Shown: piece after piece, positions 1 through 64,000 of the stretch
Layout of the letters: each line of letters opens with the position of its first letter
Numbering within the stretch: position 1 is the first letter of the stretch
Source of the DNA: Paenibacillus guangzhouensis
Lineage (GTDB): Bacteria; Bacillota; Bacilli; Paenibacillales; Paenibacillaceae
NCBI RefSeq assembly: GCF_009363075.1
Contig: NZ_CP045293.1
Coordinates: forward strand, 6,528,501 to 6,592,500
Reading direction: 5' to 3'
Length of the DNA: 64,000 nucleotides
The notes under the pieces: model-generated
Seen by the model: the letters and a program-made list of their open reading frames with translations, nothing else
What the model was told of the DNA's origin: nothing
Databases searched by the model: none
Made by a program: the position numbers and the translations under genes

Positions 1-12
1 GGAGAAGTGAAC

Positions 13-345
13 ATGCCTACTTATACCTATAACAAGCTCGTGCGTGATTTGATACCACAGATCATTGAAGCACAAGGGAAACGAGCGAATACGAGCGTAC
101 TCGAAGAATTCGACTATATGGAAGCGTTGAGAGTGAAGTACCGTGAAGAGACGCAGGAGTATTTTGAAGCGAACAACAATGAGGAGGCGCTGGAAGAGCT
201 GGCTGATGCATTAGAGGTCATTCGTGCATTGGCGGTTGGACATGGCGCATCTTGGGACGAGCTCGAACAGATCCGAGCGAAAAAAACTGAGGCGCGTGGG
301 GGATTTCAGAATCGGGTCTATCTGATCGATGTAGTCGAGGATTGA
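13..345 (+). CDS. MazG-like nucleoside triphosphate pyrophosphohydrolase
   Basis: A 110-residue protein of the all-alpha NTP pyrophosphohydrolase (MazG-like / phosphoribosyl-ATP pyrophosphohydrolase-like) type. It opens with the typical YNKLVRDLIPQII segment. An acidic helix follows (KYREETQEYFEA, then EEALEELADALEVI), giving the E-x-x-E ... E-x-x-D arrangement that binds Mg2+ in this family. Such proteins hydrolyse (often non-canonical) NTPs to NMP and PPi in the cytoplasm. A GTG at 7 is in frame, but the GGAGA at 1-5 is properly spaced only for the ATG at 13, so I start there. The gene sits 26 bp upstream of the PucR regulator; no functional link is apparent. The substrate cannot be read from the sequence. 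Confidence 0.8.
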   Translation: MPTYTYNKLVRDLIPQIIEAQGKRANTSVLEEFDYMEALRVKYREETQEYFEANNNEEALEELADALEVIRALAVGHGASWDELEQIRAKKTEARGGFQNRVYLIDVVED

Positions 346-371
346 CGCACTAGGAGAGGAGAAGCTCGCAT

Positions 372-2036
372 ATGGAATTCATTCTTACGGTTCATGATAT
401 TTTACTGCGTCCTCTTTTTCAGAATGCGGTCGTCGTCGCAGGGGAAGGTGGATTAGCCCGCCGCGTACGCTGGGTGCATATTCTAGAAGTATCGAATTTC
501 GACCAATTGATCAATGGGGAAGAGTTAATCCTAACGACAGGTATTAGCTTTCATTCCGATCCCTCTTATGCCGTGAGCTACGTGGAGGAGCTGGCGAAGC
601 AGAATGCCTCCTGTCTCTGTATTGAACTGGGCCAATTTTTTGATAAACTGCCGGAGGCGATGATTGAGGCGGCGAGCAGACATCAGCTACCGCTAGTTAT
701 TTTCCCGCACGGGGTACGGTTCGTGGATATTACGCAAGATTTGCATTCTATGATTATTAATAGTCATCATCGCATTCTGCAAGAATTAGAGAGTGTGTCT
801 AGAGAGTTCCATCGATTGACGTTAACATCGCAAGGGATTACGAATGTCCTAAAGTTGTTACATACGAGTACCAAGGCGCAAGTGATCTACGTTCCGACAC
901 AGGGGCAACCCACCTTCAATCCTGCGCTGCCGATCCAGACACAAAAGCGTTATTTGGAAGCGTTATCTAGCCGAATCCCGGAGATCCCGGACCATAAGCC
1001 TCATGTCGTGCCAATGGAGTGGGCGTTCGATAACAAAACGATGATTCTACAATCGGTAGGGGCGCTCGGGAAGACTTGGGCCTATATTGTGATGGTGCTC
1101 GACCATCCGCCGCAAGAATACGATTATCTGATTCTGGATTCCGCCTCCTTATCGATCTCGCAGGATTTGCTGCGCAAACGGTACATCGAAGAACGGAAAT
1201 TGTATACCGAGAATTTATGGGTGGACGACCTGCTGCACGTCCGAATCAAGGATGAAGAACAGCTCAAGTCACTGATGGGGACGGATTTCAAAAAGCTGAA
1301 CGAAGCGCAGTACCGGGTCTGCCTCATCGAATTCGATCAGCAAGGAGATCAGTCGTTCCACGCGGTGGAGGAGGGGACGGAATCAGTCGGGATTCATCTC
1401 TCCATGGTACTGCGTTCCATCTTCGAGCAGCATGCCTTCATGCCGTTGATCACGCTGAAGAATAACCGTCTTATTATTGTAGCGATTGATCTTAATCCGA
1501 AGCGTCCATCGAAAATACGATTGCAGCAAGTATTCGATTCGCTGCGTCAGATCCAGCTGGATGAGAAAATCGAGGATATGGACTTACTCATCGGCGTCGG
1601 ACGTTCTTATGTGAAATTAATGAATGCTCATCATAGCTATCAAGAGGCCATTCGGGCCATATCGCTCTATCCGTGTTTCAAGAAACCTGTCATGTTCTTC
1701 GAGGATTTGGGCGTCTTTCAACTGCTATTCCATATCGACAATCGCGAGATGCTGGAGTCCTTCGTTCATAGCTATCTGGGACCGCTTATTGATCATGATC
1801 TGACCAGAGGAAGCGAATTGATTCGTACGCTCAAAGTCTATCTCGACCATGACGGATCGAAGCAGATTGCTGCTCAGAAATTATTCATTGTCAGGCAATC
1901 ACTCTATTATCGCTTGGAGAAGATCGCAGAATTGCTCGGTGCCGACTTTATCGAACCGGAGAACCGAATTGCGCTGCAGGTTGCGCTTCGCGGTTACCAG
2001 ATGCTGAATCCCGATCGTTTATTGAATCAAGATTAA
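372..2036 (+). CDS. PucR-family transcriptional regulator
   Basis: A 554-residue regulator with PucR architecture: an N-terminal PucR domain (about residues 8-125, rich in LTTGISF and ICIELG-like segments), a central GGDEF-like module (about 290-420), and a C-terminal helix-turn-helix near 485-525 (SKQIAAQKLFIVRQSLYYRL). PucR proteins usually sense a nitrogen-containing metabolite and activate an adjacent catabolic gene set. Here the next genes on the same strand are a semialdehyde dehydrogenase, an omega-type aminotransferase and alanine dehydrogenase, so I infer it controls beta-alanine or related amine use. Two copies of an inverted repeat (2131-2146 and 2412-2427) downstream are candidate binding sites. 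RBS GGAGAGGAG precedes the ATG. The family call is firm; the effector is inference. Confidence 0.85.
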   Translation: MEFILTVHDILLRPLFQNAVVVAGEGGLARRVRWVHILEVSNFDQLINGEELILTTGISFHSDPSYAVSYVEELAKQNASCLCIELGQFFDKLPEAMIEAASRHQLPLVIFPHGVRFVDITQDLHSMIINSHHRILQELESVSREFHRLTLTSQGITNVLKLLHTSTKAQVIYVPTQGQPTFNPALPIQTQKRYLEALSSRIPEIPDHKPHVVPMEWAFDNKTMILQSVGALGKTWAYIVMVLDHPPQEYDYLILDSASLSISQDLLRKRYIEERKLYTENLWVDDLLHVRIKDEEQLKSLMGTDFKKLNEAQYRVCLIEFDQQGDQSFHAVEEGTESVGIHLSMVLRSIFEQHAFMPLITLKNNRLIIVAIDLNPKRPSKIRLQQVFDSLRQIQLDEKIEDMDLLIGVGRSYVKLMNAHHSYQEAIRAISLYPCFKKPVMFFEDLGVFQLLFHIDNREMLESFVHSYLGPLIDHDLTRGSELIRTLKVYLDHDGSKQIAAQKLFIVRQSLYYRLEKIAELLGADFIEPENRIALQVALRGYQMLNPDRLLNQD

Positions 2037-2041
2037 ACAAG

Positions 2042-2079
2042 AACGCTTACCCAGCTGAATGTAGAAGGGTAGGCGTTTT
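2042..2079 (+). terminator. Terminator after the PucR gene
   Basis: An 11-bp stem (AACGCTTACCC / GGGTAGGCGTT, one mismatch-type pair) followed by a short T run, five bases after the stop codon of the PucR gene. It separates the regulator from the downstream catabolic genes, which therefore need their own promoter. Confidence 0.7.
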
Positions 2080-2130
2080 GTCGTCATGAGATAAATTCGT
2101 CATTTATGTCAAAAAAATGAAAGATTCTAC

Positions 2131-2146
2131 TTAACAATTTGTCTAA
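2131..2146 (+). promoter_or_regulatory. Putative operator, copy A (TTAACA-N3-TGTCTAA)
   Basis: Imperfect inverted repeat TTAACA-ATT-TGTCTAA. It recurs, with flanking similarity, at 2412-2427. The shared block runs from roughly TTCT through TGTCTAATG..TTG. Its position between a PucR gene and its presumed target operon makes it a candidate regulator site. Binding is inference. Confidence 0.4.
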
Positions 2147-2212
2147 TGCATTGATCCTAAAAAAATTTATACTTAATTTCGTAGCACATTAGAATGATTG
2201 TAATCGCTTTAA

Positions 2213-2314
2213 AACGGGATTGATTGTGAGCTCGGCACATACGGCTTTAAGGAGTATCTGGAGACGAAGCAGATTCATGTGGCGTTACAGCCGGCGCCTT
2301 CCGGTTGGTTCTGA
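2213..2314 (+). pseudogene. 3' remnant of an aldehyde dehydrogenase gene
   Basis: Read in the frame starting at 2213, this stretch encodes about 33 residues ending at TGA 2312-2314. They include ELGTYGFKEYLETKQI, which matches the C-terminal tail of NAD-dependent aldehyde dehydrogenases (pattern RELG.YG...YLETK). No start codon, catalytic domain or RBS is present. I therefore read it as the leftover 3' end of a deleted aldehyde dehydrogenase gene. It lies just upstream of an intact dehydrogenase of the same superfamily, but the intact gene ends differently (EFYTRKKM), so this is not a simple duplication of its tail. The rest of 2080-2493 shows only AT-rich promoter-like sequence and the two operator copies. 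Confidence 0.6.
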
Positions 2315-2411
2315 AGTTAACAGGAAGATTAGCTTGCCCAACGGCATAGGATGATTATAGGCGTATCGCAACATCGTTTTTTCTATAATGGTAGAAAATT
2401 TATATTTCTTC

Positions 2412-2427
2412 CTAACATCCTGTCTAA
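2412..2427 (+). promoter_or_regulatory. Putative operator, copy B (CTAACA-N3-TGTCTAA)
   Basis: Second copy of the inverted repeat seen at 2131-2146: CTAACA-TCC-TGTCTAA. It lies 66 bp upstream of the dehydrogenase start. The half-sites are conserved between copies while the 3-bp centre differs, as expected for a dimer-binding site. A recognisable -10/-35 pair could not be assigned with confidence. Confidence 0.45.
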
Positions 2428-2493
2428 TGTTTTGCACAAGGAAGCTTCTATCTGAACGTAATCTTACATCCTAAATCTTGGGAGGGTACTCAC

Positions 2494-3957
2494 ATGTCTG
2501 AAGTGAAGACGCAAGTCATGACCATAAAGAACTATATCAACGGCGAATGGATCGAATCCGCGAGCGGCCGTTACGATCAGGTGCCGAACCCGGCAACGGG
2601 TGAGATGATCGCGCAGGTGCCGCATTCGACCCGGGCGGAGTTGGACCAAGCGGCGGAAGCGGCTGCGAATGCGTTCGCGACGTGGAAGAACGTTGCGGTA
2701 CCGCGGCGTGCGCGGATTCTGTTTCGCTATCAGCAATTGCTCGTCGAGCATTGGGAGGAGCTTGCGAAGATCGTCACGATGGAGAACGGGAAGAGCTACA
2801 CGGAAGCGTATGGCGAAGTGCAGCGCGGGATTGAATGCGTCGAATTCGCAGCGGGTGCGCCGACGCTAATGATGGGCAATCAGCTGCCGGATATCGCGAC
2901 AGGCGTAGAATCCGGGATGTACCGTTATCCGATCGGGGTGGTCGGCGGCATTACGCCGTTCAATTTTCCGATGATGGTGCCTTGCTGGATGTTCCCGCTC
3001 GCGATTGCTTGCGGCAATACGTTCGTGCTGAAGCCTTCGGAGCGTACACCGATCCTCGCGAATCGCCTAGCGGAGCTCTTCGAGCAAGCCGGACTGCCCA
3101 AAGGCGTGCTGAATATCGTACATGGTTCCCATGACGTCGTGAACGGCATTCTGGAGAATGAACGCATCAAGGCCGTGTCCTTCGTCGGCTCCCAGCCTGT
3201 CGCGGAGTACATCTATAGGACGGCTGCCGCGAATGGCAAACGTGTTCAAGCGCTGGCGGGTGCAAAGAACCATTCTATCGTCATGCCTGATGCGGACCTC
3301 GACAACGCGGTAACGAACATTATTAGCGCGGCATTCGGATCGGCTGGCGAGCGATGTATGGCTTGCGCCGTTGTCGTGGCTGTCGGTGACGTGGCGGATG
3401 AGTTGGTAGACCGCTTGCTGCAGGCAGCGAACGGAATCAAGATTGGGAACGGCATGCAATCTGACGTGTTTCTTGGCCCTGTCATTCGCGAGGAGAACAA
3501 AGCGCGCACGATCAACTATATCGAAATTGGCCAGTCCGAGGGGGCGGTGCTCGTGCGCGACGGTCGATTGGATCAAGCAGTGAACGGCGACGGCTATTTC
3601 GTGGGGCCGACGATCTTCGATGAAGTGAAGCCGGGGATGCGGATCTGGAAGGATGAGATTTTCGCTCCCGTGCTGTCGATTGTCAGGGCGAAGAATCTGG
3701 CTGAAGCGATTGAGATCGCGAACCAATCCGAATTCGCGAACGGGGCATGTCTCTATACGGATAGCGCGAAGGCGATCCGCCAGTTCCGCGAAGACATCGA
3801 TGCCGGCATGCTCGGCGTCAACCTAGGCGTTCCGGCACCGATGGCGTTCTTTCCGTTCTCAGGCTACAAGAAGTCGTTCTACGGGGACCTCCATGCGAAC
3901 GGACGTGACGGCGTAGAATTTTATACACGTAAAAAAATGCTCACAGCCCGTTACTAA
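2494..3957 (+). CDS. mmsA: CoA-acylating (methyl)malonate-semialdehyde dehydrogenase
   Basis: A 487-residue aldehyde dehydrogenase of the CoA-acylating MmsA/IolA branch. It would oxidise malonate semialdehyde (or methylmalonate semialdehyde) with NAD+ and CoA to acetyl-CoA (propionyl-CoA) plus CO2. Seen: the cofactor loop [14 protein letters not shown] near 155-168, the catalytic Cys288 in GERCMA (the MmsA-type context), and the [13 protein letters not shown]...FYTRKKM tail typical of this branch. Length matches the family. RBS GGGAGGG precedes the ATG at 2494. The gene is the first of a three-gene operon (22 bp to the aminotransferase). With that aminotransferase supplying the semialdehyde, beta-alanine catabolism is the best fit; valine or inositol degradation is less likely because no other genes of those pathways are present. 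Confidence 0.85.
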
Positions 3958-3978
3958 TCAGGGGGAGGTGTTGCAGAG

Positions 3979-5331
3979 ATGTCTATCAAACGTGAACCGG
4001 TCGATATCCTAGCAAAAGATCGGAAATATCTGTGGCACGCGATGTCTCCCTATAACGAGAACGTTCCGCCCATGGTGGTGACAGCTGGGGAAGGGTCATG
4101 GATTACGGATTTGAACGGCAATCGTTACTTGGATGCGATGTCGGGTTTATGGTGTGTGAACGTCGGCTACGGCCGGGAGGAGATGGCGAAGGCTGCCTAT
4201 GATCAGCTTGTTGCGATGCCTTATTACCCTTTAACGCAAAGTCATATCCCGGCGATTGAGCTGGCAGCGAAGCTGAACGAATGGCTGGAAGGGGAGTATG
4301 TTATCTTCTTCTCGAACAGCGGTTCGGAAGCGAATGAGACGGCATTCAAAATCGTGCGTCAATACCATGAGCAATCCGGATATCCGAATCGCTATAAGTT
4401 CATTTCGCGTTACCGCGCTTACCATGGCAACTCCATGGGCGCGCTCGCGGCGACGGGACAAGCGCAGCGCAAATATAAATACGAGCCGCTCGGCGGAGGA
4501 TTTGTCCATGTGCATCCGCCGGATAGCTATCGTCGTCCAGCGGGGATGAGCGTTGAAGCGTTCAACCTGCAATGTGCGCGTGAGATTGAGGACACGATCG
4601 TCTGGGAAGGCGAAGAGACGATTGCGGCGGTGATTATGGAGCCAGCGATTACCGGTGGCGGCGTTATCGTCCCGCATCCAGTCTATATGGAAGAAGTGCA
4701 GAAGATCTGCCACCGCCATGGGGTGCTGCTTATTATCGATGAGGTGATCTGCGGCTTCGGACGCTCCGGGCGCAAGTTCGGTCATATGAACTACGACGTG
4801 AAGCCGGATATCGTCACGATGGCCAAAGGGTTAACGAGCGGCTATCTGCCATTATCGGCGACAGCTGTGCGCAAAGAAATCTATGAAGCCTTCAAGAGCA
4901 AGGCGGATTATAGTCATCTGCGCCATGTGAACACGTTCGGCGGTACGCCGGCGGCTTGTGCGCTGGCATTGAAGAACCTCGAGATTATGGAACGTGAGCA
5001 TCTGGTGGAACGTTCCCGCGTGCTTGGCGAGAAGCTGGAAGCAGGTATGGCAGAGCTTCGTGATCATCCACTTGTGGGCGATACCCGCCGCTTCGGATTC
5101 TTGATGGGAATCGAGGTCGTGCAGAATCAAGATACGAAGGAGCCGTTGCCGCTGGCTGCAATAGGCAAGATCATCGCCGAATGCAAGGCGAAAGGGCTCA
5201 TTATCGGGAAGAATGGCGATACAGTTGCGGGATATAACAACGTGCTCATGTTCTCACCGCCGTTATCTTGCACGGACGAAGACGTAGATTTCATTGTGAA
5301 CACATTTAAGGCGGTTATGAATAATCAATAA
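3979..5331 (+). CDS. Class III aminotransferase, probable beta-alanine:pyruvate type
   Basis: A 450-residue PLP-dependent class III (omega) aminotransferase. Seen: the active-site Lys283 in [10 protein letters not shown], the upstream [13 protein letters not shown] segment (cofactor aspartate), NSGSEANE near 113-120, and [12 protein letters not shown] near the N-terminus as in omega-amino acid:pyruvate aminotransferases. The likely reaction moves the terminal amino group of beta-alanine (or another omega-amine) to pyruvate, giving malonate semialdehyde and L-alanine in the cytoplasm. Both products are consumed by the flanking genes: the semialdehyde by the dehydrogenase upstream, alanine by the alanine dehydrogenase 13 bp downstream. 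RBS GGGGGAGGTG. Taurine or 4-aminobutyrate use cannot be excluded by sequence. Confidence 0.82.
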
Positions 5332-5344
5332 GGAGCGGACTATT

Positions 5345-6478
5345 ATGTTAATCGGTGTACCAAAAGAGATCAAAAATAATGAGAATCGCGTCGGCATGAC
5401 GCCAAGCTCTGTCGTCACGTATATCAATGCTGGGCACGAAGTGCTCGTGGAGACGAATGCGGGGGCGGGGATCGGGTTCACTGATCAAGATTATCTGGCT
5501 GCCGGGGCGCGGATCGTATCGACTGCGAAGGAAGCATGGGCGGCGGAGATGGTCGTGAAGGTGAAGGAGCCGATCCCATCGGAGTATGGTTACTTTCATG
5601 AAGGACTAATCCTCTATACGTATTTGCACCTTGCGCCGGAACCGGAACTAACGAAAGCGCTCGTGGACAGCAAAGTGACGGCAATTGCCTATGAGACGAT
5701 CCAACTGGATAACGGCAGCTTGCCATTATTGACGCCGATGAGCGAAGTGGCTGGGCGGATGTCTATTCAGATCGGTGCGAGATTCCTCGAGAAGGCGAAC
5801 GGCGGCAAAGGCGTATTGTTGAGCGGCGTACCAGGAGTTGCACCAGCGAAGGTAGCGATTGTTGGCGGCGGCATTGTGGGGGCGAACGCGGCGAAAATGG
5901 CGATCGGGCTCGGCGCGGACGTGAGCATCCTGGACATCAGTCCAGATCGTCTTCGTCAGCTGGACGATATGTTCCAAGGCCGCGTGAAGACGATTATGTC
6001 GAATCCGTTTAATATCGCGGAGACGGTTCGGAACGCGGACCTTGTTGTTGGCGCAGTGCTCATCCCAGGCGCACGTGCGCCAAGACTCGTCACGGAGAAA
6101 ATGGTGCAGAGCATGAGCCCGGGCTCCGTAATCGTCGATGTTGCGATTGACCAAGGCGGCTCCATCGAGACGATTGATCGCATTACGACGCATGACAACC
6201 CGACGTACGAGAAGCATGGCGTCGTCCACTATGCGGTGGCGAATATGCCGGGCGCAGTGGCGCGCACGTCAACGTTGGCGTTGACGAACGTGACGACGCC
6301 GTATGGCGTGCAGATCGCTAGCAAGGGCTACAAGCAAGCGGCGCTAGACAACAAGGCGCTAGCGAAAGGCATCAACGTCGTGGATGGCCACGTAACGTAC
6401 AAAGCTGTCGCAGATGCGCATGGCTATGCGTTTACCGATGTGTACGCGGTGTTGAATCAGACCGCGGTTCACGCGTGA
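5345..6478 (+). CDS. ald: Alanine dehydrogenase
   Basis: A 377-residue NAD-dependent L-alanine dehydrogenase, converting L-alanine to pyruvate plus ammonia. It starts with the diagnostic [16 protein letters not shown]. The substrate-binding lysine is in VKVKEP (about residue 74) and the catalytic histidine in YTYLHL (about 95). The Rossmann nucleotide fold [14 protein letters not shown] starts near 168. It is the last gene of the three-gene operon and ends at a strong terminator. In this setting it regenerates the pyruvate used by the aminotransferase and releases ammonia, so the operon nets amine to acetyl-CoA, CO2, NH3 and two NADH. It may also serve sporulation or alanine use as in Bacillus. 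Confidence 0.95.
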
Positions 6479-6485
6479 TAGGAGA

Positions 6486-6512
6486 GACGCCCCTGGGAGG
6501 GGCGTCTTTTTT
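6486..6512 (+). terminator. Terminator of the beta-alanine operon
   Basis: Perfect 8-bp GC-rich stem GACGCCCC / GGGGCGTC with a 5-nt loop and a T6 run, eight bases after the ald stop codon. Confidence 0.92.
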
Positions 6513-6525
6513 GTGATTATTCATC

Positions 6526-6554
6526 TAGGCATATAGAACTAGGTAAGCTATAAT
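6526..6554 (+). promoter_or_regulatory. SigA-type promoter for the secreted protein gene
   Basis: Perfect -10 TATAAT (6549-6554) with a weak -35 TAGGCA (6526-6531) at a 17-bp spacing, 49 bp upstream of the start at 6603. Confidence 0.55.
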
Positions 6555-6602
6555 GCTGAGAGATTAATCCAATGATATCCAAAAATGGAGGAGAATCGAT
6601 CG

Positions 6603-7040
6603 ATGAAACATCTAAAGTCATTATTGATGGTCTGTCTTACTATCGTGCTAATCCTTTCTTTATCGAACGTAGCGCTCGCGAAGTCATCCAAGTCAACCTT
6701 AAAAAGCTATAAAATTACGTTCGTCAGTGCGAAATTGGTAGAGAACAACCATGTGGGGAACGAATGGAGCACAGGCGCGGAAGTGAATGGTCAAGCGATA
6801 TCCGTAGGGAAGAGCAAGACATTGAAACTGAAAGATTCAGATATGATAATACTGACTGCTACAGCCATCGAAGAGGACAAAGTGCCAGATGAAGGGACGG
6901 AATCGGAAGAAGTTGAGGTTAGTTCATTAACGAAGCAGAAGACGACCAGTAAAATCAATGTAATGGTGACTGAGAATCGTGGAAGATACTCTGGTAATAC
7001 GGCAACGTGGACGTTTATGTTTAAAATCGAGAAGTTATAA
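6603..7040 (+). CDS. Secreted protein of unknown function
   Basis: A 145-residue protein with a clear Sec signal peptide (MKHLKSLLMVC... hydrophobic core, then SNVALAKS as the probable cleavage region around residue 26). The mature part is about 120 residues, rich in Lys, Ser and Thr, with alternating beta-strand-like segments (YKITFVSAKLVENNHVGNEW; TWTFMFKIEKL at the end). It resembles small beta-sandwich exported proteins, but I do not recognise a family. I chose the ATG at 6603 because GGAGG at 6588-6592 is correctly spaced for it; the ATG at 6585 lies before that RBS. It is a single-gene unit between its own promoter and terminator. Confidence 0.7.
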   Translation: MKHLKSLLMVCLTIVLILSLSNVALAKSSKSTLKSYKITFVSAKLVENNHVGNEWSTGAEVNGQAISVGKSKTLKLKDSDMIILTATAIEEDKVPDEGTESEEVEVSSLTKQKTTSKINVMVTENRGRYSGNTATWTFMFKIEKL

Positions 7041-7045
7041 ATATT

Positions 7046-7076
7046 AGGGATATCCCGGGTGGGATGTCCCTTTTTT
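7046..7076 (+). terminator. Terminator after the secreted protein gene
   Basis: Stem AGGGATATCCC / GGGATGTCCCT (11 pairs with one G-U) around a 3-nt loop, followed by T6. Confidence 0.88.
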
Positions 7077-7094
7077 ATTATAGTACAAGATGAG

Positions 7095-7655
7095 CAAATA
7101 ACTGCAAAAAAAGCAGTTATTACGCACAAAGTAGCGCGTACGCTCCAAAATAACTGCCAAAAAGCAGTTATTTTGCTCAAAGAAGCGCCCGCGTCTCAAA
7201 ATAACTGCCAAAAGGCAGTTATTTTGCTCAAAGCGGCGCCCGCGCCCCAAAATAACTGCCAAAAAGCAGTTATTTCGCTCAAAGAAGCGCCCACGCCTCA
7301 AAATAACTGCCAAAAAGCAGTTATTTCGCTCGCAGCAGCGGCTGCTACCCCAAATAACTGCAAAAAGGCAGTTATTTCGCTCTCAGTAACGCGTGCGCCC
7401 TAAAATAACTGCCAAAAAGCAGTTATTTCGCTCAAAGAAGCGCCCACGCCTCAAAATAACTGCCCAAAAGCAGTTATTTCGTTCAAAGAAGCGCGTGCGT
7501 CTCAAAATAACTGCCAAAAGGCAGTTATTTTGCTCAAAGCGGCGCCCGCATCTCCAAATAACTGCCAAAAGGCAGTTATTTCGCTCAAAGTAGCGCCCAC
7601 GCCCCAAAATAACTGCCAAAAGGCAGTTATTTCGCTCAAAGTAGTGCCCGCGCCC
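7095..7655. repeat. Tandem array 1: eleven 51-bp hairpin repeats
   Basis: Eleven head-to-tail units. Each carries the inverted repeat TAACTGC-(N)AAAA(N)-GCAGTTA and a less conserved spacer of the type TTTCGCTCAAAG.AGCGCCC.CGCC.CAAAA. The TAACTGC motif begins at 7099, 7151, 7202, 7253, 7304, 7355, 7406, 7457, 7508, 7559 and 7610: one 52-bp step, then exactly 51 bp. Both 7-nt arms are intact in all eleven units. Differences fall in the loop and the spacer. The A-rich loop is always on the + strand. Because 51 is divisible by 3, several reading frames stay open through the array, but they have no start signals and are not genes. The array fills most of the gap 7077-7788. Confidence 0.95.
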
Positions 7656-7788
7656 CACAAATCTACCCCGATTAGCCGTATGCTTCCCAACAACCTCATC
7701 CTATCAATTTAACTCTCGCCACCCCGCCTCGACGAGTGCTAGAATGCAAATGAGAAGCGAACAATTTTACCAAAATGGGGTGTAGACG

Positions 7789-8718
7789 TTGAACGAGTAT
7801 ACGACCGTGCCGCCACTGCGATTTGGGGTGATAGCAGACTTGCATCAAGACATCATGCATGATGGACCCGAGCGATTACAGGCATTTATTGATCGAATGA
7901 AGGTGGCAGATGTTGATTTCATCATCCAGTTAGGGGACTTTTGCTTTCCGATTCCGGAGAACGAAGTGATCCTCCGCATCTGGAACCTATTCGAAGGACC
8001 GAAATTCCACGTTCTCGGTAATCATGACATGGATCGGAATGACAAATTGGAGATTCAGAACTATCTTGGCATGCCTAACCATTACTATTCCTTCGATGCG
8101 GGCACGTACCATTTCGTCGTACTCGATGCGAATTATTATAAGCACGAGGACCAATACGTCGATTACAATAACGGCAACTACTATGCGCACGGAGAGCAAT
8201 TGCCCTACATCCCCGATGAGCAACTGCAATGGTTGATCGACGATTTATCGCGAACTGACCGACACACCATTATTTTCAGCCATCAAAGTCTCCACAATCC
8301 AACTGACGGCGTGCGGAATCGAGACGATGTACACGCTGCACTCGTCGCAGCCAATCAGGCCGCAGAGTTCCCCAAAGTCATCGCGTGCTTCAACGGACAT
8401 AACCATATCGATGCAGCCATCACCCGTGATGGGATCCATTACATTGAGGTGAACAGCACGTCCAATCAATGGCTTGGCGAAGGCTATGAATACGATCAAT
8501 ACGAAGCATCGATCCGAAGCCGAAGACCGGCAATGAAATATGTTGCGATGTATGCAGATCCGCTCTATATGACCGTTACGATCGCACCGAATATGATTCA
8601 GATCGAGGGCATCCAGAGCGAGTTCGTCGGTCCTGCGCCACGGGAGCGCGGGCATGAAGGGATCGTATGTGGTCATGAAATTACGGCGACTATCACTTCG
8701 CGACATTTGATGTTCTAA
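7789..8718 (+). CDS. Metallophosphoesterase (calcineurin-like)
   Basis: A 309-residue calcineurin-like phosphoesterase. The five metal-binding motifs are visible in order: D-x-H in VIADLH near residue 17, GD in QLGDF near 50, GNHD near 82, H in FSHQS, and GHNH near 205. These ligate a two-metal centre that hydrolyses phosphomonoesters or diesters. There is no signal peptide, so it should be cytoplasmic. The start is a TTG at 7789 preceded by GGGGTG; no better in-frame ATG exists near the motif-bearing N-terminus. It is a lone gene after the repeat array. The substrate cannot be inferred; related proteins act on cyclic nucleotides, phospholipids or glycerophosphodiesters. Confidence 0.85.
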   Translation: MNEYTTVPPLRFGVIADLHQDIMHDGPERLQAFIDRMKVADVDFIIQLGDFCFPIPENEVILRIWNLFEGPKFHVLGNHDMDRNDKLEIQNYLGMPNHYYSFDAGTYHFVVLDANYYKHEDQYVDYNNGNYYAHGEQLPYIPDEQLQWLIDDLSRTDRHTIIFSHQSLHNPTDGVRNRDDVHAALVAANQAAEFPKVIACFNGHNHIDAAITRDGIHYIEVNSTSNQWLGEGYEYDQYEASIRSRRPAMKYVAMYADPLYMTVTIAPNMIQIEGIQSEFVGPAPRERGHEGIVCGHEITATITSRHLMF

Positions 8719-8725
8719 ATATAGT

Positions 8726-8754
8726 TTGACAAAAATTGGGTAACCACGTATTAT
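8726..8754 (+). promoter_or_regulatory. Strong SigA-type promoter for a small ORF
   Basis: TTGACA (8726-8731), 17-bp spacer, TATTAT (8749-8754). It starts eight bases after the metallophosphoesterase stop codon and 31 bp before the small ORF at 8785. Confidence 0.75.
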
Positions 8755-8784
8755 TTCACTATCCGTATCATGAAAGGAGGTTCG

Positions 8785-8919
8785 ATGAACATGCTAAAGA
8801 CAAATCCCACGTTGCGACAATTTACGAAGGCGAACGCTCTCTGGCTTCAAGAACGTTTACAATTGCATAGGTATGTCATCGTCCAACCGCGAGTTCATGA
8901 TCGGGCTGTTCGGGTGTAA
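8785..8919 (+). CDS. Small protein of 44 residues, unknown function
   Basis: A short ORF encoding 44 residues, beginning MNMLKTNPTLRQFTKANALW and ending HDRAVRV. It has a consensus RBS (AAAGGAGG, 4 nt before the ATG; a second ATG at 8791 gives better spacing and would make 42 residues). It also has a near-consensus promoter just upstream and a terminator downstream at 8988. The peptide is basic (many Arg/Lys/His), has no membrane segment and no signal peptide. I do not recognise a family. The complete expression context argues it is real, or that the transcript is functional. The rest of 8920-9056 holds the terminator and no other gene. Confidence 0.55.
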   Translation: MNMLKTNPTLRQFTKANALWLQERLQLHRYVIVQPRVHDRAVRV

Positions 8920-8987
8920 CGTCTTGGAAGGATCCGAGTCAGACCACCGACCAATCTAAATGAATCTACATAAGCGAATCTATATTT

Positions 8988-9026
8988 GGCCATGGACGGC
9001 GATAACTGTCTATGGTCTTTTTATTT
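8988..9026 (+). terminator. Terminator after the 44-residue ORF
   Basis: Ten-pair stem GGCCATGGAC / GTCTATGGTC (two G-U pairs) with a 10-nt loop, then TTTTTATTTTT. It ends 30 bp before the next gene start. Confidence 0.8.
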
Positions 9027-9056
9027 TTCCTATTATCGATAAGGAGGTGCATTACC

Positions 9057-9851
9057 ATGATGATCGATATGAATACCAGAATTCTTCAGGAACTCCGTAA
9101 TATCGAACAAGAGGAGAACGTGCGCATTCTCTATGCGTGCGAATCCGGGAGCCGTGCTTGGGGTTTCCCGTCACAAGACAGCGATTATGATGTTCGGTTC
9201 ATCTATCTTCGCCCCGTAGACTGGTATCTGTCCATTTTTGACAAGCGCGATGTGATCGAGCGTCCGATTAACGATTTATTAGACATCAACGGCTGGGATC
9301 TCAGGAAAGCGTTGAATCTGTTCCGCAAATCGAACCCGCCGCTGCTCGAATGGCTGCAATCGCCGATTCAATATATGGAGCAATATACGGTAACGGAGCA
9401 GATCCGCCGAATCTCACCGCTTTCCTTTTCACCGAAATCCTGTATGTATCATTACTTGAACATGGCGAAAGGGAACTATCGGGACTACTTGCAGGGCGAC
9501 CAGGTGAAAATTAAAAAATACTTCTACGTGCTTCGACCGATCCTGGCATGTGCATGGATTGAACGCTATGACGACATGCCGCCGATCGCATTCGATACGC
9601 TCGTGGAACGGCTTCTTCCTGGGGATGGGGAGCTCTACCAGTTCATTCAACAGCTATTAATTCGTAAAAAAGCAGGTGAGGAGCTGGACTACGAGCCGCG
9701 GATTCATCTCCTAAATACATTCATTGAGGAGCATATCTCGCATTTTGAACAAAAGGCTGCTGCGCTCAAAGCAGCGGAGGGTACGTTAGACGACCAACTA
9801 GACGCATTATTTCGAGCAGCCTTAACGGAAGTATGGAAAGAGAGGAAATAA
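9057..9851 (+). CDS. YcgL-type predicted nucleotidyltransferase
   Basis: A 264-residue protein of the YcgL/COG3541 minimal-nucleotidyltransferase type. The polymerase-beta-fold active site is visible near residues 26-45: GSRAWG, then the paired acidic residues in SDYDVRF. Downstream come a helical region with FRKSNPPLLEWL and a C-terminal helical bundle. Such enzymes are predicted to transfer a nucleotide from NTP to an RNA, protein or antibiotic-like acceptor; the actual acceptor is unknown. I start at the ATG 9057 because AAGGAGGTG lies just upstream; an earlier in-frame GTG at 9012 falls inside the preceding terminator. It is 4 bp upstream of an RtcB-type RNA ligase gene, which suggests a joint role in RNA end repair. 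Confidence 0.8.
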   Translation: MMIDMNTRILQELRNIEQEENVRILYACESGSRAWGFPSQDSDYDVRFIYLRPVDWYLSIFDKRDVIERPINDLLDINGWDLRKALNLFRKSNPPLLEWLQSPIQYMEQYTVTEQIRRISPLSFSPKSCMYHYLNMAKGNYRDYLQGDQVKIKKYFYVLRPILACAWIERYDDMPPIAFDTLVERLLPGDGELYQFIQQLLIRKKAGEELDYEPRIHLLNTFIEEHISHFEQKAAALKAAEGTLDDQLDALFRAALTEVWKERK

Positions 9852-9855
9852 ACAT

Positions 9856-11082
9856 ATGGCATATCAGACGATAGATGGCGTGCGTGTCTGGGGAAACCCG
9901 GATGACGGCGCATTAGCGCAAGCGAGGACTTGCGCGGAACACGGCCGCGTCGTACAGACGCTGCTTATGGCGGATCATCATAAAGGCTATAGTCAACCGA
10001 TCGGTGGTGTGGTCGCCTATGACGGACAAATCTCGCCTTCGGGCGTCGGTTACGATATTGCGTGCGGGAACAAAGCCGTCCGGACAAATCTCATGGCAGC
10101 CGATGTGATGCCAAAAATTTCGAAGATCATGGATCAGATTGCGCGGCATATTTCTTTTGGCATCGGTCGTGTTAACAACGATAAGGTGGACCATGCGTTG
10201 TTCGACGATCCCGATTGGGATGTGTATCTGAACGTGGGGCGTCAGGAACATGACAAATTAAAATCGCTTGCGCGAGATCAGCTCGGCACGGTCGGCAGCG
10301 GCAATCATTATGTTGATTTGTTCGAAGAGAAGGCGACGGGACGACTGTGGATCGGCAATCATTTTGGCAGCCGTGGATTCGGCCATAAGACGGCAAGCGG
10401 CTTCATCAATTTGGCTGCGGGTCGGGAATTTCTTGCGAACGCGCCAGGGGAGAAGATGGATCAACCACCGATTTTGCTCGACCTAGACAGTGAACTCGGC
10501 GATATGTATTATCGTGCGATGAAGCTCGCTGGGCGGTACGCGTATGCCGGACGGGATTACGTCATCGAGCAGGTTCTGTCCTTGCTCGGTGCTGAGGCCG
10601 ATTTTGAAGTTCACAATCATCATAATTATGCTTGGCAGGAGACGCATCAAGGCCGTAACGCGGTCGTCGTTCGTAAAGGAGCAACACCATCGGCGCCTGG
10701 ACAGCTAGGATTTATCGGTGGCAGCATGGGGGACATCTCGGTCATTGTGCGGGGGAAAGATACCGAGGAAAATCGGAGTGCATTTTATAGCACCGTGCAC
10801 GGCGCGGGACGTATCATGAGCCGCACACAAGCAGCGGGACGAATGAATTGGAAGACACGGAAGCGTTCCGGCGGACAGATTAGCCCGCAGCAAATGCGTT
10901 CGGCCGTCAAGAGTTATAACGTAGAACTACGCGGTGCCGGTACGGATGAGAGTCCTTTCGTCTACAGGAAGTTGCAGGATGTGCTCGATGCGCATGCGGA
11001 GACGATTGATGTCTTGCATATCCTTAAGCCGATTGGCGTCTGCATGGCAGGGGCGGATGAATTCGATCCGTACAAGGATTAG
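9856..11082 (+). CDS. rtcB: RtcB-family RNA ligase
   Basis: A 408-residue RtcB-family protein. RtcB joins RNA 2',3'-cyclic phosphate or 3'-phosphate ends to 5'-OH ends using GTP and Mn2+. Seen: the metal-site cysteine segment VGYDIACGNKAVR near 62-74, GTVGSGNHYVDL near 142-153, the NHFGSRGFGH block, HNHHNYAW near 255, and the HGAGRIMSR segment near 315, whose histidine is the guanylylation site in characterised RtcB. The protein is somewhat shorter than E. coli and archaeal RtcB (about 408 and 480), as in the second RtcB subfamily. It directly follows the YcgL-like nucleotidyltransferase (4-bp gap) and ends at a bidirectional terminator. A role in stress-induced RNA repair is inference. Confidence 0.88.
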   Translation: MAYQTIDGVRVWGNPDDGALAQARTCAEHGRVVQTLLMADHHKGYSQPIGGVVAYDGQISPSGVGYDIACGNKAVRTNLMAADVMPKISKIMDQIARHISFGIGRVNNDKVDHALFDDPDWDVYLNVGRQEHDKLKSLARDQLGTVGSGNHYVDLFEEKATGRLWIGNHFGSRGFGHKTASGFINLAAGREFLANAPGEKMDQPPILLDLDSELGDMYYRAMKLAGRYAYAGRDYVIEQVLSLLGAEADFEVHNHHNYAWQETHQGRNAVVVRKGATPSAPGQLGFIGGSMGDISVIVRGKDTEENRSAFYSTVHGAGRIMSRTQAAGRMNWKTRKRSGGQISPQQMRSAVKSYNVELRGAGTDESPFVYRKLQDVLDAHAETIDVLHILKPIGVCMAGADEFDPYKD

Positions 11083-11114
11083 CCCTTGCCTGCAACGCAG
11101 CAACCTAATCCCCA

Positions 11115-11147
11115 AAAGAGCAGGCATCATAACGATGCCTGCTCTTT
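11115..11147. terminator. Bidirectional terminator between rtcB and gpsB
   Basis: Perfect 13-bp inverted repeat AAGAGCAGGCATC / GATGCCTGCTCTT around a 5-nt loop, lying between two convergent genes. The A/T runs on both sides suit both strands. Confidence 0.85.
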
Positions 11148-11160
11148 ACTATATATCGAA

Positions 11161-11460
11161 TTAGCCTTTAATTTTGCCCCAGCAGAACATTTCGAGCTCA
11201 CGAACACGCTGCAATAGATCGTCAGTGTTGGAGATTTCTACGTTTGCCGCATTTTGCATGTCATAGATATGTTTTTGCATTTCCTTGATTAATCGTGAGA
11301 ACAGCTCATAATCTTTAATGATTTCGTCGAGGTATGCATCAACTTCTTCTTCATTGTAACCACGGAGGGAACGGGTGAATTCTTTGCTATGAATTTCTTC
11401 AGCATTTAACTTAATTCCCATTTCTTCGAGGTTTTTCATTTTTCCAAAACCGTTAGTCAC
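11161..11460 (-). CDS. gpsB: Cell-division regulator GpsB (DivIVA domain)
   Basis: A 99-residue GpsB homologue. The N-terminal DivIVA domain holds the membrane/partner-binding motif EFTRSLRGYNEEEVDAYLDE, followed by a coiled coil. The C-terminal helix LQRVRELEMFCWGKIKG corresponds to the GpsB trimerisation segment. GpsB links penicillin-binding proteins and the divisome and shuttles between septum and side wall. Length is that of the family (about 98). The GTG at 11460 is preferred because AAAGGTGAT is well spaced upstream; an in-frame ATG at 11439 lacks a good RBS. It is monocistronic, convergent with rtcB, and next to the Crp/Fnr gene only by position. Confidence 0.88.
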   Translation of the reverse strand: MTNGFGKMKNLEEMGIKLNAEEIHSKEFTRSLRGYNEEEVDAYLDEIIKDYELFSRLIKEMQKHIYDMQNAANVEISNTDDLLQRVRELEMFCWGKIKG

Positions 11461-11646
11461 GTTACATCACCTTTCTTATCCATAATCGTAAGCACGTCAA
11501 GCTCGTGGGTGCCAGCGAATGAATTGTACCGTCTGTCGGAGTGCATGGTTATTCTGTGAACAGGTTAGCCTAACTTTTATGAACCAAATCACATTTTAAA
11601 CGTTATCGGTCTAACTGCATCGCCAGCTTTTCTTTTGCTATAGTCA

Positions 11647-12381
11647 TTATACAGGCTGTTCCGATGTGGTGCCATGCTGCCATTTGCGAAGCTCAGGAAC
11701 TTCTTCGGTCTCCTGACAAATTCGCTCCAGGTGCTTCAGATTTAACACATAGATATATTTCTGCCGAATCTCGATAATTCCTTCATGCTGGAGATCGTTC
11801 AGTGTTTTCGAGATCGATTCGCGTGTAATTCCGACCATGCTCGCGAGCAGGGAATGATTGATTTTCATATCAATTTTGTAAGCGATCCCATCTTGCTCAC
11901 CGAAATTATAATAAAGATCCATGATCAAATTTGCAATTTTGGTGCGGACATCGCAGAACGTTAAGTAGCGGATAGTGCGATTTAAGACACGGACGCGAGC
12001 GAACATAATATCATAAGCACGGCGTAGGATAGAAGGATAACGATCTACCAAGTCAAGAAAATCCTTCTTTGTAATTTGCCATGCAGCAACCGGCTCGAGC
12101 GCCTCGATGGTCGCAATGCGATGACTATCGCCTGTTAATGCTTCGGCCTCACCGATGACGTCGCCTGGGAATTGAATGCCCATGATGACTTCTTTGCCTT
12201 CTTGTCCCCGGTATACTTTAACTTTGCCGGACCTTAAGATAAAGATACTATCGCTCTGGTCATTCTCGAACATGAAGACATGATTCTTCTTATATTGACG
12301 CTCTCGGAGCAGAGGGATGATCTGTTGCAATGCATCGCTAGGAAGATCAGAGAAGATCGGGACTTGATTGATTTCGATCAT
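11647..12381 (-). CDS. Crp/Fnr-family transcriptional regulator
   Basis: A 244-residue Crp/Fnr regulator. The N-terminal cyclic-nucleotide-binding-type beta barrel spans about residues 10-125 (FENDQSDSIFILRSGKVKVY; GDVIGEAEALTG). A dimerisation helix follows, then a winged helix-turn-helix near 180-215 (LLASMVGITRESISKTLNDL). It lacks the clustered cysteines of oxygen-sensing Fnr proteins, so redox sensing by an Fe-S cluster is unlikely. I start at ATG 12381, which has AAAGGA at 9 nt; the in-frame ATG at 12408 has no RBS. The gene is divergent from a purine permease gene and their promoters share about 100 bp, so it may regulate that permease or itself. The effector is unknown. Confidence 0.85.
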   Translation of the reverse strand: MIEINQVPIFSDLPSDALQQIIPLLRERQYKKNHVFMFENDQSDSIFILRSGKVKVYRGQEGKEVIMGIQFPGDVIGEAEALTGDSHRIATIEALEPVAAWQITKKDFLDLVDRYPSILRRAYDIMFARVRVLNRTIRYLTFCDVRTKIANLIMDLYYNFGEQDGIAYKIDMKINHSLLASMVGITRESISKTLNDLQHEGIIEIRQKYIYVLNLKHLERICQETEEVPELRKWQHGTTSEQPV

Positions 12382-12481
12382 GCGTACCAATCCTTTCACG
12401 GTGTTCATTCATCATTATTGTAACATGATTCGACAAGATTCAATATTAAAATTACTGGCAGCATGGGATGGAGGATCACCA

Positions 12482-13768
12482 TTGAACTCAAAATTAGGAC
12501 GAATATTTCAAATTGACAATCAGCAGACCAGTATCCGAACGGAGATGCTCGCGGGTCTGACGTCATTCATTACGATTGCTTATATTATTGCCGTCAATGG
12601 GGCCATTCTGAGCAATGCAGGCATGCCATATGAAGCGGCGACGATTGCAACGGTGTTCTCCGCGCTGGTCGGTTGCATGCTCATGGCTTTCTGGGCGAAG
12701 TCGCCGTTGATTCTTGCGCCAGGGATGGGAGATAATGCGTTTTTCGTCTTTACCCTAGTCTTCTCTTTCGGCCTGACTTGGCAGCAGGCGCTTGCCGCAG
12801 TGTTGATCGCAGGGATTGTGTTCTTCCTTGTCAGTATGACGAAAGGGGCGGTCTATTTATCCAAGAAGATTCCAACCTCCATGATTCATGCGATGACGGC
12901 GGGGATCGGTCTATTTATTGGGTTTCTTGGACTAAAAAATGGCGGCGTCATCGTTGCGAGTGAAGGGACTTTCGTACAGCTTGCCAGTTTACGGGATCCG
13001 CACGTACTAACGACGCTGTTAACGTTAGTCATTGTTGTGCCGTTATTTTTGCGCGGTGTTCGCGGGAATTTCTTAATTGGGATCATTGCCGGTACAATCA
13101 TCGGCATTCTGCTTGGTATCGTCGATTTCTCGCAAATGGGCAGCTTCCAGTTCTCCATGGCGGGATACGATCAGGTCTTCTTTGCTTTTGATTTCAGCCA
13201 ACTGCATTCGTTCCAATTCTGGATTGCGGTGTTCTCCTTGTCGATGGTTATTATTTTCGCAAATATGGGGGCACAGCTAGGCATGCTGCCAGATACGTCG
13301 AAGTTCAGACGATCATTCCAAGCGAACTCCTTATCGATCATTGCGGCCTCCATGTTCGGCTGCAGTCCGACGACGACAGCTGCAGAAGGCGCGGCAGGGA
13401 TCGCTGCAGGCGGACGTTCGGGATTAACGCCGTTCATCGCGGGATTATTGTTCATCCCGGCTCTGTTCCTGATTCCGATTCTTAAGATTATTCCGAGCAG
13501 TGCAATCGCTCCAGTACTCATTGTTGTCGGCTGCTTAATGATTCAAGGGATGAAGCATGTGAAGCTGGATGATTTCACTGAGGCTTTCCCGGCTTACCTG
13601 ATGATCGCGATTATGCCACTGACGTTCAGTATCGTGAATGGGATTGCCTTTGGCTTTATCGCTTATCCGATCGTGAAGATCGTGACTGGGCGCAGACAAG
13701 AGGTCTCCGGCGCGATGTATGTGATTGCAGCGCTGTTCCTGGTTTATTTTATACTGGGTGTCAAATAA
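12482..13768 (+). CDS. NCS2 / AzgA-type guanine-hypoxanthine permease
   Basis: A 428-residue polytopic membrane protein of the AzgA branch of NCS2 transporters (B. subtilis PbuG/PbuO type), which import guanine, hypoxanthine or adenine with protons. Seen: the N-terminal TSIRTEMLAGLTSFITIAYII, the GMGDNAFFVFT segment of TM3, many hydrophobic helices (12-14), and the C-terminal region with CSPTTTAAEGAAGIAAGGRSG. I start at TTG 12482 because GGAGG at 12470-12474 is correctly spaced. An upstream open frame to 12368 overlaps the divergent regulator and lacks an RBS. The start matches where family members begin (FQ.D...TS.R.E). Substrate within the purine bases is not determined. Confidence 0.85.
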   Translation: MNSKLGRIFQIDNQQTSIRTEMLAGLTSFITIAYIIAVNGAILSNAGMPYEAATIATVFSALVGCMLMAFWAKSPLILAPGMGDNAFFVFTLVFSFGLTWQQALAAVLIAGIVFFLVSMTKGAVYLSKKIPTSMIHAMTAGIGLFIGFLGLKNGGVIVASEGTFVQLASLRDPHVLTTLLTLVIVVPLFLRGVRGNFLIGIIAGTIIGILLGIVDFSQMGSFQFSMAGYDQVFFAFDFSQLHSFQFWIAVFSLSMVIIFANMGAQLGMLPDTSKFRRSFQANSLSIIAASMFGCSPTTTAAEGAAGIAAGGRSGLTPFIAGLLFIPALFLIPILKIIPSSAIAPVLIVVGCLMIQGMKHVKLDDFTEAFPAYLMIAIMPLTFSIVNGIAFGFIAYPIVKIVTGRRQEVSGAMYVIAALFLVYFILGVK

Positions 13769-13847
13769 GACTCTCTCCCTTGTGATGTAGGTTACTTCGA
13801 ATCGCACCCCGATTTGGTATACCTAGGGAAAAGGGAGGGAAAGCAGC

Positions 13848-15053
13848 ATGGATTCTTGCCGTACAGCTACGATGGAGGCGCCAGCTGCACTGATGTGGAA
13901 AACCGTATCGGAAGAATGCAATCTGGCGTGCGATTATTGCTACTACAGCTCTTGCCATGGACGGCCTTCTGCGGATATCCAGCGGATCGATGATGAGTTG
14001 TTGCGCAAAGTCATCCAAGAGATGATGCAAGGCTCGCGGGGTAGCGTATCATTTGCCTGGCAGGGAGGGGAGCCACTGCTCGCCGGGTTGGATTTCTTCC
14101 GTCGGGTTGTCCAGTATCAACAGCACTATGCGCCGCGTAATACGATCATCAGCAATGCGCTCCAGACGAATGGAACGCTGGTGACTCGGGAATGGGCGGC
14201 GTTTTTCAGGCAGTATTCCTTTTTACTCGGCGTCAGTGTCGATGGTCCGGCTTGGATTCATGATCGTCGGCGCAAGACCGGTTCGGGCAAGGGTTCGTAT
14301 GATCGCGTTATGCAGGGGATTGAGGTGCTGCGCGAGGCACGGGTAGATTTTAATATTTTGATGGTTATTCATGAAGATAATGTCCATGAGGCGGAAGCCA
14401 TTACGACATGGATTGATCAGCATCAGTTCGATTTTGTACAGTTCATTCCCGGGATGGATTTTCGCTCACAGGATGCCGGGGCAGAGGGCAAATTCCTTGT
14501 CACGGCGAAGCAGTACGGGCAGTTTCTCTGTCAGATCTTCGATTGGTGGTATCGTGACGGGGAACCGTGCGTATCCGTACGGGTTTTCGATAATTGGCTG
14601 CAGCGCCTTGTCGGACAGGAGCCGGAGATGTGTGTCCATCGGGAGTCTTGCCCATCTATTCTAATATTGGAGCAGAATGGTGCGGCATATCCCTGCGATT
14701 TCTATATCCATGAGCAGTATCGGCTTGGCGATGCCGGTGAACAGTCGCTTAGCGCATTGATGGCTGATTCAGCGTGGGATGCTTTCCGTTCGCAGAAACA
14801 AGTGCTCGCTGACGCATGTCGGGCTTGCGAATATGTGCAGTATTGCCATGGCGGCTGTCCACGTCATCGCGTAGGGAACGCGGGACAAGATGCGCTGTGT
14901 GAGAGCTATCGGATGCTGTATGCCTACGGCGAAGACCGGATGCGAAGACTTGCGAAAATGTTGATCGGTAGACATGGATGGAAGCTTCCTGCGCGCAATG
15001 AACGTTGTATGTGCGGGAGCGGACGGAAGTACAAGAGTTGCTGCGCCATATGA
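13848..15053 (+). CDS. Radical-SAM sulfatase-maturase-like enzyme with SEC-C tail
   Basis: A 401-residue radical SAM protein of the anaerobic sulfatase-maturating enzyme type (AslB/anSME). The SAM-binding [4Fe-4S] motif C24-x3-C28-x2-C31 lies in ECNLACDYCYY. GGEP occurs near residue 75 (WQGGEPLL). A SPASM-type auxiliary cluster region (CRACEYVQYCHGGCPRHR) lies near 325-345. The C-terminus adds a SEC-C zinc motif (CMCGSGRKYKSCC, residues about 389-401), not usual for anSME. Such enzymes oxidise an active-site Cys or Ser to formylglycine in sulfatases, or modify peptides. No sulfatase or short precursor peptide gene is visible nearby. RBS GGGAGGG. It lies between two purine permease genes, with a Rieske oxygenase convergent to it. 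Confidence 0.8.
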   Translation: MDSCRTATMEAPAALMWKTVSEECNLACDYCYYSSCHGRPSADIQRIDDELLRKVIQEMMQGSRGSVSFAWQGGEPLLAGLDFFRRVVQYQQHYAPRNTIISNALQTNGTLVTREWAAFFRQYSFLLGVSVDGPAWIHDRRRKTGSGKGSYDRVMQGIEVLREARVDFNILMVIHEDNVHEAEAITTWIDQHQFDFVQFIPGMDFRSQDAGAEGKFLVTAKQYGQFLCQIFDWWYRDGEPCVSVRVFDNWLQRLVGQEPEMCVHRESCPSILILEQNGAAYPCDFYIHEQYRLGDAGEQSLSALMADSAWDAFRSQKQVLADACRACEYVQYCHGGCPRHRVGNAGQDALCESYRMLYAYGEDRMRRLAKMLIGRHGWKLPARNERCMCGSGRKYKSCCAI

Positions 15054-15060
15054 AAATAGC

Positions 15061-15094
15061 AAAAGCTGACCCTGATACAGGTGTCAGCTTTTTT
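15061..15094. terminator. Terminator between the radical-SAM and Rieske genes
   Basis: Stem AAAAGCTGAC / GTCAGCTTTT with a 12-nt loop (itself able to form CCTG/CAGG), ending in T6. It lies between convergent genes and could serve both. Confidence 0.85.
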
Positions 15095-15115
15095 GGTGTG
15101 AGAAAATAATTGAAT

Positions 15116-16096
15116 TTAGGCCGTGCCCCATACGAGGCCAGAATCTTTCAGGTAGCGACGGTAAGCGATACTCATCCGGTCACAGGCAAGGGAAAGCTCA
15201 GCTTGCAGATCCAGAGGGAGGTCTTCCGGCTTCTGGTTCTCGACCACCGGCTTGTCCTGTGCGAAAATAACGTCCTGGAACGCCGCGATCTCTTGATCGG
15301 AGAGATCCATCGGATAGTTGAAGGACAGGATGCCGTAAGCGATCGTCGTCTCTGCATCCTTCGGCGCCACCGTTAGAACGATCGACATCTTGTTGTCGGT
15401 CTCTTTGTCGCGCTTCGTGAATTTCACCGTCATGGGACGAAGAATTTCATAGGTGTAGTAGACATTTTTCGCTTGACCTGAACCGTCCGGATCCGGTTGA
15501 AACACTTCAATCTCCTCGGAGCGGATGGAATGCTCGTCATAAATAACATGATAGTCGCCGATGATCGTGTGCGTCGAGACGCCGAGGTATCCTTCGTGCA
15601 CGACTGCCAAGTGGCCGACGTCCAGGAAATTTTCAATGACGCGTGGCGGCTTCGCTTCCACCGTTGTCGATCCCCACATTACATTGCGGTACGATTCGTC
15701 CGTCCATTCAGGCAGTGCGAACATCGGCGCGGGTTGCTCACTATCGAGGCATACCCACACAAGACCATATTCTTCTTTACAAGCATATTTGAAAGTACGA
15801 GCTTTGCCTGGAATTGCACGATCAGCGGGAAGCTGCGGGATCTTGACGCAAGCGCCGCTGCCATCATATTCCCACGCATGGTATGGACATACGAGATTTC
15901 CATCGCGTACACACCCAAGGGACAGTTTCGCTCCGCGGTGAATACACAAGTCTTTGAACGCATGAATGCCTTCTTCATTTCGGAACAACACGACACGTTC
16001 ACCCATCAGCATCACGCCAAGTGGTTTCTCCTGCAACTCATCCGTTCGACATGCTACAAGCCACTCACGCCGTAATACCGCATCTTCAATGATCAT
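15116..16096 (-). CDS. Rieske-type oxygenase, alpha subunit
   Basis: A 326-residue Rieske non-heme iron oxygenase. The N-terminal Rieske [2Fe-2S] motif is C-x-H ... C-x2-H: CIHRG near residue 52 and CPYHAWEYDG near 70. The C-terminal catalytic domain shows the iron-binding pattern in ENFLDVGHLAVVHEG near 155-170 (D, H, H). Such proteins hydroxylate or demethylate aromatic and heterocyclic substrates, taking electrons from a separate reductase. No ferredoxin or reductase gene is adjacent. RBS GAAGGAG. The gene is divergent from an NCS2 base permease, and a candidate PurBox pair lies just upstream of its -35. A purine or methylxanthine substrate is therefore a reasonable but untested idea; demethylases such as NdmA belong to this superfamily. 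Confidence 0.8.
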   Translation of the reverse strand: MIIEDAVLRREWLVACRTDELQEKPLGVMLMGERVVLFRNEEGIHAFKDLCIHRGAKLSLGCVRDGNLVCPYHAWEYDGSGACVKIPQLPADRAIPGKARTFKYACKEEYGLVWVCLDSEQPAPMFALPEWTDESYRNVMWGSTTVEAKPPRVIENFLDVGHLAVVHEGYLGVSTHTIIGDYHVIYDEHSIRSEEIEVFQPDPDGSGQAKNVYYTYEILRPMTVKFTKRDKETDNKMSIVLTVAPKDAETTIAYGILSFNYPMDLSDQEIAAFQDVIFAQDKPVVENQKPEDLPLDLQAELSLACDRMSIAYRRYLKDSGLVWGTA

Positions 16097-16181
16097 GATT
16101 TCATACTCCTTCGCTCACTCAAAGTTGATAGAATTTGATGTTAAATGTCACTATTTCGCGATTAAAACACTTATATGGTAC

Positions 16182-16210
16182 ATATTATCAAATCAAATCT
16201 AGTTATTCAA
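16182..16210 (-). promoter_or_regulatory. Promoter of the Rieske gene
   Basis: On the minus strand, -35 TTGAAT (complement of 16205-16210), 17-bp spacer, -10 TAATAT (complement of 16182-16187). The -35 edge lies 3 bp from the candidate PurBox pair. Confidence 0.6.
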
Positions 16211-16213
16211 CAT

Positions 16214-16239
16214 AAACACGAACATTAATTTTAGGTTAA
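16214..16239. promoter_or_regulatory. Candidate PurR-box pair between divergent genes
   Basis: AAACACGAACATT (16214-16226) matches the Bacillus PurBox consensus AWWWCCGAACWWT at 11 of 13 positions. The abutting AATTTTAGGTTAA (16227-16239) matches the reverse orientation at 10 of 13. PurR binds paired inverted boxes upstream of purine genes, including xanthine permease. The spacing here is slightly tighter than the Bacillus sites I know, so this is a candidate only. Confidence 0.45.
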
Positions 16240-16263
16240 ATAAAAAATGTACGTATTTAGGGC

Positions 16264-16292
16264 TGTACAAATCAAAAAACGTCGCCTATAAT
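16264..16292 (+). promoter_or_regulatory. Promoter of the second NCS2 permease
   Basis: -35 TGTACA (16264-16269), 17-bp spacer, perfect -10 TATAAT (16287-16292). It is downstream of the candidate PurBox pair and 74 bp upstream of the start codon. Confidence 0.6.
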
Positions 16293-16365
16293 CGGAATTG
16301 AGATTTTTGTCACATCGTGTCGATCGTATAAAAAGAGTGGCCCAAAAAAGAGAGGATGGTTTTCG

Positions 16366-17712
16366 TTGGAACAGCAGCAGCCGAACAAACCGCAGCTAAT
16401 CGTCGGGGTGAATGAAAAGATTGGCCCTGTCAAAGCGCTATTGTTAGGATTACAGCACGTATTAGCGATGGATTTGTATATCGCGCCGATCATTATTGCA
16501 GGGATTTTATCGTTAAGCAACAGCAATGCATCCTTCTTTATTCAAATGTGTTTCTTCGCGACAGGGATCGCGACTTTGATTCAGACGGGGATCGGATTGC
16601 GTCTGCCGGTTGTTCAAGGCCCATCCTATGTACCGATTGCAGCGATTGGTGCAATTGGCAGCAAACTCGGTATGGGGGCAATGGCTGGAAGCTTGATTCC
16701 AGGGGCATTGATCGTCATGCTGCTCGGCTTGCCACTGAAATGGTTCGCCAAAGCGGTTCGTAAATTCATTCCGCCGCTTGTCGGGGGAACGGTTATTCTG
16801 ATTGTGGGTATTGGCCTAATGCCAGTTGGCTTAGGAAATGTATATCATGCGAAAGGTGAGCTCGGCACGAACATTCTGATCGGTGCTGTCTCAGCGATCG
16901 TGCTTGTCATTTGTATTCTTCTTGGACGTAACGCGAAAGGGCTAGGAACGTTCTTCCGCCTGATTTCGGTTATCGTTGCGATTGTCGCAGGCATCATCAC
17001 GGCATCGTTGTTCGGCGCAGTTGATTTTTCCCCGGTGAAAGATGCTGCTTGGTTCTCTTTCCCGAAATTGTTCCCATTCGGAGCGCCTGTGTTCGATATT
17101 AGCGCCATTCTTACGATGGTATTCGTATACTTCATCGTCTTGATCGAGACGACAGGAACTTGGTTCGTTATCTCTTCCGTAACAGGTGAGGAGTTGACGA
17201 ACGAACGCTTGAACCGCGCATCCTTCGGTGAAGGTCTTGGATGCTTTGTTGGTTCATTGTTCGGCGGTACGCCAATGACGGGTTATTCTTCGAATGCCGG
17301 TCTGATCGCGATTACGGGTGTTGGCAGCCGGATGGCGATTATGGCAGGTGGCGGTATTCTTGTTCTGCTTGGCTTAATGCCGAAGCTGTCCGCATTGATT
17401 ACTTGTATTCCAGAGTCCGTGATCAACGGTATCTTCTGTATCGTCTGCGTCGCGATTGTCATTAACGGTCTAAAAGTTATCCAGCACGTTGTGCTAGATG
17501 ACCGCAACATGATGGTCATTGGGATTCCGGTATTGCTGACGATTGCGATTACGGTGCTTCCAAAAGGTGCAACGGACGGATTGCCTGACTTCGTCAACTA
17601 TGTGTTGTCTTCAGGCTTGACGGTAGGTGCGCTTGCGGCGGTATTACTGAATCTGCTGATTCCGAATCACAAAGAAAAACCAGCTGCGGCTTCGAAGCAA
17701 GAGGTCGCGTAA
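16366..17712 (+). CDS. NCS2 (NAT-family) xanthine/uracil-type permease
   Basis: A 448-residue membrane transporter of the nucleobase-ascorbate (NAT/NCS2) branch, expected to import xanthine, uric acid or uracil with a proton. Seen: the TM1 QH pair in LGLQHVLAMD near residue 29, QGPSYVPIAA near 85, ETTGTWF near 264, and the NAT signature S-N-A-G-x4-T-G near 305-315. Hydrophobic segments suit 14 helices. TTG start at 16366, with GAGAGGA about 10 nt upstream. The N-terminal soluble stretch of about 20 residues is normal. It is divergent from the Rieske gene across a 269-bp region with two facing promoters and the PurBox candidate. Xanthine is the best guess for substrate; a purine riboswitch was looked for upstream and not found. 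Confidence 0.85.
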   Translation: MEQQQPNKPQLIVGVNEKIGPVKALLLGLQHVLAMDLYIAPIIIAGILSLSNSNASFFIQMCFFATGIATLIQTGIGLRLPVVQGPSYVPIAAIGAIGSKLGMGAMAGSLIPGALIVMLLGLPLKWFAKAVRKFIPPLVGGTVILIVGIGLMPVGLGNVYHAKGELGTNILIGAVSAIVLVICILLGRNAKGLGTFFRLISVIVAIVAGIITASLFGAVDFSPVKDAAWFSFPKLFPFGAPVFDISAILTMVFVYFIVLIETTGTWFVISSVTGEELTNERLNRASFGEGLGCFVGSLFGGTPMTGYSSNAGLIAITGVGSRMAIMAGGGILVLLGLMPKLSALITCIPESVINGIFCIVCVAIVINGLKVIQHVVLDDRNMMVIGIPVLLTIAITVLPKGATDGLPDFVNYVLSSGLTVGALAAVLLNLLIPNHKEKPAAASKQEVA

Positions 17713-17720
17713 TAGGAGAA

Positions 17721-17749
17721 AGGCTTGGCGTAGGGGCCAAGCCTTTTTT
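17721..17749 (+). terminator. Terminator after the NCS2 permease
   Basis: Stem AGGCTTGGC / GCCAAGCCT with a 6-7 nt loop and a T6 run, eight bases after the stop codon. Confidence 0.9.
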
Positions 17750-17784
17750 GTGTTTTAGATGGGGGAGTGCTAGTATGCGCGCAT

Positions 17785-18440
17785 GTGCGGAATAACTGCA
17801 AAAAAGCAGTTAATCGGTGAGAAAGTAGCTCGGATGTGCGGAATAACTGCAAAAAAGCAGTTAATTGGCGTGAAAGTAGCTCATGTGTGCGGAATAACTG
17901 CCAAAAAGCAGTTAATTGGTGGCGAAAGTGGCTAATTTGTGCGGTATAACTGTCAAAAAGCAGTTAATTGGCGTGAAAGTAGCTCGTGAGTGCGGAATAA
18001 CTGCAAAAAAGCAGTTAATTGGCTGGAAAAGTAGCTCATGTGTACGAAATAACTGCAAAAAAGCAGTTAATTGGCGCGAAAGTAGCTCGGATGTGCGGAA
18101 TAACTGCAAAAAAGCAGTTAATTGGTGGTAAAGTGGCTCGCGTGTGCGGAATAACTGCCAAAAGGCAGTTAATTGGTGGGAAAGTAGCTCGTATGTGCGA
18201 AATAACTGCCAAAAAGCAGTTAATCGGCGGGAAAGTGGCTCGTATGTGCGAAATAACTGCCAAAAAGCAGTTAATCGGCGTGAAAGTAGCTTGTATGTGC
18301 GAAATAACTGCCAAAAAGCAGTTAATTGGTGGCGAAAGTGTCTAATGTGTGCGAAATAACTGCAAAAAAGCAGCTAATTGGCGTGAAAGTAGCTAATGTG
18401 TGCGGAATAACTGCCAAAAAGCAGTTATTCCGCTCAAAGG
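17785..18440. repeat. Tandem array 2: thirteen 51-bp hairpin repeats
   Basis: Thirteen head-to-tail units of the same family as array 1. The TAACTGC motif starts at 17793, 17844, 17895, 17947, 17998, 18050, 18101, 18152, 18203, 18254, 18305, 18357 and 18408 (steps of 51 or 52 bp). Both arms TAACTGC / GCAGTTA are intact in eleven units; unit 4 (TAACTGT) and unit 12 (GCAGCTA) each carry one change. The spacer is a variant of array 1: AATTGGCGTGAAAGTAGCTC.TATGTGCGGAA. After the last hairpin the sequence switches to the array-1-type spacer (TTATTCCGCTCAAAGGAGGCGCC). The loop A-run is again on the + strand. Long open frames through it are a by-product of the period. The array fills the gap between convergent genes. 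Confidence 0.95.
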
Positions 18441-18467
18441 AGGCGCCACCTCCAGTGCGCCCCTACG

Positions 18468-18511
18468 AAAAAAATGCCTAGTAAGCATCCATCTGCTCAC
18501 TGGGCATTTTC
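18468..18511. terminator. Bidirectional terminator for the exporter genes
   Basis: Inverted repeat AAAATGCCTAGTAAGCA / TGCTCACTGGGCATTTT with an A-run before and a T-run after. On the minus strand it directly follows the ThrE-type gene pair (stop near 18514). Confidence 0.8.
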
Positions 18512-18513
18512 AT

Positions 18514-18942
18514 TTAGATCCGGCTGCCGACCTTACGCAGCATCTGATTCAGCACCTCGGCCAGCACCAGGCCGATGGCGATCGCGCCGGAGATGAAGAA
18601 GGCCTGCGCGGCGAGCTGCATTGCGACATTATAGTCATTCTCGACGAAATGGCGCATCGCATCGTAGGCCATGCCGCCAGGCACGAGTGGGATCATGCCC
18701 GATACACTGAAAATAATGACGGGCGTCTTATACAGCCGCGCGAACACAATACTCGTCGCTCCGACGACGAAGGTCGCGGCGAAGGTTGCTAGAACGGTGC
18801 TGTAGCTTCCGTTCAAGAGAATATAGACAGCCCAACTAACCATCCCGACGAGCCCGCATTGCGGCAGCGAACGTCTCGGCGCATTGAAGATCACACCGAA
18901 GGCGGCAGAGGCGATAAAGCTGGTAACGAGTTGTGCGATCAT
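18514..18942 (-). CDS. Threonine/serine exporter, C-terminal half (YjjB/ThrE_2 type)
   Basis: A 142-residue membrane protein matching the YjjB-like half of split ThrE exporters: about four to five hydrophobic helices, with GMIPLVPGGMAYDAMRHF near 85-102 as the conserved motif. With its upstream partner it should form a complete exporter of threonine, serine or (as for E. coli YjjPB) succinate. RBS AGAGGT precedes ATG 18942. It lies 30 bp after its partner gene and ends at a strong terminator. Direction of transport and substrate are not readable from sequence. Confidence 0.82.
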   Translation of the reverse strand: MIAQLVTSFIASAAFGVIFNAPRRSLPQCGLVGMVSWAVYILLNGSYSTVLATFAATFVVGATSIVFARLYKTPVIIFSVSGMIPLVPGGMAYDAMRHFVENDYNVAMQLAAQAFFISGAIAIGLVLAEVLNQMLRKVGSRI

Positions 18943-18972
18943 AGTTAGCGTGACCTCTTTCGAATGAGAGAA

Positions 18973-19731
18973 TTAGAATAGAATGAAGACGAGCGCAATC
19001 CCTGTGCCAATCGCGAAGGCGGTCAGGAATGCCTCGGCTCCTTTCGAGATGCCCGAGACGAGGTGGCCGGACATTAAGTCGCGGACGGCGTTCGTAATTA
19101 ATAGACCGGGCACGAGCGGCATGACCGATCCAATGATGATTTTATCTACTTCGTAACCGATTCCAATTTTGACGAAAATGAACGCGAGCAGCCCTAGCAA
19201 GAACGAAGCTGAGAATTCGGCGAAGAACTTCACCGCTACAATCCGGTGGAAGTAAATGACAGATGCCAGACCCAGGCCTCCGCATAGAACTGCAGGGATG
19301 AAATCGTACCATCCGCCGCGGAACATAATCAGGAAGCAGCCGCTGGCGATGGCCGCAGCCACGATCTGGAACCAGATCGGATACGTGTGTTTGTCTTGTT
19401 CGATTTCTCGGAGCCGAAGCCGGGCTTCGGGCATGGTGATAGCGCCGCTAGTTAAGGCGCGTGACACATTGTTCACCTCGGCGACCTTGGATAAGTCGGT
19501 GGTGCGTTCAGTAATACGAATCAGCTTGGCTGGTTCCGCGCCATCCGTCGAGAAAATAATGCCCGTCGGCGTCACATAGCTATGTGAACGCGGGATGCCA
19601 AGCGATGAAGCCATCCGCGTCATCGTATCCTCAACACGGGAAGTTTCTGCACCGCTCTGCAGCATAATTTTGCCGGCGAGCAGACAGATTTCGATGGTCT
19701 CATATGTTAAATGATCAAGTTTGTCTTCCAT
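18973..19731 (-). CDS. Threonine/serine exporter, N-terminal half (YjjP/ThrE type)
   Basis: A 252-residue protein of the ThrE N-terminal (DUF1212/YjjP-like) type. A soluble N-terminal part of about 120 residues contains AGKIMLQSGAETSRVEDTM and TPTGIIFS, followed by about five membrane helices including GSVMPLVPGLLITNAVRDL. The family transports threonine, serine or small carboxylates. RBS AGGGGAT and ATG 19731. It is the first gene of a two-gene operon with the YjjB-like half; the two parts are fused in actinobacterial ThrE. The intergenic stretch 19732-19944 holds the divergent upstream regions for this operon and RNase H, with nothing else visible. Confidence 0.85.
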   Translation of the reverse strand: MEDKLDHLTYETIEICLLAGKIMLQSGAETSRVEDTMTRMASSLGIPRSHSYVTPTGIIFSTDGAEPAKLIRITERTTDLSKVAEVNNVSRALTSGAITMPEARLRLREIEQDKHTYPIWFQIVAAAIASGCFLIMFRGGWYDFIPAVLCGGLGLASVIYFHRIVAVKFFAEFSASFLLGLLAFIFVKIGIGYEVDKIIIGSVMPLVPGLLITNAVRDLMSGHLVSGISKGAEAFLTAFAIGTGIALVFILF

Positions 19732-19944
19732 GTTCTATCCCCTATTATCGAGATGATGCAACATTCATAATTATGATCATTATGTAGAAGAAAAGGCTGA
19801 ATGTAAAGCAGGTTTGTCTCAGTTCGTCATGTCAGTTGCTTATATGAGATTGAAGCGTATAAGCGAAGGCAGGACAACCCATTTCTTCTCAGGTTCATTT
19901 TCCATTATAATAAGGAAATAGAAGAGGGTGCGAGGAGGAAAATC

Positions 19945-20607
19945 ATGGCAAAACAGAAGTATTACGTCGTATGGGCTGGGAAGAAACCGGGGATTTATAA
20001 GACATGGCCGGAGTGCCAAGAGCAGGTCAATCAATTCCCGCAAGCCAAATATAAATCGTATGAGACGCTAGCAGAAGCGGAAAAAGCTTATCAAGGTGGG
20101 GCGAAGTCGTATTGGAACCAGGCGGGATCGAAAGGAAACGGGGCTTCCAAGTCATCATTCGGATCGCGCAAACCAGCGGCAACAGACGTACCTTTATCGG
20201 AAATCGATTATAACAGCATTTCGGTTGACGTTGGGACACGGGGAAATCCGGGACCTGTCGAGTATAAAGGGGTAGATACGCAGACCGGGGATATCCTGTT
20301 CTCGCATGGCCCGATTGCCAAAGGGACCAACAATCTAGGGGAATTCCTTGCTATCGTACACGGTCTAGCCTATCTGAAGCAGAAGGGCAGCACGCAGACG
20401 ATCTATAGCGATTCGGCGAATGCGCTCAAATGGCTGAAGCAGAAGAAGGTATCCTCTACACTCGTACGGGATGCATCGACAGAAGAGATCTGGACCTTGG
20501 TTGATCGAGCGGAACAGTGGCTGCGGACGAACACGTACAAGAATAAAGTCTTGAAGTGGGAGACGCAGAGCTGGGGGGAAATCCGTGCCGACTATGGGCG
20601 AAAATAA
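19945..20607 (+). CDS. rnhA: Ribonuclease H1 with viroplasmin-like N-terminal domain
   Basis: A 220-residue RNase H. An N-terminal hybrid-binding (viroplasmin/Cauli_VI-like) domain of about 45 residues is recognisable by KYYVVWAGKKPGIYKTWPEC. A Ser/Lys-rich linker follows, then an RNase HI fold from about residue 90. Candidate catalytic acids are D in SVDVGTRGNPG, E in NNLGEFLA, D in YSDSANAL and D in RADYGRK. It cleaves the RNA strand of RNA-DNA hybrids and needs Mg2+. The canonical YTDGS motif is replaced by SVDVG, as in some Bacillus paralogues, so activity is likely but not certain. RBS GAGGAGGAAAATC. Single gene ending at a strong bidirectional terminator. Confidence 0.85.
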   Translation: MAKQKYYVVWAGKKPGIYKTWPECQEQVNQFPQAKYKSYETLAEAEKAYQGGAKSYWNQAGSKGNGASKSSFGSRKPAATDVPLSEIDYNSISVDVGTRGNPGPVEYKGVDTQTGDILFSHGPIAKGTNNLGEFLAIVHGLAYLKQKGSTQTIYSDSANALKWLKQKKVSSTLVRDASTEEIWTLVDRAEQWLRTNTYKNKVLKWETQSWGEIRADYGRK

Positions 20608-20610
20608 TAC

Positions 20611-20652
20611 AAAAAGGCTTGTCCTCGAACGAAGAGGACAAGCCTTTTTTTA
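20611..20652. terminator. Bidirectional terminator after RNase H
   Basis: Perfect stem AAAAAGGCTTGTCCTC / GAGGACAAGCCTTTTT with a short loop, between convergent genes and with A and T runs on both sides. Confidence 0.92.
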
Positions 20653-20659
20653 AGCAAAG

Positions 20660-21610
20660 CTAGGTGCCTCGCACGAGCGTAGATGCAATATATTGCAGGA
20701 ACACATCGATCGGCGGCTTGCGCTTCTTATGCCGGTCATTGGTCAAGACTGCAACGAGATCATGCGATGGAACAACGATAATATATTGCCCACCGAAGCC
20801 TAGGGCGAAGTAATAGGGGACTCCGATCGATGGCTCTTGCTCCGTCGTGAACGAAGACACCCACCAGTGCCAGCCGTACATGCCTTCTCGTGGCTTGCTC
20901 ACTTGCACCCGCGGCAGGGTGGATTGTTCGATCCAGGCATCGCTTAACAGCTGCTTCCCTTGATGTCGGCCCCGATGTAGGTAGAGCTGTCCGAACTTCA
21001 ACATATCCCGCGGTTTCAAATAGAGACCGAAGCCACCTGTATGAATGCCTTGCGGGTCGACTTCCCATTGCCACGTTTCGATACCAAGCGGGTGGAAGAG
21101 GTGCTGCTGTGCAAAGTCTTCAACCGATTGGCCCGCTGCTTGCATCACCATGGCCGCGAGCAGTTGCGAACAGCCGGAATTGTAGATCATCCGTGTGCCC
21201 GGTGGATCCGCCAGCGGTAATGTTAAGGTGAAGTCTATCCAATTGGCTGTCTTGGTCATGCGCGGAAATGAATTCAGTCCCCCGAATTCCATCCATTCGA
21301 ATCCCGCGGTCATGTCAAGCAAATGCTCGATTGTAATGTCACGTTTACGCTGATCGGCATCGTGCGCGAGCTGTGGGAAGAATGTATGGATTTTGGCGTC
21401 GGTTCCCGGCAAGATTCCCTGATCGATCGCGATCCCGACTAATGCGGATAACACGCTCTTCGTGCACGAGTTAACCTTAGATAATGCATCGGCTGATTCG
21501 GGTTCCCGGTAGTATTCGAACAGAATTTGTTCGCCTCTGGCGAGGATACAGCTACGCAGGGCATGCGTTGTGATGGAGCGTTCAATGGCGTCGAGATCAA
21601 ATGGACTCAT
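20660..21610 (-). CDS. Serine hydrolase, class C beta-lactamase fold
   Basis: A 316-residue serine hydrolase of the beta-lactamase/DD-peptidase/esterase superfamily. The nucleophile motif S-x-x-K is S48-C-T-K51 (NSCTKSVLSALVG). The second motif appears as YNS (MIYNSGCSQLL, near 140), and the third region near 285 reads FGGQY. No signal peptide is seen, so it is probably cytoplasmic and more likely an esterase or peptidase than an antibiotic-resistance enzyme. Its ATG overlaps the stop of the AlkD gene (ATGA, 21607-21610), implying translational coupling. It is the last gene of a patB-alkD-hydrolase cluster whose members have no obvious shared pathway. Confidence 0.82.
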   Translation of the reverse strand: MSPFDLDAIERSITTHALRSCILARGEQILFEYYREPESADALSKVNSCTKSVLSALVGIAIDQGILPGTDAKIHTFFPQLAHDADQRKRDITIEHLLDMTAGFEWMEFGGLNSFPRMTKTANWIDFTLTLPLADPPGTRMIYNSGCSQLLAAMVMQAAGQSVEDFAQQHLFHPLGIETWQWEVDPQGIHTGGFGLYLKPRDMLKFGQLYLHRGRHQGKQLLSDAWIEQSTLPRVQVSKPREGMYGWHWWVSSFTTEQEPSIGVPYYFALGFGGQYIIVVPSHDLVAVLTNDRHKKRKPPIDVFLQYIASTLVRGT

Positions 21611-22287
21611 GCGTTATTACGCTCCACATACTTCAGCGCTTCCTTCCGGCTTAGCGGCGAGAGTTCCGTCTCCGCAACGAATTGACGTACGGCGTCTTCG
21701 TTCGCCTTGGAGTATTCACGCAGCGCCCAGCCGATCGCCTTGCGTATGAAAAATTCCTGTTTTGTCGCAACGCTGCGGATGTAGCGGAACAACCGCTCTT
21801 CGTCCGTGTTCTTCTTATAGCTTAACTGATAGAGCAGGGCAGTGCGCTGAAGCCAGAGGTTGTCGGACGCAATCCATCGTTCCGTATATGAGGCTATGAG
21901 CTCCGGATATTTGGCAAAGTGAAAGCCAATCAAGCGTGATGCGATCAGATCCACCGTATCCCACCATGATTTATCGATAACAAGTCCTTCGAGGATATCG
22001 ATATGTGCTTGTTCGGCATGCTTCCGGTGTTTCTCGTAGAGCACCATTGCGATATATTGGAACTCCCGCTCCGGCAGCGACCAGACGTCGCCAGCCACCT
22101 GAACAAGCTCTCCCCCTTTCGGAAGCGGGTTCGCCTGCATAAACTCGCGCAGCAGCCGGTTTCGATCCGGCGTCCGAATACCGAGGAACGGGAATTGATC
22201 TCGCATATATGCGGCCATCGGGATAGCTGTTTCCGCATGGGTATGAGTTCGAAAATATGATTCCAGCTGTACAGCATAGGGATGCAT
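21607..22287 (-). CDS. DNA alkylation repair glycosylase, AlkD-like
   Basis: A 226-residue protein of the AlkD HEAT-like-repeat DNA glycosylase family, which removes N3- and N7-alkylpurines. Seen: FPFLGIRTPDRN near 30, the DNA-facing segment DKSWWDTVD near 100 (W and D residues used for damage excision in AlkD), and KEFFIRKAIGWALREYSK-type repeat near 190 (here TKQEFFIRKAIGWALREY). I use the ATG at 22287 because AAAGGAGG lies about 9 nt upstream; an upstream in-frame ATG at 22338 has no RBS. It is 51 bp after the PatB-like gene and overlaps the following hydrolase by 4 nt. Confidence 0.88.
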   Translation of the reverse strand: MHPYAVQLESYFRTHTHAETAIPMAAYMRDQFPFLGIRTPDRNRLLREFMQANPLPKGGELVQVAGDVWSLPEREFQYIAMVLYEKHRKHAEQAHIDILEGLVIDKSWWDTVDLIASRLIGFHFAKYPELIASYTERWIASDNLWLQRTALLYQLSYKKNTDEERLFRYIRSVATKQEFFIRKAIGWALREYSKANEDAVRQFVAETELSPLSRKEALKYVERNNA

Positions 22288-22338
22288 TCGTTCGTAGCCT
22301 CCTTTGAATATCGTTAGAATGTCCCAATCCCCATCCAT

Positions 22339-23514
22339 TTACCTCTTAGCTAGGGGATAGACCTTATGGATTCGTTCCAACGCTTCCTGCAGTAATGCTC
22401 GCGGCGTGCCTAGATTGATGCGGATGAAACCTTCGCCCCCAGGGCCGAATGCTGCGCCGAAGCTAACCGTAACGCCAGCTTCTTGTTCAATCCATAGCTT
22501 TAATGCCTGGTCTTCCAGGCTAACCGCACGGCAATCCACCCAGAGCAAGTAAGTTCCTTCCGGCTCAATGACGACAAGCTCCGGCATATGCTCCGCTATG
22601 AACTGCTTCGCATAGGCAATATTGCCTTGAATGTAAGCGCGCAGTTCTTTAAGCCATGCATCGCATGACGTATATGCAGCTTCAAGCGCTGGAACGGCGA
22701 AGAAGGTCGGATCGAATACGCCGCATTGCAGCATACGTGCACGGAACCCTTCGCGGAGCTCAGGATTCGGAATGATGATGTTCGATATTTCGAGCCCGGC
22801 TAGATTGAAGGTTTTGGCAGGGGAGGTGCAGATGATGGAGCGCTGTGCGATCGCTTCGGACAAGGTCGCAATCACGGTATGCTCGTGACCGACATGAGGG
22901 AAGTCCGCATGGATATCATCCGAGACGATTAGCACATCGTACTTTTCGCATAACGCTGCGACACGATCGAGTTCCGCGCGAGTCCAGACCCGCCCCGTCG
23001 GGTTGTGCGGTGAGATGAACAAGAGCATTTTAATTCCTTCTTGCATCTGCCGTTCCATATGTTCGAAATCCATTTCATATCGACCGTTAATCAGCTGCAG
23101 CGGGCTCTCCACCAAGGTGCGATGATTCAGGCGAACCGAACGTGGAATAGGCTGATAGCATGGGGTATGAATCATGATCCGGTCCGTCTCCTCGGTGAAA
23201 TGCTGGATAATCAGCGAGACAGCTTGGACGATCCGCGGACAGAAGACAATCCAGTCTCGTTCGACTCCCCAGGAATAGGCATGACGCATCCAGCGCTGAA
23301 CGGCATCGTAATAAGGAGCGAAAAGGTTCGTATATCCGTAAATCCCGTGATCGGCCATATGGCGAATGCGATTCTGTATCGCTTCGGCCGTAAGCAGATC
23401 CATATCAGCGACGGAGAGAGCGATTTGATTCTGCCCGAACTGCTGGGCCATCACATCCCATTTATCGCTATTGGTGCCGAATCGGTTCGTAACTTGATCG
23501 AAAGATGATTGCAT
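22339..23514 (-). CDS. PatB/MalY-type cystathionine beta-lyase or aminotransferase
   Basis: A 391-residue fold-type I PLP enzyme of the MalY/PatB group, which cleaves C-S bonds in cystathionine or cysteine conjugates and may transaminate. Seen: the N-terminal NRFGTNSDKWD and ALSVADMD segments typical of PatB, the NPTGRVWTR cofactor motif near 165, SDDIHADF near 197, and the PLP lysine in SPAKTFNLAGLE near 230. C-terminal RINLGTPR is the carboxylate-binding arginine region. RBS AGGAGG upstream of ATG 23514. First gene of a minus-strand cluster with alkD and a serine hydrolase; divergent from a small acidic protein gene. Confidence 0.88.
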   Translation of the reverse strand: MQSSFDQVTNRFGTNSDKWDVMAQQFGQNQIALSVADMDLLTAEAIQNRIRHMADHGIYGYTNLFAPYYDAVQRWMRHAYSWGVERDWIVFCPRIVQAVSLIIQHFTEETDRIMIHTPCYQPIPRSVRLNHRTLVESPLQLINGRYEMDFEHMERQMQEGIKMLLFISPHNPTGRVWTRAELDRVAALCEKYDVLIVSDDIHADFPHVGHEHTVIATLSEAIAQRSIICTSPAKTFNLAGLEISNIIIPNPELREGFRARMLQCGVFDPTFFAVPALEAAYTSCDAWLKELRAYIQGNIAYAKQFIAEHMPELVVIEPEGTYLLWVDCRAVSLEDQALKLWIEQEAGVTVSFGAAFGPGGEGFIRINLGTPRALLQEALERIHKVYPLAKR

Positions 23515-23688
23515 CGTGGAAATACCTCCTGTTGTTCACGTGTATATTCTTATTTAAAGGCTTTCTCCACAAGCAATCAACCATGAAATGTGACTGAGAT
23601 CGCGATCGAAGTAGAAGATACATAGTTTTGCCGGAAATGGTCACGCTATCCTTGAACGCAAATGCTTGTGAACGAGGAGGAGACGACC

Positions 23689-23904
23689 ATGTCAGATCAG
23701 AGCAGAAAAGCTGTTCAGGATGCGATTCAAGCGGATTTCGAATCGATGAATGCAGCGACATCAGCTAGCGCAGGACTAACATCGATGCAATTCGGGCGTG
23801 ATGATGTGCAAGAAGGAAATACGATCCCATCCGCAGCACCTGCGCCCGCCGATACATCGATACAGCATGCATCCAATGTGATTGAAGACGACGCTTATAT
23901 CTAA
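23689..23904 (+). CDS. Small acidic protein, unknown function
   Basis: A 71-residue acidic protein, low in hydrophobic residues and rich in Ala, Ser, Asp and Gln, with no membrane helix, signal peptide or cysteines. It begins MSDQSRKAVQDAIQ and ends IEDDAYI. It looks partly disordered. I do not recognise a family; small acidic proteins of this type in spore formers are sometimes spore-associated, but nothing here proves that. The start at 23689 has a consensus GAGGAGGAG RBS, so translation is likely. It is a single gene with its own terminator, divergent from the PatB-like gene. Confidence 0.6.
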   Translation: MSDQSRKAVQDAIQADFESMNAATSASAGLTSMQFGRDDVQEGNTIPSAAPAPADTSIQHASNVIEDDAYI

Positions 23905-23928
23905 ATAGGAATGAATGTGAACAAAACA

Positions 23929-23973
23929 GGAACGTTTCCACTTCAGACGGAAGTAAGGGACGTTTCTTTTTTT
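23929..23973 (+). terminator. Terminator after the small acidic protein gene
   Basis: Interrupted stem AACGTTTCCACTTC / GAAGTAAGGGACGTT around AGACG, ending in a T7 run directly before the next promoter. Confidence 0.75.
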
Positions 23974-23981
23974 GGGGGTTA

Positions 23982-24010
23982 TTGACTTACTTTTTGTTAT
24001 ATACTATAAT
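23982..24010 (+). promoter_or_regulatory. Promoter of the mhqNOD-like operon
   Basis: TTGACT (23982-23987), 17-bp spacer, perfect TATAAT (24005-24010). The -10 is overlapped by the palindrome at 24008-24027. Confidence 0.8.
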
Positions 24011-24027
24011 CAAGTTATAAATTGATT
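24008..24027 (+). promoter_or_regulatory. Palindromic operator of the mhqNOD-like operon
   Basis: A 20-bp near-perfect palindrome: AATCAAGTTA followed by TAAATTGATT, with 9 of 10 positions symmetric. It overlaps the end of the -10 and the start point, the place for a repressor. In B. subtilis the mhqNOD operon is repressed by the MarR-type MhqR, so a MarR-family repressor is the likely ligand here. The sequence itself differs from the B. subtilis site as I recall it. Confidence 0.6.
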
Positions 24028-24080
24028 CATCAACAAAGCAGGACGGTTATACATACATCATCCAGTAGGGGGAACCGAAC

Positions 24081-24719
24081 ATGACTGATTTTATGCAAGT
24101 AGTGAAGGATCGCAGATCGGCAATGAAATTTAAACCGGAAGTACATATTACAAGAGAAGAGTTAAATGAGATGTTCGAACTCGTCAAATATGCCCCGTCG
24201 GCGTTTAATTTGCAGCATGCGCATTATATCGTTATCGATAATGAAGCGCTCAAGAACGGTAAAATTTATGAAGCTGCGAATAAGCAGTATAAGGTACAAT
24301 CGGCATCAGCCGCGATTCTGGTGCTGGGCGATATGGATGCCTATCGGCAGGTAGGCGAACTGAATGAAGGAATGCTGAACTTAGGCATCATGAACAAGCA
24401 AGAATACGACATGACGGTTGAATCGGTGACATCCTTCTACGAAGATCGAGGTGAAGCATTTAAGCGCGATGAAGCCATTCGCAATGCGAGCTTGTCGGCG
24501 ATGCTGTTCATGTTGATTGCCAAAGAGAAGGGCTGGGATACTTGTCCGATGATCGGATTCGATGCCGAAGCGATGCGCGAAGCATTGAATATCTCTTCCC
24601 GGTACGTTCCAGCGATGTTAATCGTCATTGGACAGGAGCAAATCGCAGGACAGAGACCTCGGGGTTATCGGAAGCCGGTCGCAGAGTTCGTAAGTTATAA
24701 TACCGAAATTTCAAAATAA
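24081..24719 (+). CDS. mhqN: Nitroreductase-family flavoprotein, MhqN-like
   Basis: A 212-residue nitroreductase-type FMN protein. Seen: RRSAMKFKP near 12-20 (FMN phosphate contact), APSAFNLQH near 39-47, and GWDTCPMIGFD near 151 followed by a C-terminal PRGYRKP. Such enzymes reduce quinones, nitroaromatics or azo compounds with NAD(P)H. It is the first gene of a three-gene operon with a VOC dioxygenase and an esterase, the same order as B. subtilis mhqNOD, which answers methylhydroquinone, catechol and other electrophiles. It is driven by a strong promoter with an overlapping palindrome. The symbol is given by synteny. Confidence 0.82.
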   Translation: MTDFMQVVKDRRSAMKFKPEVHITREELNEMFELVKYAPSAFNLQHAHYIVIDNEALKNGKIYEAANKQYKVQSASAAILVLGDMDAYRQVGELNEGMLNLGIMNKQEYDMTVESVTSFYEDRGEAFKRDEAIRNASLSAMLFMLIAKEKGWDTCPMIGFDAEAMREALNISSRYVPAMLIVIGQEQIAGQRPRGYRKPVAEFVSYNTEISK

Positions 24720-24756
24720 ATGATTAGCATTATCACTTTGAAAGGGGTTGGAGATC

Positions 24757-25707
24757 ATGGCATTACGCACAGCAGGCATTCATCATATTACGGCGTTTGC
24801 ACGGAATCCCCAAGAGAATGTTGATTTTTACGCAGGGATTCTTGGGTTAAGACTTGTGAAGAAGACCATTAACTTTGATGCACCAGAGGTATATCACTTG
24901 TATTTCGGTGATGAGGCTGGCACGCCCGGTACGATCATCACGTTCTTCCCGTGGCCAGAATCACGCAAGGGACGGGTTGGCGGAGGGCAGGTAGGACGAA
25001 CAACCTATGTGATCCCGCCGGGTGCAATGGGCTTCTGGGAAGCTCGCTTAAAGCATTTCGGCATCTCGGTCTCGAAGGCTGAACGCTTCGGCGAGGCGTA
25101 TCTGCAATTCGCCGATCGTGAAGGGCTGCAGCTGGAGCTCGTGGAACGCGAAGCTGGCAAGCCGAGCGCATGGTCATTCGGCGGCATTCCAACAACGGCC
25201 GCGATTAAAGGCTTCGGAGGCGCCGTGCTGTTTAGTGTCAATTCAGCGAGCACGATGGGGGCGCTTGAGGATGTACTAGGGCTCACGAAAGTCTCGGAAG
25301 ATGTAGGATACGTCCGTTATCAAGCAGACGGAGAGTTCGGCAATATCATCGATGTCGTGGCGAACAATGTGGATTGGGGCCATGGCGGTGCGGGTACAGT
25401 GCATCATATTGCATGGCGTGCCAAAGATAATGAAGAGCATGCCGAATGGCGGCAGGCCGTGATTCAAGGCGGGTACCAACCGACAGACATTCTGGATCGA
25501 CAGTATTTCCATGCGCTGTATTTCCGTGAGGCAGGCGGAATTCTATTTGAGATTGCGACAGACCCTCCAGGCTTCGCAAGGGATGAAGCACCGGAGGCGC
25601 TAGGCGAGCAGCTCATGCTGCCGAAATGGTTCGAGCCACGGCGCGCGCAGCTCGAAGCAAATTTGCAACCGATTGAGGTTCGCGTATTAGGAGGCGATCA
25701 CGCATGA
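24757..25707 (+). CDS. mhqO: Ring-cleaving dioxygenase (two VOC domains), MhqO/MhqA-like
   Basis: A 316-residue protein with two vicinal-oxygen-chelate (glyoxalase-like) domains: residues about 5-130 (AGIHHITAFARNPQENVDFY) and about 145-270 (metal-type H in GTVHHIAWRA). The metal site would be formed by H, H and a Glu in the C-terminal half (GGILFEIATDPPGF). The family is described as hydroquinone- or catechol-cleaving dioxygenases. ATG 24757 follows AAAGGGG at 9 nt; the open frame upstream begins with a TTG inside the RBS region. Its stop overlaps the next ATG (ATGA). The metal is probably Fe(II), inferred from the family. Confidence 0.85.
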   Translation: MALRTAGIHHITAFARNPQENVDFYAGILGLRLVKKTINFDAPEVYHLYFGDEAGTPGTIITFFPWPESRKGRVGGGQVGRTTYVIPPGAMGFWEARLKHFGISVSKAERFGEAYLQFADREGLQLELVEREAGKPSAWSFGGIPTTAAIKGFGGAVLFSVNSASTMGALEDVLGLTKVSEDVGYVRYQADGEFGNIIDVVANNVDWGHGGAGTVHHIAWRAKDNEEHAEWRQAVIQGGYQPTDILDRQYFHALYFREAGGILFEIATDPPGFARDEAPEALGEQLMLPKWFEPRRAQLEANLQPIEVRVLGGDHA

Positions 25708-26315
25708 TTCACGTATTCGAGCAGGGCACAGACCAAAGTGCGCCGACACTGGTGCTATTCCATGGCACAGGCGGTACGGAGCGAGATCTGCTGCCGTTAG
25801 CGAAGCATATTTCACCATCATCTAGTATTCTTAGCCTTCGAGGCAACGTGCTGGAGAACGGCATGCCGCGTTTTTTCAGACGATTGGCTGAAGGCGTGTT
25901 CGATGAAGAGGATTTGATCTTCCGTACGAAGGAAGTCTACGAATTCCTAGATCAAGCTGCAACGCAGTATAAGCTTGATCGCGACAATTTCATCGCCGTA
26001 GGTTATTCGAACGGTGCGAATATTATCGGCAGCTTATTATTTCATTACGCAAATGCCGTGAAGGGTGCTGTTCTGCATCATCCGATGGTTCCGCTCCGCG
26101 GGGTGACCTTACCTGAGCTTTCGGGAACACAAGTCTTCATCGGCGCGGGTACGAATGATCCCATCTGTTTGAGATCCGAGTCCGAGGAGCTGGATCAGCT
26201 TCTGCGGAGCGCAGGTGCATCGGTTACACTCCATTGGGGGAACGCGGGGCATCAGTTGACCGGAGCGGAAGTCGAAGCCGCGAAGGTCTGGTTCCAGCAA
26301 CATTACGCTTCATAA
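25704..26315 (+). CDS. mhqD: Carboxylesterase/phospholipase-type hydrolase, MhqD-like
   Basis: A 203-residue alpha/beta hydrolase of the phospholipase/carboxylesterase group. The N-terminal oxyanion-hole motif is LFHGTGGTERDL near residue 18-29; the nucleophile is Ser102 in VGYSNGAN; the acid is probably D in GTNDPI and the histidine is in NAGHQLT near 190. It overlaps the dioxygenase gene by 4 nt, so translation is coupled. In B. subtilis MhqD is the hydrolase of the methylhydroquinone operon. A role downstream of ring opening or on quinone adducts is inference. Ends before a terminator. Confidence 0.85.
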   Translation: MIHVFEQGTDQSAPTLVLFHGTGGTERDLLPLAKHISPSSSILSLRGNVLENGMPRFFRRLAEGVFDEEDLIFRTKEVYEFLDQAATQYKLDRDNFIAVGYSNGANIIGSLLFHYANAVKGAVLHHPMVPLRGVTLPELSGTQVFIGAGTNDPICLRSESEELDQLLRSAGASVTLHWGNAGHQLTGAEVEAAKVWFQQHYAS

Positions 26316-26328
26316 TTCGAAATGCAAT

Positions 26329-26377
26329 AGCCATGGTAGACGACGAGTGAATCTCGGGCGAACTGCCATGGCTTTTT
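26329..26377 (+). terminator. Terminator of the mhqNOD-like operon
   Basis: Stem AGCCATGGTAG / CTGCCATGGCT (one G-U pair) with a 23-nt loop that can form an inner CGAG/CTCG hairpin, followed by T5. Confidence 0.8.
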
Positions 26378-26449
26378 GGCGCATGCTGGAGCATACGCAG
26401 GATATCCGCTATACTGGCTAGAGGTTAATAACGGAAGAGGTTAGTTGAC

Positions 26450-27379
26450 ATGACGAAATATTTATATACATACGCAGCGCATGAAGATGAACAAGCCTTG
26501 TGTCAATTAGAGCTCCGGACATTGTTCCGCGGTGCGAAGATGGGGGCCAGGAGTCTAATCTCCGCACGCCGAATTGAACCAAGCCGCAGTCCGTTCATCC
26601 ATGAACGGTTGGCCATCGAATATATGACCCCCACGCTTGACGAACTGGTTCAGCAGGTTGCATCCGTGCAGATTCCAGAGGGACAGACCTTTAAGGTCGT
26701 GTATTATAAATCGGGTGAAGATGTGTCTTACGAGGAGGAGCGGGTGATTGAACGAAGTCTCGGCGCGATGATTCGCGGGAAGGCGGATATGCGCAATCCG
26801 GAGCTCCTTTTCGGGGTAACGAAGCATGCCGAGGGTTTTATATTCGGTACTTGTGCCCAGAGCTCGGCCATCTGGAAGCATCACATGGATAAGCCTCAGA
26901 ATTATTCGACGGCTCTAAGTACAAGGCTCGCACGTGCCGTCGTCAATATTGCTGTGCCCGACATCGAGGGCGTCCGCGTTATCGATCCTTGCTGCGGCAT
27001 TGGTACCGTGCTTCTGGAAGCCCTATCGATGGGGATCGATATAATAGGTCGGGACATCAATCCCTTAACGACGCGAGGGGCACGGCTGAACCTCGCGCAC
27101 TTTGGCTATCCGGATGTCGTTACGCTAGGAGATATGCGCGAGATTACAGAATCATATGATACGGCGATCATTGACCTGCCTTATAATCTATGCTCGAAGC
27201 TCTCGGCTGAAGAGCGGCTGTCCATGCTGCGCGGTGCGCATCGATTCGCGGATCGTGTCATATTGATTACCACGGAGCCGATCGACGAATCGGTTGCGCA
27301 AGCGGGCTTCGAGATCATAGATCGTATTCAGGTGCACAAAGGTCGATTCGTGCGCGAAGTGCTCGTCGTCCAAGGATGA
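26450..27379 (+). CDS. TRM11-like RNA (guanine-N2) methyltransferase
   Basis: A 309-residue protein. The N-terminal half (about 1-140) fits a THUMP-like RNA-binding region, and the C-terminal half a class I SAM methyltransferase. The SAM-binding motif is RVIDPCCGIGTVLLEAL near 178-194, the acidic loop GRDINPLTTRGARLN near 202, and the catalytic motif IDLPYN near 244 is a variant of (D/N)PPY used by N-methyltransferases of guanine in tRNA (Trm11/Trm14 types). The second-position Leu in DLPY is unusual for TRM11 but found in related bacterial proteins. It is a single gene, convergent with the EamA transporter. The RNA target is unknown. Confidence 0.75.
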   Translation: MTKYLYTYAAHEDEQALCQLELRTLFRGAKMGARSLISARRIEPSRSPFIHERLAIEYMTPTLDELVQQVASVQIPEGQTFKVVYYKSGEDVSYEEERVIERSLGAMIRGKADMRNPELLFGVTKHAEGFIFGTCAQSSAIWKHHMDKPQNYSTALSTRLARAVVNIAVPDIEGVRVIDPCCGIGTVLLEALSMGIDIIGRDINPLTTRGARLNLAHFGYPDVVTLGDMREITESYDTAIIDLPYNLCSKLSAEERLSMLRGAHRFADRVILITTEPIDESVAQAGFEIIDRIQVHKGRFVREVLVVQG

Positions 27380-27387
27380 GTTCCTGC

Positions 27388-28371
27388 TTATTGATTCGCT
27401 TTTGCGTGGGGGGCAGGCTTCACAGCGTGGCTGTTCGATTCTAGTACTTCCGGCTGCGCTGTATTTCGTTTTCCCCAGATGAGCGTGCCGATGACGCCGA
27501 CGATGATCATGATTGACCCGAGGATATCATAGATCGTAATCTGTTCGCCGAATACGAGCACCCCGCCGATCATCGACACGATGGTCGCAAGATTGGAGAA
27601 TACGCTCATCTTGGACGCTTCCATTTTGGACAAGGTATACGTCTGTAATAGCAATGATATCAAGGAAGAGAGCAGGCCAAGATATAGAATGGCGATCCAG
27701 AAGGAACCGACGGTCAAAGGTTGAACCAATTGCTCCATCGTGCCATTCACACCGTGCTGGACGAGCGCCATCGCGCCGAATGCGATACTGCCGATCGCCA
27801 TCATGATATACGTTAACTCAATCGGTCGGAACTGGCCGGAGAGCTTGCGAGCAAATACGCTATACCCCGAGAACGACAAGACGGAGAAGAATAATAAGAT
27901 GATCCCCGCCATATGCGATAGATCCAGCTTCGTCCCCTTCATAATGACCACGAACAATACCCCGAACACAGAGAGCGCAATGGCGAACTTTTGCTTAAGC
28001 GTTGTACGTTCCTTCAGGAAATATCCCGCGAATAGTACCGTTAATACGGGGGTAAATGCATAGAGAATACCGCCTTCCGCGGAGGACGCGTGCTGCAAGC
28101 CAAACGCTTGAAGCGCGAAGAACAAGGTTGGATACAGGATGGCCATGCCTAGAATCGGGCGTAGCGATTTACCGCGAATATTGATTTTGATCCACCCAAG
28201 CGCGACGGGAATACTTAAGACCAGGAACGATAGGATGAACCGATAAGCGAGTGCGGTGAAAGGGTCTGCGGATTGCAGCGCGCTCTTCATGAACAGAAAT
28301 GATAATCCAATAATGCTTGCATTGATGATTGCGGAAACGACGGCAAGCTTATGGCTTTGTTGTGTACGCAT
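27388..28371 (-). CDS. EamA/DMT-family transporter
   Basis: A 327-residue inner-membrane protein with ten hydrophobic helices in two EamA repeats (about 8-140 and 155-295), e.g. FLFMKSALQSADPFTALAYR and GGILYAFTPVLTVLFAGYFL in the first half. DMT transporters export amino acids, metabolites or drugs. The short C-terminal tail is charged and cytoplasmic. It is divergent from a MocR-type regulator gene (168 bp apart), a very common pairing in which the regulator controls the exporter. It is convergent with the methyltransferase gene with only 8 bp between stops and no clear terminator. Substrate unknown. Confidence 0.88.
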   Translation of the reverse strand: MRTQQSHKLAVVSAIINASIIGLSFLFMKSALQSADPFTALAYRFILSFLVLSIPVALGWIKINIRGKSLRPILGMAILYPTLFFALQAFGLQHASSAEGGILYAFTPVLTVLFAGYFLKERTTLKQKFAIALSVFGVLFVVIMKGTKLDLSHMAGIILLFFSVLSFSGYSVFARKLSGQFRPIELTYIMMAIGSIAFGAMALVQHGVNGTMEQLVQPLTVGSFWIAILYLGLLSSLISLLLQTYTLSKMEASKMSVFSNLATIVSMIGGVLVFGEQITIYDILGSIMIIVGVIGTLIWGKRNTAQPEVLESNSHAVKPAPHAKANQ

Positions 28372-28538
28372 CTAAATTCCTCCTAGAACAAATCCTTATG
28401 GATTTATTTGAAAATTACGATCTGCCTGCTATTCAGTGATAGGTTGAATCGTTATACTGAAGATACGATAAGATCTGGAAATTGACGAGATGGAATTGTT
28501 GTGATTGTATCGGTACAGTTTAGAAGGATCTATTCATT

Positions 28539-29921
28539 TTGTTAGAGAAATGCGGTGTGTTAATGGCTAAATATGTAACCGTACTCACGGACATGGAAGA
28601 TCGGATTCGTACCGGGCAATACGCCCCTGGACATAAGCTTCCTTCGATTCGTGACGCATCCGAAATGTACGGGTGCAGCAAGAGCACCATTATTCGTGCT
28701 TACGCCGAACTCGAACGTCTACATATCATATATGCATTGCCGCAGAGCGGCTATTACGTCATTGATCGCCGTGGGGAGCAGTGGGATCAAGGGAAGGACA
28801 CCGACAAGCTGGATTTCTCATCGGCGTCGCCCGACTTGCATATTTTCCCATACCTCGATTTTCAGCATTGTCTGAATCGCGCGATCGACACCTATCAATA
28901 TCAATTGTTCACCTATGGGGATTCACAGGGGCTTGAGAGCTTTCGGCATACGCTCGTGAAACATCTGGCCGACGATCAAGTCTTCGCGAAGCTGAATCAA
29001 ATCGTCGTCACGTCGGGGGTGCAGCAAGCGCTGAATATTCTGACCCGGATGCCTTTTCCTAGCGGCAAATCCGTGATTCTGATTGAGCAGCCGAGTTATG
29101 AGATCTATCAGCGGTTTCTAGAGCTCGAAGGGGTGAAGGTCGCCGGGATTACGCGAACAACCCGTGGACTGGATCTCGACGAGCTGGAGAAGCAGTTCAA
29201 GCAGGGGGATATCAAGTTCTTCTATACGATGCCGAGGTATCAGAACCCGCTCGGGACATCCTATACCCTTGCCGAGCGGAAGGCTATCGTCAGGCTCGCT
29301 GAACGCTATGATGTCTATATCGTTGAAGATGATTATATGGGGGATCTGGGGGCAGAGGTTCGAATGAATCCGCTCTACAGTTACGATACATCAGATCATG
29401 TCATTTATTTGAAGAGCTTCTCTAAAGTCATATTCCCGGGGCTTCGCGTCGGTGCGGCGATTGTTCCTAAACTGCTGCATCCGATATTCGTGCAATATAA
29501 GAGATTCTCGGATGCCGATTCTTCGATCGTGTCTCAAGGCGCCTTGGAGATTTACCTTAAGAACGGTATGTTCGACCACCATAAACGCAAGATTATCCAG
29601 CTCTATGCGGCTCGGATGAATCGAATGAATCGTGCGCTGACCGAGGCGCAAGCATCGGAGTGGGTTGAAGTCGCCCCCGTTCAGCAAGGGGTGTATATCT
29701 CGCTTGTGTTACCGAAGGTCGTGAATATGGATCAACTGCACGGGAAGCTGCAGCGAGCAGGCGTCATGACGGTACCAGGTAAAGAATTCTTTTTGCAAAA
29801 TCAAGCACCGTTATACAAATTCCTTCGGCTTAGCATTACTCGAGTTCATGAGGACCGCATTGAAGAGGGAGTGCAGACGATTATGGAAGAGGTGAAGCGA
29901 GCAGGGCGTGGATGGGGTTAG
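28539..29921 (+). CDS. MocR/GabR-type regulator (GntR HTH fused to aminotransferase)
   Basis: A 460-residue two-domain regulator. The N-terminal GntR winged helix (about 20-90) contains GHKLPSIRDASEMYGCSKST. A fold-type I aminotransferase-like domain follows, with the PLP lysine in YLKSFSKVIFPGLRVG near 290 and the YQNPLGTSY segment near 235. Such proteins bind PLP and an amine or amino acid and act as activator or repressor, often of a divergent gene, here the EamA transporter. The start is uncertain: TTG 28539 has AGAAGGA at about 10 nt, while ATG 28563 (MAKYVTVL) aligns better with typical family N-termini but has a weak RBS. Confidence 0.88.
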   Translation: MLEKCGVLMAKYVTVLTDMEDRIRTGQYAPGHKLPSIRDASEMYGCSKSTIIRAYAELERLHIIYALPQSGYYVIDRRGEQWDQGKDTDKLDFSSASPDLHIFPYLDFQHCLNRAIDTYQYQLFTYGDSQGLESFRHTLVKHLADDQVFAKLNQIVVTSGVQQALNILTRMPFPSGKSVILIEQPSYEIYQRFLELEGVKVAGITRTTRGLDLDELEKQFKQGDIKFFYTMPRYQNPLGTSYTLAERKAIVRLAERYDVYIVEDDYMGDLGAEVRMNPLYSYDTSDHVIYLKSFSKVIFPGLRVGAAIVPKLLHPIFVQYKRFSDADSSIVSQGALEIYLKNGMFDHHKRKIIQLYAARMNRMNRALTEAQASEWVEVAPVQQGVYISLVLPKVVNMDQLHGKLQRAGVMTVPGKEFFLQNQAPLYKFLRLSITRVHEDRIEEGVQTIMEEVKRAGRGWG

Positions 29922-29993
29922 ATAAGCAGGGGATGTGGAATGGTTGCCATATGTAACGTCATGTGAATTTCGAAAATTGGGGAGGAAACGGTA

Positions 29994-30956
29994 ATGCAAA
30001 TTGGGATCATTGGAACCGGAGGGTTCTCGGAGACACACTGCAACTTATTGGAACAGATGGATGATGTTCGCGTTAGCGCCGTATGCGGGACAAGTCTTGC
30101 CAAAGCGGAGCGGTTCGCTCAGAAATGGCGAGGCGTAGCAGCTTACGGGGACGTTAATCAAATGCTCGATCAAGAGAAGTTGGATGCCGTCTATATTTGC
30201 GTTCCTCCATTTGCGCATGGGGCGCTGGAGAAGGCGGTAATCGAGCGGAATATTCCGTTCTTCATCGAGAAGCCGATTGCGCTGGATGATGAGCTCCCTG
30301 CCGAGCTTCTCGCACGCATTGAGGAGAAATCACTGATTACGTCGGTGGGTTATCATTTCCGGTACACCGATGCGACGCAGCGAGCGATCGAGCTCTTGCA
30401 GGGCCGAACCGTAGGGATGGCACTTGGCACATGGATGGGGGATATGCCTCGCGTCGGATGGTGGCGGAAGCAAGAGGGCTCTGGCGGGCAATTCCTCGAG
30501 CAGACGACCCACATGGTGGATTTGCTTCGTTATACGCTTGGTGAAGTGACCGAAGTCTATGCCGCTTATGCGAATCGGGTCATGCACCAGGTCGAAGAGG
30601 ACGTTACCGTTGCGGATGTCGGTACGGTGACACTGAAGTTGGCAAGCGGTGCGGTAGCGAACATTTCAAATACGTGTATTCTGCCAATTTCCGATCAAGC
30701 AGGCCTTCAAATATATACCGACCATGGTGTGCTGCAGATCCAATCGAACCAACTTGTCGATCGGACGAAGGGGGAGACCTATACGCTGCAGAATCAGTCG
30801 AACCCTTATGCCCTCGAGAATAAGGCGTTCATTCATGCGGTACGCACAGGCGATACGCAATATATCCGTTCAACTTACCAGGATGCGATCCAATCGCAGC
30901 GGATTGCGACGGCAGCCTTGCGCTCCGCAGCGACAGGTGCCCCTGTCACATTATAG
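29994..30956 (+). CDS. Gfo/Idh/MocA-family oxidoreductase
   Basis: A 320-residue NAD(P)-dependent dehydrogenase of the Gfo/Idh/MocA type. The N-terminal Rossmann motif is IGIIGTGGFSETHC, and the conserved EKP (FFIEKPIAL near 90-98) marks the nicotinamide pocket. The catalytic histidine is probably in FLEQTTHMVDLLRY near 170. The family oxidises sugars, inositols or related compounds. RBS GGGGAGG. It lies 72 bp after the MocR gene on the same strand and ends at a bidirectional terminator. No sugar genes are adjacent, so the substrate is open. Confidence 0.85.
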   Translation: MQIGIIGTGGFSETHCNLLEQMDDVRVSAVCGTSLAKAERFAQKWRGVAAYGDVNQMLDQEKLDAVYICVPPFAHGALEKAVIERNIPFFIEKPIALDDELPAELLARIEEKSLITSVGYHFRYTDATQRAIELLQGRTVGMALGTWMGDMPRVGWWRKQEGSGGQFLEQTTHMVDLLRYTLGEVTEVYAAYANRVMHQVEEDVTVADVGTVTLKLASGAVANISNTCILPISDQAGLQIYTDHGVLQIQSNQLVDRTKGETYTLQNQSNPYALENKAFIHAVRTGDTQYIRSTYQDAIQSQRIATAALRSAATGAPVTL

Positions 30957-30964
30957 AGAATGAA

Positions 30965-31006
30965 AATAAGCCCACTGAACAGATGAACTGCGCAGTGGGC
31001 TTATTC
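30965..31006. terminator. Bidirectional terminator between oxidoreductase and secreted protein genes
   Basis: Perfect 13-bp inverted repeat AATAAGCCCACTG / CAGTGGGCTTATT with a 15-nt loop between convergent genes. Confidence 0.85.
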
Positions 31007-31028
31007 TTAGAATGCCGTCATGTATCGA

Positions 31029-32315
31029 TCATTTCGGGACTTGGAACCAGATTTCTCCGAATTTCGCATCTTGAATTTGGTACCATTTGTTACCCTTCGT
31101 ATCGAGCTTCTCATTACGAATCGTGACGATCTGAGGCATCAGCGTCCCCAGTGCTTTGCTTGTTGTCGTCTTGTGAGCCGTGATCGGTTTGGCAATGGAG
31201 TAGGTCTTGTCAGGCTTTGCAAGGGTTGGTGTCGTTACGTTGAACATCCGGTTAAACGTCGGAATGTACGAGACCAGATCATTGAAGATTCGAGCCTCTT
31301 TGCTGCCGCTTGGATAAGGATTGGACTGCGGTGTCTCGATAACGTAGACCTTATCATTTTGCGTTCCGACAATGACGCCGTTGTTCGGGCCTTTAGCAAT
31401 AGCTGCCCATTCTTTTTTGGTATATTTCGTGATGGAGAGGACCATCTCATCACTCGCCTTAGCCCCTTTGGTCTGCCCTGGCGTATATAGGATTCGTTCC
31501 GAGTAAATGCCGCCATGCTTCATTTTATCCAGCTTTGCTTGGTTTAATTTCTCTACATGAACGATGCCGTCCCAAGATGCAGGAATGACGTACATGAAGT
31601 CTTGCGCTGGACTGGTATGAATGGTGCTGAGCGCTTCCTTGGTCTTTGTTTGATTCGTCGCGGTGAACTCGCCGTTACGGTAGGCAAGCGTCGTATTCAC
31701 GTAACCGATCGTCTCGGCATTGCTATCTCCGGTCAGACGCTCTTCGCCGAGCAGTTCATAGATTCCATCTCCGTTCGTATCGATGGGGTCTAGCGAATTG
31801 AAGGTCGCCAGATTGCCTTTGACCCGAAGGTTGTCGGATAGAATAACTTTGGGCGTATTATTATAGAACGAGACGATGCGACTCGTAATGTAACCGCCTG
31901 ACCCGCCGGTATCAGCTGTCAGCATGATATCATTGGCTTTATCGCCGTTGAAATCCCCAGCAAAATTAATATACGGCATATAGCCATCGAATCCGATGAT
32001 GTTCGCGTTCATGATTTTAGCGGTTTTGCCATCGACCACGATGAGGTTAATGTCAAGGGAATAAGCGGATTTGTTATCTTCACGCGTTCCGACGACATAA
32101 GCCATGTCCAGCACGCCGTCCTTGTTCACGTCAATCAGCTGCTGGTCGAGCAGCACGGTATGCTCAGGAACGGTTACGCCATCCAGCATAAAGGTTTGTC
32201 CGATTTTAAGCGATTTGTCGGAACCGGGTTTCGTATGGTCTGCAGCGAACGCCGCTGCGGGGAATGTGGCGAGCATAGATAACGATAGCGTCAGGGCCAT
32301 AATTTTTTGTCTCAT
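31029..32315 (-). CDS. Secreted protein with EF-hand/FG-GAP-like repeats and SH3-like tail
   Basis: A 428-residue exported protein. The signal peptide is MRQKIMALTLSLSMLATFPAAAFAAD (cleavage near 25). The middle part carries several Ca2+-loop-like segments: DVNKDGVLD near 64, DFNGDKANDI near 117, DTNGDGIYEL near 178, as in VCBS/FG-GAP and dockerin-like repeats. Residues about 290-360 contain KYTKKEWAAIAKGPNN...TPQSNPYPSGSKEARIF, closely resembling the lipoprotein encoded at 46298-46894. The last 50 residues look like a bacterial SH3 domain (NKWYQIQDAKFGEIWF). Likely cell-surface or envelope; function unknown. A second, smaller protein with related repeats is encoded at 33139-33990. Confidence 0.75.
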   Translation of the reverse strand: MRQKIMALTLSLSMLATFPAAAFAADHTKPGSDKSLKIGQTFMLDGVTVPEHTVLLDQQLIDVNKDGVLDMAYVVGTREDNKSAYSLDINLIVVDGKTAKIMNANIIGFDGYMPYINFAGDFNGDKANDIMLTADTGGSGGYITSRIVSFYNNTPKVILSDNLRVKGNLATFNSLDPIDTNGDGIYELLGEERLTGDSNAETIGYVNTTLAYRNGEFTATNQTKTKEALSTIHTSPAQDFMYVIPASWDGIVHVEKLNQAKLDKMKHGGIYSERILYTPGQTKGAKASDEMVLSITKYTKKEWAAIAKGPNNGVIVGTQNDKVYVIETPQSNPYPSGSKEARIFNDLVSYIPTFNRMFNVTTPTLAKPDKTYSIAKPITAHKTTTSKALGTLMPQIVTIRNEKLDTKGNKWYQIQDAKFGEIWFQVPK

Positions 32316-32520
32316 AATGATGTACCTCCTGTCAGTCCGTCCTGGATCATCAGCCTTATCGGGCGGTATGGATATGTATTCTACATCTATATTTTATACG
32401 TGTTCAATTCGTCTAGGGTTACAGCTTGGTATCAAACTATTTAAAATAAGATTACGAATCCTGTCGAACGAAGGATCCCGAAATTTGTATAAACCTTGTA
32501 GTGATAGGTGATGGCGGGTA

Positions 32521-32550
32521 TTGACCCTTATCAAGAAAAAGTCATATACT
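32521..32550 (+). promoter_or_regulatory. Promoter of the MarR gene
   Basis: TTGACC (32521-32526), 18-bp spacer, TATACT (32545-32550), 53 bp upstream of the TTG start at 32603. Confidence 0.65.
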
Positions 32551-32602
32551 GTTGGATGGTTCATGAATGGTTACATTATTATGCCCAAGAGGAGGTTGTG
32601 CG

Positions 32603-33037
32603 TTGGCTAAACGTGAGAACCTTATTGAAATGGAAAATGAATTTAGAAAGTTCATGAGAAAGGTGCAGTCTGAATGGGCGAGAAACGTGAACAGCGAGCT
32701 CTCTCGGACGCAATTTCTTGTACTCGATAAATTGTATGTGGAAGGTCCGATGAAAGGGTCAGATATTGCAGATGCGATCTATATTACTGCAGGAGCTGTA
32801 ACAGGATGTTCGGACAAGCTGATTCTCGGCGGTTATGCGGAGCGGATGCGTGATGAGCGAGATCGGCGTGTCGTCTATTTGAAAATTACAGAGAAGGGCA
32901 TCAAGACGCTGCAAGAGATCGCGAAGCGCAGACAGGAATTGATGAATGATCTATTCGGCAATGTGTCGGATGAAGATGTGAAGCGTCTGACGTCCATTTT
33001 CAAGCAGGTCATTGAGAATTCCGAATCCAAAGAATGA
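32603..33037 (+). CDS. MarR-family transcriptional regulator
   Basis: A 144-residue MarR-type winged-helix repressor. The fold is visible as LSRTQFLVLDKLYVEGPMKGSD, the recognition region ITAGAVTGCSDKLI near 66-79, and the wing with RDERDRRVVYLKITEKG near 88-104 (the D-x-R motif of MarR). One cysteine (about residue 75) lies in the recognition helix, so thiol-based sensing is possible but not shown. The TTG start at 32603 is chosen from the well-spaced GAGGAGG at 32589-32595; the longer frame to 32567 has no RBS. Its target is unclear; the adjacent secreted protein gene follows after 101 bp. Confidence 0.87.
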   Translation: MAKRENLIEMENEFRKFMRKVQSEWARNVNSELSRTQFLVLDKLYVEGPMKGSDIADAIYITAGAVTGCSDKLILGGYAERMRDERDRRVVYLKITEKGIKTLQEIAKRRQELMNDLFGNVSDEDVKRLTSIFKQVIENSESKE

Positions 33038-33138
33038 TAAATTGCGTGTTTATAAAGTGTGATTGCTGCAGCAATACATAATCCTTGGACAATCTTGCCA
33101 TCCTAATTGGTAAAAAACGATAGACAAGGATGTGCCTT

Positions 33139-33990
33139 ATGAAGCAGCGCACGAAATCGAAATGGATTGCAGTTGTCTGTATATCTGCTGTGTTATGTAC
33201 TTTATGCCTAGGTATGCTGCGTGCTTCCGCTGCTGCTCCGCCGGCTGTGGCAGATGCACCTGAGCAGTCTGTCACCGTTCCAATGGAGATTCCAGATCAT
33301 CCGCAGTTGAATGCGCTTCGGAATTTACAGTGGCTCCAGACGGATGCAAGAGACATCACGGGAGATCGTGAACAAGAGCAAATCGGATTATTAGGCGGCA
33401 AGGACGATCCGAATTCGGATCATTATCAGCTTGTCTATCTCATTTATAAAGACGTGAAGCACCAGAAGACCAGTGTTACGTTCATTCAAGGCGGATATCG
33501 GCCGAGCATGGTCGTCTGCGATTTGAATGGGGATCAGGTGAGCGATGTCTTGGTGAAGCTGCCTAAAGGGAGCGATACGGCGAAGGCCAATTATCGACTG
33601 TACACCGTGAAGAACCAAGAGGTTGTACCGATGCCCGCGCCGAGTCCGATCGAGATCGTCGGACAACTGGAGAATGATTATACCGTCACATTAAAGGCGA
33701 AGGGACAAGAGACGTACACGGTTAATATGAAGGATCGAAAGGAAAAATACGATGCAGCGGGATACTATAAGAATGGGAAGCTGCTGCGTCCGACGAAGGT
33801 ATCGAATGCCTCATTTGATGTGATACAGCCCGTCGATTTTGATAAGAACGGAACAACGGATTTACAAGGCGTGCAGAAGGTTACGGGCGCGAGTGCAGAT
33901 GATGTGATCGCCTATGTGCATTCCTTATGGACGTGGGAGGAAGGTAAATGGAGACAACTGCATGTCTATGTTCAGAAAGCCGTAAAGTAA
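33139..33990 (+). CDS. Secreted protein with Ca-loop-like repeats
   Basis: A 283-residue exported protein with a hydrophobic N-terminal segment (WIAVVCISAVLCTLCLGML, then ASAAAPP). Two acidic loop segments, DITGDREQEQIGLL near 73 and DLNGDQVSDVLVKL near 130, and a third, DFDKNGTTDLQGV near 235, resemble the FG-GAP/EF-hand-like loops of the 428-residue protein at 31029-32315. The ending (ADDVIAYVHSLWTWEEGKW) also parallels a segment of that protein (AETIGYVNTTLAYRNGEF). So the two look like distant paralogues. I use the ATG at 33139, with AAGGA at 8 nt; the ATG at 33130 overlaps that RBS. Function unknown; probably cell surface. Confidence 0.7.
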   Translation: MKQRTKSKWIAVVCISAVLCTLCLGMLRASAAAPPAVADAPEQSVTVPMEIPDHPQLNALRNLQWLQTDARDITGDREQEQIGLLGGKDDPNSDHYQLVYLIYKDVKHQKTSVTFIQGGYRPSMVVCDLNGDQVSDVLVKLPKGSDTAKANYRLYTVKNQEVVPMPAPSPIEIVGQLENDYTVTLKAKGQETYTVNMKDRKEKYDAAGYYKNGKLLRPTKVSNASFDVIQPVDFDKNGTTDLQGVQKVTGASADDVIAYVHSLWTWEEGKWRQLHVYVQKAVK

Positions 33991-34007
33991 TGAAGCGTCA
34001 CAAGCAG

Positions 34008-34035
34008 AGCTATCCTGCCGTAGGGTAGCTTTTTG
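34008..34035 (+). terminator. Terminator after the secreted protein gene
   Basis: Stem AGCTATCC / GGGTAGCT (one G-U) with a 7-nt loop and T5. Confidence 0.8.
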
Positions 34036-34079
34036 TTGTATACTGGAAAGGGAGTACGATCCGAAAGGGAGTTATCATC

Positions 34080-35075
34080 ATGGAACAAGTATTGGTGGAG
34101 GAATATCGTAACGAGACGCTCGAATGTCTGCATCGCGGACACATTTGCGGTGTTGGGATAGATAGAAAAGTGAAATACGAAGTAGGCGATGCCGATTATC
34201 TGGCATTCCTGCGTTCTGCGGGCAAGCCGTTTCAGGCCATTCCGGGTATTCGTGCCGGCATTCAGGAGGCGTATGGTTTGACAGATCGCGAGATTGCGAT
34301 CATGACAGCTTCCCATCGTGGAGAGTCATTCCATATGGATACGATTCAACGGTTTATGCAGCATACTGGGCTCGCGGAATCGAACTTAGTCTGTGCGGAG
34401 AGTTATCCGATGCACCGCGCATCGCGAGAGAAAATTATTCGTGAGCAAGGTCATGAGCGCCGCATCTATCATAATTGCTCAGGCAAGCACTTCGGTGTGT
34501 TGTCCTACTGCAAGCTGATGGGCTACCCGCTTGAAGGCTATGAAGACCCGAATCATCCGGCCCAGCTCGAGATTGTGAAGACACTGGCGATGATGGCTGA
34601 GATGCCAGAAGATCAGATTGCGCGCGGCATCGATGGTTGCGGGCTCCCCGTATTTGCGCTCCCGCTGCGGCACATTGCGACAGCTTACTTGAAGCTTGCT
34701 TGCCCAGAGCTGATTGAAGATGAGAAGACGCGTGAAGCCGTTCGCAAGATCACGGCTGCTATGCATGCGTATCCCGAGAATGTCTCGGGCACGAATCGGA
34801 TCTGTTCAACGCTGCTCATGGACAACAACATTGTCGCTAAAGGCGGGTTCAAAGGAATCTACGGGTTCAGCCTGCGCAAAGAGCAGCTCGGATTTGCATT
34901 CAAAATTATAGACGGCTCAGATGAAGAGTGGGCGCATATCGTGGTCTCGATTCTGGAACAGATTCAGTATGACAACAAGGAGACCATTCAGCGCATCCAT
35001 GAGCAATTTCCTACCGATATTCGGAATGATGAAGGAAAAATTGTAGGCTATAGCAAGGGGGTATTTGTCCTATGA
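34080..35075 (+). CDS. Asparaginase, ReAV-like (Asparaginase_II family)
   Basis: A 331-residue protein of the Pfam Asparaginase_II type, like the inducible Rhizobium etli ReAV enzyme, unrelated to the classical AnsA/AnsB fold. The beta-lactamase-like S-x-x-K catalytic pair is S46-A-G-K49 in FLRSAGKPFQ. Other hallmarks are TASHRGE near 80, NCSGKHFG near 136 (a conserved Cys), DGCGLP near 188, and GTNRICSTL near 237. It would hydrolyse L-asparagine to aspartate and ammonia in the cytoplasm; no signal peptide is present. Its stop overlaps the cutC start by 4 nt (ATGA), so the two genes are co-translated though no shared pathway is obvious. Confidence 0.85.
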   Translation: MEQVLVEEYRNETLECLHRGHICGVGIDRKVKYEVGDADYLAFLRSAGKPFQAIPGIRAGIQEAYGLTDREIAIMTASHRGESFHMDTIQRFMQHTGLAESNLVCAESYPMHRASREKIIREQGHERRIYHNCSGKHFGVLSYCKLMGYPLEGYEDPNHPAQLEIVKTLAMMAEMPEDQIARGIDGCGLPVFALPLRHIATAYLKLACPELIEDEKTREAVRKITAAMHAYPENVSGTNRICSTLLMDNNIVAKGGFKGIYGFSLRKEQLGFAFKIIDGSDEEWAHIVVSILEQIQYDNKETIQRIHEQFPTDIRNDEGKIVGYSKGVFVL

Positions 35076-35776
35076 GACAACGTGTCATGCTCGAAGTCAT
35101 TGCAACGACATTAACGGAGGTTAAAGCAGCGGCAGCGTACGGTGCGGACCGGATTGAACTTATTACGGCCATGCAGGAGGGGGGCTTGACGCCATCAATC
35201 GGGCTCATCGAAGAAGCGGTGAGATCCGTCTCGATTCCCGTGAATGTGATGGTGAGGCCGCATAGCCGCTCGTTCGAATATGATCGAGAAGATATCCGTA
35301 CGATCTTATCCGAAGTGCGTCATATGAAACGGGCGGGCGCCAATGCCATTGTATTCGGGGCATTAACGTCCAAAGGCGAGATCGATATTCGATTGTTGGA
35401 GCGTGTATTAGATCGCGCAGGCGATATGAAAATGACATTCCATCGTGCGATTGACGAAGTTCAGGACCAAATGGCGGCACTGGAGCAGATCCTTCAGTAT
35501 CCACAGATCACGACCATCCTTACGTCCGGGGGGCAACCGAATGTACTTCATGCGGTGGATCGCATTCAGGCGATGGTCGCACGTACAGCGGGAACGCATT
35601 GCACGATCCTGGCGGGAAGCGGATTATCGCCGGAGGCGGCGAAGCTGGCGCCATTCTTGCAGTCGACAGGGGTACAGCAGGTTCACTTTGGCTCCGGTGT
35701 GCGCGTGGAAGGCAAGTCGCTGGCGCCGATTGATGCGGAACGGATGGCTGCAGTACGAGCAGTGTTGAATGCCTAA
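35072..35776 (+). CDS. cutC: CutC-family protein
   Basis: A 234-residue TIM-barrel protein of the CutC family. Seen: the start LEVIATTLTEVKAAAAYGADRIEL, then EGGLTPS near 38, VMVRPHSRSF near 62, FGALTSKGEID near 98, MTFHRAID near 118, LTSGG near 150 and LAGSGLSPE near 178. CutC was first linked to copper tolerance, although a direct copper role is doubtful in many bacteria; the true reaction is unknown. It overlaps the asparaginase gene by 4 nt and is followed by a perfect-palindrome terminator. Confidence 0.9.
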   Translation: MRQRVMLEVIATTLTEVKAAAAYGADRIELITAMQEGGLTPSIGLIEEAVRSVSIPVNVMVRPHSRSFEYDREDIRTILSEVRHMKRAGANAIVFGALTSKGEIDIRLLERVLDRAGDMKMTFHRAIDEVQDQMAALEQILQYPQITTILTSGGQPNVLHAVDRIQAMVARTAGTHCTILAGSGLSPEAAKLAPFLQSTGVQQVHFGSGVRVEGKSLAPIDAERMAAVRAVLNA

Positions 35777-35797
35777 TTGGTTTCTTTATACATAAAT

Positions 35798-35839
35798 TAG
35801 AACAGGCACCGTTCCTAAGTAGGAACGGTGCCTGTTCTA
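35798..35839. terminator. Bidirectional terminator between cutC and the DUF1128 gene
   Basis: Perfect 20-bp inverted repeat beginning TAGAACAGGCACCGTTCC with a 2-nt centre. It abuts the stop codon of the convergent DUF1128 gene, so it can end transcription from both sides. It is long for a terminator and could also form a cruciform. Confidence 0.85.
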
Positions 35840-36073
35840 TTAGGCGTTTCTAAGCTTACCTAATTCGGAGACCAGCGCTTCGATTTCGCTAATGCTGAAG
35901 TTCTGCTTACTCACGACGATATCGTACAATTCTTGAATATCTTCATAACGGTTCACGGAGAAGGATGAAGCTTGCATCGCAGCAGCGGTTGCCATTTTGA
36001 GCTTGGTTTTGATGACTTCAATCATATATTCTACGTTTTCTTGCGTTGGGTGTGTAAGATCCACATTATTCAT
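35840..36073 (-). CDS. DUF1128 family protein (YfkK-like)
   Basis: A 77-residue protein matching the DUF1128/YfkK family of Bacillota: ENVEYMIEVIKTKLKMATAAAM near 13-34 and YEDIQELYDIVVSKQNFSISEIEALVSELGKLR near the C-terminus. All-helical, soluble, no cysteines. Function unknown in the family. RBS AAGGATGA upstream of the ATG at 36073 (CCTTTCC on the plus strand). Monocistronic and convergent with cutC. Confidence 0.85.
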   Translation of the reverse strand: MNNVDLTHPTQENVEYMIEVIKTKLKMATAAAMQASSFSVNRYEDIQELYDIVVSKQNFSISEIEALVSELGKLRNA

Positions 36074-36204
36074 CCTTTCCGGGGTTCAATGTCCTTATTG
36101 TAGCACGATTCAAATCAGTGGTGCTCAAAAAATTGCCATGATCTTATTGTTCAGTTACAATCATAGCAATATGCGGACATAAGCATGAAAGGAGGGGGTG
36201 GGTG

Positions 36205-36756
36205 ATGATGTTAGAATGGGATTCGAGTTCGCCAAGCAGCGGCGCTCGGCAGAAAATGTCTGCGGAGAGACTTTCATCTTTTTTTCAGTCGATCTTCGCC
36301 GCGCACCCGGTGGATCAACTATCCTTCGTCTGTATTGGAACGGATCGTTCGACAGGCGATGCACTTGGGCCCTTCCTTGGTACCTTGTTAGAGCAGCGGG
36401 GGTTCCCGCATGTGATTGGGACGCTCGCGAACCCATGCGACGCGACGAATCTTGCAGAACGAGTGAAGACGATTCCACCTCATCATATTGTCGTTGCTGT
36501 GGATGCATGCCTTGGCCATCCCTCGATGGTCGGCCAATACTACGTGTCGTGCAGTCCGCTGAAACCTGCGGAATCGGTGGGAGGAGGACTGCCGGAGGTC
36601 GGACATTACAGTGTTGCGGCGGTCGTGAACGTCAGCGGGCCGAAGCCGTATTGGACGCTGCAGATGACCTCGCTCTATCATGTGATGCAGATGGCAGAGA
36701 AAATCGCGAGCGCGGTGGATGAAGGGCGAAGGTCCTGCACAATCGCAAGGGAGTAA
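36205..36756 (+). CDS. yyaC: Spore protease YyaC family protein
   Basis: A 183-residue protein of the YyaC family (a GPR/hydrogenase-maturation-protease-like fold found in spore formers). The diagnostic motif is VCIGTDRSTGDALGPFLGT near 42-60; AVDACLG near 98 and VGGGLPEVGHYSV near 122 are further conserved segments. Named for its similarity to the germination protease GPR; the substrate and exact sporulation role are not established. Start: ATG at 36205 with AAAGGAGGGGG about 8 nt upstream (36208 is also possible). Single gene. A shifted-frame ORF over the same region is a shadow. Its presence supports a spore-forming host. Confidence 0.85.
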   Translation: MMLEWDSSSPSSGARQKMSAERLSSFFQSIFAAHPVDQLSFVCIGTDRSTGDALGPFLGTLLEQRGFPHVIGTLANPCDATNLAERVKTIPPHHIVVAVDACLGHPSMVGQYYVSCSPLKPAESVGGGLPEVGHYSVAAVVNVSGPKPYWTLQMTSLYHVMQMAEKIASAVDEGRRSCTIARE

Positions 36757-36891
36757 TTTTGATTCAGGATGATGAGCATGCAGAATTTTTTTTGGCTGTT
36801 TACAAATTTCGAGTCTCTTTTTAATATTGGCCGCATATAATCTAGGTACGCTAATACGAGGTGCTCTTGAGGCCGAGAGGAGAGATGAGTA

Positions 36892-37155
36892 ATGACATGG
36901 ATGAATCATGTGAATATAAAATCGAAGGATGGACAAGTCTATTGCTGCATGCGCAATAAAATTGTAAATTTCAATGAACAGCAGTTAATGAGTTACTGTG
37001 TAGGCTGCAAGATGTTTGGAGGGACAGCACAGGGAAAAGGTGTGGAGTGCTTCTGGAATGACTTGCGCGGAGAACACACGCTTATTATTACTGATCCCGA
37101 ACATGAATTTGCCTATAATCAGACGCGAAGTGTTGTGATCACAACATCGAAATAG
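36892..37155 (+). CDS. Small cysteine-rich protein, unknown function
   Basis: An 87-residue cytoplasmic protein with five cysteines: C18-C19, C36-x2-C39 (YCVGCKMFGG) and C53 (VECFWND). The C-x2-C plus C arrangement could bind zinc or an Fe-S cluster. No family is recognised. The start is the ATG at 36892, preceded by AGAGGAGAG. A TATAAT at 36836-36841 is a possible -10. The gene lies 22 bp upstream of an alpha/beta hydrolase gene and probably shares its transcript. It may be a lineage-restricted conserved protein; whether it binds metal is inference. Confidence 0.65.
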   Translation: MTWMNHVNIKSKDGQVYCCMRNKIVNFNEQQLMSYCVGCKMFGGTAQGKGVECFWNDLRGEHTLIITDPEHEFAYNQTRSVVITTSK

Positions 37156-37177
37156 CTATGGAAAAGAGGGAACATCG

Positions 37178-37978
37178 ATGAACGCAGGAATCGAACAAGG
37201 TAAAACCCCAGCAGGGTTATTTTATAAGGTGCAGGGTGAAGGGAATCCCATTGTGCTGCTTCATGGTTTTTGTGGAAGTTCGGACTACTGGGAAGCCGTT
37301 ATTCCCCTACTAGCTCAGGATTATCAAGTCATTACGCCAGACTTGCGCGGGCATGGCCAATCGGCTGTGATTGGAGCATCATTTGGAATCGAAGACATGG
37401 CGCAAGATATTGTAGCCTTGCTCGATCAACGCGGTATCGCAAGAGCCGTATTATTCGGCCATTCACTAGGGGGGTATATTACGTTAGCCTTCGCAGAACA
37501 ACATGCCGCACGACTGCAAGGATTCTCACTTGTTCATTCGACTGCGAATCCCGATGCAGAGCAGGCGCGTGAGAATCGGTTAAAAGCAGTGAAGACGATC
37601 GAAGAAGAGGGCATCCAGCCGTTCGTCGATGGTCTCGTGCCAAAATTGTTCGCACCGGCGCATGTCGCGTCGATGGCTGAGCAAGTGGAGAAGGCGAAGC
37701 AGATCGGTTATGGCACAGCGCCAGCTGGCGCAACCGGCGCAAGTCTTGCGATGCGAGCGCGTCCGGATCGCAATCATGTATTGCAAGAGACGCAGCATCC
37801 GGTCTTAATCGTAGCTGGTGAACAAGATCAGATCGTGCCGCCAGACAAAGCATTCACAGTCCAAGGCGCTCATATCGAGCAGGCGGTTATTCCTGCCGCG
37901 GGACATATGAGCATGATGGAGACGCCGGACAAGCTGGTTCCGGTACTGCGCAGCTTTTTACAACGCGTGTATGAATAA
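37178..37978 (+). CDS. Alpha/beta-fold hydrolase
   Basis: A 266-residue alpha/beta hydrolase. Seen: oxyanion loop LLHGFCGSSDYW near 28-39, DLRGHGQS near 55-62, the nucleophile elbow GHSLGG with Ser96, the acid D in GEQDQIVPP near 215, and the catalytic histidine in AAGHMSM near 245. This group includes esterases, lactonases and haloperoxidase-like enzymes (closest in style to 3-oxoadipate enol-lactonase-like proteins). No signal peptide. Second gene after the small cysteine-rich protein. Substrate unknown. Confidence 0.88.
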   Translation: MNAGIEQGKTPAGLFYKVQGEGNPIVLLHGFCGSSDYWEAVIPLLAQDYQVITPDLRGHGQSAVIGASFGIEDMAQDIVALLDQRGIARAVLFGHSLGGYITLAFAEQHAARLQGFSLVHSTANPDAEQARENRLKAVKTIEEEGIQPFVDGLVPKLFAPAHVASMAEQVEKAKQIGYGTAPAGATGASLAMRARPDRNHVLQETQHPVLIVAGEQDQIVPPDKAFTVQGAHIEQAVIPAAGHMSMMETPDKLVPVLRSFLQRVYE

Positions 37979-37986
37979 GTGGACAA

Positions 37987-38033
37987 GAGAGGCGGGAGCA
38001 GGTTCGATTCGGATGCTGCGAGGCCTCTTTTTG
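37987..38033 (+). terminator. Probable terminator after the hydrolase gene
   Basis: Stem AGAGGC / GCCTCT with an inner AGCA / TGCT pairing and T5 at the end. Long loop, so moderate confidence. Confidence 0.55.
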
Positions 38034-38051
38034 CATTCTGCAGGCGTAGGA

Positions 38052-38080
38052 TTGACACATCACAGGGGATTGCATACAAT
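38052..38080 (+). promoter_or_regulatory. Promoter of the sdpRI-like operon
   Basis: Perfect -35 TTGACA (38052-38057), 17-bp spacer, -10 TACAAT (38075-38080). Just downstream, AGATTA...TTATCT forms a weak inverted repeat where an autorepressor could bind. Confidence 0.75.
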
Positions 38081-38125
38081 GCGTTTAGAAGATTACCTAA
38101 TTATCTAAGGAATGGAGGAGCACCC

Positions 38126-38389
38126 ATGAATGATGCCTTTAAGGCACTGGCCGATCCAACGCGGCGTCAGATTCTAGTGTTGCTGAAGGAGCGGGATATG
38201 TCCGCTGGCGAAATCGCCGATCATTTTGCGATGACGAAGCCGAGTATTTCACATCATCTGAATAGCTTGAAGCACGCGCATCTGATTGTTGATCAGCGTC
38301 AGGGTCAGAACATTATCTATTCACTTAACACGACGGTCATTCAAGAGGCGCTCGGTTGGTTCCTGAACATGATTCAGAAGGATAAATAG
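38126..38389 (+). CDS. sdpR: ArsR-type autorepressor, SdpR-like
   Basis: An 87-residue ArsR/SmtB winged-helix protein. It reads MNDAFKALADPTRRQILVLL, then MSAGEIADHFAMTKPSISHHL as the helix-turn-helix, and lacks metal-binding cysteines. This matches SdpR, the autorepressor that in B. subtilis is sequestered by the membrane protein SdpI. RBS GGAGGAG precedes ATG 38126; the frame open upstream to 37979 runs through the terminator and promoter and is not used. It is 12 bp upstream of an SdpI-like gene and has a near-consensus promoter. Confidence 0.88.
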   Translation: MNDAFKALADPTRRQILVLLKERDMSAGEIADHFAMTKPSISHHLNSLKHAHLIVDQRQGQNIIYSLNTTVIQEALGWFLNMIQKDK

Positions 38390-38401
38390 GAGGGAAATGC
38401 G

Positions 38402-39082
38402 ATGAACACCTCAGCAACGAAAGACAATTCAGAGAAGCTATGGGATCGTAAGGATACGATTCTGATCGTCGTCAGCATCTTATTATTCGGGCTGGCTTCC
38501 TTGTTCTATCCGCGCCTGCCTGATCAAGTGATCTCGAAATTTGATTTTCATGGCAATCCAACACGGACGATGGCGAAATGGGCATTTTGGTTATTGTACG
38601 GGGGGTTATCCATCATCCTGCCGATCGTGATTAAGCTGACGCGAAACCTCGATCCGCGCAAAGCGAACTATGCCTTGTTCGAATCGACATTTCAGCTATC
38701 ACGATGGGCGGTCGTCTTATTCATTCACTTTATTTTTGGCTTTGGAATTGCGTATAATTTAGGGTATTCCGTTTCCATGAACATGGCTGTATCGTTCGGA
38801 CTTGGGATCTTATGGATTATGATCGGGAATGTGATGGGCCGAATTCGATTTACTTATTTTATGGGGATTCGTACACCATGGACGCTTGCAAGTGAGGAAG
38901 TCTGGCGGAAGACACACCGCTTCGGCGGGAAGTGCTGGTTCGTTGGCGGGTTGGTAATGATCATTGCGGCCTTCTTCCCAACAGCGTATTTCTTGGTGAC
39001 GTTTATTACTGTATTGCTCCTTAGCACGATCATCCCGACGATCTATTCATACATGCTGTATCGGAAGGAATTAAAGTCATAA
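38402..39082 (+). CDS. sdpI: SdpI-family membrane protein
   Basis: A 226-residue protein with six or so membrane helices and the SdpI architecture: a DUF1648-like N-terminal part (LFYPRLPDQVISKFDFHGNP near 36-56, with TMAKW) and a C-terminal SdpI domain (NYALFESTF; GNVMGRIRFTYFMGIRTPWTL; SEEVWRKTHRFGGK near 160-172). In B. subtilis SdpI gives immunity to the SdpC toxin and sequesters SdpR. No sdpABC toxin genes are seen in the window, so here it may protect against a neighbour's toxin or only signal. It is co-transcribed with the SdpR-like gene. Confidence 0.87.
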   Translation: MNTSATKDNSEKLWDRKDTILIVVSILLFGLASLFYPRLPDQVISKFDFHGNPTRTMAKWAFWLLYGGLSIILPIVIKLTRNLDPRKANYALFESTFQLSRWAVVLFIHFIFGFGIAYNLGYSVSMNMAVSFGLGILWIMIGNVMGRIRFTYFMGIRTPWTLASEEVWRKTHRFGGKCWFVGGLVMIIAAFFPTAYFLVTFITVLLLSTIIPTIYSYMLYRKELKS

Positions 39083-39112
39083 ATCAATAGATATGACAGG
39101 CAGGTGAGAGGG

Positions 39113-39769
39113 ATGTTCCAGAGGGATTATCTGGTTCGGCTAATTGAAGAGATGACAAACGTGCTTGGCAAAGCGATGGGACTTAGACAAGACAATAAAT
39201 TAATAGAAGCGGAGTCGGAGATTGACGAGCTTCTGCAGCGCAAATTTCGTCTTCGCGGCCCATTGCTTCAATCATTGTCAGCGGAGGATCTGATTAAGAT
39301 GTTTACCTTCAACGGCGTGCTGGAATCAGATCGATTGCAAGGCGTCGCACTGCTCATGAAGCAGCAAGCGATGATCGAAGAGAGCAGGCAGGACCCGGGC
39401 AAAGCTGTCCAGCTGCGAACCAAAGCCTTGCATCTGCTAGCCTATGCATCAACACAAGGATATCCCGTCAAATGGGTGAAGACGAGTGAGGAGATCCGCG
39501 GGCTTGAAGCAGAACTTCAAGGAGTATATCTGTCGGATACACTGCACAGACTCTTGTGGGAGCACTATGCAAGCAATGGCAGTTATGCGAAGGCAGAAGA
39601 TCATCTCTTCCATCTGTATCACCGAGATCCTGAGATTCTCTTGGAAGGTATAGCCTTCTACAATCGTTTACTGGAGCAGACAGACGAGGACCTTGAAGAG
39701 GGCGGACTTCCTAGGGAGGAAGTGCTGCAAGGTCTTGCTCAGCTGCAGGGCGAGGGCAGGCTTAAGTAA
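39113..39769 (+). CDS. DUF6483-type helical protein
   Basis: A 218-residue soluble, all-helical protein. It begins MFQRDYLVRLIEEMTNVLGKAMG and has several helix-turn-helix pairs like TPR or HEAT units (LLWEHYASNGSYAKAEDHLFHLYH near 145-168). I recall such proteins in Paenibacillus annotated as DUF6483; no function is known. The ATG at 39113 is favoured (AGGTGAG upstream); a GTG at 39104 is the alternative. It lies 30 bp after sdpI and 18 bp before a methyltransferase gene, so these genes may form one transcript. Confidence 0.65.
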   Translation: MFQRDYLVRLIEEMTNVLGKAMGLRQDNKLIEAESEIDELLQRKFRLRGPLLQSLSAEDLIKMFTFNGVLESDRLQGVALLMKQQAMIEESRQDPGKAVQLRTKALHLLAYASTQGYPVKWVKTSEEIRGLEAELQGVYLSDTLHRLLWEHYASNGSYAKAEDHLFHLYHRDPEILLEGIAFYNRLLEQTDEDLEEGGLPREEVLQGLAQLQGEGRLK

Positions 39770-39787
39770 GAAATGGAGGCAACAATT

Positions 39788-40990
39788 TTGGCTAATGAAT
39801 CCTATACGATAGAATCCTTGGGCGACATGCTCAAGGGACTTGTGCAAGAAGGTAATCTGGTGTCGGGGACGATGAGTCAATTGCGGCATAAACTGCCAGA
39901 CACGTATTCGAAAGTGCTCGTTAAGACGATTGAGCTTCGGAAGCAATTGTATGTGCAGTTTGAATATCACTATGCGAAGCGGGTCACGCATGAGAATATT
40001 CCGATGGAAGAGGCAGGAGCGAAGCTTACCGAACTCTTCGAGCATACCTTCCGTCAGGGGCTGTTGCGTACGACTTCGGAAGAGATGCAAGTCCTTCTCT
40101 CGAAGAAGAACAAGGTGACGGTCATCCGGAAGAAGACGGCAGCGGTCACCGCGAATTTAACGCATAATCGGAAGAAGCAGTACGTTCTCGAAGAAGGGGA
40201 TCCTGTACCGTTTTTGATTGAGCTTGGTATCATGAATGCGGAGGGCAAGGTGCTTGCGAAGAAATATGATAAGTTCAGGCAGATTAATCGGTTCTTAGAG
40301 ATGGTTCAAGATGTGCTGCCGCATTTGCCGAAGGACCGGACGATCACCATCGTTGACTTCGGTTGCGGGAAGTCTTATTTGACCTTTGCGCTATATCATT
40401 ACTTGGCAATACAGCAGAGCTTGTCCTTAAATGTCGTGGGGCTCGATCTCAAGGCCGATGTCATTGCACATTGCCAGCAGCTCGCAGAGCGTCTCGAATA
40501 TGGACAGCTTCGATTCCTTGTTGGCGATATTGCCGAGTACAATGAGTTAGAGCAAGTGGATATGGTTGTCACACTGCATGCTTGTGATACTGCGACGGAT
40601 GCAGCCCTTGAGAAAGCTGTGCGATGGGGAGCGAGTGTGATTCTGTCGGTACCTTGCTGTCAGCATGAGTTGTTCCGTCAGATCGACAATCCGGCGCTTG
40701 CACCGCTTCTGTCCCACGGCATATTGAAGGAGCGTTTCTCCGCGCTAGCTACCGATGCGGCGCGAGCTAAGCTGCTTGACCTCATGGGTTATCGTACGCA
40801 ACTGCTCGAGTTCATCGATATGGAGCATACACCGAAGAATATTCTCATTCGCGCAGTGAAAGGCCATGCCGCTGCGGATTTACGAGAGCAGTGGGTTCAG
40901 GAGTACGTGCAATACCGTGATTTTCTGCATATCTCGCCTTACTTGGAGCGGGCTTGTCAAGACTTGCTGCCGCCGATCATTCGTCAGTAA
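39788..40990 (+). CDS. Class I SAM-dependent methyltransferase (Methyltransf_32 type)
   Basis: A 400-residue methyltransferase. The N-terminal part (about 1-180) is helical with a basic stretch SKKNKVTVIRKKT. The SAM domain follows, with motif I VDFGCGKSYLTFALYHYL near 192-209, GLDLKADVI near 222, and HACDTATDAAL near 265 with SVPCCQHE near 290. This layout matches proteins of the METTL25/GSTCD-like Methyltransf_32 group, whose bacterial substrates are unknown (RNA or protein). TTG 39788 is chosen because GGAGG at 39775-39779 is 8 nt upstream; the ATG at 39773 precedes that RBS. Confidence 0.75.
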   Translation: MANESYTIESLGDMLKGLVQEGNLVSGTMSQLRHKLPDTYSKVLVKTIELRKQLYVQFEYHYAKRVTHENIPMEEAGAKLTELFEHTFRQGLLRTTSEEMQVLLSKKNKVTVIRKKTAAVTANLTHNRKKQYVLEEGDPVPFLIELGIMNAEGKVLAKKYDKFRQINRFLEMVQDVLPHLPKDRTITIVDFGCGKSYLTFALYHYLAIQQSLSLNVVGLDLKADVIAHCQQLAERLEYGQLRFLVGDIAEYNELEQVDMVVTLHACDTATDAALEKAVRWGASVILSVPCCQHELFRQIDNPALAPLLSHGILKERFSALATDAARAKLLDLMGYRTQLLEFIDMEHTPKNILIRAVKGHAAADLREQWVQEYVQYRDFLHISPYLERACQDLLPPIIRQ

Positions 40991-41082
40991 CCTGGGAATT
41001 TCTAGGGTGGGTGTTCGTCTTGACTGGTCTATGTTAATATATGGGTAAAAGACGATATGACTAGATTTGGAGGGACGGCAGG

Positions 41083-41775
41083 TTGGAAGAGAGGATTTAT
41101 ACGAATGAACGTGAATCTGTTCCACTAACCTCATTACTCGACTGCAGGACAGTCGTAGAACGGAAAGATTACGTATCTACAGGTGTGTTGACATTTGCGG
41201 AAGGCGATTTGCTCGAGGTTGAAATTGCGGAGTTCCAAGATTTTGAGCTCGGTGAATCAGTCAAAATAACGATCTATTCTCCAGTAGGCATTCATATTCT
41301 GCAATCTTCAGTTATCGCAAAATACGAAGGAGCTATCCTCATCATCCATCCGCCGAACCATCAGAGTAAGTTCGAGGACAAACGGAAGTATCCGCGGATT
41401 GCGACGAATAAGGGAGGACAGATTCTAAAGATTGTGCGCCATGCAGATTTGTTCGTACTGGATGAGCCGTTATCCTTTAACCTGTCGAACATAAGCCTGC
41501 AAGGGATCGGTTTTATGCTGCCGAAGTCGGAGTTGTTCTCCATTCATACGCAGTTCCATGGCGAATTGGATTTAGGATTTCGATTCCCCTGTACCTTCAT
41601 GATCGTTCGCAAGCAAGTATCGGAGAATGGGATCTTTTACGGCGCAGAGCTGCTTGAAGTCTCGGATGAATATGAACGCAATTTACGCGCATTTATTCTG
41701 AAGCAGCAGATCGAGAACCATTACGAGATGATGAAGGCGAAGCAGAAGGGCAACTCGCCGCGTTCCTCCAAATGA
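41083..41775 (+). CDS. PilZ-domain c-di-GMP-binding protein
   Basis: A 230-residue protein with an N-terminal YcgR-N-like beta domain (about 10-95) and a C-terminal PilZ domain (about 100-215). The c-di-GMP motifs are visible: R-x3-R as RKYPR near 105 and N-x-S-x2-G as NISLQG near 138. The protein should bind cyclic di-GMP and tune motility or exopolysaccharide by binding a partner, as YpfA/DgrA does in Bacillus. TTG start at 41083 with GGAGGGA at 41069-41075. Single gene ending at a good terminator. No diguanylate cyclase is nearby. Confidence 0.85.
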   Translation: MEERIYTNERESVPLTSLLDCRTVVERKDYVSTGVLTFAEGDLLEVEIAEFQDFELGESVKITIYSPVGIHILQSSVIAKYEGAILIIHPPNHQSKFEDKRKYPRIATNKGGQILKIVRHADLFVLDEPLSFNLSNISLQGIGFMLPKSELFSIHTQFHGELDLGFRFPCTFMIVRKQVSENGIFYGAELLEVSDEYERNLRAFILKQQIENHYEMMKAKQKGNSPRSSK

Positions 41776-41783
41776 CAATAAAT

Positions 41784-41825
41784 ACAGGTAGCTTCGTCCA
41801 TCGACGAACGGCTACCTGTTTTTGT
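41784..41825. terminator. Bidirectional terminator after the PilZ gene
   Basis: Stem ACAGGTAGC / GCTACCTGT extended by inner TTCGTC / GACGAA, followed by T5; convergent genes on both sides. Confidence 0.85.
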
Positions 41826-41833
41826 TTGCCGGA

Positions 41834-42163
41834 TCACCCTCCGAAGGACTCGCGGAAAGCGCGGCACAGCTTCTGGCGATCTACCTTCCAGAGTTCAGCT
41901 AATTCCTCGCTTACGGCTTCGTCCCACCAATCCGATAGAATCTTGCGATTGCTGGAGTTCTCATGAATCCAGATCAGATTGCCTATGACTTTGCGATAAT
42001 AGAGTTCTTCCCCTTGTTTCATGGATTCTTCAGGAATCCATACTTTCATTCGTTTGACAGCGCGGTATAATTCCGTATTACAGGTTCTACGGATTTTTCG
42101 GGCGGACGGTAGATTGGCTTGATGCTTCTCCGTATGCTTGGCTGATTGATGTGTGTTCGCCAC
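41834..42163 (-). CDS. Conserved-looking helical protein, unknown function
   Basis: A 109-residue basic, helical protein with no membrane segment. The C-terminal half is the distinctive part: RKVIGNLIWIHENSSNRK and WWDEAVSEELAELWKVDRQK, ending CRAFRESFGG. I do not recognise the family, although I have the impression that similar short proteins occur in Paenibacillus genomes. The start is ambiguous: GTG 42163 has GGAGAGGAG about 10 nt upstream, while ATG 42184 includes that RBS in the coding frame. It lies 73 bp after a cupredoxin gene on the same strand. Confidence 0.6.
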   Translation of the reverse strand: MANTHQSAKHTEKHQANLPSARKIRRTCNTELYRAVKRMKVWIPEESMKQGEELYYRKVIGNLIWIHENSSNRKILSDWWDEAVSEELAELWKVDRQKLCRAFRESFGG

Positions 42164-42235
42164 GCGGCATCGACTCCTCTCCATACCAATGTATGCAGAC
42201 AGGAGCGGGGAGGCTACCGCCTTAGACGGTCTTCG

Positions 42236-42721
42236 TTAATCGACGACAATATATCCGATCATCGGCGCCGCGATTTCTTCATGGTTCGTAGGGTTCGTCT
42301 CCGTATTGGTGGCGAGGTGGCCGGAATGTGTGGTGCAGATCAGTCGATAGATTCCTTTTTTCTCTGGTGTAAAGGTGACGACCGTCTCTCGCCCTTTGCG
42401 AACTTCCCCGCGAATCGTTGTTCCTTCGATATAGAATTGATGATTCGCACCATTCACACCATAAATGCTAAGCTTAAGATTCTCCCCGACTCGAGCTGGA
42501 ATTGTGCCGGGGTCCCAGCGGTATACTTCGATTTCCTTGCCATCTGCGGTCTTCGTCTTGAATTCGCCGGTTACGATATGAATGGTGCGTTCTTCCGGAA
42601 GCTCTGTATTCACGGGTTTTGATTGCTCCCAGCGCAGATATGCGATGGTCAGCATGACAGCGAACATCGCGACGGCAAGCCATTGGACTTGTCGCTTATT
42701 AATCACCCAGATTCTAGACAC
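42236..42721 (-). CDS. Membrane-anchored cupredoxin
   Basis: A 161-residue protein: one N-terminal membrane helix (about 12-30, WLAVAMFAVMLTIAYL), then an extracytoplasmic cupredoxin-like beta sandwich. Copper ligands are suggested by H in GANHQFY near 90 and by the C-terminal C-T-T-H-S-G-H motif near 130, with a Met about 22 residues later (APMIGY). This resembles the plastocyanin/cytochrome oxidase subunit II-type Cu site with an unusual ending. It may carry electrons or bind copper at the membrane surface. The start is GTG 42721 from GAGGTGA upstream. It is not near respiratory genes. Confidence 0.78.
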   Translation of the reverse strand: MSRIWVINKRQVQWLAVAMFAVMLTIAYLRWEQSKPVNTELPEERTIHIVTGEFKTKTADGKEIEVYRWDPGTIPARVGENLKLSIYGVNGANHQFYIEGTTIRGEVRKGRETVVTFTPEKKGIYRLICTTHSGHLATNTETNPTNHEEIAAPMIGYIVVD

Positions 42722-42880
42722 AGTATTCACCTCGAATTATGCATTTGAGACAAGTGTATGCGGGTGTGGGGCAAGCCATGCCAGTGAAGTAGAAGTCATG
42801 TCCCACCGTGTGATAGAATAAAATAGATTGTAGAGGTAGTTAAAAACGTCTGGAGTGGAAGAAAATAACTGGGGGGCAGA

Positions 42881-43495
42881 ATGGATACTATTCACGCAAT
42901 TATTAATGACATTTTTCAATGGGTTCAAGGTTTAGGGTACTTTGGGATTGTGCTCGGTCTGATGCTCGAAGTCATTCCGAGTGAAATCGTGCTCGCTTAC
43001 GGGGGCTATCTCGTTTCGCAGGGAGAAATATCCTTCGTCGGCGCCGTGATTTTCGGTACGATTGGTGCGGTTGGCCAGAACTGGATATTATATGCGATTG
43101 GCCGCTATGCAGGTCGTCCGTTCTTCGAGAAATACGGCAAGTATTTGAAGATCAAGGAGAAGCACCTAACCATCGCGGAAGGTTGGTTCAATAAATACGG
43201 AGCAGGCATCGTGTTCACCGCAAGATTCATTCCGTTCATGCGTCAGATCATTTCGGTTCCTGCCGGGATGGCGCGGATGTCTTTCGGCTTATTTACGCTG
43301 TTAACGACACTCGCATCGATTCCATGGTCGCTTATTTTCGTCTTCCTCGGATGGAAGATGGGAGATCAGTGGCAGAATGTAAGTGAGAAGGCAGGTCCTT
43401 ATGTACAGCCGATCCTCCTGATTGCAATTGCGTTATTAATTGTTTATGTTGTTATTAAAATATGGCGTTCCAAGTCTCGTGCCAAACGAGTGTAA
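42881..43495 (+). CDS. DedA-family membrane protein
   Basis: A 204-residue DedA (VTT-domain) protein with about five membrane segments. Hallmarks: E in LGLMLEVIPSEIVLAYGGYL near 20-39, the GxxxG-type segment GTIGAVGQNWILYAIGRYAGR, and the conserved FTARFIPFMRQIISVPAGMARM near 110-131 with arginines needed in the family. DedA proteins flip lipids such as undecaprenyl phosphate or phosphatidylethanolamine and affect envelope homeostasis. RBS GGGGGG. First of a three-gene run with a thioredoxin-like and an MBL-fold gene. Confidence 0.87.
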   Translation: MDTIHAIINDIFQWVQGLGYFGIVLGLMLEVIPSEIVLAYGGYLVSQGEISFVGAVIFGTIGAVGQNWILYAIGRYAGRPFFEKYGKYLKIKEKHLTIAEGWFNKYGAGIVFTARFIPFMRQIISVPAGMARMSFGLFTLLTTLASIPWSLIFVFLGWKMGDQWQNVSEKAGPYVQPILLIAIALLIVYVVIKIWRSKSRAKRV

Positions 43496-43537
43496 TGGAA
43501 CCTTTTCTTATACCGCTAATGAAGGTGAGGATGTCTC

Positions 43538-44104
43538 ATGAGTAAAAATGTAGCCGCTAAATTGCGCACGGGAATTACACCGAAGCAATTCATCGACGGG
43601 ATGACGAAAAATCAAGATACGTTCAAGGGCTGGTATGATGCTTTTACGTGGCAAAATGCAGAAGATGAAGAGTTCTACGAATCGCTGAACAACCGTGATG
43701 ATTTGAGATGTCTCATCATTGCGGCGGATTGGTGCGGGGACGTGGTCCGCAATATTCCGGTCGTGTTCCGTCTCATGGAGAAGGCGGGTATTCCGACCGA
43801 AGTATTCATCATGGAAGAGCATTTGGATTTCATGGACCAGTTCCTAACGCGTGGCGGACGCTCTGTGCCGGTTGTGATCATTGGGGATACAGGCGGTTAC
43901 GTGCTGGCGCAATGGGGCCCTCGTCCAGCGGCGGTGCAAGCGCATATGAATGCATTTAAGCTCGAGAATCCAGATCGGGAAGCATCCGATTACCAAGAGA
44001 AAATTCAAATCGTTCGTCAGAAAATGATTCAAGAATATGGAGAAGGAACGGGCTATCAGGCTGTGATTACAGCAGAGCTTCGTGACTTGCTAGCAGGAGT
44101 GTAG
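43538..44104 (+). CDS. Thioredoxin-fold protein with WCGD motif
   Basis: A 188-residue thioredoxin-like protein. The active-site position reads ADWCGDVVRN (about residues 65-74): only the first cysteine is kept and the second is replaced. The cis-proline segment is RSVPVVIIGD near 107. Family members are annotated as thioredoxin family proteins in Bacillota. With a single cysteine it cannot make the usual disulfide; it might act through mixed disulfides with bacillithiol or as a binding module. It lies 42 bp after dedA and 7 bp before the MBL gene, in one likely operon. Confidence 0.8.
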   Translation: MSKNVAAKLRTGITPKQFIDGMTKNQDTFKGWYDAFTWQNAEDEEFYESLNNRDDLRCLIIAADWCGDVVRNIPVVFRLMEKAGIPTEVFIMEEHLDFMDQFLTRGGRSVPVVIIGDTGGYVLAQWGPRPAAVQAHMNAFKLENPDREASDYQEKIQIVRQKMIQEYGEGTGYQAVITAELRDLLAGV

Positions 44105-44111
44105 AACCATC

Positions 44112-44735
44112 ATGTTAAAGATTGAATCTTTCCAACTAGGGCCGCTTGAGACGAATTGCTATCTCGTCATCAACGCGGAGACCAACAAGGCTTTTGTCAT
44201 TGATCCCGGCATGAATCCTGGGCCATTGCTTCGCCGAATTCAGGATATGGAGATTGAAGCGATTGTGCTGACGCATGCACATTTTGATCATATGGGCGGC
44301 GTGGATGAAGTTCGGAAGCTTAAGAAATGTCCTGTCTATATTCATGATCTGGAAGCCGATTGGCTCACGGACCCGAAGCTGAACGGATCGCTTCGCTGGT
44401 CGCAAGTGACCGAACCGTTGTCGACGGATCCAGCCGAATATGCGCTGGAGGATCGTCAGAGCTTGGAGCTGATTGGACATACGTTCCAAGTTATGCATAC
44501 GCCAGGCCATTCGCCAGGCAGCGTAAGTCTATTGCATGAGAACGACTTGTTCGCAGGAGATGTACTCTTCCGTATGTCGGTCGGCCGCACCGATTTACCT
44601 GGGGGACGTCAGAATGACTTGCTCGATTCCATACATCAGAAGTTGTTCAAGCTGGATGACGCGGTGAAAGTCTATTCTGGTCATGGGCCGCGGACGACGA
44701 TTGGGTTCGAGCGCGCGAACAATCCTTACGTCTAA
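44112..44735 (+). CDS. MBL-fold hydrolase, glyoxalase II-like (YqgX type)
   Basis: A 207-residue metallo-beta-lactamase-fold hydrolase. Metal-binding motifs: THAHFDHMGG near 55-64, HTPGHSPGS near 130, GDVLF near 150, and SGHGP near 190. The binuclear zinc (or Fe) site is complete. The compact form resembles glyoxalase II-like YqgX of B. subtilis, implicated in bacillithiol-dependent methylglyoxal removal. Together with the WCGD thioredoxin-like gene 7 bp upstream this hints at low-molecular-weight thiol chemistry, but that is inference. After its stop comes a 279-bp gap with a promoter and a candidate short RNA. Confidence 0.85.
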   Translation: MLKIESFQLGPLETNCYLVINAETNKAFVIDPGMNPGPLLRRIQDMEIEAIVLTHAHFDHMGGVDEVRKLKKCPVYIHDLEADWLTDPKLNGSLRWSQVTEPLSTDPAEYALEDRQSLELIGHTFQVMHTPGHSPGSVSLLHENDLFAGDVLFRMSVGRTDLPGGRQNDLLDSIHQKLFKLDDAVKVYSGHGPRTTIGFERANNPYV

Positions 44736-44786
44736 GAACATTGTGTGAACATATCGACAATTCTACAATATTCGACAAGGCGAGAC

Positions 44787-44815
44787 TGGACTTTAGCACT
44801 AGGTGCTGATATACT
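44787..44815 (+). promoter_or_regulatory. Promoter preceding a candidate small RNA
   Basis: TGGACT (44787-44792), 17-bp spacer, TATACT (44810-44815). The spacer contains the palindrome AGCAC-TAG-GTGCT, which could bind a regulator. Confidence 0.55.
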
Positions 44816-44821
44816 AATCTC

Positions 44822-44893
44822 AATTAGAAATACTTAACTTCGCGAAGCACGCAAGCTGAGGAGAATCGCTCCCGGTTTGCGTTCTTTTTTTTT
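44822..44893 (+). ncRNA. Candidate ~72-nt RNA or leader ending in a terminator
   Basis: Between the promoter at 44787-44815 and the pepP-like gene lies a short unit. It holds a small palindrome CTTCGCGAAG (44839-44848), then a long imperfect hairpin (ACGCAAGCTGAGGAG / GCTCCCGGTTTGCGT) closed by a run of about ten T's (44884-44893). A transcript from 44822 would be about 72 nt with no ORF. It could be a small RNA. It could also be an attenuated leader for the M24 peptidase gene 122 bp downstream, or simply the terminator of the dedA-MBL operon. I found no match to a known riboswitch by eye. Confidence 0.4.
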
Positions 44894-45014
44894 GCTTTTT
44901 TGCAGGGGTCACTGGGAATGCTAGAAATGAATCCTCTGATGATGGACAAGGGATTTGGGACATGATGCGCGAACATAATAGAGAAGCACTTGTTAGCATT
45001 GGAGGCAATGAAGG

Positions 45015-46211
45015 ATGACAGTTCCAAAGCAGGAAATGATGAACCGGATCGAACGTTTGCAATCGAAATGTCGTGAACAGAAGATCGACGGTTGTCTTAT
45101 AACGCAAAATGTCGATTTATATTATTTCACCGGTTCGATGCAGACTGGTTATGCCTTTATCCCGGCACAGGGTGAGACGGTGTATTACGTGCGCCGCAGC
45201 TTAACGCGAGCGGAACAGGAATCGCTCGTAGAAGTCCGGCCGCTCGGTTCGTTCCGCCAATTCGGCGACACACTGGCGGCGGACTTCCCACACATATTCG
45301 CGAGCGCTGCACCTGTGCTCGCGACCGAGTTCGACGTGCTGCCGGTACAATTGTACCAGCGCTTCGTCGAACTGCTGCCGCCGTCTACCCGATGGGTGGA
45401 CGGCTCGCAGCTGGTGCGTGAGACGCGGATGGTGAAATCCGCGTTCGAGGTGGCCGCCATCCGCAAGGCGGCCCAGCTGGCAGACGCCGCACTCGAAGAT
45501 GCGGCGTCGTACCTGCGCGAGGGCATGACCGAGCTGGAACTGATGAGCCGGATCGAGTATACGTTCCGGCGTCAAGGCCATCTCGGCATCATGCGCATGC
45601 GCGGCTACAATCAGGAGATTGTCACCGGCATGGTCGGCGCAGGTGAGGCAGCAGCTGAACCGACGTACTTCGACGGGCCAGCAGGAGGGCGGGGGATGAG
45701 CGCAGCCTATCCGCAGAGCTCATCCTTAAGGCCCATTGCAGCCGGCGAGCCGATTCTGCTCGATATCGGCTGCAATGTCGATGGGTACGTGATCGACCAG
45801 ACACGTACGCTCTGCATTGGCCAGCTCGCTGCCGATTTACAGGCGGCATACGATCTGTCCGAAGCGATCATCCGCCGTACGGAAGAACACCTTGTCCCAG
45901 GTACGATTGTTGAGCAGCTCTATACCGAGTCGCTGAAGATGGCGGAAGCGGGCGGACTAGGGGAGCATTTTATGGGATTCGGCGCTGATCAGGTTCGGTT
46001 TCTCGGCCATGGCATCGGTCTTGAAATTGATGAACTTCCGGTTCTTGCCCGTGGTTTCAAGATGCCGCTGCAGCCAGGTATGGTCATCGCAGTGGAACCG
46101 AAATTCACGTTCCCGGGGCGTGGGGTTGTTGGAATTGAGAACACGTATCTCATCACGGATCATGGGTTCGAGCGGCTGACGATTTCCCGCGAGGGCGTCA
46201 TTACAATATAA
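45015..46211 (+). CDS. M24-family Xaa-Pro peptidase (aminopeptidase P-like)
   Basis: A 398-residue M24 metallopeptidase with a creatinase-type N-terminal domain (about 10-150) and a pita-bread catalytic domain. The five metal ligands are visible: D in LLDIGCNVDG, D in VIDQTRT (about residues 249-262), H in LGHGIGLEIDE near 333, E in AVEPKFTFPG near 359, and E in GIENTYLI near 373. It would cleave Xaa-Pro bonds of peptides in the cytoplasm. RBS GGAGG-CAATGAAGG. Single gene ending at a bidirectional terminator. Some family members act on other substrates (e.g. creatine or DMSP), so 'M24' is firm and 'Xaa-Pro' is likely. Confidence 0.87.
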   Translation: MTVPKQEMMNRIERLQSKCREQKIDGCLITQNVDLYYFTGSMQTGYAFIPAQGETVYYVRRSLTRAEQESLVEVRPLGSFRQFGDTLAADFPHIFASAAPVLATEFDVLPVQLYQRFVELLPPSTRWVDGSQLVRETRMVKSAFEVAAIRKAAQLADAALEDAASYLREGMTELELMSRIEYTFRRQGHLGIMRMRGYNQEIVTGMVGAGEAAAEPTYFDGPAGGRGMSAAYPQSSSLRPIAAGEPILLDIGCNVDGYVIDQTRTLCIGQLAADLQAAYDLSEAIIRRTEEHLVPGTIVEQLYTESLKMAEAGGLGEHFMGFGADQVRFLGHGIGLEIDELPVLARGFKMPLQPGMVIAVEPKFTFPGRGVVGIENTYLITDHGFERLTISREGVITI

Positions 46212-46237
46212 AGGAACCGCATCTAGTGAATGAGAAA

Positions 46238-46281
46238 GAGACGTACGGTTAGCAGAACCTGCTGACTGTACGCCTCTTTTT
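46238..46281. terminator. Bidirectional terminator between the peptidase and lipoprotein genes
   Basis: Stem GAGACGTACGGTTAGCAG / CTGCTGACTGTACGCCTC with three wobble or mismatch positions, 3-nt loop and T5. Confidence 0.82.
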
Positions 46282-46297
46282 GTATGCTTGGAATTCC

Positions 46298-46894
46298 TTA
46301 CGTCAAAATCGCGAAGTTCTTTTTCAAGAATTCGAAGTTCATGAGAATATCTTGAAATTGTTTGCCTTCTTTGCTCTCCAGATCGTATGGATTCGATTGT
46401 GGAAGGGCCCCAAGCCATACTTCTTTATCGTTCTCCGCGATCACTTCGCCTAATGCAGGACCTTCTTCTTTTTTCATCTTGTCGTACTCTTTTTTGCTTA
46501 CCTTATATACCGTAAATAGGGATGCCGAGTTCGGATCGATTTCGCCTTTTGGCGCGTACATGAATGAGACGATACGATCAATCGAAGGCGTATCATTGGC
46601 AGGTTCATCAATCGTTTTTACAAGGTTGTTCCATACTTCAGGATATTTGAGCGAGAAGCCGGCTACTTTGCTCGAGAATGTCGCTGTATCTGCGGCATCC
46701 TCGTGATCTTTATCTACAATCACTTGGTCCTCGTGTTTTGTTTCTTCTTGTTTTTGGTTGTTAACTTGCTCTTGTTTTTGTTCAGGTGGGCTCGTTTCCG
46801 CTTTTTTGTCTCCATTTCCGCCGCATGCGGCAAAGACGACGGCCATGCAAGCCGTTAGCAATACAAGCGATAGTTTTTTCATGGTGTGATTCAT
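46298..46894 (-). CDS. Lipoprotein related to a C-terminal domain of the protein at 31029
   Basis: A 198-residue lipoprotein. The signal ends in the lipobox VFAAC with Cys24 as lipid anchor. A charged Lys/Glu/Gln/Asn linker follows (about 25-65), and then a folded domain. That domain reads KVSKKEYDKMKKEEGP, NDKEVWLGALPQSNPYDLESKEGKQF and FEFLKKNF. It parallels residues about 290-360 of the 428-residue secreted protein at 31029-32315 (TKKEW, NDKVYV, PQSNPY, SKEARIF). So both belong to one uncharacterised extracytoplasmic domain family. RBS AAGGAGG before ATG 46894. Function unknown. Confidence 0.75.
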   Translation of the reverse strand: MNHTMKKLSLVLLTACMAVVFAACGGNGDKKAETSPPEQKQEQVNNQKQEETKHEDQVIVDKDHEDAADTATFSSKVAGFSLKYPEVWNNLVKTIDEPANDTPSIDRIVSFMYAPKGEIDPNSASLFTVYKVSKKEYDKMKKEEGPALGEVIAENDKEVWLGALPQSNPYDLESKEGKQFQDILMNFEFLKKNFAILT

Positions 46895-47028
46895 TGTATA
46901 AATTCCTCCTTGATGTCATAATCACAGGGGTTAGTATAACAAGGATCATTTCACGAGAAATGACTAAACGATGAAATACGGGTTACAGAATGTTAAAATA
47001 GGTATTTAGTGGAAGAGAGGCGTGCGTC

Positions 47029-47679
47029 ATGAAGAACATTCTATTGACTGGCTTTGAGCCGTTCGGCGGGGAGACGATGAATCCGTCGTGGGAAGCTGTG
47101 AAGTGTCTGGACGGGGAAATTCTATTCGGAGACTATCAAATTCAATCGGTGCAATTACCGACAGTGTTCGGGGATGCGATCCATCAATTGGCGCAAGCCC
47201 AAGCACGGATCTCACCTGTATTGACCTTATGTATCGGGCAAGCCGGAGGAAGCTCCGAGCTTCGAGTAGAACGCATCGCTATCAATTTGGATGATGCTCG
47301 AATTCCTGATAATGCAGGGAATCAGCCAATCGACCAGCCGATTGTGCCGGATGGGCCTACTGCCTATTGGTCGACGTTACCGATCAAGTCGATCGTAGAA
47401 GTCTTGAAGGAGAATGGGATTCCAGCATCCGTGTCGCATAGTGCCGGGACCTATGTATGCAATCATCTTTTCTATGGCTTGATGCACCGCATCGCTGAGA
47501 GCAAGGTTGAAGGAAAGGGCGGATTTATTCATATTCCGTTCCTGCCGGAGCAGGTCGCGTCAAATCGTAATCAGCCAAGTATGTCACTGGAGACGATCGT
47601 ACGAGGGATTCGGATTGCCACCGAGGTAAGCTTGCGTCAGCATGAAGATATTCGCGTGGTAGGCGGTGCGCTAGATTAG
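47029..47679 (+). CDS. pcp: Pyroglutamyl-peptidase I
   Basis: A 216-residue cysteine peptidase of family C15, removing N-terminal pyroglutamate from peptides. The catalytic triad is complete: Glu81 in RVERIAINLDDARIPDN, Cys144 in GTYVCNHLFYGLMH, and His168 in GGFIHIPFLPEQ. Start MKNILLTGFEPFGGETMNPSW is the family hallmark. Length is typical (about 215). RBS AGAGAGGCG (weaker). Single gene; cytoplasmic. Confidence 0.96.
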   Translation: MKNILLTGFEPFGGETMNPSWEAVKCLDGEILFGDYQIQSVQLPTVFGDAIHQLAQAQARISPVLTLCIGQAGGSSELRVERIAINLDDARIPDNAGNQPIDQPIVPDGPTAYWSTLPIKSIVEVLKENGIPASVSHSAGTYVCNHLFYGLMHRIAESKVEGKGGFIHIPFLPEQVASNRNQPSMSLETIVRGIRIATEVSLRQHEDIRVVGGALD

Positions 47680-47804
47680 CCGAATCGTCTTTTACCCCTT
47701 GCCATGCGTAAAAACATATCGAAGATGGATATCCTGATGGTATTTAGAGAGAGGAGGGGGTTAGGATACGCAAGATTCATTTTCGCCGGAAGACACCCTT
47801 TCGA

Positions 47805-49622
47805 TTGTTATTCAGCACGCTGAAATCTTTCAAATCGATATTTTGGCCATCGCTTATTTTTGAGATGGTGTACAAAACGTTGACGATTACGATTTTTGTG
47901 CCATTCATTTCGTTTATATTTCATCGGGCAGTAGAATATAGCGGACTCGCGGGAGCGACCAATTACGAACTATTGAAGTTCGCGATGACCCCCTACGGCA
48001 TTTTATGCTTTTTGATCATTATTCCGTTTGCGACGGTCATTATTTTCATCGAGGTTACCGTTCTCATTCTCTTGTCGTATTACGCGCACCAAGGCGAACG
48101 GATCAAGCTCATCCCTGCTTTTATGCAGTCATTAACCTACCTGCCTTTTTTGTTCCGGTACGGATTTTTTGGCTGGGCACTGTATTTATTGTTCATGGTT
48201 CCGCTCCTCAATATCGGGTTCTCGTCGACCCTGTTGCCGTCCCTTCAAATTCCGAATTTTATTACCGGTGAGCTGCTCAAGACCAACTCGGGGATGCTTA
48301 TTCTAGGCAGCTTCTTTGTCGTGGTTGCGCTCTTCTATTTCCGCTGGCTCTTATCGCTTCATATGATCGTCATTGAGGGCAAACAAGGATTCATTGAGTC
48401 TGCGCGGAAAAGTGCGAGGATGATGCGGAAGTCATACTGGAAAATGTTCGTCACCCTTGCCTACGGGGTCTTGCTATATTTCGTGTTGTTCGTTCTATTA
48501 CTCGTCGCGTTCATTGTCATTGTGACGATCTTTTCCTTGGTTGCAGAAGAGACGGGTCTTGAGAATACAACGTTATTTGGGAAAGTGTTATCTTCGATTT
48601 CGGTGTTTGCGTTATTTTTGGCATCGTATTTCTCTTCACCGCTCTTTATGCATTTGCTTACCGCATTTTATATCGATCGGGCGGAGCCGATGGATGCTGC
48701 GATCCGGCATGCGGATTGGGATCCGACCAGAGATTTTCATCCCAAGGTCCATCGCTCGCGGCTGCAACGATTCCGGGGAAGGTTCGTGATCGTGTTCGTG
48801 ATGGTGATTACGGGAACGCTGCTGCTGGATTATTCAGTCCATGTGACGCAGCAGCGGACGCATCCATTTACCATAATGGCGCATCGCGGGTATACGATGA
48901 AAGGCGTTGAGAACTCTTTAGAGGCGCTTCAGGGCGCGATCGATGCTCGGGCGGATTATGCGGAAATCGATGTTCAATTAACGAAGGACGGCCAAGTGGC
49001 AGTCATTCACGACACCAATCTGAAACGGCTCACGGGACGGAACGTTGCGGTATATGATCTCACGATGGATGAGCTTCGTAAGCTTGAGTTAAGGCAGGGT
49101 AATTTCAAAGGGCGCATTCATACCCTCGAAGAATTTATTGTGTATGCCAAAGGCAAAATTAAGCTGAATATTGAGATTAAGCTGCATGGTCGTGAACGAG
49201 AGGATATCGTGGGCAAAGTCGTCGATCTGATCCACAAGCACCAATGGCTTGAGCAATGCGTTGTTCAGTCATTGGATCAACAAGTCGTGGTGAAGGTACA
49301 GGAAATGGATCCTAAGATCAAAACAGGCTACATCGTGTTCGCAAGTACGGGAGCCATGTCGTGGATTCATGCCGATTTTATCGTCTTGGAAGAGTTTATG
49401 GTGACGCAGAAGGCAATCACATCCGCTAAATTGCTCGGCAAAACGTTATATGTCTGGACAGTGAACAACGCTGAGGACGTCGAGAAATATTATTATATGG
49501 GCGTCGATGGCGTTATTACGGATATCCCTCAGGATGCAAGATCAACGGTGCGTTATATCGAAGAGACGAAAAATGAGGGTGAGTATATCTTTAACTCCAC
49601 GTTATCTTCACTATTCTCATAA
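47805..49622 (+). CDS. Membrane glycerophosphodiester phosphodiesterase
   Basis: A 605-residue protein. The N-terminal half has about eight membrane helices (DUF-type GDPD membrane domain) and the C-terminal half is a GDPD TIM barrel starting near residue 355. The catalytic motifs are AHRGY near 358-362, YAEIDVQLTKDG (E and D metal ligands) and VIHD. It would hydrolyse glycerophosphodiesters to glycerol 3-phosphate and an alcohol, the barrel lying on the outer side of the membrane, or act on lipoteichoic-acid-type polymers. The start is uncertain. The only canonical start in frame is TTG 47805, without an RBS. A strong GGAGGGGG (47753-47760) instead points at an in-frame ATA at 47766 that would add 13 residues beginning (I/M)RKIHFRRKTPF. 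Confidence 0.85.
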   Translation: MLFSTLKSFKSIFWPSLIFEMVYKTLTITIFVPFISFIFHRAVEYSGLAGATNYELLKFAMTPYGILCFLIIIPFATVIIFIEVTVLILLSYYAHQGERIKLIPAFMQSLTYLPFLFRYGFFGWALYLLFMVPLLNIGFSSTLLPSLQIPNFITGELLKTNSGMLILGSFFVVVALFYFRWLLSLHMIVIEGKQGFIESARKSARMMRKSYWKMFVTLAYGVLLYFVLFVLLLVAFIVIVTIFSLVAEETGLENTTLFGKVLSSISVFALFLASYFSSPLFMHLLTAFYIDRAEPMDAAIRHADWDPTRDFHPKVHRSRLQRFRGRFVIVFVMVITGTLLLDYSVHVTQQRTHPFTIMAHRGYTMKGVENSLEALQGAIDARADYAEIDVQLTKDGQVAVIHDTNLKRLTGRNVAVYDLTMDELRKLELRQGNFKGRIHTLEEFIVYAKGKIKLNIEIKLHGREREDIVGKVVDLIHKHQWLEQCVVQSLDQQVVVKVQEMDPKIKTGYIVFASTGAMSWIHADFIVLEEFMVTQKAITSAKLLGKTLYVWTVNNAEDVEKYYYMGVDGVITDIPQDARSTVRYIEETKNEGEYIFNSTLSSLFS

Positions 49623-49634
49623 TCAACTTGCTGA

Positions 49635-49686
49635 AGAAGTCTCTCATCCTAGAATTTCGGTTCATCGGTGAGAGCTTCTTTTTTTT
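49635..49686 (+). terminator. Terminator after the phosphodiesterase gene
   Basis: Stem GAAGTCTCTCA / TGAGAGCTTC with a 20-nt loop and a T7 run. Confidence 0.8.
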
Positions 49687-49698
49687 ATTTTTTCTTAC

Positions 49699-49726
49699 TG
49701 AACTTTTTACGGGAGCGGTTCGTATT
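49699..49726 (+). promoter_or_regulatory. Candidate ECF-sigma (SigY-type) promoter
   Basis: TGAAC (49699-49703), 17-bp spacer, CGTATT (49721-49726), 60 bp before the sigY start. The -35 TGAAC and -10 CGT elements are typical of ECF sigma factors, which often control their own operon; SigY of B. subtilis does so. Confidence 0.5.
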
Positions 49727-49785
49727 ATGGTTGATTTGCAAATCACAACACATGGATCCTATCAAAAAGGAGGAAGCACGTAGCA

Positions 49786-50316
49786 ATGGATGAACAACAA
49801 CGAATTCACTTGGCCAAACGCGGTGACGACCAGGCGTTAGCTCAATTGCTGCATGACCACTACGCCTTTTTGATGAAATATTTAATTAAAGTGACGATGA
49901 ATCCGACCCTTGCAGAGGATTTGGTGCAGGAGACGATGCTGAAATGTATTGAGAAAATCACTTATTATAACGGCACATCCAAATTTTCCTCCTGGATGAT
50001 TACGATTGCGACCCGATTATACATTGACATGATGCGTAAGCGTAAGGTAGAGCAGCGTTGGCAGGAGCAGGAGCAGGCGCTCCGCGGGGTTCAGTGGCAT
50101 ATGCAGCAGCACCAGGAAGCTTGGACGGATGCGATCGATGCCATCTCCAGAATGCGTTATGACATTCGATTGCCGATTCTGCTGAAGCATTATTATGGAT
50201 ACGCGTATGAAGAAATCGCCGAGATGATGGATATCCCGCTAGGAACGGTCAAATCACGAATTTACAATGGGTTGCAGCAACTGCGAAAGGAGCTCATGCC
50301 GAATGCGAAAAAATAA
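49786..50316 (+). CDS. sigY: ECF RNA polymerase sigma factor SigY
   Basis: A 176-residue ECF sigma factor. Region 2 covers about 10-95 (LVQETMLKCIEKITYYNGTSKFSSWMITIATRL) and region 4 covers about 115-170, with the DNA-binding segment YEEIAEMMDIPLGTVKSRIYNGLQQL. Gene order matches B. subtilis sigY-yxlCDEFG: next come a YxlC-like protein, two small YxlD/YxlE-like membrane proteins, an ABC ATPase and an ABC permease. In Bacillus the complex of the small membrane proteins restrains SigY. RBS AAAGGAGG. Its 3' end overlaps the next gene by 14 nt. A candidate ECF promoter lies upstream. Confidence 0.9.
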   Translation: MDEQQRIHLAKRGDDQALAQLLHDHYAFLMKYLIKVTMNPTLAEDLVQETMLKCIEKITYYNGTSKFSSWMITIATRLYIDMMRKRKVEQRWQEQEQALRGVQWHMQQHQEAWTDAIDAISRMRYDIRLPILLKHYYGYAYEEIAEMMDIPLGTVKSRIYNGLQQLRKELMPNAKK

Positions 50317-50698
50317 ATCGAAAACCAATCAAGAGGCTATACAAGACGCTTCACTGGAAATGAACGTCTCGAACGAAGATCAGGAGCTGATTGATCAACT
50401 CATGATGAGTTTTGAACAGATGGATCATGTGATCCCGCACAGCACGGCACCTCATGTAGGGCATTTGGAGCGGCTGGTTACGGAGCAGAAGATGGCAGTT
50501 CGTCGACGTCACCACATCGAGCTCCTTTGCTTTTTCCTCGTTGCGCTCGTGCTGATTGGCGGGAATACGCTCCTCGTTATGACGAGCTGGACTGCATTTG
50601 GGATATTCCAAGGTGTGACGTTGGTTGCGGCGCTGGGCTACCTCTTCGGCTCCTATGTACGTCGTAAGAAAAAAGGGGATGTTCAGCATGCCAAGTGA
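50303..50698 (+). CDS. yxlC: YxlC-like protein of the SigY operon
   Basis: A 131-residue protein with a charged N-terminal cytoplasmic part (about 1-70, helical, LIDQLMMSFEQMDHVIP) and two membrane helices (about 75-95 and 98-118). It fits YxlC (DUF5345), which takes part in negative control of SigY. I take ATG 50303; a longer frame upstream has no RBS and lies wholly within sigY. It overlaps sigY by 14 nt and yxlD by 11 nt, so the genes are translated together. Direct binding to SigY through the N-terminal helix is inference. Confidence 0.8.
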   Translation: MRKNKSKTNQEAIQDASLEMNVSNEDQELIDQLMMSFEQMDHVIPHSTAPHVGHLERLVTEQKMAVRRRHHIELLCFFLVALVLIGGNTLLVMTSWTAFGIFQGVTLVAALGYLFGSYVRRKKKGDVQHAK

Positions 50699-50918
50699 AT
50701 ATTATCATCCGATTCCTTGGTGGGCGGTAATCCTCATCTTTGTCACTTTGATTACGCAGAGCTTCTGGCTATTTACTGATGCGCGCCGGCGGGAGAAGAA
50801 CTATTGGTTCTGGGGAATATGGGGACTGATCCAGTTTCCGCTTCCGATCTTGTTCTACAGTTTATTTCATATTTATTTGCCTTATCGCAGGTCGAAGTCT
50901 AAACGGGGTCCATCCTAA
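50688..50918 (+). CDS. yxlD: YxlD-like small membrane protein
   Basis: A 76-residue protein with two membrane helices (about 9-27, PWWAVILIFVTLITQSFWLF, and 38-58, WGIWGLIQFPLPILFYSLF) flanking a basic loop DARRREKNYW. This matches YxlD, a small membrane component that helps inhibit SigY in B. subtilis. ATG 50688 has AAAAGGGGAT upstream; the frame open further upstream lies within yxlC. Short basic C-terminal tail. Confidence 0.8.
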   Translation: MPSEYYHPIPWWAVILIFVTLITQSFWLFTDARRREKNYWFWGIWGLIQFPLPILFYSLFHIYLPYRRSKSKRGPS

Positions 50919-50951
50919 TCATTCATTATCTCATTGAAAGCAGGGATGAAC

Positions 50952-51146
50952 ATGAATCTTACAGTGAACTGGGGACTGCTTGCCCCCATTCTAGTGATAC
51001 AACTTATTTTGATGGTGACTGCCTTGCTCTCTCTCTATAAGGCCGAAGCTACGCGTGGGCCGAAATGGATGTGGGTGCTGATCATTGTGTTCGGTCAAAT
51101 TCTAGGTCCGATTGTATACTTTGTCGTCGGAAGGAAAGATCGATGA
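50952..51146 (+). CDS. yxlE: YxlE-like PLDc_N-type small membrane protein
   Basis: A 64-residue protein with two membrane helices and the PLDc_N pattern (LYKAEATRGPKWMWVLIIV...GPIVYFVVGRKDR at the end), as in YxlE. With YxlD it is thought to form part of the negative regulator of SigY. I use ATG 50952, with CAGGGA upstream; ATG 50946 and TTG 50934 are alternatives. The stop overlaps the start of the ABC ATPase gene (ATGATGA). Confidence 0.78.
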   Translation: MNLTVNWGLLAPILVIQLILMVTALLSLYKAEATRGPKWMWVLIIVFGQILGPIVYFVVGRKDR

Positions 51147-52063
51147 TGACATTGCTGCAGGTAGATCGGTTATCGAAGCGGTTTAAACAACATCATGCGG
51201 TGAAGGAGATTAGTTTCTCAATCGAGGAGGGCCGCTGTGTTGCCTTGCTTGGGCCGAATGGGGCGGGCAAAACGACAACAATTCATATGCTAACCGGACT
51301 GCTGCGTCCGACCTCCGGCGAAATTCGATTGATACAGCAAGGGAAGCAGGTAGCAGATCGGAGGCCTTATCTCGGCTATTTGCCGCAAATGCCAGTGTTC
51401 TACTCCTGGATGACAGGACATGAGTTTGTTCAGTATGCCGGGCAGCTCGCGGGGCTAACGAAACAGGAAGCGTCACGGAGGACGAAGGAGTGGCTCGATA
51501 TCGTTGGCCTCCAAGATGCCGGCAAGCGACGCATCGGCGGATATTCGGGCGGGATGAAGCAGCGGCTTGGTCTGGCGCAGGCTCTAATCCATCGGCCCAA
51601 GCTGCTGATTCTCGATGAGCCGGTCTCCGCACTGGATCCGATTGGTCGGCGAGACGTGATAGGCATCCTGGAGCAGATTCGCCAAGAGACGACGGTGCTG
51701 TTCTCGACGCACATTTTGCATGATGCGGAGGAGATCTGTGACGATATCCTGCTGATCGAGCAGGGGGAGATTGCGGTACAAGGCAGTCTGGATCAGATTC
51801 GACAAGCGCATAGTGAGCCGTTACTTGTAATTGAAACCTTGAGTGAAGGGGATGCGAAGAAGCTCGAGATGGCGATCCGCAACAAATCTTATGTGCGCCA
51901 TATCGTGAACAATCGTCAGACGCTGCGAGTGACCGTTACTGCGCTGGAAGAAGCCGAACGGGGGATGATGGCGGAAGCTGTGCAGCATCAAATATTCATT
52001 CGTAAGTTAGAAGCGGGTTACAGCACATTAGAGGACTTGTTCATGAAGGTGGTGCAGGCATGA
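51143..52063 (+). CDS. yxlF: ABC transporter ATP-binding protein YxlF
   Basis: A 306-residue ABC ATPase. Walker A GPNGAGKTTT near 39-48, Q-loop LPQMP near 84, signature YSGGMKQRLGLAQ near 135-147, Walker B LLILDEPVSALDP near 157-168, and switch histidine in FSTHILHDAEE near 192. The C-terminal 80 residues form an accessory domain typical of NatA/YxlF-type ATPases. It pairs with the permease encoded next. The overlapping ATGATGA start with yxlE and RBS GGAAGGAAAG support start 51143. Substrate unknown; in B. subtilis the system is part of the SigY regulon. Confidence 0.9.
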   Translation: MMTLLQVDRLSKRFKQHHAVKEISFSIEEGRCVALLGPNGAGKTTTIHMLTGLLRPTSGEIRLIQQGKQVADRRPYLGYLPQMPVFYSWMTGHEFVQYAGQLAGLTKQEASRRTKEWLDIVGLQDAGKRRIGGYSGGMKQRLGLAQALIHRPKLLILDEPVSALDPIGRRDVIGILEQIRQETTVLFSTHILHDAEEICDDILLIEQGEIAVQGSLDQIRQAHSEPLLVIETLSEGDAKKLEMAIRNKSYVRHIVNNRQTLRVTVTALEEAERGMMAEAVQHQIFIRKLEAGYSTLEDLFMKVVQA

Positions 52064-52848
52064 GACAATTCGGCCTCTTTTACCGAAAAGAAATGTTAGA
52101 GATGGCACGCAGCTACAAATGGATCTGGGTACCGATGGTCTTCCTTCTTCTTGGCGTGATGCAGCCTGTAACAACGTATTATATGCCCGAAATTTTGAAG
52201 CACGCAGGCAATATGCCGGCAGGGACGGTCATTACGATGCCGACACCCACGGCGGGTGAAGTGTTGGCGCAGACGCTCAGTCAATTTGGTATCCTTGGCA
52301 TTCTTGTGCTTGTGTTGTCCATGATGGGCGCCGTATCTGGGGAACGGCAGAGCGGCGTGACTGCGATGATATTTAGCAAACCGGTTTCGTTTATTTCCTA
52401 TATGGCTGCCAAATGGGCCAGCATGCTCACCCTAACGGTGGCTGCGTTTGCGGCGGGGTATGCAGGCGCTTGCTATTATACGGTCCAGTTGATCGGTTCG
52501 TTGGAATACGGAGTTGTCCTGCAAGCTGGTATGATGTATTTGTTATATTACGTCTTTGTCGTCTCGATTCTGCTGTTAATGAGTGCTTGGCTGCCGAATG
52601 GGGCGGGCGTGGCGTTTACGACGATAGCCTTTCTTATGCTGCTCAGCTTCGGATCGAGTCTCTTGTCACGGTACTTGGCATGGAGCCCGAGTCGGCTGAG
52701 TGCGATCGCATCGGAGCTGTTAACGCGTGGTGAGTCGCTGTCGTCTGTAGCACCTGTGCTTTGGATGTGCCTATGCAGTGTGCTTCTGTGTGTGACGTTA
52801 GCTATCTATCAGATGCATACGCAGGAGTCGATTTCGGCAAAAGTCTAG
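52060..52848 (+). CDS. yxlG: ABC transporter permease YxlG
   Basis: A 262-residue ABC-2-type permease with six hydrophobic segments (about 20-38, 85-105, 120-145, 160-185, 190-215, 232-252) and the conserved LSMMGAVSGERQSGVTAMIFSKPVS region near 88-112. It overlaps yxlF by 4 nt (ATGA) and is the last gene of the operon. With YxlF it forms an exporter for an unknown compound, possibly a toxic peptide, as suggested for SigY. No clear terminator follows within 50 bp. Confidence 0.87.
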   Translation: MRQFGLFYRKEMLEMARSYKWIWVPMVFLLLGVMQPVTTYYMPEILKHAGNMPAGTVITMPTPTAGEVLAQTLSQFGILGILVLVLSMMGAVSGERQSGVTAMIFSKPVSFISYMAAKWASMLTLTVAAFAAGYAGACYYTVQLIGSLEYGVVLQAGMMYLLYYVFVVSILLLMSAWLPNGAGVAFTTIAFLMLLSFGSSLLSRYLAWSPSRLSAIASELLTRGESLSSVAPVLWMCLCSVLLCVTLAIYQMHTQESISAKV

Positions 52849-52969
52849 CATTGCAGGAACTCTAGCAGCATAACTTCGCTTCTTTTCCTCTCTCGCGTGG
52901 ACTTACTATTTTTTTTGTAGTAGGATAGAGGAAATAAAAAGATAGTTCGACAGCTGGGGGGAAGAAGCG

Positions 52970-53350
52970 ATGTTAAATTTAGGGCAAAAAGTGATTATCG
53001 TCGCTGATCGATTTGAACAGAACATTCCGATTGGGGAATATGGTTATATAATCGCATACGATCGAAATGCGGATAATGCTTTTGACTATGTTGTTCGGGT
53101 GCCTAAGGTGAATCGTAACTTTGCGGTGCCGTACACAGATATTGAAGTTGAAGAAGTATTGATTGCACAAGAGATTGAACGCATTGAACGAGAAGCGCTG
53201 ATTGATTTCGCGCTCGCTACCCGCAACGAGGAGCTGTTCCGCAGCATCATGAATCGCGGGGAAGAGCCGGAGGAAGCTGAGGCTGAGGAGCCTGAGGAGA
53301 TCACGCAGGAAGAGTTCATTCGTCAAGTCAATCTCAAAGCATGGATTTAA
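52970..53350 (+). CDS. Conserved-looking cytoplasmic protein, unknown function
   Basis: A 126-residue protein. The N-terminal 55 residues form a small beta domain (LGQKVIIVADRFEQNIPIGEYGYIIAYDRN...FDYVVRVP) resembling an SH3-like or KOW-like fold. Then come a helical segment (LIAQEIERIEREALIDFALATRNEELF) and a very acidic tail (GEEPEEAEAEEPEEI). No family is recognised. RBS GGGGGGAAG. Single gene with its own terminator. Confidence 0.65.
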   Translation: MLNLGQKVIIVADRFEQNIPIGEYGYIIAYDRNADNAFDYVVRVPKVNRNFAVPYTDIEVEEVLIAQEIERIEREALIDFALATRNEELFRSIMNRGEEPEEAEAEEPEEITQEEFIRQVNLKAWI

Positions 53351-53351
53351 G

Positions 53352-53384
53352 AGCTCGGCACTGTGCCGGGCTTTTTCTTTTTTT
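53352..53384 (+). terminator. Terminator after the acidic-tail protein
   Basis: Stem AGCTCGGCA / TGCCGGGCT (one wobble) with 2-3 nt loop, then TTTTTCTTTTTTT. Confidence 0.85.
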
Positions 53385-53424
53385 GGCGGAGGGGTGTGAT
53401 TTGGATGTTTTGGACAATGACGGA

Positions 53425-53628
53425 CCAGCTAACGGACTCAGATCACCTTATCCTACTCGAATATAGCGGTTTGAACATCTAACGGACTCCACATACGTTA
53501 TTCGCGGCAAATTGGGGTGGTAAACGTCATTTTTAGAAGAATAAGGTATCTGGGATTCGTTAGAACGAAAAAGAGGCTGTATTCCCTTCAATAAGCTCCG
53601 TAGGATTCGTTAGAACGAACGGTTCATG
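53425..53628. repeat. Inverted cluster of four ~50-bp intergenic repeats
   Basis: Two forward copies begin CTAACGGACTC at 53429 and 53479 (50 bp apart). Two copies in the opposite orientation read GGATTCGTTAG, ending at 53563 and 53613 (50 bp apart). The consensus read outward is CTAACG(G/A)A.YC..AGATACCTTATT. Copy 1 and copy 3 share CTAACG ... CAGAT ... CCTTAT in inverse orientation. The cluster sits in the 346-bp gap between a terminator and the next gene; the remainder of the gap shows only an AT-rich region before the start at 53697. The sequence is unrelated to the hairpin arrays 1 and 2 but has nearly the same period. Confidence 0.75.
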
Positions 53629-53696
53629 TCAACGTGATTATATTATGGTAAAATTTACTAGGTCAAATTTATCCATCGTGTTGAGGAGGACTGCGG

Positions 53697-54449
53697 ATGA
53701 AGACGAAAATAGTAGCGGTTTGTACGGTCTTGTTGATGCTGTACAGTGCTAAGGCAGAAGCGGTGAGTTTGCTTGTTAAAGCGGCGGTGTCCCATGTGTT
53801 TCTGGTCGTTAATAATGTTCAACTCCACGCCGATTCCATGCCTGAAATTTTGAATTATAAGAATCAAATTTATGTATCTTTACGGTATATAGCGAATCAA
53901 TTCGGAGCTTTAGTAGGCTATGATCCTACCTCTCGTAATGTTTATATTGACCATAATGATTACGGTCAAGTACGTTCCAAGCTCAACGCGAGCGTAACGG
54001 AAGGAGATTTTGAGCTCAGTATCTCCTCTGCCAGTGCGAAGTATAAGCAAGGAGATCCGATCAAGCTGTGGAGTACATTGACGTATCGGGGGGAAGATCC
54101 GATCACGGTATCACATGGCGGTTCGTTACTCTATTTTAGTTTAATGGACGAAGATCAGTTCTCAGAAGGATATGTGAAGACCGTGATGCTGGTATATGAA
54201 AAATTTCAACAAGGGGATAATATCGTCTCGTTTTTGCACCCGGGACTCTTTACTACGTACTGGGCAAGCAAAAATCAGATTACCGATATAGATAGATATC
54301 TGCAAGAAACCCCGCGCCCCCACATTCTTCCCAAAGGCCGCTACACGATCATCGTCCATGCGGAGTTTGCTATTGGCGAGAAGTTTGATCCCGCAGACGA
54401 TTCGAAGCATCGAGAATTCAGCGCCGAAATTCCGATCGAGATCGAATAG
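53697..54449 (+). CDS. Secreted protein with copper-amine-oxidase-N-like domain
   Basis: A 250-residue exported protein. The N-terminal signal (MKTKIVAVCTVLLMLYSAKAEA) is followed by a copper-amine-oxidase-N-type stalk domain (about 40-85: NNVQLHADSMPEILNYKN, VSLRYIANQFGALVGYD, RNVYID). The C-terminal half (about 100-250) is an Ig-like beta domain (FELSISSASAKYKQGDPIKLW), similar to BsuPI-like or intracellular protease inhibitor-type domains. Such stalk domains anchor proteins to the cell wall in Paenibacillus. Function unknown. RBS GAGGAGG. It is upstream of gatC, with no obvious terminator in between. Confidence 0.75.
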   Translation: MKTKIVAVCTVLLMLYSAKAEAVSLLVKAAVSHVFLVVNNVQLHADSMPEILNYKNQIYVSLRYIANQFGALVGYDPTSRNVYIDHNDYGQVRSKLNASVTEGDFELSISSASAKYKQGDPIKLWSTLTYRGEDPITVSHGGSLLYFSLMDEDQFSEGYVKTVMLVYEKFQQGDNIVSFLHPGLFTTYWASKNQITDIDRYLQETPRPHILPKGRYTIIVHAEFAIGEKFDPADDSKHREFSAEIPIEIE

Positions 54450-54549
54450 GCCGTAATAGGGGATCATACATATTTTTCCCTCTGCATTGAGTATGAAAAA
54501 CAACTACGCTATACTATATAAATTAGAGCCTAAGGGGGATTACGTAACG

Positions 54550-54837
54550 ATGAGCATTACGGTGAAAGACGTTGAGCATGTTGCGAAGCTCGCGCGACTC
54601 GCATTATCGGATGCAGAGAAAGAGCAGTTTACAGGTCAATTGAACGCGATTCTGAAATACGCGGAGAAATTGAACGAATTGAATACGGATGAAGTGGAGC
54701 CGACAACACACGTGCTGCAGATTCGTAACGTGATGCGTGAAGACGAGACAAGACCGTCGCTCCCGATCGAGAAAGTACTGCGCAATGCGCCAGATGAAGA
54801 AGACGATCAAATTCGTGTACCGGCTGTCCTCGAATAG
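54550..54837 (+). CDS. gatC: Asp/Glu-tRNA amidotransferase subunit C
   Basis: A 95-residue GatC. It begins [21 protein letters not shown] and ends with the [24 protein letters not shown] tail. GatC wraps around GatA and supports amidation of mischarged Glu-tRNAGln and Asp-tRNAAsn. I use ATG 54550 with AGGGGGAT upstream; the in-frame ATG at 54487 has no RBS. First gene of the gatCAB operon, 60 bp before gatA. Confidence 0.95.
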
Positions 54838-54897
54838 TGGACGGAGGCTAGCGTACAAATTCATATATTATGTTGAATGGTTGAAAGGAGAATTCCC

Positions 54898-56355
54898 TTG
54901 TCATTATTTGATTTGCGGTTGCAGGAAATACATAACAAGCTGAGCGCTAAAGAATTGTCCGTCACGGACCTCGTGAGCGAAGCTTATGGACGTATTGCCA
55001 AGACAGAAGACCAAGTGAAAGCTTATTTGACGTTAGATGAAGAGAGAGCTCGCGCGCATGCAAAATTGCTGGACGAGCAGCTTATGACCGATGCGCCTCG
55101 CGGATTGCTGTTCGGGCTTCCAGCGGGGATTAAGGATAATATCGTGACGGAAGGACTCCGCACGACTTGCGCGAGCCAATTCCTATCGAACTATGATCCG
55201 ATCTATGATGCGACGGTTGTTCAGAAATTGAAGAAGGCACAGTCCGTTACGCTCGGCAAATTGAACATGGATGAATTCGCGATGGGCGGTTCGAATGAGA
55301 ACTCGAGTTTCTATCCGACACGTAATCCATGGAACTTAGAATATGTACCAGGTGGTTCGAGTGGTGGTTCTGCTGCAGCTGTGGCTGCTGGTGAAGCATA
55401 TTTCACGCTAGGCTCCGACACAGGCGGTTCCATCCGTCAGCCAGCATCGTATTGCGGTGTTGTTGGATTAAAACCAACTTACGGACTCGTATCCCGTTTT
55501 GGTCTTGTTGCATTCGCATCTTCGCTCGACCAAATCGGACCGATCACGAAGAATGTAGAAGATTCCGCGTATGTATTGCAAGCTATTGCAGGTTATGACA
55601 ACATGGATTCCACATCCGCGAATGTAGAGATCCCGGACTATATCAGCGCACTGAACGGAGACATCAAAGGACTCCGCATCGGCGTGCCGAAGGAGTACCT
55701 TGGACAAGGCATCGATCCGAAAGTGAAAGAATCGGTTCTTGCTGCGCTTAAAGTGCTTGAGAGTCTTGGCGCTACTTGGGACGAAGTATCCTTGCCGCAT
55801 ACGGATTATGCGGTTGCGACATATTACTTGCTTGCTTCGTCGGAAGCTTCATCGAACTTAGCACGTTTTGACGGCGTACGTTATGGTGTTCGCGCAGAGA
55901 ATCCGGACAATCTGATTGATATGTATGTGAAGTCTAGAAGCCAAGGCTTCGGGGATGAAGTGAAGCGTCGGATTATGCTTGGAACGTACGCATTAAGCTC
56001 TGGTTATTATGATGCGTATTATCTGAAAGCACAGAAAGTCCGCACGCTCATCAAGCAAGATTTTGATCAAGTATTTGCGAACTATGACGTTATTATTGGA
56101 CCTACGGCACCAACGACGGCATTCCCGATCGGATCCCAAGTGGATGATCCATTAACGATGTATTTGAATGATATTGTGACCATTCCGGTCAGCTTGGCGG
56201 GGGTACCGGCGATCAGCGTTCCATGTGGACTAGCGGATGGCTTGCCTGTCGGATTGCAAATTATCGGGAAAGCTTTTGATGAAGCAACTGTGCTGCGTGT
56301 TGCGCATGCTTACGAACAGAACACAGAACATCATAAGTTGCGCCCGCAGTTGTAA
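54898..56355 (+). CDS. gatA: Asp/Glu-tRNA amidotransferase subunit A
   Basis: A 485-residue amidase-signature protein that releases ammonia from glutamine for tRNA amidation. The Ser-cisSer-Lys triad is visible: Lys in PAGIKDN near 78, cis-Ser and nucleophile Ser in GGSSGGS...[13 protein letters not shown] near 152-185. Substrate loop [15 protein letters not shown] near 120-135 is GatA-specific. The start is TTG 54898, with AAAGGAG 7 nt upstream; an upstream ATG frame has no spacing to it. Second gene of gatCAB, followed by a 314-bp non-coding insertion before gatB. Confidence 0.96.
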
Positions 56356-56359
56356 AGAG

Positions 56360-56647
56360 GTTGTTCAATAAGTCGACTTTTGATCACGAAGAGTTTCAAG
56401 ATGGAGATTCGGCATCGAATCTTGCGTTCATCCTCGAAGAGCATTTGCTTACGAAGTATCCTTCCTGAGGAAGGATTTCGGGTACTCATTTAGGTTTTGC
56501 CTAAACTCCGTTCCTCCTTAAAGTTTTTCGAAGAAAAACTCGCTACGGGAGCATCGGCTTTCGGATTCACGCAACCTAAGCATATGCTTACGATGTCAGT
56601 TTTCTGCGAAAACTTTCAGGTGCTGAAAAGCAGACTTTTTGAACACG
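56360..56647. mobile_element. MITE-like non-coding element inside gatCAB
   Basis: A roughly 290-bp stretch with imperfect terminal inverted repeats: left GTTGTTCAATAAGTCGACTT (56360 onward) and right, reversed, GTGTTCAAAAAGTCTGCTTTT (17 of 21 positions agree). Inside are several short hairpins (TTTAGG-TTTTG-CCTAAA; AGTTTTTC-GAA-GAAAAACT; AGTTTTC-TGC-GAAAACT; TCCTTCC-TGA-GGAAGGA). There is also an internal repeat (GC.TTTGCTTACGA.GT at about 56448 and 56578). It has no transposase and no credible ORF. It lies between the gatA stop and gatB, and I recall very similar intergenic repeats in Paenibacillus. The short ORF crossing its right part is not a gene. Confidence 0.6.
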
Positions 56648-56669
56648 CATTATATATAGGAGGTTTCCC

Positions 56670-58109
56670 ATGTCTACATCGAAATACGAAACCGTCATCG
56701 GCTTAGAGGTTCACGTTGAACTTCATACGAATTCTAAAATTTTCTGCGGCTGTAAGACTTCCTTCGGCGCATCGCCGAACAGCAATACATGCCCAATCTG
56801 CCTCGGACATCCTGGCGTATTGCCTGTACTTAACCGTCAAGCGGTAGAGTATGCGATGAAAGCTGCAATGGCTCTAAATTGCACGATCGCAACTGAGAGC
56901 AAGTTCGACCGTAAGAACTATTTTTACCCGGATTCACCGAAAGCTTACCAAATCTCGCAATACGACAAACCGATCGGTGAGAACGGTTGGATCGATATTG
57001 AAGTGAACGGGGAGACGAAGCGCATCGGCGTTACCCGTCTTCACCTCGAAGAAGATGCAGGCAAGCTTACACACGTGGATGGCGGTTACGCGTCGCTCGT
57101 TGACTTTAACCGTGTCGGTACGCCGCTGCTTGAGATTGTATCAGAGCCGGATATCCGCTCTGCGGAAGAAGCGAAGGCATACCTTGAGAAGCTTAAGGCG
57201 ATTATGCAATATTGTGATGTCTCCGATGTGAAGATGGAGGAAGGCTCGCTTCGCTGCGATGCGAACATTAGTCTTCGTCCTTATGGACAGAAGGAATTCG
57301 GTATTCGTGCCGAACTGAAGAACATGAACTCCTTCCGCGGCGTTCAGCGTGGAATTGAATATGAAGAATACCGTCAAGCGGACATCTTGGATGATGGCGG
57401 CATCGTCGTGCAAGAGACAAGACGCTGGGACGATACACAAGGCAAGACATTCTCGATGCGTGGCAAGGAAGAGGCGCATGATTATCGTTACTTCCCAGAC
57501 CCGGATCTTGTATCAGTCTTGATCGATGACGAGTGGAAAGCACGCGTGAAAGCTTCGATTCCGGAATTGCCGGATGCGCGTATCGCGCGTTACGCAGCGG
57601 AGTTTGGCTTGCCAAGTTATGATGCGAATGTTATTACTTCATCGATGGCGCTCGCAGACTTCTTCGAGGAGAGCTTGAACTATACGAAGGACGCTAAAGC
57701 GGTTGCGAACTGGATCATGGGCGATTTGCTCGCGCATCTCAACGCGAACAACCTGGAGATGTCCGATGTGAAGATCACGGGTCAAGGCCTTGGTGAGATG
57801 ATCGGCTTGATCGAGAAAGGCACGATTAGCAGCAAGATTGCGAAGACGGTCTTCAAGGAAATGATCGACAGTGGTACAGCGCCGCAAGCGATTGTGGAAG
57901 AGAAGGGTCTTGTTCAGATTAGCGACGAAGGCGCGATCAAAGCGATCGTCGACAAAGTTGTGGACGCGAACCCGCAGTCCGTAGAGGATTACCGCGCAGG
58001 AAAAGACAAAGCGATCGGCTTCTTGGTCGGCCAAGTGATGAAGGAATCGCGCGGCAAGGCGAACCCGGCCCTCGTGAACCAATTGCTCGTGGATCGACTT
58101 AAAGGTTAA
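56670..58109 (+). CDS. gatB: Asp/Glu-tRNA amidotransferase subunit B
   Basis: A 479-residue GatB. It has the starting motif [15 protein letters not shown], the zinc cysteines C-x-C ... C-x2-C (FCGCKTSFG and [11 protein letters not shown] near 28-50), the kinase-type active region [14 protein letters not shown] near 95, and [16 protein letters not shown] near 195. The C-terminal tail domain binds tRNA ([32 protein letters not shown]). It phosphorylates the mischarged tRNA and completes amidation with GatA-supplied ammonia. RBS AGGAGG at 56658-56663 is intact, close to the end of the inserted non-coding element. Whether gatB has its own promoter is unclear. Confidence 0.96.
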
Positions 58110-58135
58110 TTCGACTTCGAGAGGAACGGATTTGC

Positions 58136-58831
58136 ATGCACGATCCATGGGTCATTGATAATCTGCACGTCATGATCCGACTGCTGCTTGCGATGCTGTT
58201 AGGCGGGCTTGTCGGGTTCGAACGTGAACATAATAATCATGCAGCAGGCCTTCGGACACATATTCTGGTCTGCTTAGGTTCTACCTTAATTATGTTGTTA
58301 TCCATTTACGGATTTGCTGAATTCGTGACGTTGAATCGTGATCCTGCGCGGCTTGCCGCGTCGGTCATTACTGGGATCGGATTTCTCGGCGCCGGGACGA
58401 TCCTATTCACGGGCAAATCCATTACAGGGCTGACGACGGCGGCATCGCTGTGGGTCGTCGCTTCCATCGGCCTAGCGATTGGAGCGGGCTTCTACTTTGC
58501 AGCGGTCGCAGCAACCATATTGGTTCTGCTTAATCTGTGGGTGTTGAATAAGATAGAACAACGGTTCTTGCGAGGGAAGAAGGTTCGCCTGATCACGATT
58601 CGAGCAATAGGGCAGCACGATCTGCTGGATGTCGTATCAGCGAAGCTTACTTCCCTGGGTATTACAACGAAGAAAATGTCTTTAACTGAGACACGGCATG
58701 CCACCGAGCATGAAATCGACTTGCAAATGGAGCTGCAGCTTCATGTCGTAGCGCCGAAGCAATTGGAGCCGATTCACCTGATCGTGGAACTAAAATCCAT
58801 TGCTGGCGTATTTAATGTTTCGGTAGAATAA
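58136..58831 (+). CDS. MgtC/SapB-family membrane protein
   Basis: A 231-residue MgtC/SapB protein with four to five N-terminal membrane helices and a C-terminal cytoplasmic domain (about 145-231). Hallmarks: LRLLLAMLLGGLVGFEREHNN near 12-33 (variant MIRLLLAML), GLRTHILVCLGSTLIML, VITGIGFLGAGTIL near 80-95, and GLTTAASLWVVASIGLAIGAGFY near 103-125. The family is linked to Mg2+ limitation and membrane potential. RBS GAGAGGAAC. It follows gatB by 26 bp and may be read through from it; ends at a strong terminator. Confidence 0.88.
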   Translation: MHDPWVIDNLHVMIRLLLAMLLGGLVGFEREHNNHAAGLRTHILVCLGSTLIMLLSIYGFAEFVTLNRDPARLAASVITGIGFLGAGTILFTGKSITGLTTAASLWVVASIGLAIGAGFYFAAVAATILVLLNLWVLNKIEQRFLRGKKVRLITIRAIGQHDLLDVVSAKLTSLGITTKKMSLTETRHATEHEIDLQMELQLHVVAPKQLEPIHLIVELKSIAGVFNVSVE

Positions 58832-58852
58832 AGTAAGGGGTCTATCTCTTAC

Positions 58853-58886
58853 GATAACCTTCCTGATGGGGAAGGTTATTTTTTTT
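58853..58886 (+). terminator. Terminator after the MgtC gene
   Basis: Stem ATAACCTTCC / GGAAGGTTAT with a 5-6 nt loop (TGATG) and a T8 run. Confidence 0.9.
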
Positions 58887-58895
58887 GAATTATTT

Positions 58896-58922
58896 TGAAG
58901 GGTTTATTGAAATGAATACGTC
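58896..58922 (+). promoter_or_regulatory. Candidate ECF-sigma promoter
   Basis: TGAAGG (58896-58901), 17-bp spacer, CGTC (58919-58922), 37 bp upstream of an ECF sigma gene. The TGAA and CGTC elements fit ECF (SigW-like) promoters, suggesting autoregulation. Confidence 0.45.
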
Positions 58923-58958
58923 ATAAGTATAGATTCATATGGAGAGAGGGGGATTGCG

Positions 58959-59591
58959 ATGGACAATCAGACGGATGATCAGCTCATTTATCAGATTCGG
59001 GAAGGAAATCAAGAAGCTTATCGAATACTGGTTGATCGGCATAAAAATTACATTTTCACGCTATTGTTCAGAGAACTTGGCCATCGTGAGACCGCGGAAG
59101 ACCTCGCTCAGGAAGTGTTTATTAAATTGTACCGTTATTTGCCGCAATTCCGTGGGGAGTCGAAGTTTACGACTTGGATGTATCGCTTAGCGATTAATAC
59201 GTTAACCGACTATCGTCGATCGCAGCAGCGTAAGCCGCTGACAAGTCTGATAGATTCGATCAAATCATGGTTTAAATCTCCTGCAGAAGAAGAGCCGGAA
59301 GAGCGGCTACTGCATAAGGAAGAGCAGCTTGAGGTACAACGGGTGCTCAGCAAGATGAAGGAAAATTACCGTATCATTCTTGAACTCTATCATATGAGAC
59401 AACTCTCGTATCAAGAAATCGCGGATATTCTAGAGGTTCCGATACGGACCGTTGAGACACGTCTATATCGGGCCAAACAACAATTCGAGCGTTTATGGAC
59501 GGAGGTGCAAGTTCATGAGAAGACGATTCAAGCGAAAGTCACCACATCAACAACATCAAAGAAAAGACTGGACAAAGCCTCGTCAAGCTAA
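58959..59591 (+). CDS. ECF RNA polymerase sigma factor
   Basis: A 210-residue ECF sigma factor (SigW/SigV-like). Region 2 spans about 15-80 (ETAEDLAQEVFIKLYRYLPQFRGESKFTTWMYRLAINT) and region 4 spans about 125-180 (LSYQEIADILEVPIRTVETRLYRAK). A C-terminal tail of about 25 Lys/Thr/Ser-rich residues extends past region 4 and overlaps the next gene by 77 nt in another frame. It heads a four-gene cluster of membrane and beta-helix proteins, so an envelope-stress response is likely. RBS AGAGAGGGGGATTGCG. The start at 58959 gives a normal N-terminus. Confidence 0.88.
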   Translation: MDNQTDDQLIYQIREGNQEAYRILVDRHKNYIFTLLFRELGHRETAEDLAQEVFIKLYRYLPQFRGESKFTTWMYRLAINTLTDYRRSQQRKPLTSLIDSIKSWFKSPAEEEPEERLLHKEEQLEVQRVLSKMKENYRIILELYHMRQLSYQEIADILEVPIRTVETRLYRAKQQFERLWTEVQVHEKTIQAKVTTSTTSKKRLDKASSS

Positions 59592-59928
59592 GGTCTTGCC
59601 TATGGAACGAGAGAAGGTCATGGAGCAGATGCCTGTCTATGAGACCTCTCCAGCGTTTACAGATATCGTAATGCAGCGAATAACCGCGCAAGGAAGCACA
59701 CCCAGGGCTACGACAGCAGCTGCGCCGAACGTGAATTATTTTACGCGACGGAAACAGTTCATCCATTTTGCGGTAGCTGGAGCAGCGACGTATCTCTTTA
59801 TTGCAACAGGGATCTTGCAATCGCTCATTGCGATGGATGCTTTTCAGCTGGAATTTCAAATGAAGACAAAAGTTCAACATGTGGTCGAAGCCGGCATCGA
59901 AATGATTACCACCATTATTCCATTCTAG
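59515..59928 (+). CDS. Probable anti-sigma partner with C-terminal membrane helix
   Basis: A 137-residue protein: a very basic N-terminus (MRRRFKRKSPHQQHQRKDW), a soluble middle part (VMEQMPVYETSPAFTDIVMQRI), and one membrane helix near 90-112 (FIHFAVAGAATYLFIATGIL). The position directly after the sigma gene, the single membrane span and the cytosolic N-terminus fit an anti-sigma factor, though no ZAS zinc motif is present. RBS GGAGGTG is inside the sigma gene. It overlaps the sigma gene by 77 nt, so the pair is likely coupled. The longer frame upstream is not used. Confidence 0.65.
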   Translation: MRRRFKRKSPHQQHQRKDWTKPRQAKVLPMEREKVMEQMPVYETSPAFTDIVMQRITAQGSTPRATTAAAPNVNYFTRRKQFIHFAVAGAATYLFIATGILQSLIAMDAFQLEFQMKTKVQHVVEAGIEMITTIIPF

Positions 59929-59942
59929 GAGGAGATAGAAAG

Positions 59943-60563
59943 ATGACGCAATCGAATAAAGACAGACAATCGGCTTACGACCCTTTTCTGGATGAGCGTA
60001 TGCATCATATGAACACCACGCCCATGATGAATGCATTTCCGAACTCGGATCATCCTTATGGCAGCAATATACCTCGTAAGAGTAAATTTCTAGCTGGCTT
60101 ACTTGCTTTTTTTATCCCGGGGCTTGGACACTTTTACCTCGGTCTGATGCAGCGCGGGTTAACGGTTATGTTAAGTCTGGCGCTGAACATCGTTGCTATC
60201 GTGTATAGCGTGAATTTGCCGCAGGGTGGCAGCTTGCCGATCATCGTGCTGTTAAGCCTCATGATCCCGTGCGTATACTTCTATAACTTGTTCGATGCTC
60301 TACAGTGTACGGATCGTGTGAACGCGGAGCGCATCTATGGGTATGTGCCGGATGGTATGACACCGTTATTGCGTAATGGCGGCGTGTCTTTTAAAGGCAG
60401 CTCGCTTGGCATCGTGCTCGTTGTGTGCGGCGTGTTTGTGTTGATGCTGAGTGTTAATCCGGCTTGGCTACAGTTTTTGTTCTCAAGCGGCGGTCCTTAT
60501 TTTGGTGCAGTGATTCTTATTGTGGCGGGACTGTTCCTGCTCTTAAGAACACGTTCCAAATAA
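59943..60563 (+). CDS. Multi-pass membrane protein, TM2-like
   Basis: A 206-residue protein with about five hydrophobic segments. After an N-terminal soluble stretch of about 50 residues comes KSKFLAGLLAFFIPGLGHFYLGLMQRG (near 51-77), which matches the TM2-domain-type motif GxGxFYLG. The C-terminal part has two more helices (GIVLVVCGVFVLML and FGAVILIVAGLFLLL). Function unknown. Third gene of the ECF cluster, 14 bp after the probable anti-sigma gene and 21 bp before the DUF4097-type gene. Confidence 0.72.
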   Translation: MTQSNKDRQSAYDPFLDERMHHMNTTPMMNAFPNSDHPYGSNIPRKSKFLAGLLAFFIPGLGHFYLGLMQRGLTVMLSLALNIVAIVYSVNLPQGGSLPIIVLLSLMIPCVYFYNLFDALQCTDRVNAERIYGYVPDGMTPLLRNGGVSFKGSSLGIVLVVCGVFVLMLSVNPAWLQFLFSSGGPYFGAVILIVAGLFLLLRTRSK

Positions 60564-60584
60564 TGATCGAGGAAGGGGTGTCTT

Positions 60585-61826
60585 ATGATTAAAGTCGGGC
60601 GATATACAGGTGCCATATTATTATTAGCCGTAGGCGGGATTCTAATCTGGGATCAGAGTTCAGGTACGACCCATGTTCAATATTTGATAGACTGGTGGCC
60701 TGTTCTTTTTATTCTGTGGGGCATAGAATATATTATTCTCAATATTGCTTATCGGAATTCCGATCGACGGATGAAGCTGGATCTTGGTGGCATGTTTTTA
60801 GCAGTTTTGTTATCAGGTATCGTGTTTAGCGTAACCCAGCCATCGCTCATGTCGGATGTATGGAAGCAGCTTAACTTTAAGATTAATTTTGCGACAGACT
60901 TTGGATCGGATGAGGGCATGCGATTCGAGAAACCATTGCAGAAGGTAGCGATTGACAAAGAAACCGAAGCGGTTGTGGTTCGGAATGAATATGGTGATGT
61001 GGTCGTTCAATCGGGTGAAGTCGATCAACTCGAAGTATCAACGGTTCTGCGCGTAGATCTGCCGGATAAACAAGAGGCTGAAAAAATTGCGAATGAGTCG
61101 ACGGTGAACATCGTGCCGGGGCAGCGCATTATGATTGAGACAAAAGGGAAGAAGTATGGAGGCAACTGGCAGAAGCAACCTCGTATGGATCTTGTGCTGA
61201 CGTTCCCAGAGCGTTCCGCAATCGATTTGGATATCGAGACTATGCTCGGCGATATCGATATTCAGAACGCGACTGCACGCCATGAGCTTAAGTTAGTGAC
61301 GATGAAAGGCGACATTGATCTTGAAAATGTCGTTGGCACCGTTCGAGGAGAGACGTTCTTAGGAGAAGTTAGCCTTTCCGCGATCGAAGGCGAAGTTGAG
61401 ATGACGTCGAAGAGCGGCGACTTCAATGTCAGCCATGTGACGGGGCGGACGAACGTTGCGACGCTTAGCGGCGAAATTCGCTTGGAGGAGGTTCAAGGCG
61501 ATATCCTCGCGGATACGAAGAATGGAGACATCCACATCGATCGTGCGGATCACAATGTGAAGGTATCTACGCTTAATGGAGATATTTTCATGGATACGAA
61601 GATCATTGGCGGCGATTGGGATGTTCATTCCATGGTGGGCGATTTGGATATTGCTGTGCCAGATACGGGGGATTATTCCGTTGAAGGATCTAGCGGCATT
61701 GGTTCCGTGAATGTGATCGATTTACCATTCCAAGCAGGAGAAAAATCACTGTCAGGCACCGTCGGAAATGGTAAGTTTAAGGTTAAACTTAGCTCGAATA
61801 ATGAACTCACCCTCAAAAAGAATTGA
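60585..61826 (+). CDS. DUF4097/LiaF-like envelope protein with beta-helix repeats
   Basis: A 413-residue protein. The N-terminus has two or three membrane helices in LiaF/PspC-like style (YTGAILLLAVGGILIW; WWPVLFILWGIEYIIL; LGGMFLAVLLSGIVF). The large C-terminal part is a DUF4097 beta-helix with repeated G-(D/E)-(I/V) rungs (GDIDIQNATA, GDIDLENVVG, GEVSLSAIEG, GDFNVSHVTG, GEIRLEEVQG, GDIHIDRADH, GDIFMDTK, GDLDIAVPD). This architecture occurs in envelope-stress regulons. It is the last gene of the ECF cluster; no terminator is obvious before perR. Confidence 0.8.
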   Translation: MIKVGRYTGAILLLAVGGILIWDQSSGTTHVQYLIDWWPVLFILWGIEYIILNIAYRNSDRRMKLDLGGMFLAVLLSGIVFSVTQPSLMSDVWKQLNFKINFATDFGSDEGMRFEKPLQKVAIDKETEAVVVRNEYGDVVVQSGEVDQLEVSTVLRVDLPDKQEAEKIANESTVNIVPGQRIMIETKGKKYGGNWQKQPRMDLVLTFPERSAIDLDIETMLGDIDIQNATARHELKLVTMKGDIDLENVVGTVRGETFLGEVSLSAIEGEVEMTSKSGDFNVSHVTGRTNVATLSGEIRLEEVQGDILADTKNGDIHIDRADHNVKVSTLNGDIFMDTKIIGGDWDVHSMVGDLDIAVPDTGDYSVEGSSGIGSVNVIDLPFQAGEKSLSGTVGNGKFKVKLSSNNELTLKKN

Positions 61827-61851
61827 AATCGATCATACCCAGGAGTACAAT
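61823..61851 (+). promoter_or_regulatory. Promoter of perR
   Basis: TTGAAA (61823-61828), 17-bp spacer, TACAAT (61846-61851). The -10 is overlapped by the left arm of an inverted repeat. Confidence 0.6.
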
Positions 61852-61885
61852 GAATGGAGATTGATGTTAAAATTTTATGTACTCC
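61842..61885 (+). promoter_or_regulatory. Inverted repeat with a Per-box-like centre upstream of perR
   Basis: Perfect 8-bp arms GGAGTACA (61842-61849) and TGTACTCC (61878-61885) flank the leader. Inside, GTTAAAATTTTATG (61866-61879) is a loose match to the Per box TTATAATNATTATAA. In Bacillus PerR represses its own gene. The DNA binding is inferred. Confidence 0.4.
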
Positions 61886-61909
61886 AAATAAACAGGTGGT
61901 GGGTCAGCT

Positions 61910-62338
61910 ATGAATACGCAAGTCCAAGAAGCACTTGAACAATTAAAAAATACAGGAGTTCGTATTACGCCACAACGCCACGCGATTCTGACGTTTTTAC
62001 TCGATTCCATGACGCATCCGACGGCGGATGACATTTACCGAGCGCTCGCTCCGAAGTACCCAAGCATGAGTGTAGCGACGATATATAATAACCTCAAAAT
62101 GTTCGTGGAAGCAGGTCTTGTGCGCGAATTGACTTATGGAGATAATTCAAGTCGGTTCGATGCAGACCTGTCTTCTCACTATCATGCGATCTGTCAGAAA
62201 TGTGGCAAAATCGTGGATTTCAATTACCCAGCACTATACGAGGTAGAGCATGCAGCGGCTGAACAGACAGGCTTTGCTGTAAGCGGCCATCGCATGGAGA
62301 TTTACGGCGTCTGCCCGGCATGTGCTGAGAAGAAGTAA
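61910..62338 (+). CDS. perR: Peroxide-responsive repressor PerR (Fur family)
   Basis: A 142-residue Fur-family repressor nearly co-linear with B. subtilis PerR. It shows LKNTGVRITPQRHAIL near 12-27, MTHPTADDIY with the metal-ligand histidine (His36), SVATIYNNLKMF as recognition helix, the D/H metal ligands in SRFDADLSSHYHAIC near 83-97, and the structural zinc cysteines C-x2-C twice (CQKCGK near 97 and CPAC near 137). With Fe2+ bound it would sense H2O2 by histidine oxidation and derepress katA, ahpCF and mrgA-type genes, none of which are in the window. RBS AGGTGG upstream. The gene may autoregulate. Confidence 0.92.
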   Translation: MNTQVQEALEQLKNTGVRITPQRHAILTFLLDSMTHPTADDIYRALAPKYPSMSVATIYNNLKMFVEAGLVRELTYGDNSSRFDADLSSHYHAICQKCGKIVDFNYPALYEVEHAAAEQTGFAVSGHRMEIYGVCPACAEKK

Positions 62339-62366
62339 TCGGACAACTCTAGAAATGGAGAGAAGG

Positions 62367-64000
62367 ATGAATCTACGATACCAAAAGAGGACAGGCCTGC
62401 GCGTTCGCGGCTTGTTTTTTATTATTGCAGCTATTGCTGTTCTTGTTGTTGCGGGGATTTATATTAAAGAAGAGGTGCTGCCTAGTACCAAACATGTGAA
62501 ACCGGATTTCCACGGATTGGCCAAGCCGATCTTTGTTGCCGGTGAATTGCAAGAAGCATCAGCTATCGGAACGAAGGAAGGGATTAAGCTCCCATTGTCG
62601 GTCGTTCAGAAGAATATTGACGCTACGATTCGTTATGAGAAGAAATCGAAGACCATTATTATGGCAACACATGATAAGTTGATTCATTTTAAGACGGATG
62701 AGTTAACCGGGCGAGTGAATAGCAAGCCGTTTGAACTCTTTTTTACAGCTGAACAGGTGAAAGGTACGCTCTATTTGCCGATCGCGCCGCTCGAGGAGCT
62801 GTATGGTCTTCAAGTAAAAGAGGATCCGAGCACGGGAACGGTGACGTTGTTCAAGGCTGGCGATCAAGTTCAGTCGGCGAAGACGGTAAAGCTTAAGAAA
62901 GAGGAGAAGACGTTGCCGTTGCGGGTAGGTCCTTCGATTCACAAACCAATCGTCCAGGATGTGAAGCAAGGGGAGAACTTGCGGATTTGGGCAGATCTTG
63001 ATGGATGGTATAAGGTTCAATTGGAGAATGGGATCGTTGGCTTCCTGCAGGATTCTGATGTGGAAATGGGAGAGCAGCTTACCATAGAACAAGTCCCCGC
63101 GTCGAGTGAACACCCTGTTGAGAAGATTGATGGCCCGATTAATTTGATCTGGGAAGCGGTTTATAACAAAACGCCGGATGTGAACAAGATTGGTCCCTTG
63201 CCAGGGGTGAATGTTGTCAGTCCAACCTGGTTCAGTCTACTTGATGGACAAGGGAATGTGCAGAGCAAAGCGGATACCGCCTATGTGAACTGGGCTCATG
63301 CGAATAATATGCAGGTATGGGCGTTGTTCAGTAATAGTTTTGAGCCGAAATTGACGACAGAAGCGCTATCGACCTTTGACCGTCGATTCCAGATGATACA
63401 GCAGGTGATGTCCTATGCTCAGATCTATCGTATAGATGGAATCAATATCGATTTCGAGAACGTTTATACGAAGGACAAAGAGAACTATACACAATTCATA
63501 CGCGAATTAACGCCTATGCTTAGAGCCCAGGGACTTGTCGTCTCCGTGGATGTAACACCAAAATCGAACAGTGAGATGTGGTCAGCTTTTCTGGATCGCA
63601 AATCACTCGGCGAATTGGTCGACTATATGATGGTGATGTCCTATGATGAGCATTGGGCTTCGAGTCCACGTGCAGGTTCGGTGTCTTCGCTCCCATGGGC
63701 GGAGAACGCGATGCGGCGCATTATCGATGAGGACCAGGTTCCTGCAGATAAGCTTCTCCTTGGGGTTCCGCTATATACACGAATATGGACGGAGACAACG
63801 GTAGACGGAAAGACGAAAGTCTCTTCGAAGACTGCGGGCATGAAGTCCATTCAAGAGTTAATCGAGAAGAAGAAGCTCAAACCGCAGTTTGATGCAGCTG
63901 CAGGTCAAAATTATGTGGAATATGAAGAAGATGGTGCGAAGCGCCGAATTTGGATTGAGGATGGGACCTCGCTTGAAGCGAGAGTGAAGCTGGCGGAGGA
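62367..64000 (+). CDS. Glycosyl hydrolase family 18 protein (3' end beyond window)
   Basis: An open frame starting at ATG 62367 (RBS GGAGAGAAGG) and running without a stop for 544 codons to the window end, so partial. One membrane or signal segment lies at about 15-34 (GLFFIIAAIAVLVVAGIYI). It is followed by a copper-amine-oxidase-N-like region (about 50-160), an SH3-like domain (about 185-235; GENLRIWADLDGWYKV), and a GH18 barrel from about 250. The catalytic motif is D357-G-I-N-I-D362-F-E364 (DGxNIDFE), the form seen in spore-peptidoglycan YaaH-like and related Paenibacillus proteins. It may bind or cut cell-wall or cortex glycans. Confidence 0.85.
   Translation, partial: MNLRYQKRTGLRVRGLFFIIAAIAVLVVAGIYIKEEVLPSTKHVKPDFHGLAKPIFVAGELQEASAIGTKEGIKLPLSVVQKNIDATIRYEKKSKTIIMATHDKLIHFKTDELTGRVNSKPFELFFTAEQVKGTLYLPIAPLEELYGLQVKEDPSTGTVTLFKAGDQVQSAKTVKLKKEEKTLPLRVGPSIHKPIVQDVKQGENLRIWADLDGWYKVQLENGIVGFLQDSDVEMGEQLTIEQVPASSEHPVEKIDGPINLIWEAVYNKTPDVNKIGPLPGVNVVSPTWFSLLDGQGNVQSKADTAYVNWAHANNMQVWALFSNSFEPKLTTEALSTFDRRFQMIQQVMSYAQIYRIDGINIDFENVYTKDKENYTQFIRELTPMLRAQGLVVSVDVTPKSNSEMWSAFLDRKSLGELVDYMMVMSYDEHWASSPRAGSVSSLPWAENAMRRIIDEDQVPADKLLLGVPLYTRIWTETTVDGKTKVSSKTAGMKSIQELIEKKKLKPQFDAAAGQNYVEYEEDGAKRRIWIEDGTSLEARVKLAE

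What the first reader, a model, noticed from the sequence alone, without database searches (positions are those of the whole stretch)
7095..7655. Eleven-unit 51-bp tandem hairpin array
The unit core TAACTGC-(A-rich loop)-GCAGTTA is kept in both arms in all eleven copies, while loop and spacer vary. This shows selection or recent copying of the hairpin. The loop A-run has one orientation. The period is exactly 51 bp after the first step, about five helical turns, which would put every hairpin on the same face of DNA. It follows a terminator and is not itself a run of good terminators (stems are AT-rich outside the CTGC core and lack T runs). It could be a protein-binding array, a nucleoid or segregation site, or a structured transcript. 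I know of no described system with these features.
Basis: partly seen in the sequence, partly recalled or inferred. Interest (0 to 1): 0.72.

Follow-up and report, generated by a model that had tools for sequence, protein, structure and literature searches.

The report
Phased palindrome arrays behind genes
A bacterium of the Paenibacillus family carries 41 detected arrays of one short inverted-repeat DNA word, repeated every 51-52 bases, nearly all in gaps where a gene ends; related species carry the word in sets of four with a fixed spacing, and it is likely a binding site for a DNA-organising protein that has not been identified.

Summary
The array is real: eleven units (window 7096-7662), every TAACTGC/GCAGTTA arm intact. 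A second lies at 17783-18427. The genome holds at least 41 such arrays (476 units; 366 exact cores, 0 in the reversed-pattern control), stepping 51 or 52 bp. Fourteen of 15 arrays examined in Paenibacillus terrigena sit at the same places in the same orientation; cores are kept (0.92-1.00) while spacers drift (0.37-0.72). Arrays avoid divergent gaps (2 of 40), point with the replication fork (35 of 41) and lie in the origin half (35 of 41); 14 of 41 have a strict terminator just upstream. Elsewhere in Paenibacillaceae the usual form is a quartet of sites spaced 50-61-50 bp, polarity flipping in the middle; 61-50 is about one helical turn, and AT content repeats every 10.2 bp. Arm changes here are never compensated (0 of 126), so conservation follows sequence, not pairing. 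I read it as a REP/BIME-like element: helically phased sites for an unidentified dimeric DNA-binding protein at transcription-unit ends, probably architectural. Protein and function are inferred; a selfish repeat is a serious rival. No match in Rfam, plasmids or phages; five literature searches listed no description. Ten of 16 site-rich genomes lack a Y1 (RAYT-type) transposase.

The parts
7096..7662 (+). Array 1: eleven units of 51 bp (first step 52), inverted-repeat core TAACTGC-N6/7-GCAGTTA, A-rich centre on + strand; cores at 7099-7119, then 7151-7170 and every 51 bp to 7610-7629
   Evidence: ten of the eleven units (6-nt centres) also
7046..7071 (+). Intrinsic terminator of the upstream gene, just before array 1
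   Evidence: stem of 11 pairs, tail TTTTTATTAT
6585..7040 (+). Upstream co-oriented ORF (151 aa; signal-peptide-like start, judged by eye), ends 58 bp before the first core
7789..8718 (+). Downstream co-oriented ORF (309 aa; looks like a calcineurin-type metallophosphoesterase, name recalled, not tested)
17783..18427 (+). Array 2: 12.6 copies of the same core, steps 51/52, different spacers; its P. terrigena counterpart is at the same place and orientation (12 units against 13)
   Evidence: L052-L106
17716..17749 (+). Intrinsic terminator just before array 2

Best explanation
The array is a row of inverted-repeat sites repeated every 51 bp, likely all on one face of the DNA helix, and it would be bound by an unidentified dimeric DNA-binding protein that marks or organises the chromosome where transcription units end. 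Shown: the sites, the 51/52-bp step, the quartet with 50-61-50 spacing in other genera, the avoidance of divergent gaps, the orientation bias, the conservation of sites over spacers. Inferred: that a protein binds (half-sites are kept by sequence, not by pairing), that its bound units co-operate along one helical face, and that the result is an architectural element behind genes (supercoil or transcription boundary, as proposed for BIMEs). In this genus the element would have grown by tandem duplication of one 51-bp period into arrays of 2 to 24 units.
For: Steps: 319 of 51, 100 of 52, 9 of 50, five doubles (101-103) and one 33+18 split. A motif-blind scan for inverted repeats with alike arms 30-80 bp apart finds pairs only at 50-52 in this genome's stretches and at 49-51 and 60-62 (plus one at 30) in other-species loci; those loci had been chosen for the motif, not for spacing. 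Quartets: 44, polarity of the central purine tract flips across the middle in 40, opposite in 2, tied in 2 (one locus counted twice, L132 = L145; L067 gives several). AT power at 10.2 bp is 1.56, at most 0.61 at the other eleven harmonics; in spacers alone 0.39 against a maximum of 0.34 in 300 shuffles. Arms: 0 of 126 changed pairs compensated, 3332 pairs examined. Thirteen orthologous multi-unit pairs: core identity 0.92-1.00, spacer 0.37-0.72; unrelated arrays 0.35. Place: 14 of 15 P. terrigena arrays match array positions here, orientation conserved in all 14. Divergent gaps: 2 of 40 arrays here; 1 of 50 elements in other species against 20 of 60 other gaps.
Against: No binding protein was found and none was tested. 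G001, a congener, has 0 exact cores, 1 loose site against 2 in the control, no array in 400 kb by TRF or the motif-blind scan, and four loci aligned to array loci carry none, so the element is dispensable. Counts range from 0 to 423 within one family, as a selfish repeat would show. Across species pairing exceeds all 300 shuffles at arm positions 2 and 3, and at 6 for Watson-Crick pairs only, and symmetric stem variants exist (AACGGC/GCCGTT; ACCTGC/GCAGGT), which also fit hairpins. Spacer AT periodicity peaks at 9-9.5 bp, is not above shuffles at 10.5, and spacers share ancestry. Core identity is helped by the search pattern (at most 3 of 14 mismatches). A strict terminator within 200 bp upstream is found for only 14 of 41 arrays (0.5 expected).
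Confidence: 0.42

Rival explanations
1. A selfish or nearly neutral REP-like repeat: quartets were dispersed long ago by an unknown mobiliser into harmless DNA behind genes, and arrays grow and shrink by slippage; conservation of the site reflects the mobiliser's recognition, not a host function.
For: Very patchy counts within one family (31 of 394 genomes with 10 or more sites, counted by eye). Dispersed quartets within G072 up to 85% identical on different contigs (L139-L140). Four G001 loci without arrays. Copy number differs between orthologues, e.g. 15 against 7.
Against: 14 of 15 examined P. terrigena arrays are at the same places and orientation with cores kept and spacers drifting, which is hard without selection on the host chromosome. 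No Y1 transposase in 10 of 16 site-rich genomes. Array 1 has no blastn match on plasmids or phages in the collections.
Confidence: 0.33
2. A transcript-level element: tandem RNA hairpins acting as weak back-up (bidirectional) terminators or 3'-end stabilisers.
For: Window stretches of about one unit fold better than shuffles (z -2.1 to -4.8 in five folds). Placement behind genes. Some quartets abut both convergent stop codons within about 21 bp (L144, L152), so termination may happen inside them.
Against: No unit is flagged terminator-like in either window array, and both window arrays have a terminator in front. 0 of 126 compensated changes; other species carry mismatched arms such as AATAACTGC...GCACTTGTT. 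Helical-turn spacing and the pseudo-dyad have no RNA reason. No Rfam match.
Confidence: 0.15
3. A CRISPR or CRISPR-like memory array.
For: Short palindromic repeat with about 31-bp spacers at a constant period.
Against: Spacers are alike within an array (mean identity 0.36-0.89, median 0.67, in 39 arrays), so they are not unique; 41 arrays in one genome. cas genes were not searched.
Confidence: 0.01

Closest known systems
REP elements and BIMEs (bacterial interspersed mosaic elements)
   Same: Short intergenic palindromes in high copy, regularly spaced, with alternating polarity in composites; mostly between unidirectional and convergent genes (PMC3733652, passages; PMC2817692, abstract); protein-binding and chromosome-organisation roles proposed (PMC2817692, abstract).
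   Different: No GTAG/CGTC foot in the consensus; strict spacing 50-52 and 60-62; no Y1/RAYT transposase in 10 of 16 site-rich genomes; arms not kept by pairing; in 398 genomes of the class more than one site per genome was seen only inside the family.
STAR elements of staphylococci
   Same: Intergenic direct repeats in a Bacilli genus whose loci expand and contract with locus-specific spacers (PMC3532100, abstract).
   Different: STAR has a GC-rich signature T[GAT]TGTTG[GT]GGCCC[CA] (PMC5294841, passage), absent from the unit consensus; STAR locations differ between species, here 14 of 15 are shared by two species.
Multi-site operators or transposase/recombinase end sites
   Same: Several dyad sites at fixed helical spacing with an overall dyad (recalled, no call).
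   Different: No protein family recurs beside most arrays: among 312 predicted proteins in the 40 stretches the largest similarity cluster has 14 members (clusters not annotated). Placed behind genes, not before them.

Membership tests
REP/BIME (GTAG or CGTC superfamilies) | Palindrome of 20-40 bp, high copy, intergenic | tested here: met
   366 exact cores, 41 arrays; gap placement by home-made gene calls
REP/BIME (GTAG or CGTC superfamilies) | GTAG or CGTC tetranucleotide at one foot of the palindrome | tested here: not met
   Consensus feet are CGAAA and ATTGG over 39 array consensuses
REP/BIME (GTAG or CGTC superfamilies) | Cognate RAYT (Y1 tyrosine transposase) in the genome (GTAG class) | tested here: not met
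   PF01797 absent in 10 of 16 site-rich genomes; this genome has only two abutting partial matches
REP/BIME (GTAG or CGTC superfamilies) | Binding by gyrase, IHF or other proteins | not testable with these tools
   Needs experiment
STAR elements | GC-rich STAR signature | tested here: not met
   Unit consensus read by eye against the signature quoted in PMC5294841
CRISPR | Identical repeats with unique spacers | tested here: not met
   Spacers within an array 0.36-0.89 alike, median 0.67, 39 arrays
CRISPR | cas genes | not tested
   No search made
Intrinsic terminator | GC stem followed by a T run | tested here: not met
   flag no unit of the two window arrays on either strand; quartets of other species were not scanned
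Known structured RNA (Rfam 15) | Match at the gathering score | tested here: not met
   no match in the window or in 18 loci

The most novel reading that the evidence does not exclude
Paenibacillaceae have their own chromosome-organising system: a dedicated dimeric protein binds helically phased sites (quartets 50-61-50, or long 51-bp arrays) at the ends of transcription units in the origin-proximal chromosome, with polarity set by the replication fork, forming fixed topological or segregation boundaries.
Probability: 0.25. Interest if true: 0.85.

Novelty: new variant of a known kind. Interest (0 to 1): 0.64.

Why it matters
It gives a bacterial family a repeat class with a rule that can be read off the DNA: sites at whole helical turns, a pseudo-dyad quartet, placement behind genes, conserved position with drifting spacers. 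If a protein binds it, the sites give a ready bait and map for a chromosome-architecture factor; if it is selfish, its mobiliser is unlike the transposase known for REPs. Either way the long-standing question of what REP/BIME-like repeats do becomes testable in a new lineage.

Tried and rejected
Y1/RAYT mobiliser: PF01797 over 16 site-rich and 16 site-poor genomes matched 6 and 4; no link. Shared adjacent gene: all-against-all protein comparison around arrays here (largest clusters 14, 12 and 9 proteins) and with other species added under stricter cut-offs (largest 5) showed none recurring beside most arrays; clusters were not annotated. Plasmid or phage carriage: blastn with array 1 only, none. 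Rfam: none. Hairpin covariation: none here, weak elsewhere. Gene-lock against fork-lock of orientation: in most tandem gaps they cannot be told apart; in convergent and divergent gaps the array goes with the fork in 15 of 16, so I favour the fork, with reserve. Orthologue of the window's own array-1 site in P. terrigena: the downstream gene has only distant matches there (best 35% identity over part), so that site could not be compared. Bacteroidales and Saprospiraceae matches were not followed. One search ended in a script error and was rerun. One search gave within-array spacer figures that counted each unit with itself and took flank for the last spacer; replace it.

Limits: gene calls come from a home-made hexamer scorer, some flanking ORFs are short and doubtful; other-species loci are the first listed matches, not a random sample; one search counts two loci twice (L132/L145 among 22 tandem, L126/L134 among 3 inside); BLAST scored 40 of 45 candidates, so a few arrays may be missing; terminus taken as opposite dnaA, not tested; the identity of G002 as P. 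terrigena rests on equal contig lengths.

Full report
What is in the window. Array 1 (7096-7662) has eleven units, all with exact TAACTGC and GCAGTTA arms; the first has a 7-nt centre, the rest 6 nt, so the step is 52 once and then 51. A terminator (7046-7071) precedes it and no unit is flagged terminator-like on either strand. A second array (17783-18427) has the same core, other spacers and its own preceding terminator.

The genome. The exact core with a 6-nt centre occurs 366 times, the reversed control pattern 0 times. BLAST with array 1 found matches over the chromosome (40 of 45 candidates scored). In 40 stretches fetched around them a script found 41 arrays of 2-24 units, 476 units with at most 3 of 14 arm mismatches. 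Steps are 319 of 51, 100 of 52, 9 of 50, five doubles and one 33+18 split, so only five places inside arrays are skipped. Centres are A-rich on one strand within nearly every array; spacers differ between arrays.

Placement. With home-made gene calls, 24 arrays are in tandem gaps, 14 in convergent, 2 in divergent; one could not be assigned. Other gaps of 100 bp or more in the same stretches, by subtraction and so approximate, are 51 tandem, 7 convergent, 34 divergent. The gene upstream is co-oriented in 32 of 40. A strict terminator (perfect stem, T run) lies within 200 bp upstream on the sense strand in 14 of 41 arrays, 0.5 expected from shuffles; others with imperfect stems are visible in the sequences printed but were not counted. 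dnaA lies at 5.377 Mb. Taking the origin there and the terminus opposite, 35 of 41 arrays point with the fork, and 223 of 315 called genes do; in convergent and divergent gaps, where gene direction is neutral, 15 of 16 arrays do. 35 of 41 arrays are in the origin-proximal half. In G377, 18 of 25 clusters of exact sites are (P = 0.04; dnaA, sites, clustered by hand).

Conservation. G002, whose contig lengths equal those of Paenibacillus terrigena DSM 21567, has 84 exact cores. Of 15 arrays in 14 of its loci, 14 lie where this genome has an array, all 14 in the same orientation; one (L119) does not. One of the 14 (L057) has only a single recognised unit. For the other thirteen pairs core identity is 0.92-1.00 and spacer identity 0.37-0.72; first spacers of different arrays here are 0.35 alike, spacers within an array 0.36-0.89, median 0.67, 39 arrays. 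So spacers are partly kept at some loci (L025-L061, 0.72) and lost at others. Core identity is helped by the search pattern. 5' flanks of 700 bp are 0.82-0.89 alike at five of seven pairs and 0.37-0.43 at two. Array length differs between orthologues (15 against 7, 9 against 7, 5 against 5). In contrast G001 of the same genus has 0 exact cores, no array in 400 kb, and four loci aligned to array loci here carry none; at one of them (L024-L088) the neighbourhood differs, so it is not a clean empty site.

The family. With AATAASTGC-N6-GCASTTATT and up to 2 mismatches, 31 of 394 genomes of the family have 10 or more sites (counted by eye); the control never exceeds 2. In 398 genomes drawn from the class, at 1 mismatch, 15 have a match: five are in the family and ten outside it have one match each. 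Named carriers of a two-unit pattern include P. terrigena, sabuli, daejeonensis, rubinfantis, phocaensis, apiarius and Cohnella zeiphila; three Bacteroidota contigs in that list were not followed up.

The quartet. In other genera the usual form in the loci fetched is four sites spaced 50/51, 60-62, 50/51 bp. 44 such quartets were found (L132 and L145 are one locus; L067 contributes several); the purine-rich strand of the 6-bp centre flips between sites 1-2 and 3-4 in 40, the opposite in 2, tied in 2. A motif-blind scan, for inverted repeats with alike arms 30-80 bp apart, gives only 50-52 here, 49-51 and 60-62 elsewhere (and one at 30), and a single pair at 55 in G001. The 61-50 difference is 11 bp, about one turn. 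Long arrays also occur in G232 (12 units, 51 bp, stem AACGGC/GCCGTT) and G057 (L123, 50 bp), and G377 has a mixed array of 21 sites (L067).

Hairpin or half-site. In this genome 3332 arm pairs hold 126 with a change: 68 left only, 55 right only, 3 both and not paired, 0 compensated; many left changes are one inherited change in a few arrays. Over 211 distinct units of other species, pairing exceeds all 300 shuffles at positions 2 and 3, and at 6 for Watson-Crick pairs only, and stays within them at the other positions; related loci inflate such excess. Sequence of each half-site, rather than pairing, is therefore mainly what is kept, as expected for a dimeric DNA-binding protein. AT content across 39 array consensuses has its main power at 10.2 bp (1.56, next 0.61); in the spacers alone it exceeds all 300 shuffles at 9-10.2 bp but not at 10.5. 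So AT-rich steps recur about every turn, which may favour bending or wrapping.

Function. Elements in other species avoid divergent gaps (1 of 50 assignable against 20 of 60 other gaps) and favour convergent ones (27 against 7; two loci counted twice). The simplest single reading is a phased protein-binding element at transcription-unit ends, working like a BIME. A selfish repeat remains a serious rival because of patchiness. A Y1 transposase is absent in 10 of 16 site-rich genomes. Array 1 has no blastn match in the plasmid and phage collections, and Rfam has no match.

Literature. Searches listed no paper that, by title or abstract, describes such a Paenibacillaceae element; the library holds open-licence PMC papers only. 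PMC3733652 (passages) says REPs lie mostly between unidirectional and convergent ORFs and carry GTAG or CGTC ends; it does not mention Paenibacillus. PMC2817692 and PMC3532100 (abstracts), PMC5294841 and PMC13155455 (passages) gave BIME, STAR, false-CRISPR and inverted-repeat background.

Verdict. A real, conserved repeat class that I found nowhere described: a new variant of the REP/BIME kind by working style, not a member of the described REP families.

Noticed in passing
G000 C1:2220747-2221102: The only Y1 transposase traces found in this genome are two abutting partial matches, probably a broken gene.
   Followed up: no
L050, left of the array: An IS3-like transposase gene (by recall) lies upstream of this array here; in P. 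terrigena (L059) the near flank differs.
   Followed up: partly
L033 (G000) and L117 (P. terrigena): Two arrays bracket one gene in both species.
   Followed up: partly
L064 3422-3690; L066 and L068: G377 carries other tandem repeats (55, 50, 48, 117 bp) near its quartets.
   Followed up: no
L067 2997-4140: Higher-order array of 21 sites with recurring steps 50-61-50-49, suggesting duplication of a whole quartet block.
   Followed up: partly
L098, L111, L113: Bacteroidota contigs matched the two-unit pattern; relation unknown.
   Followed up: no
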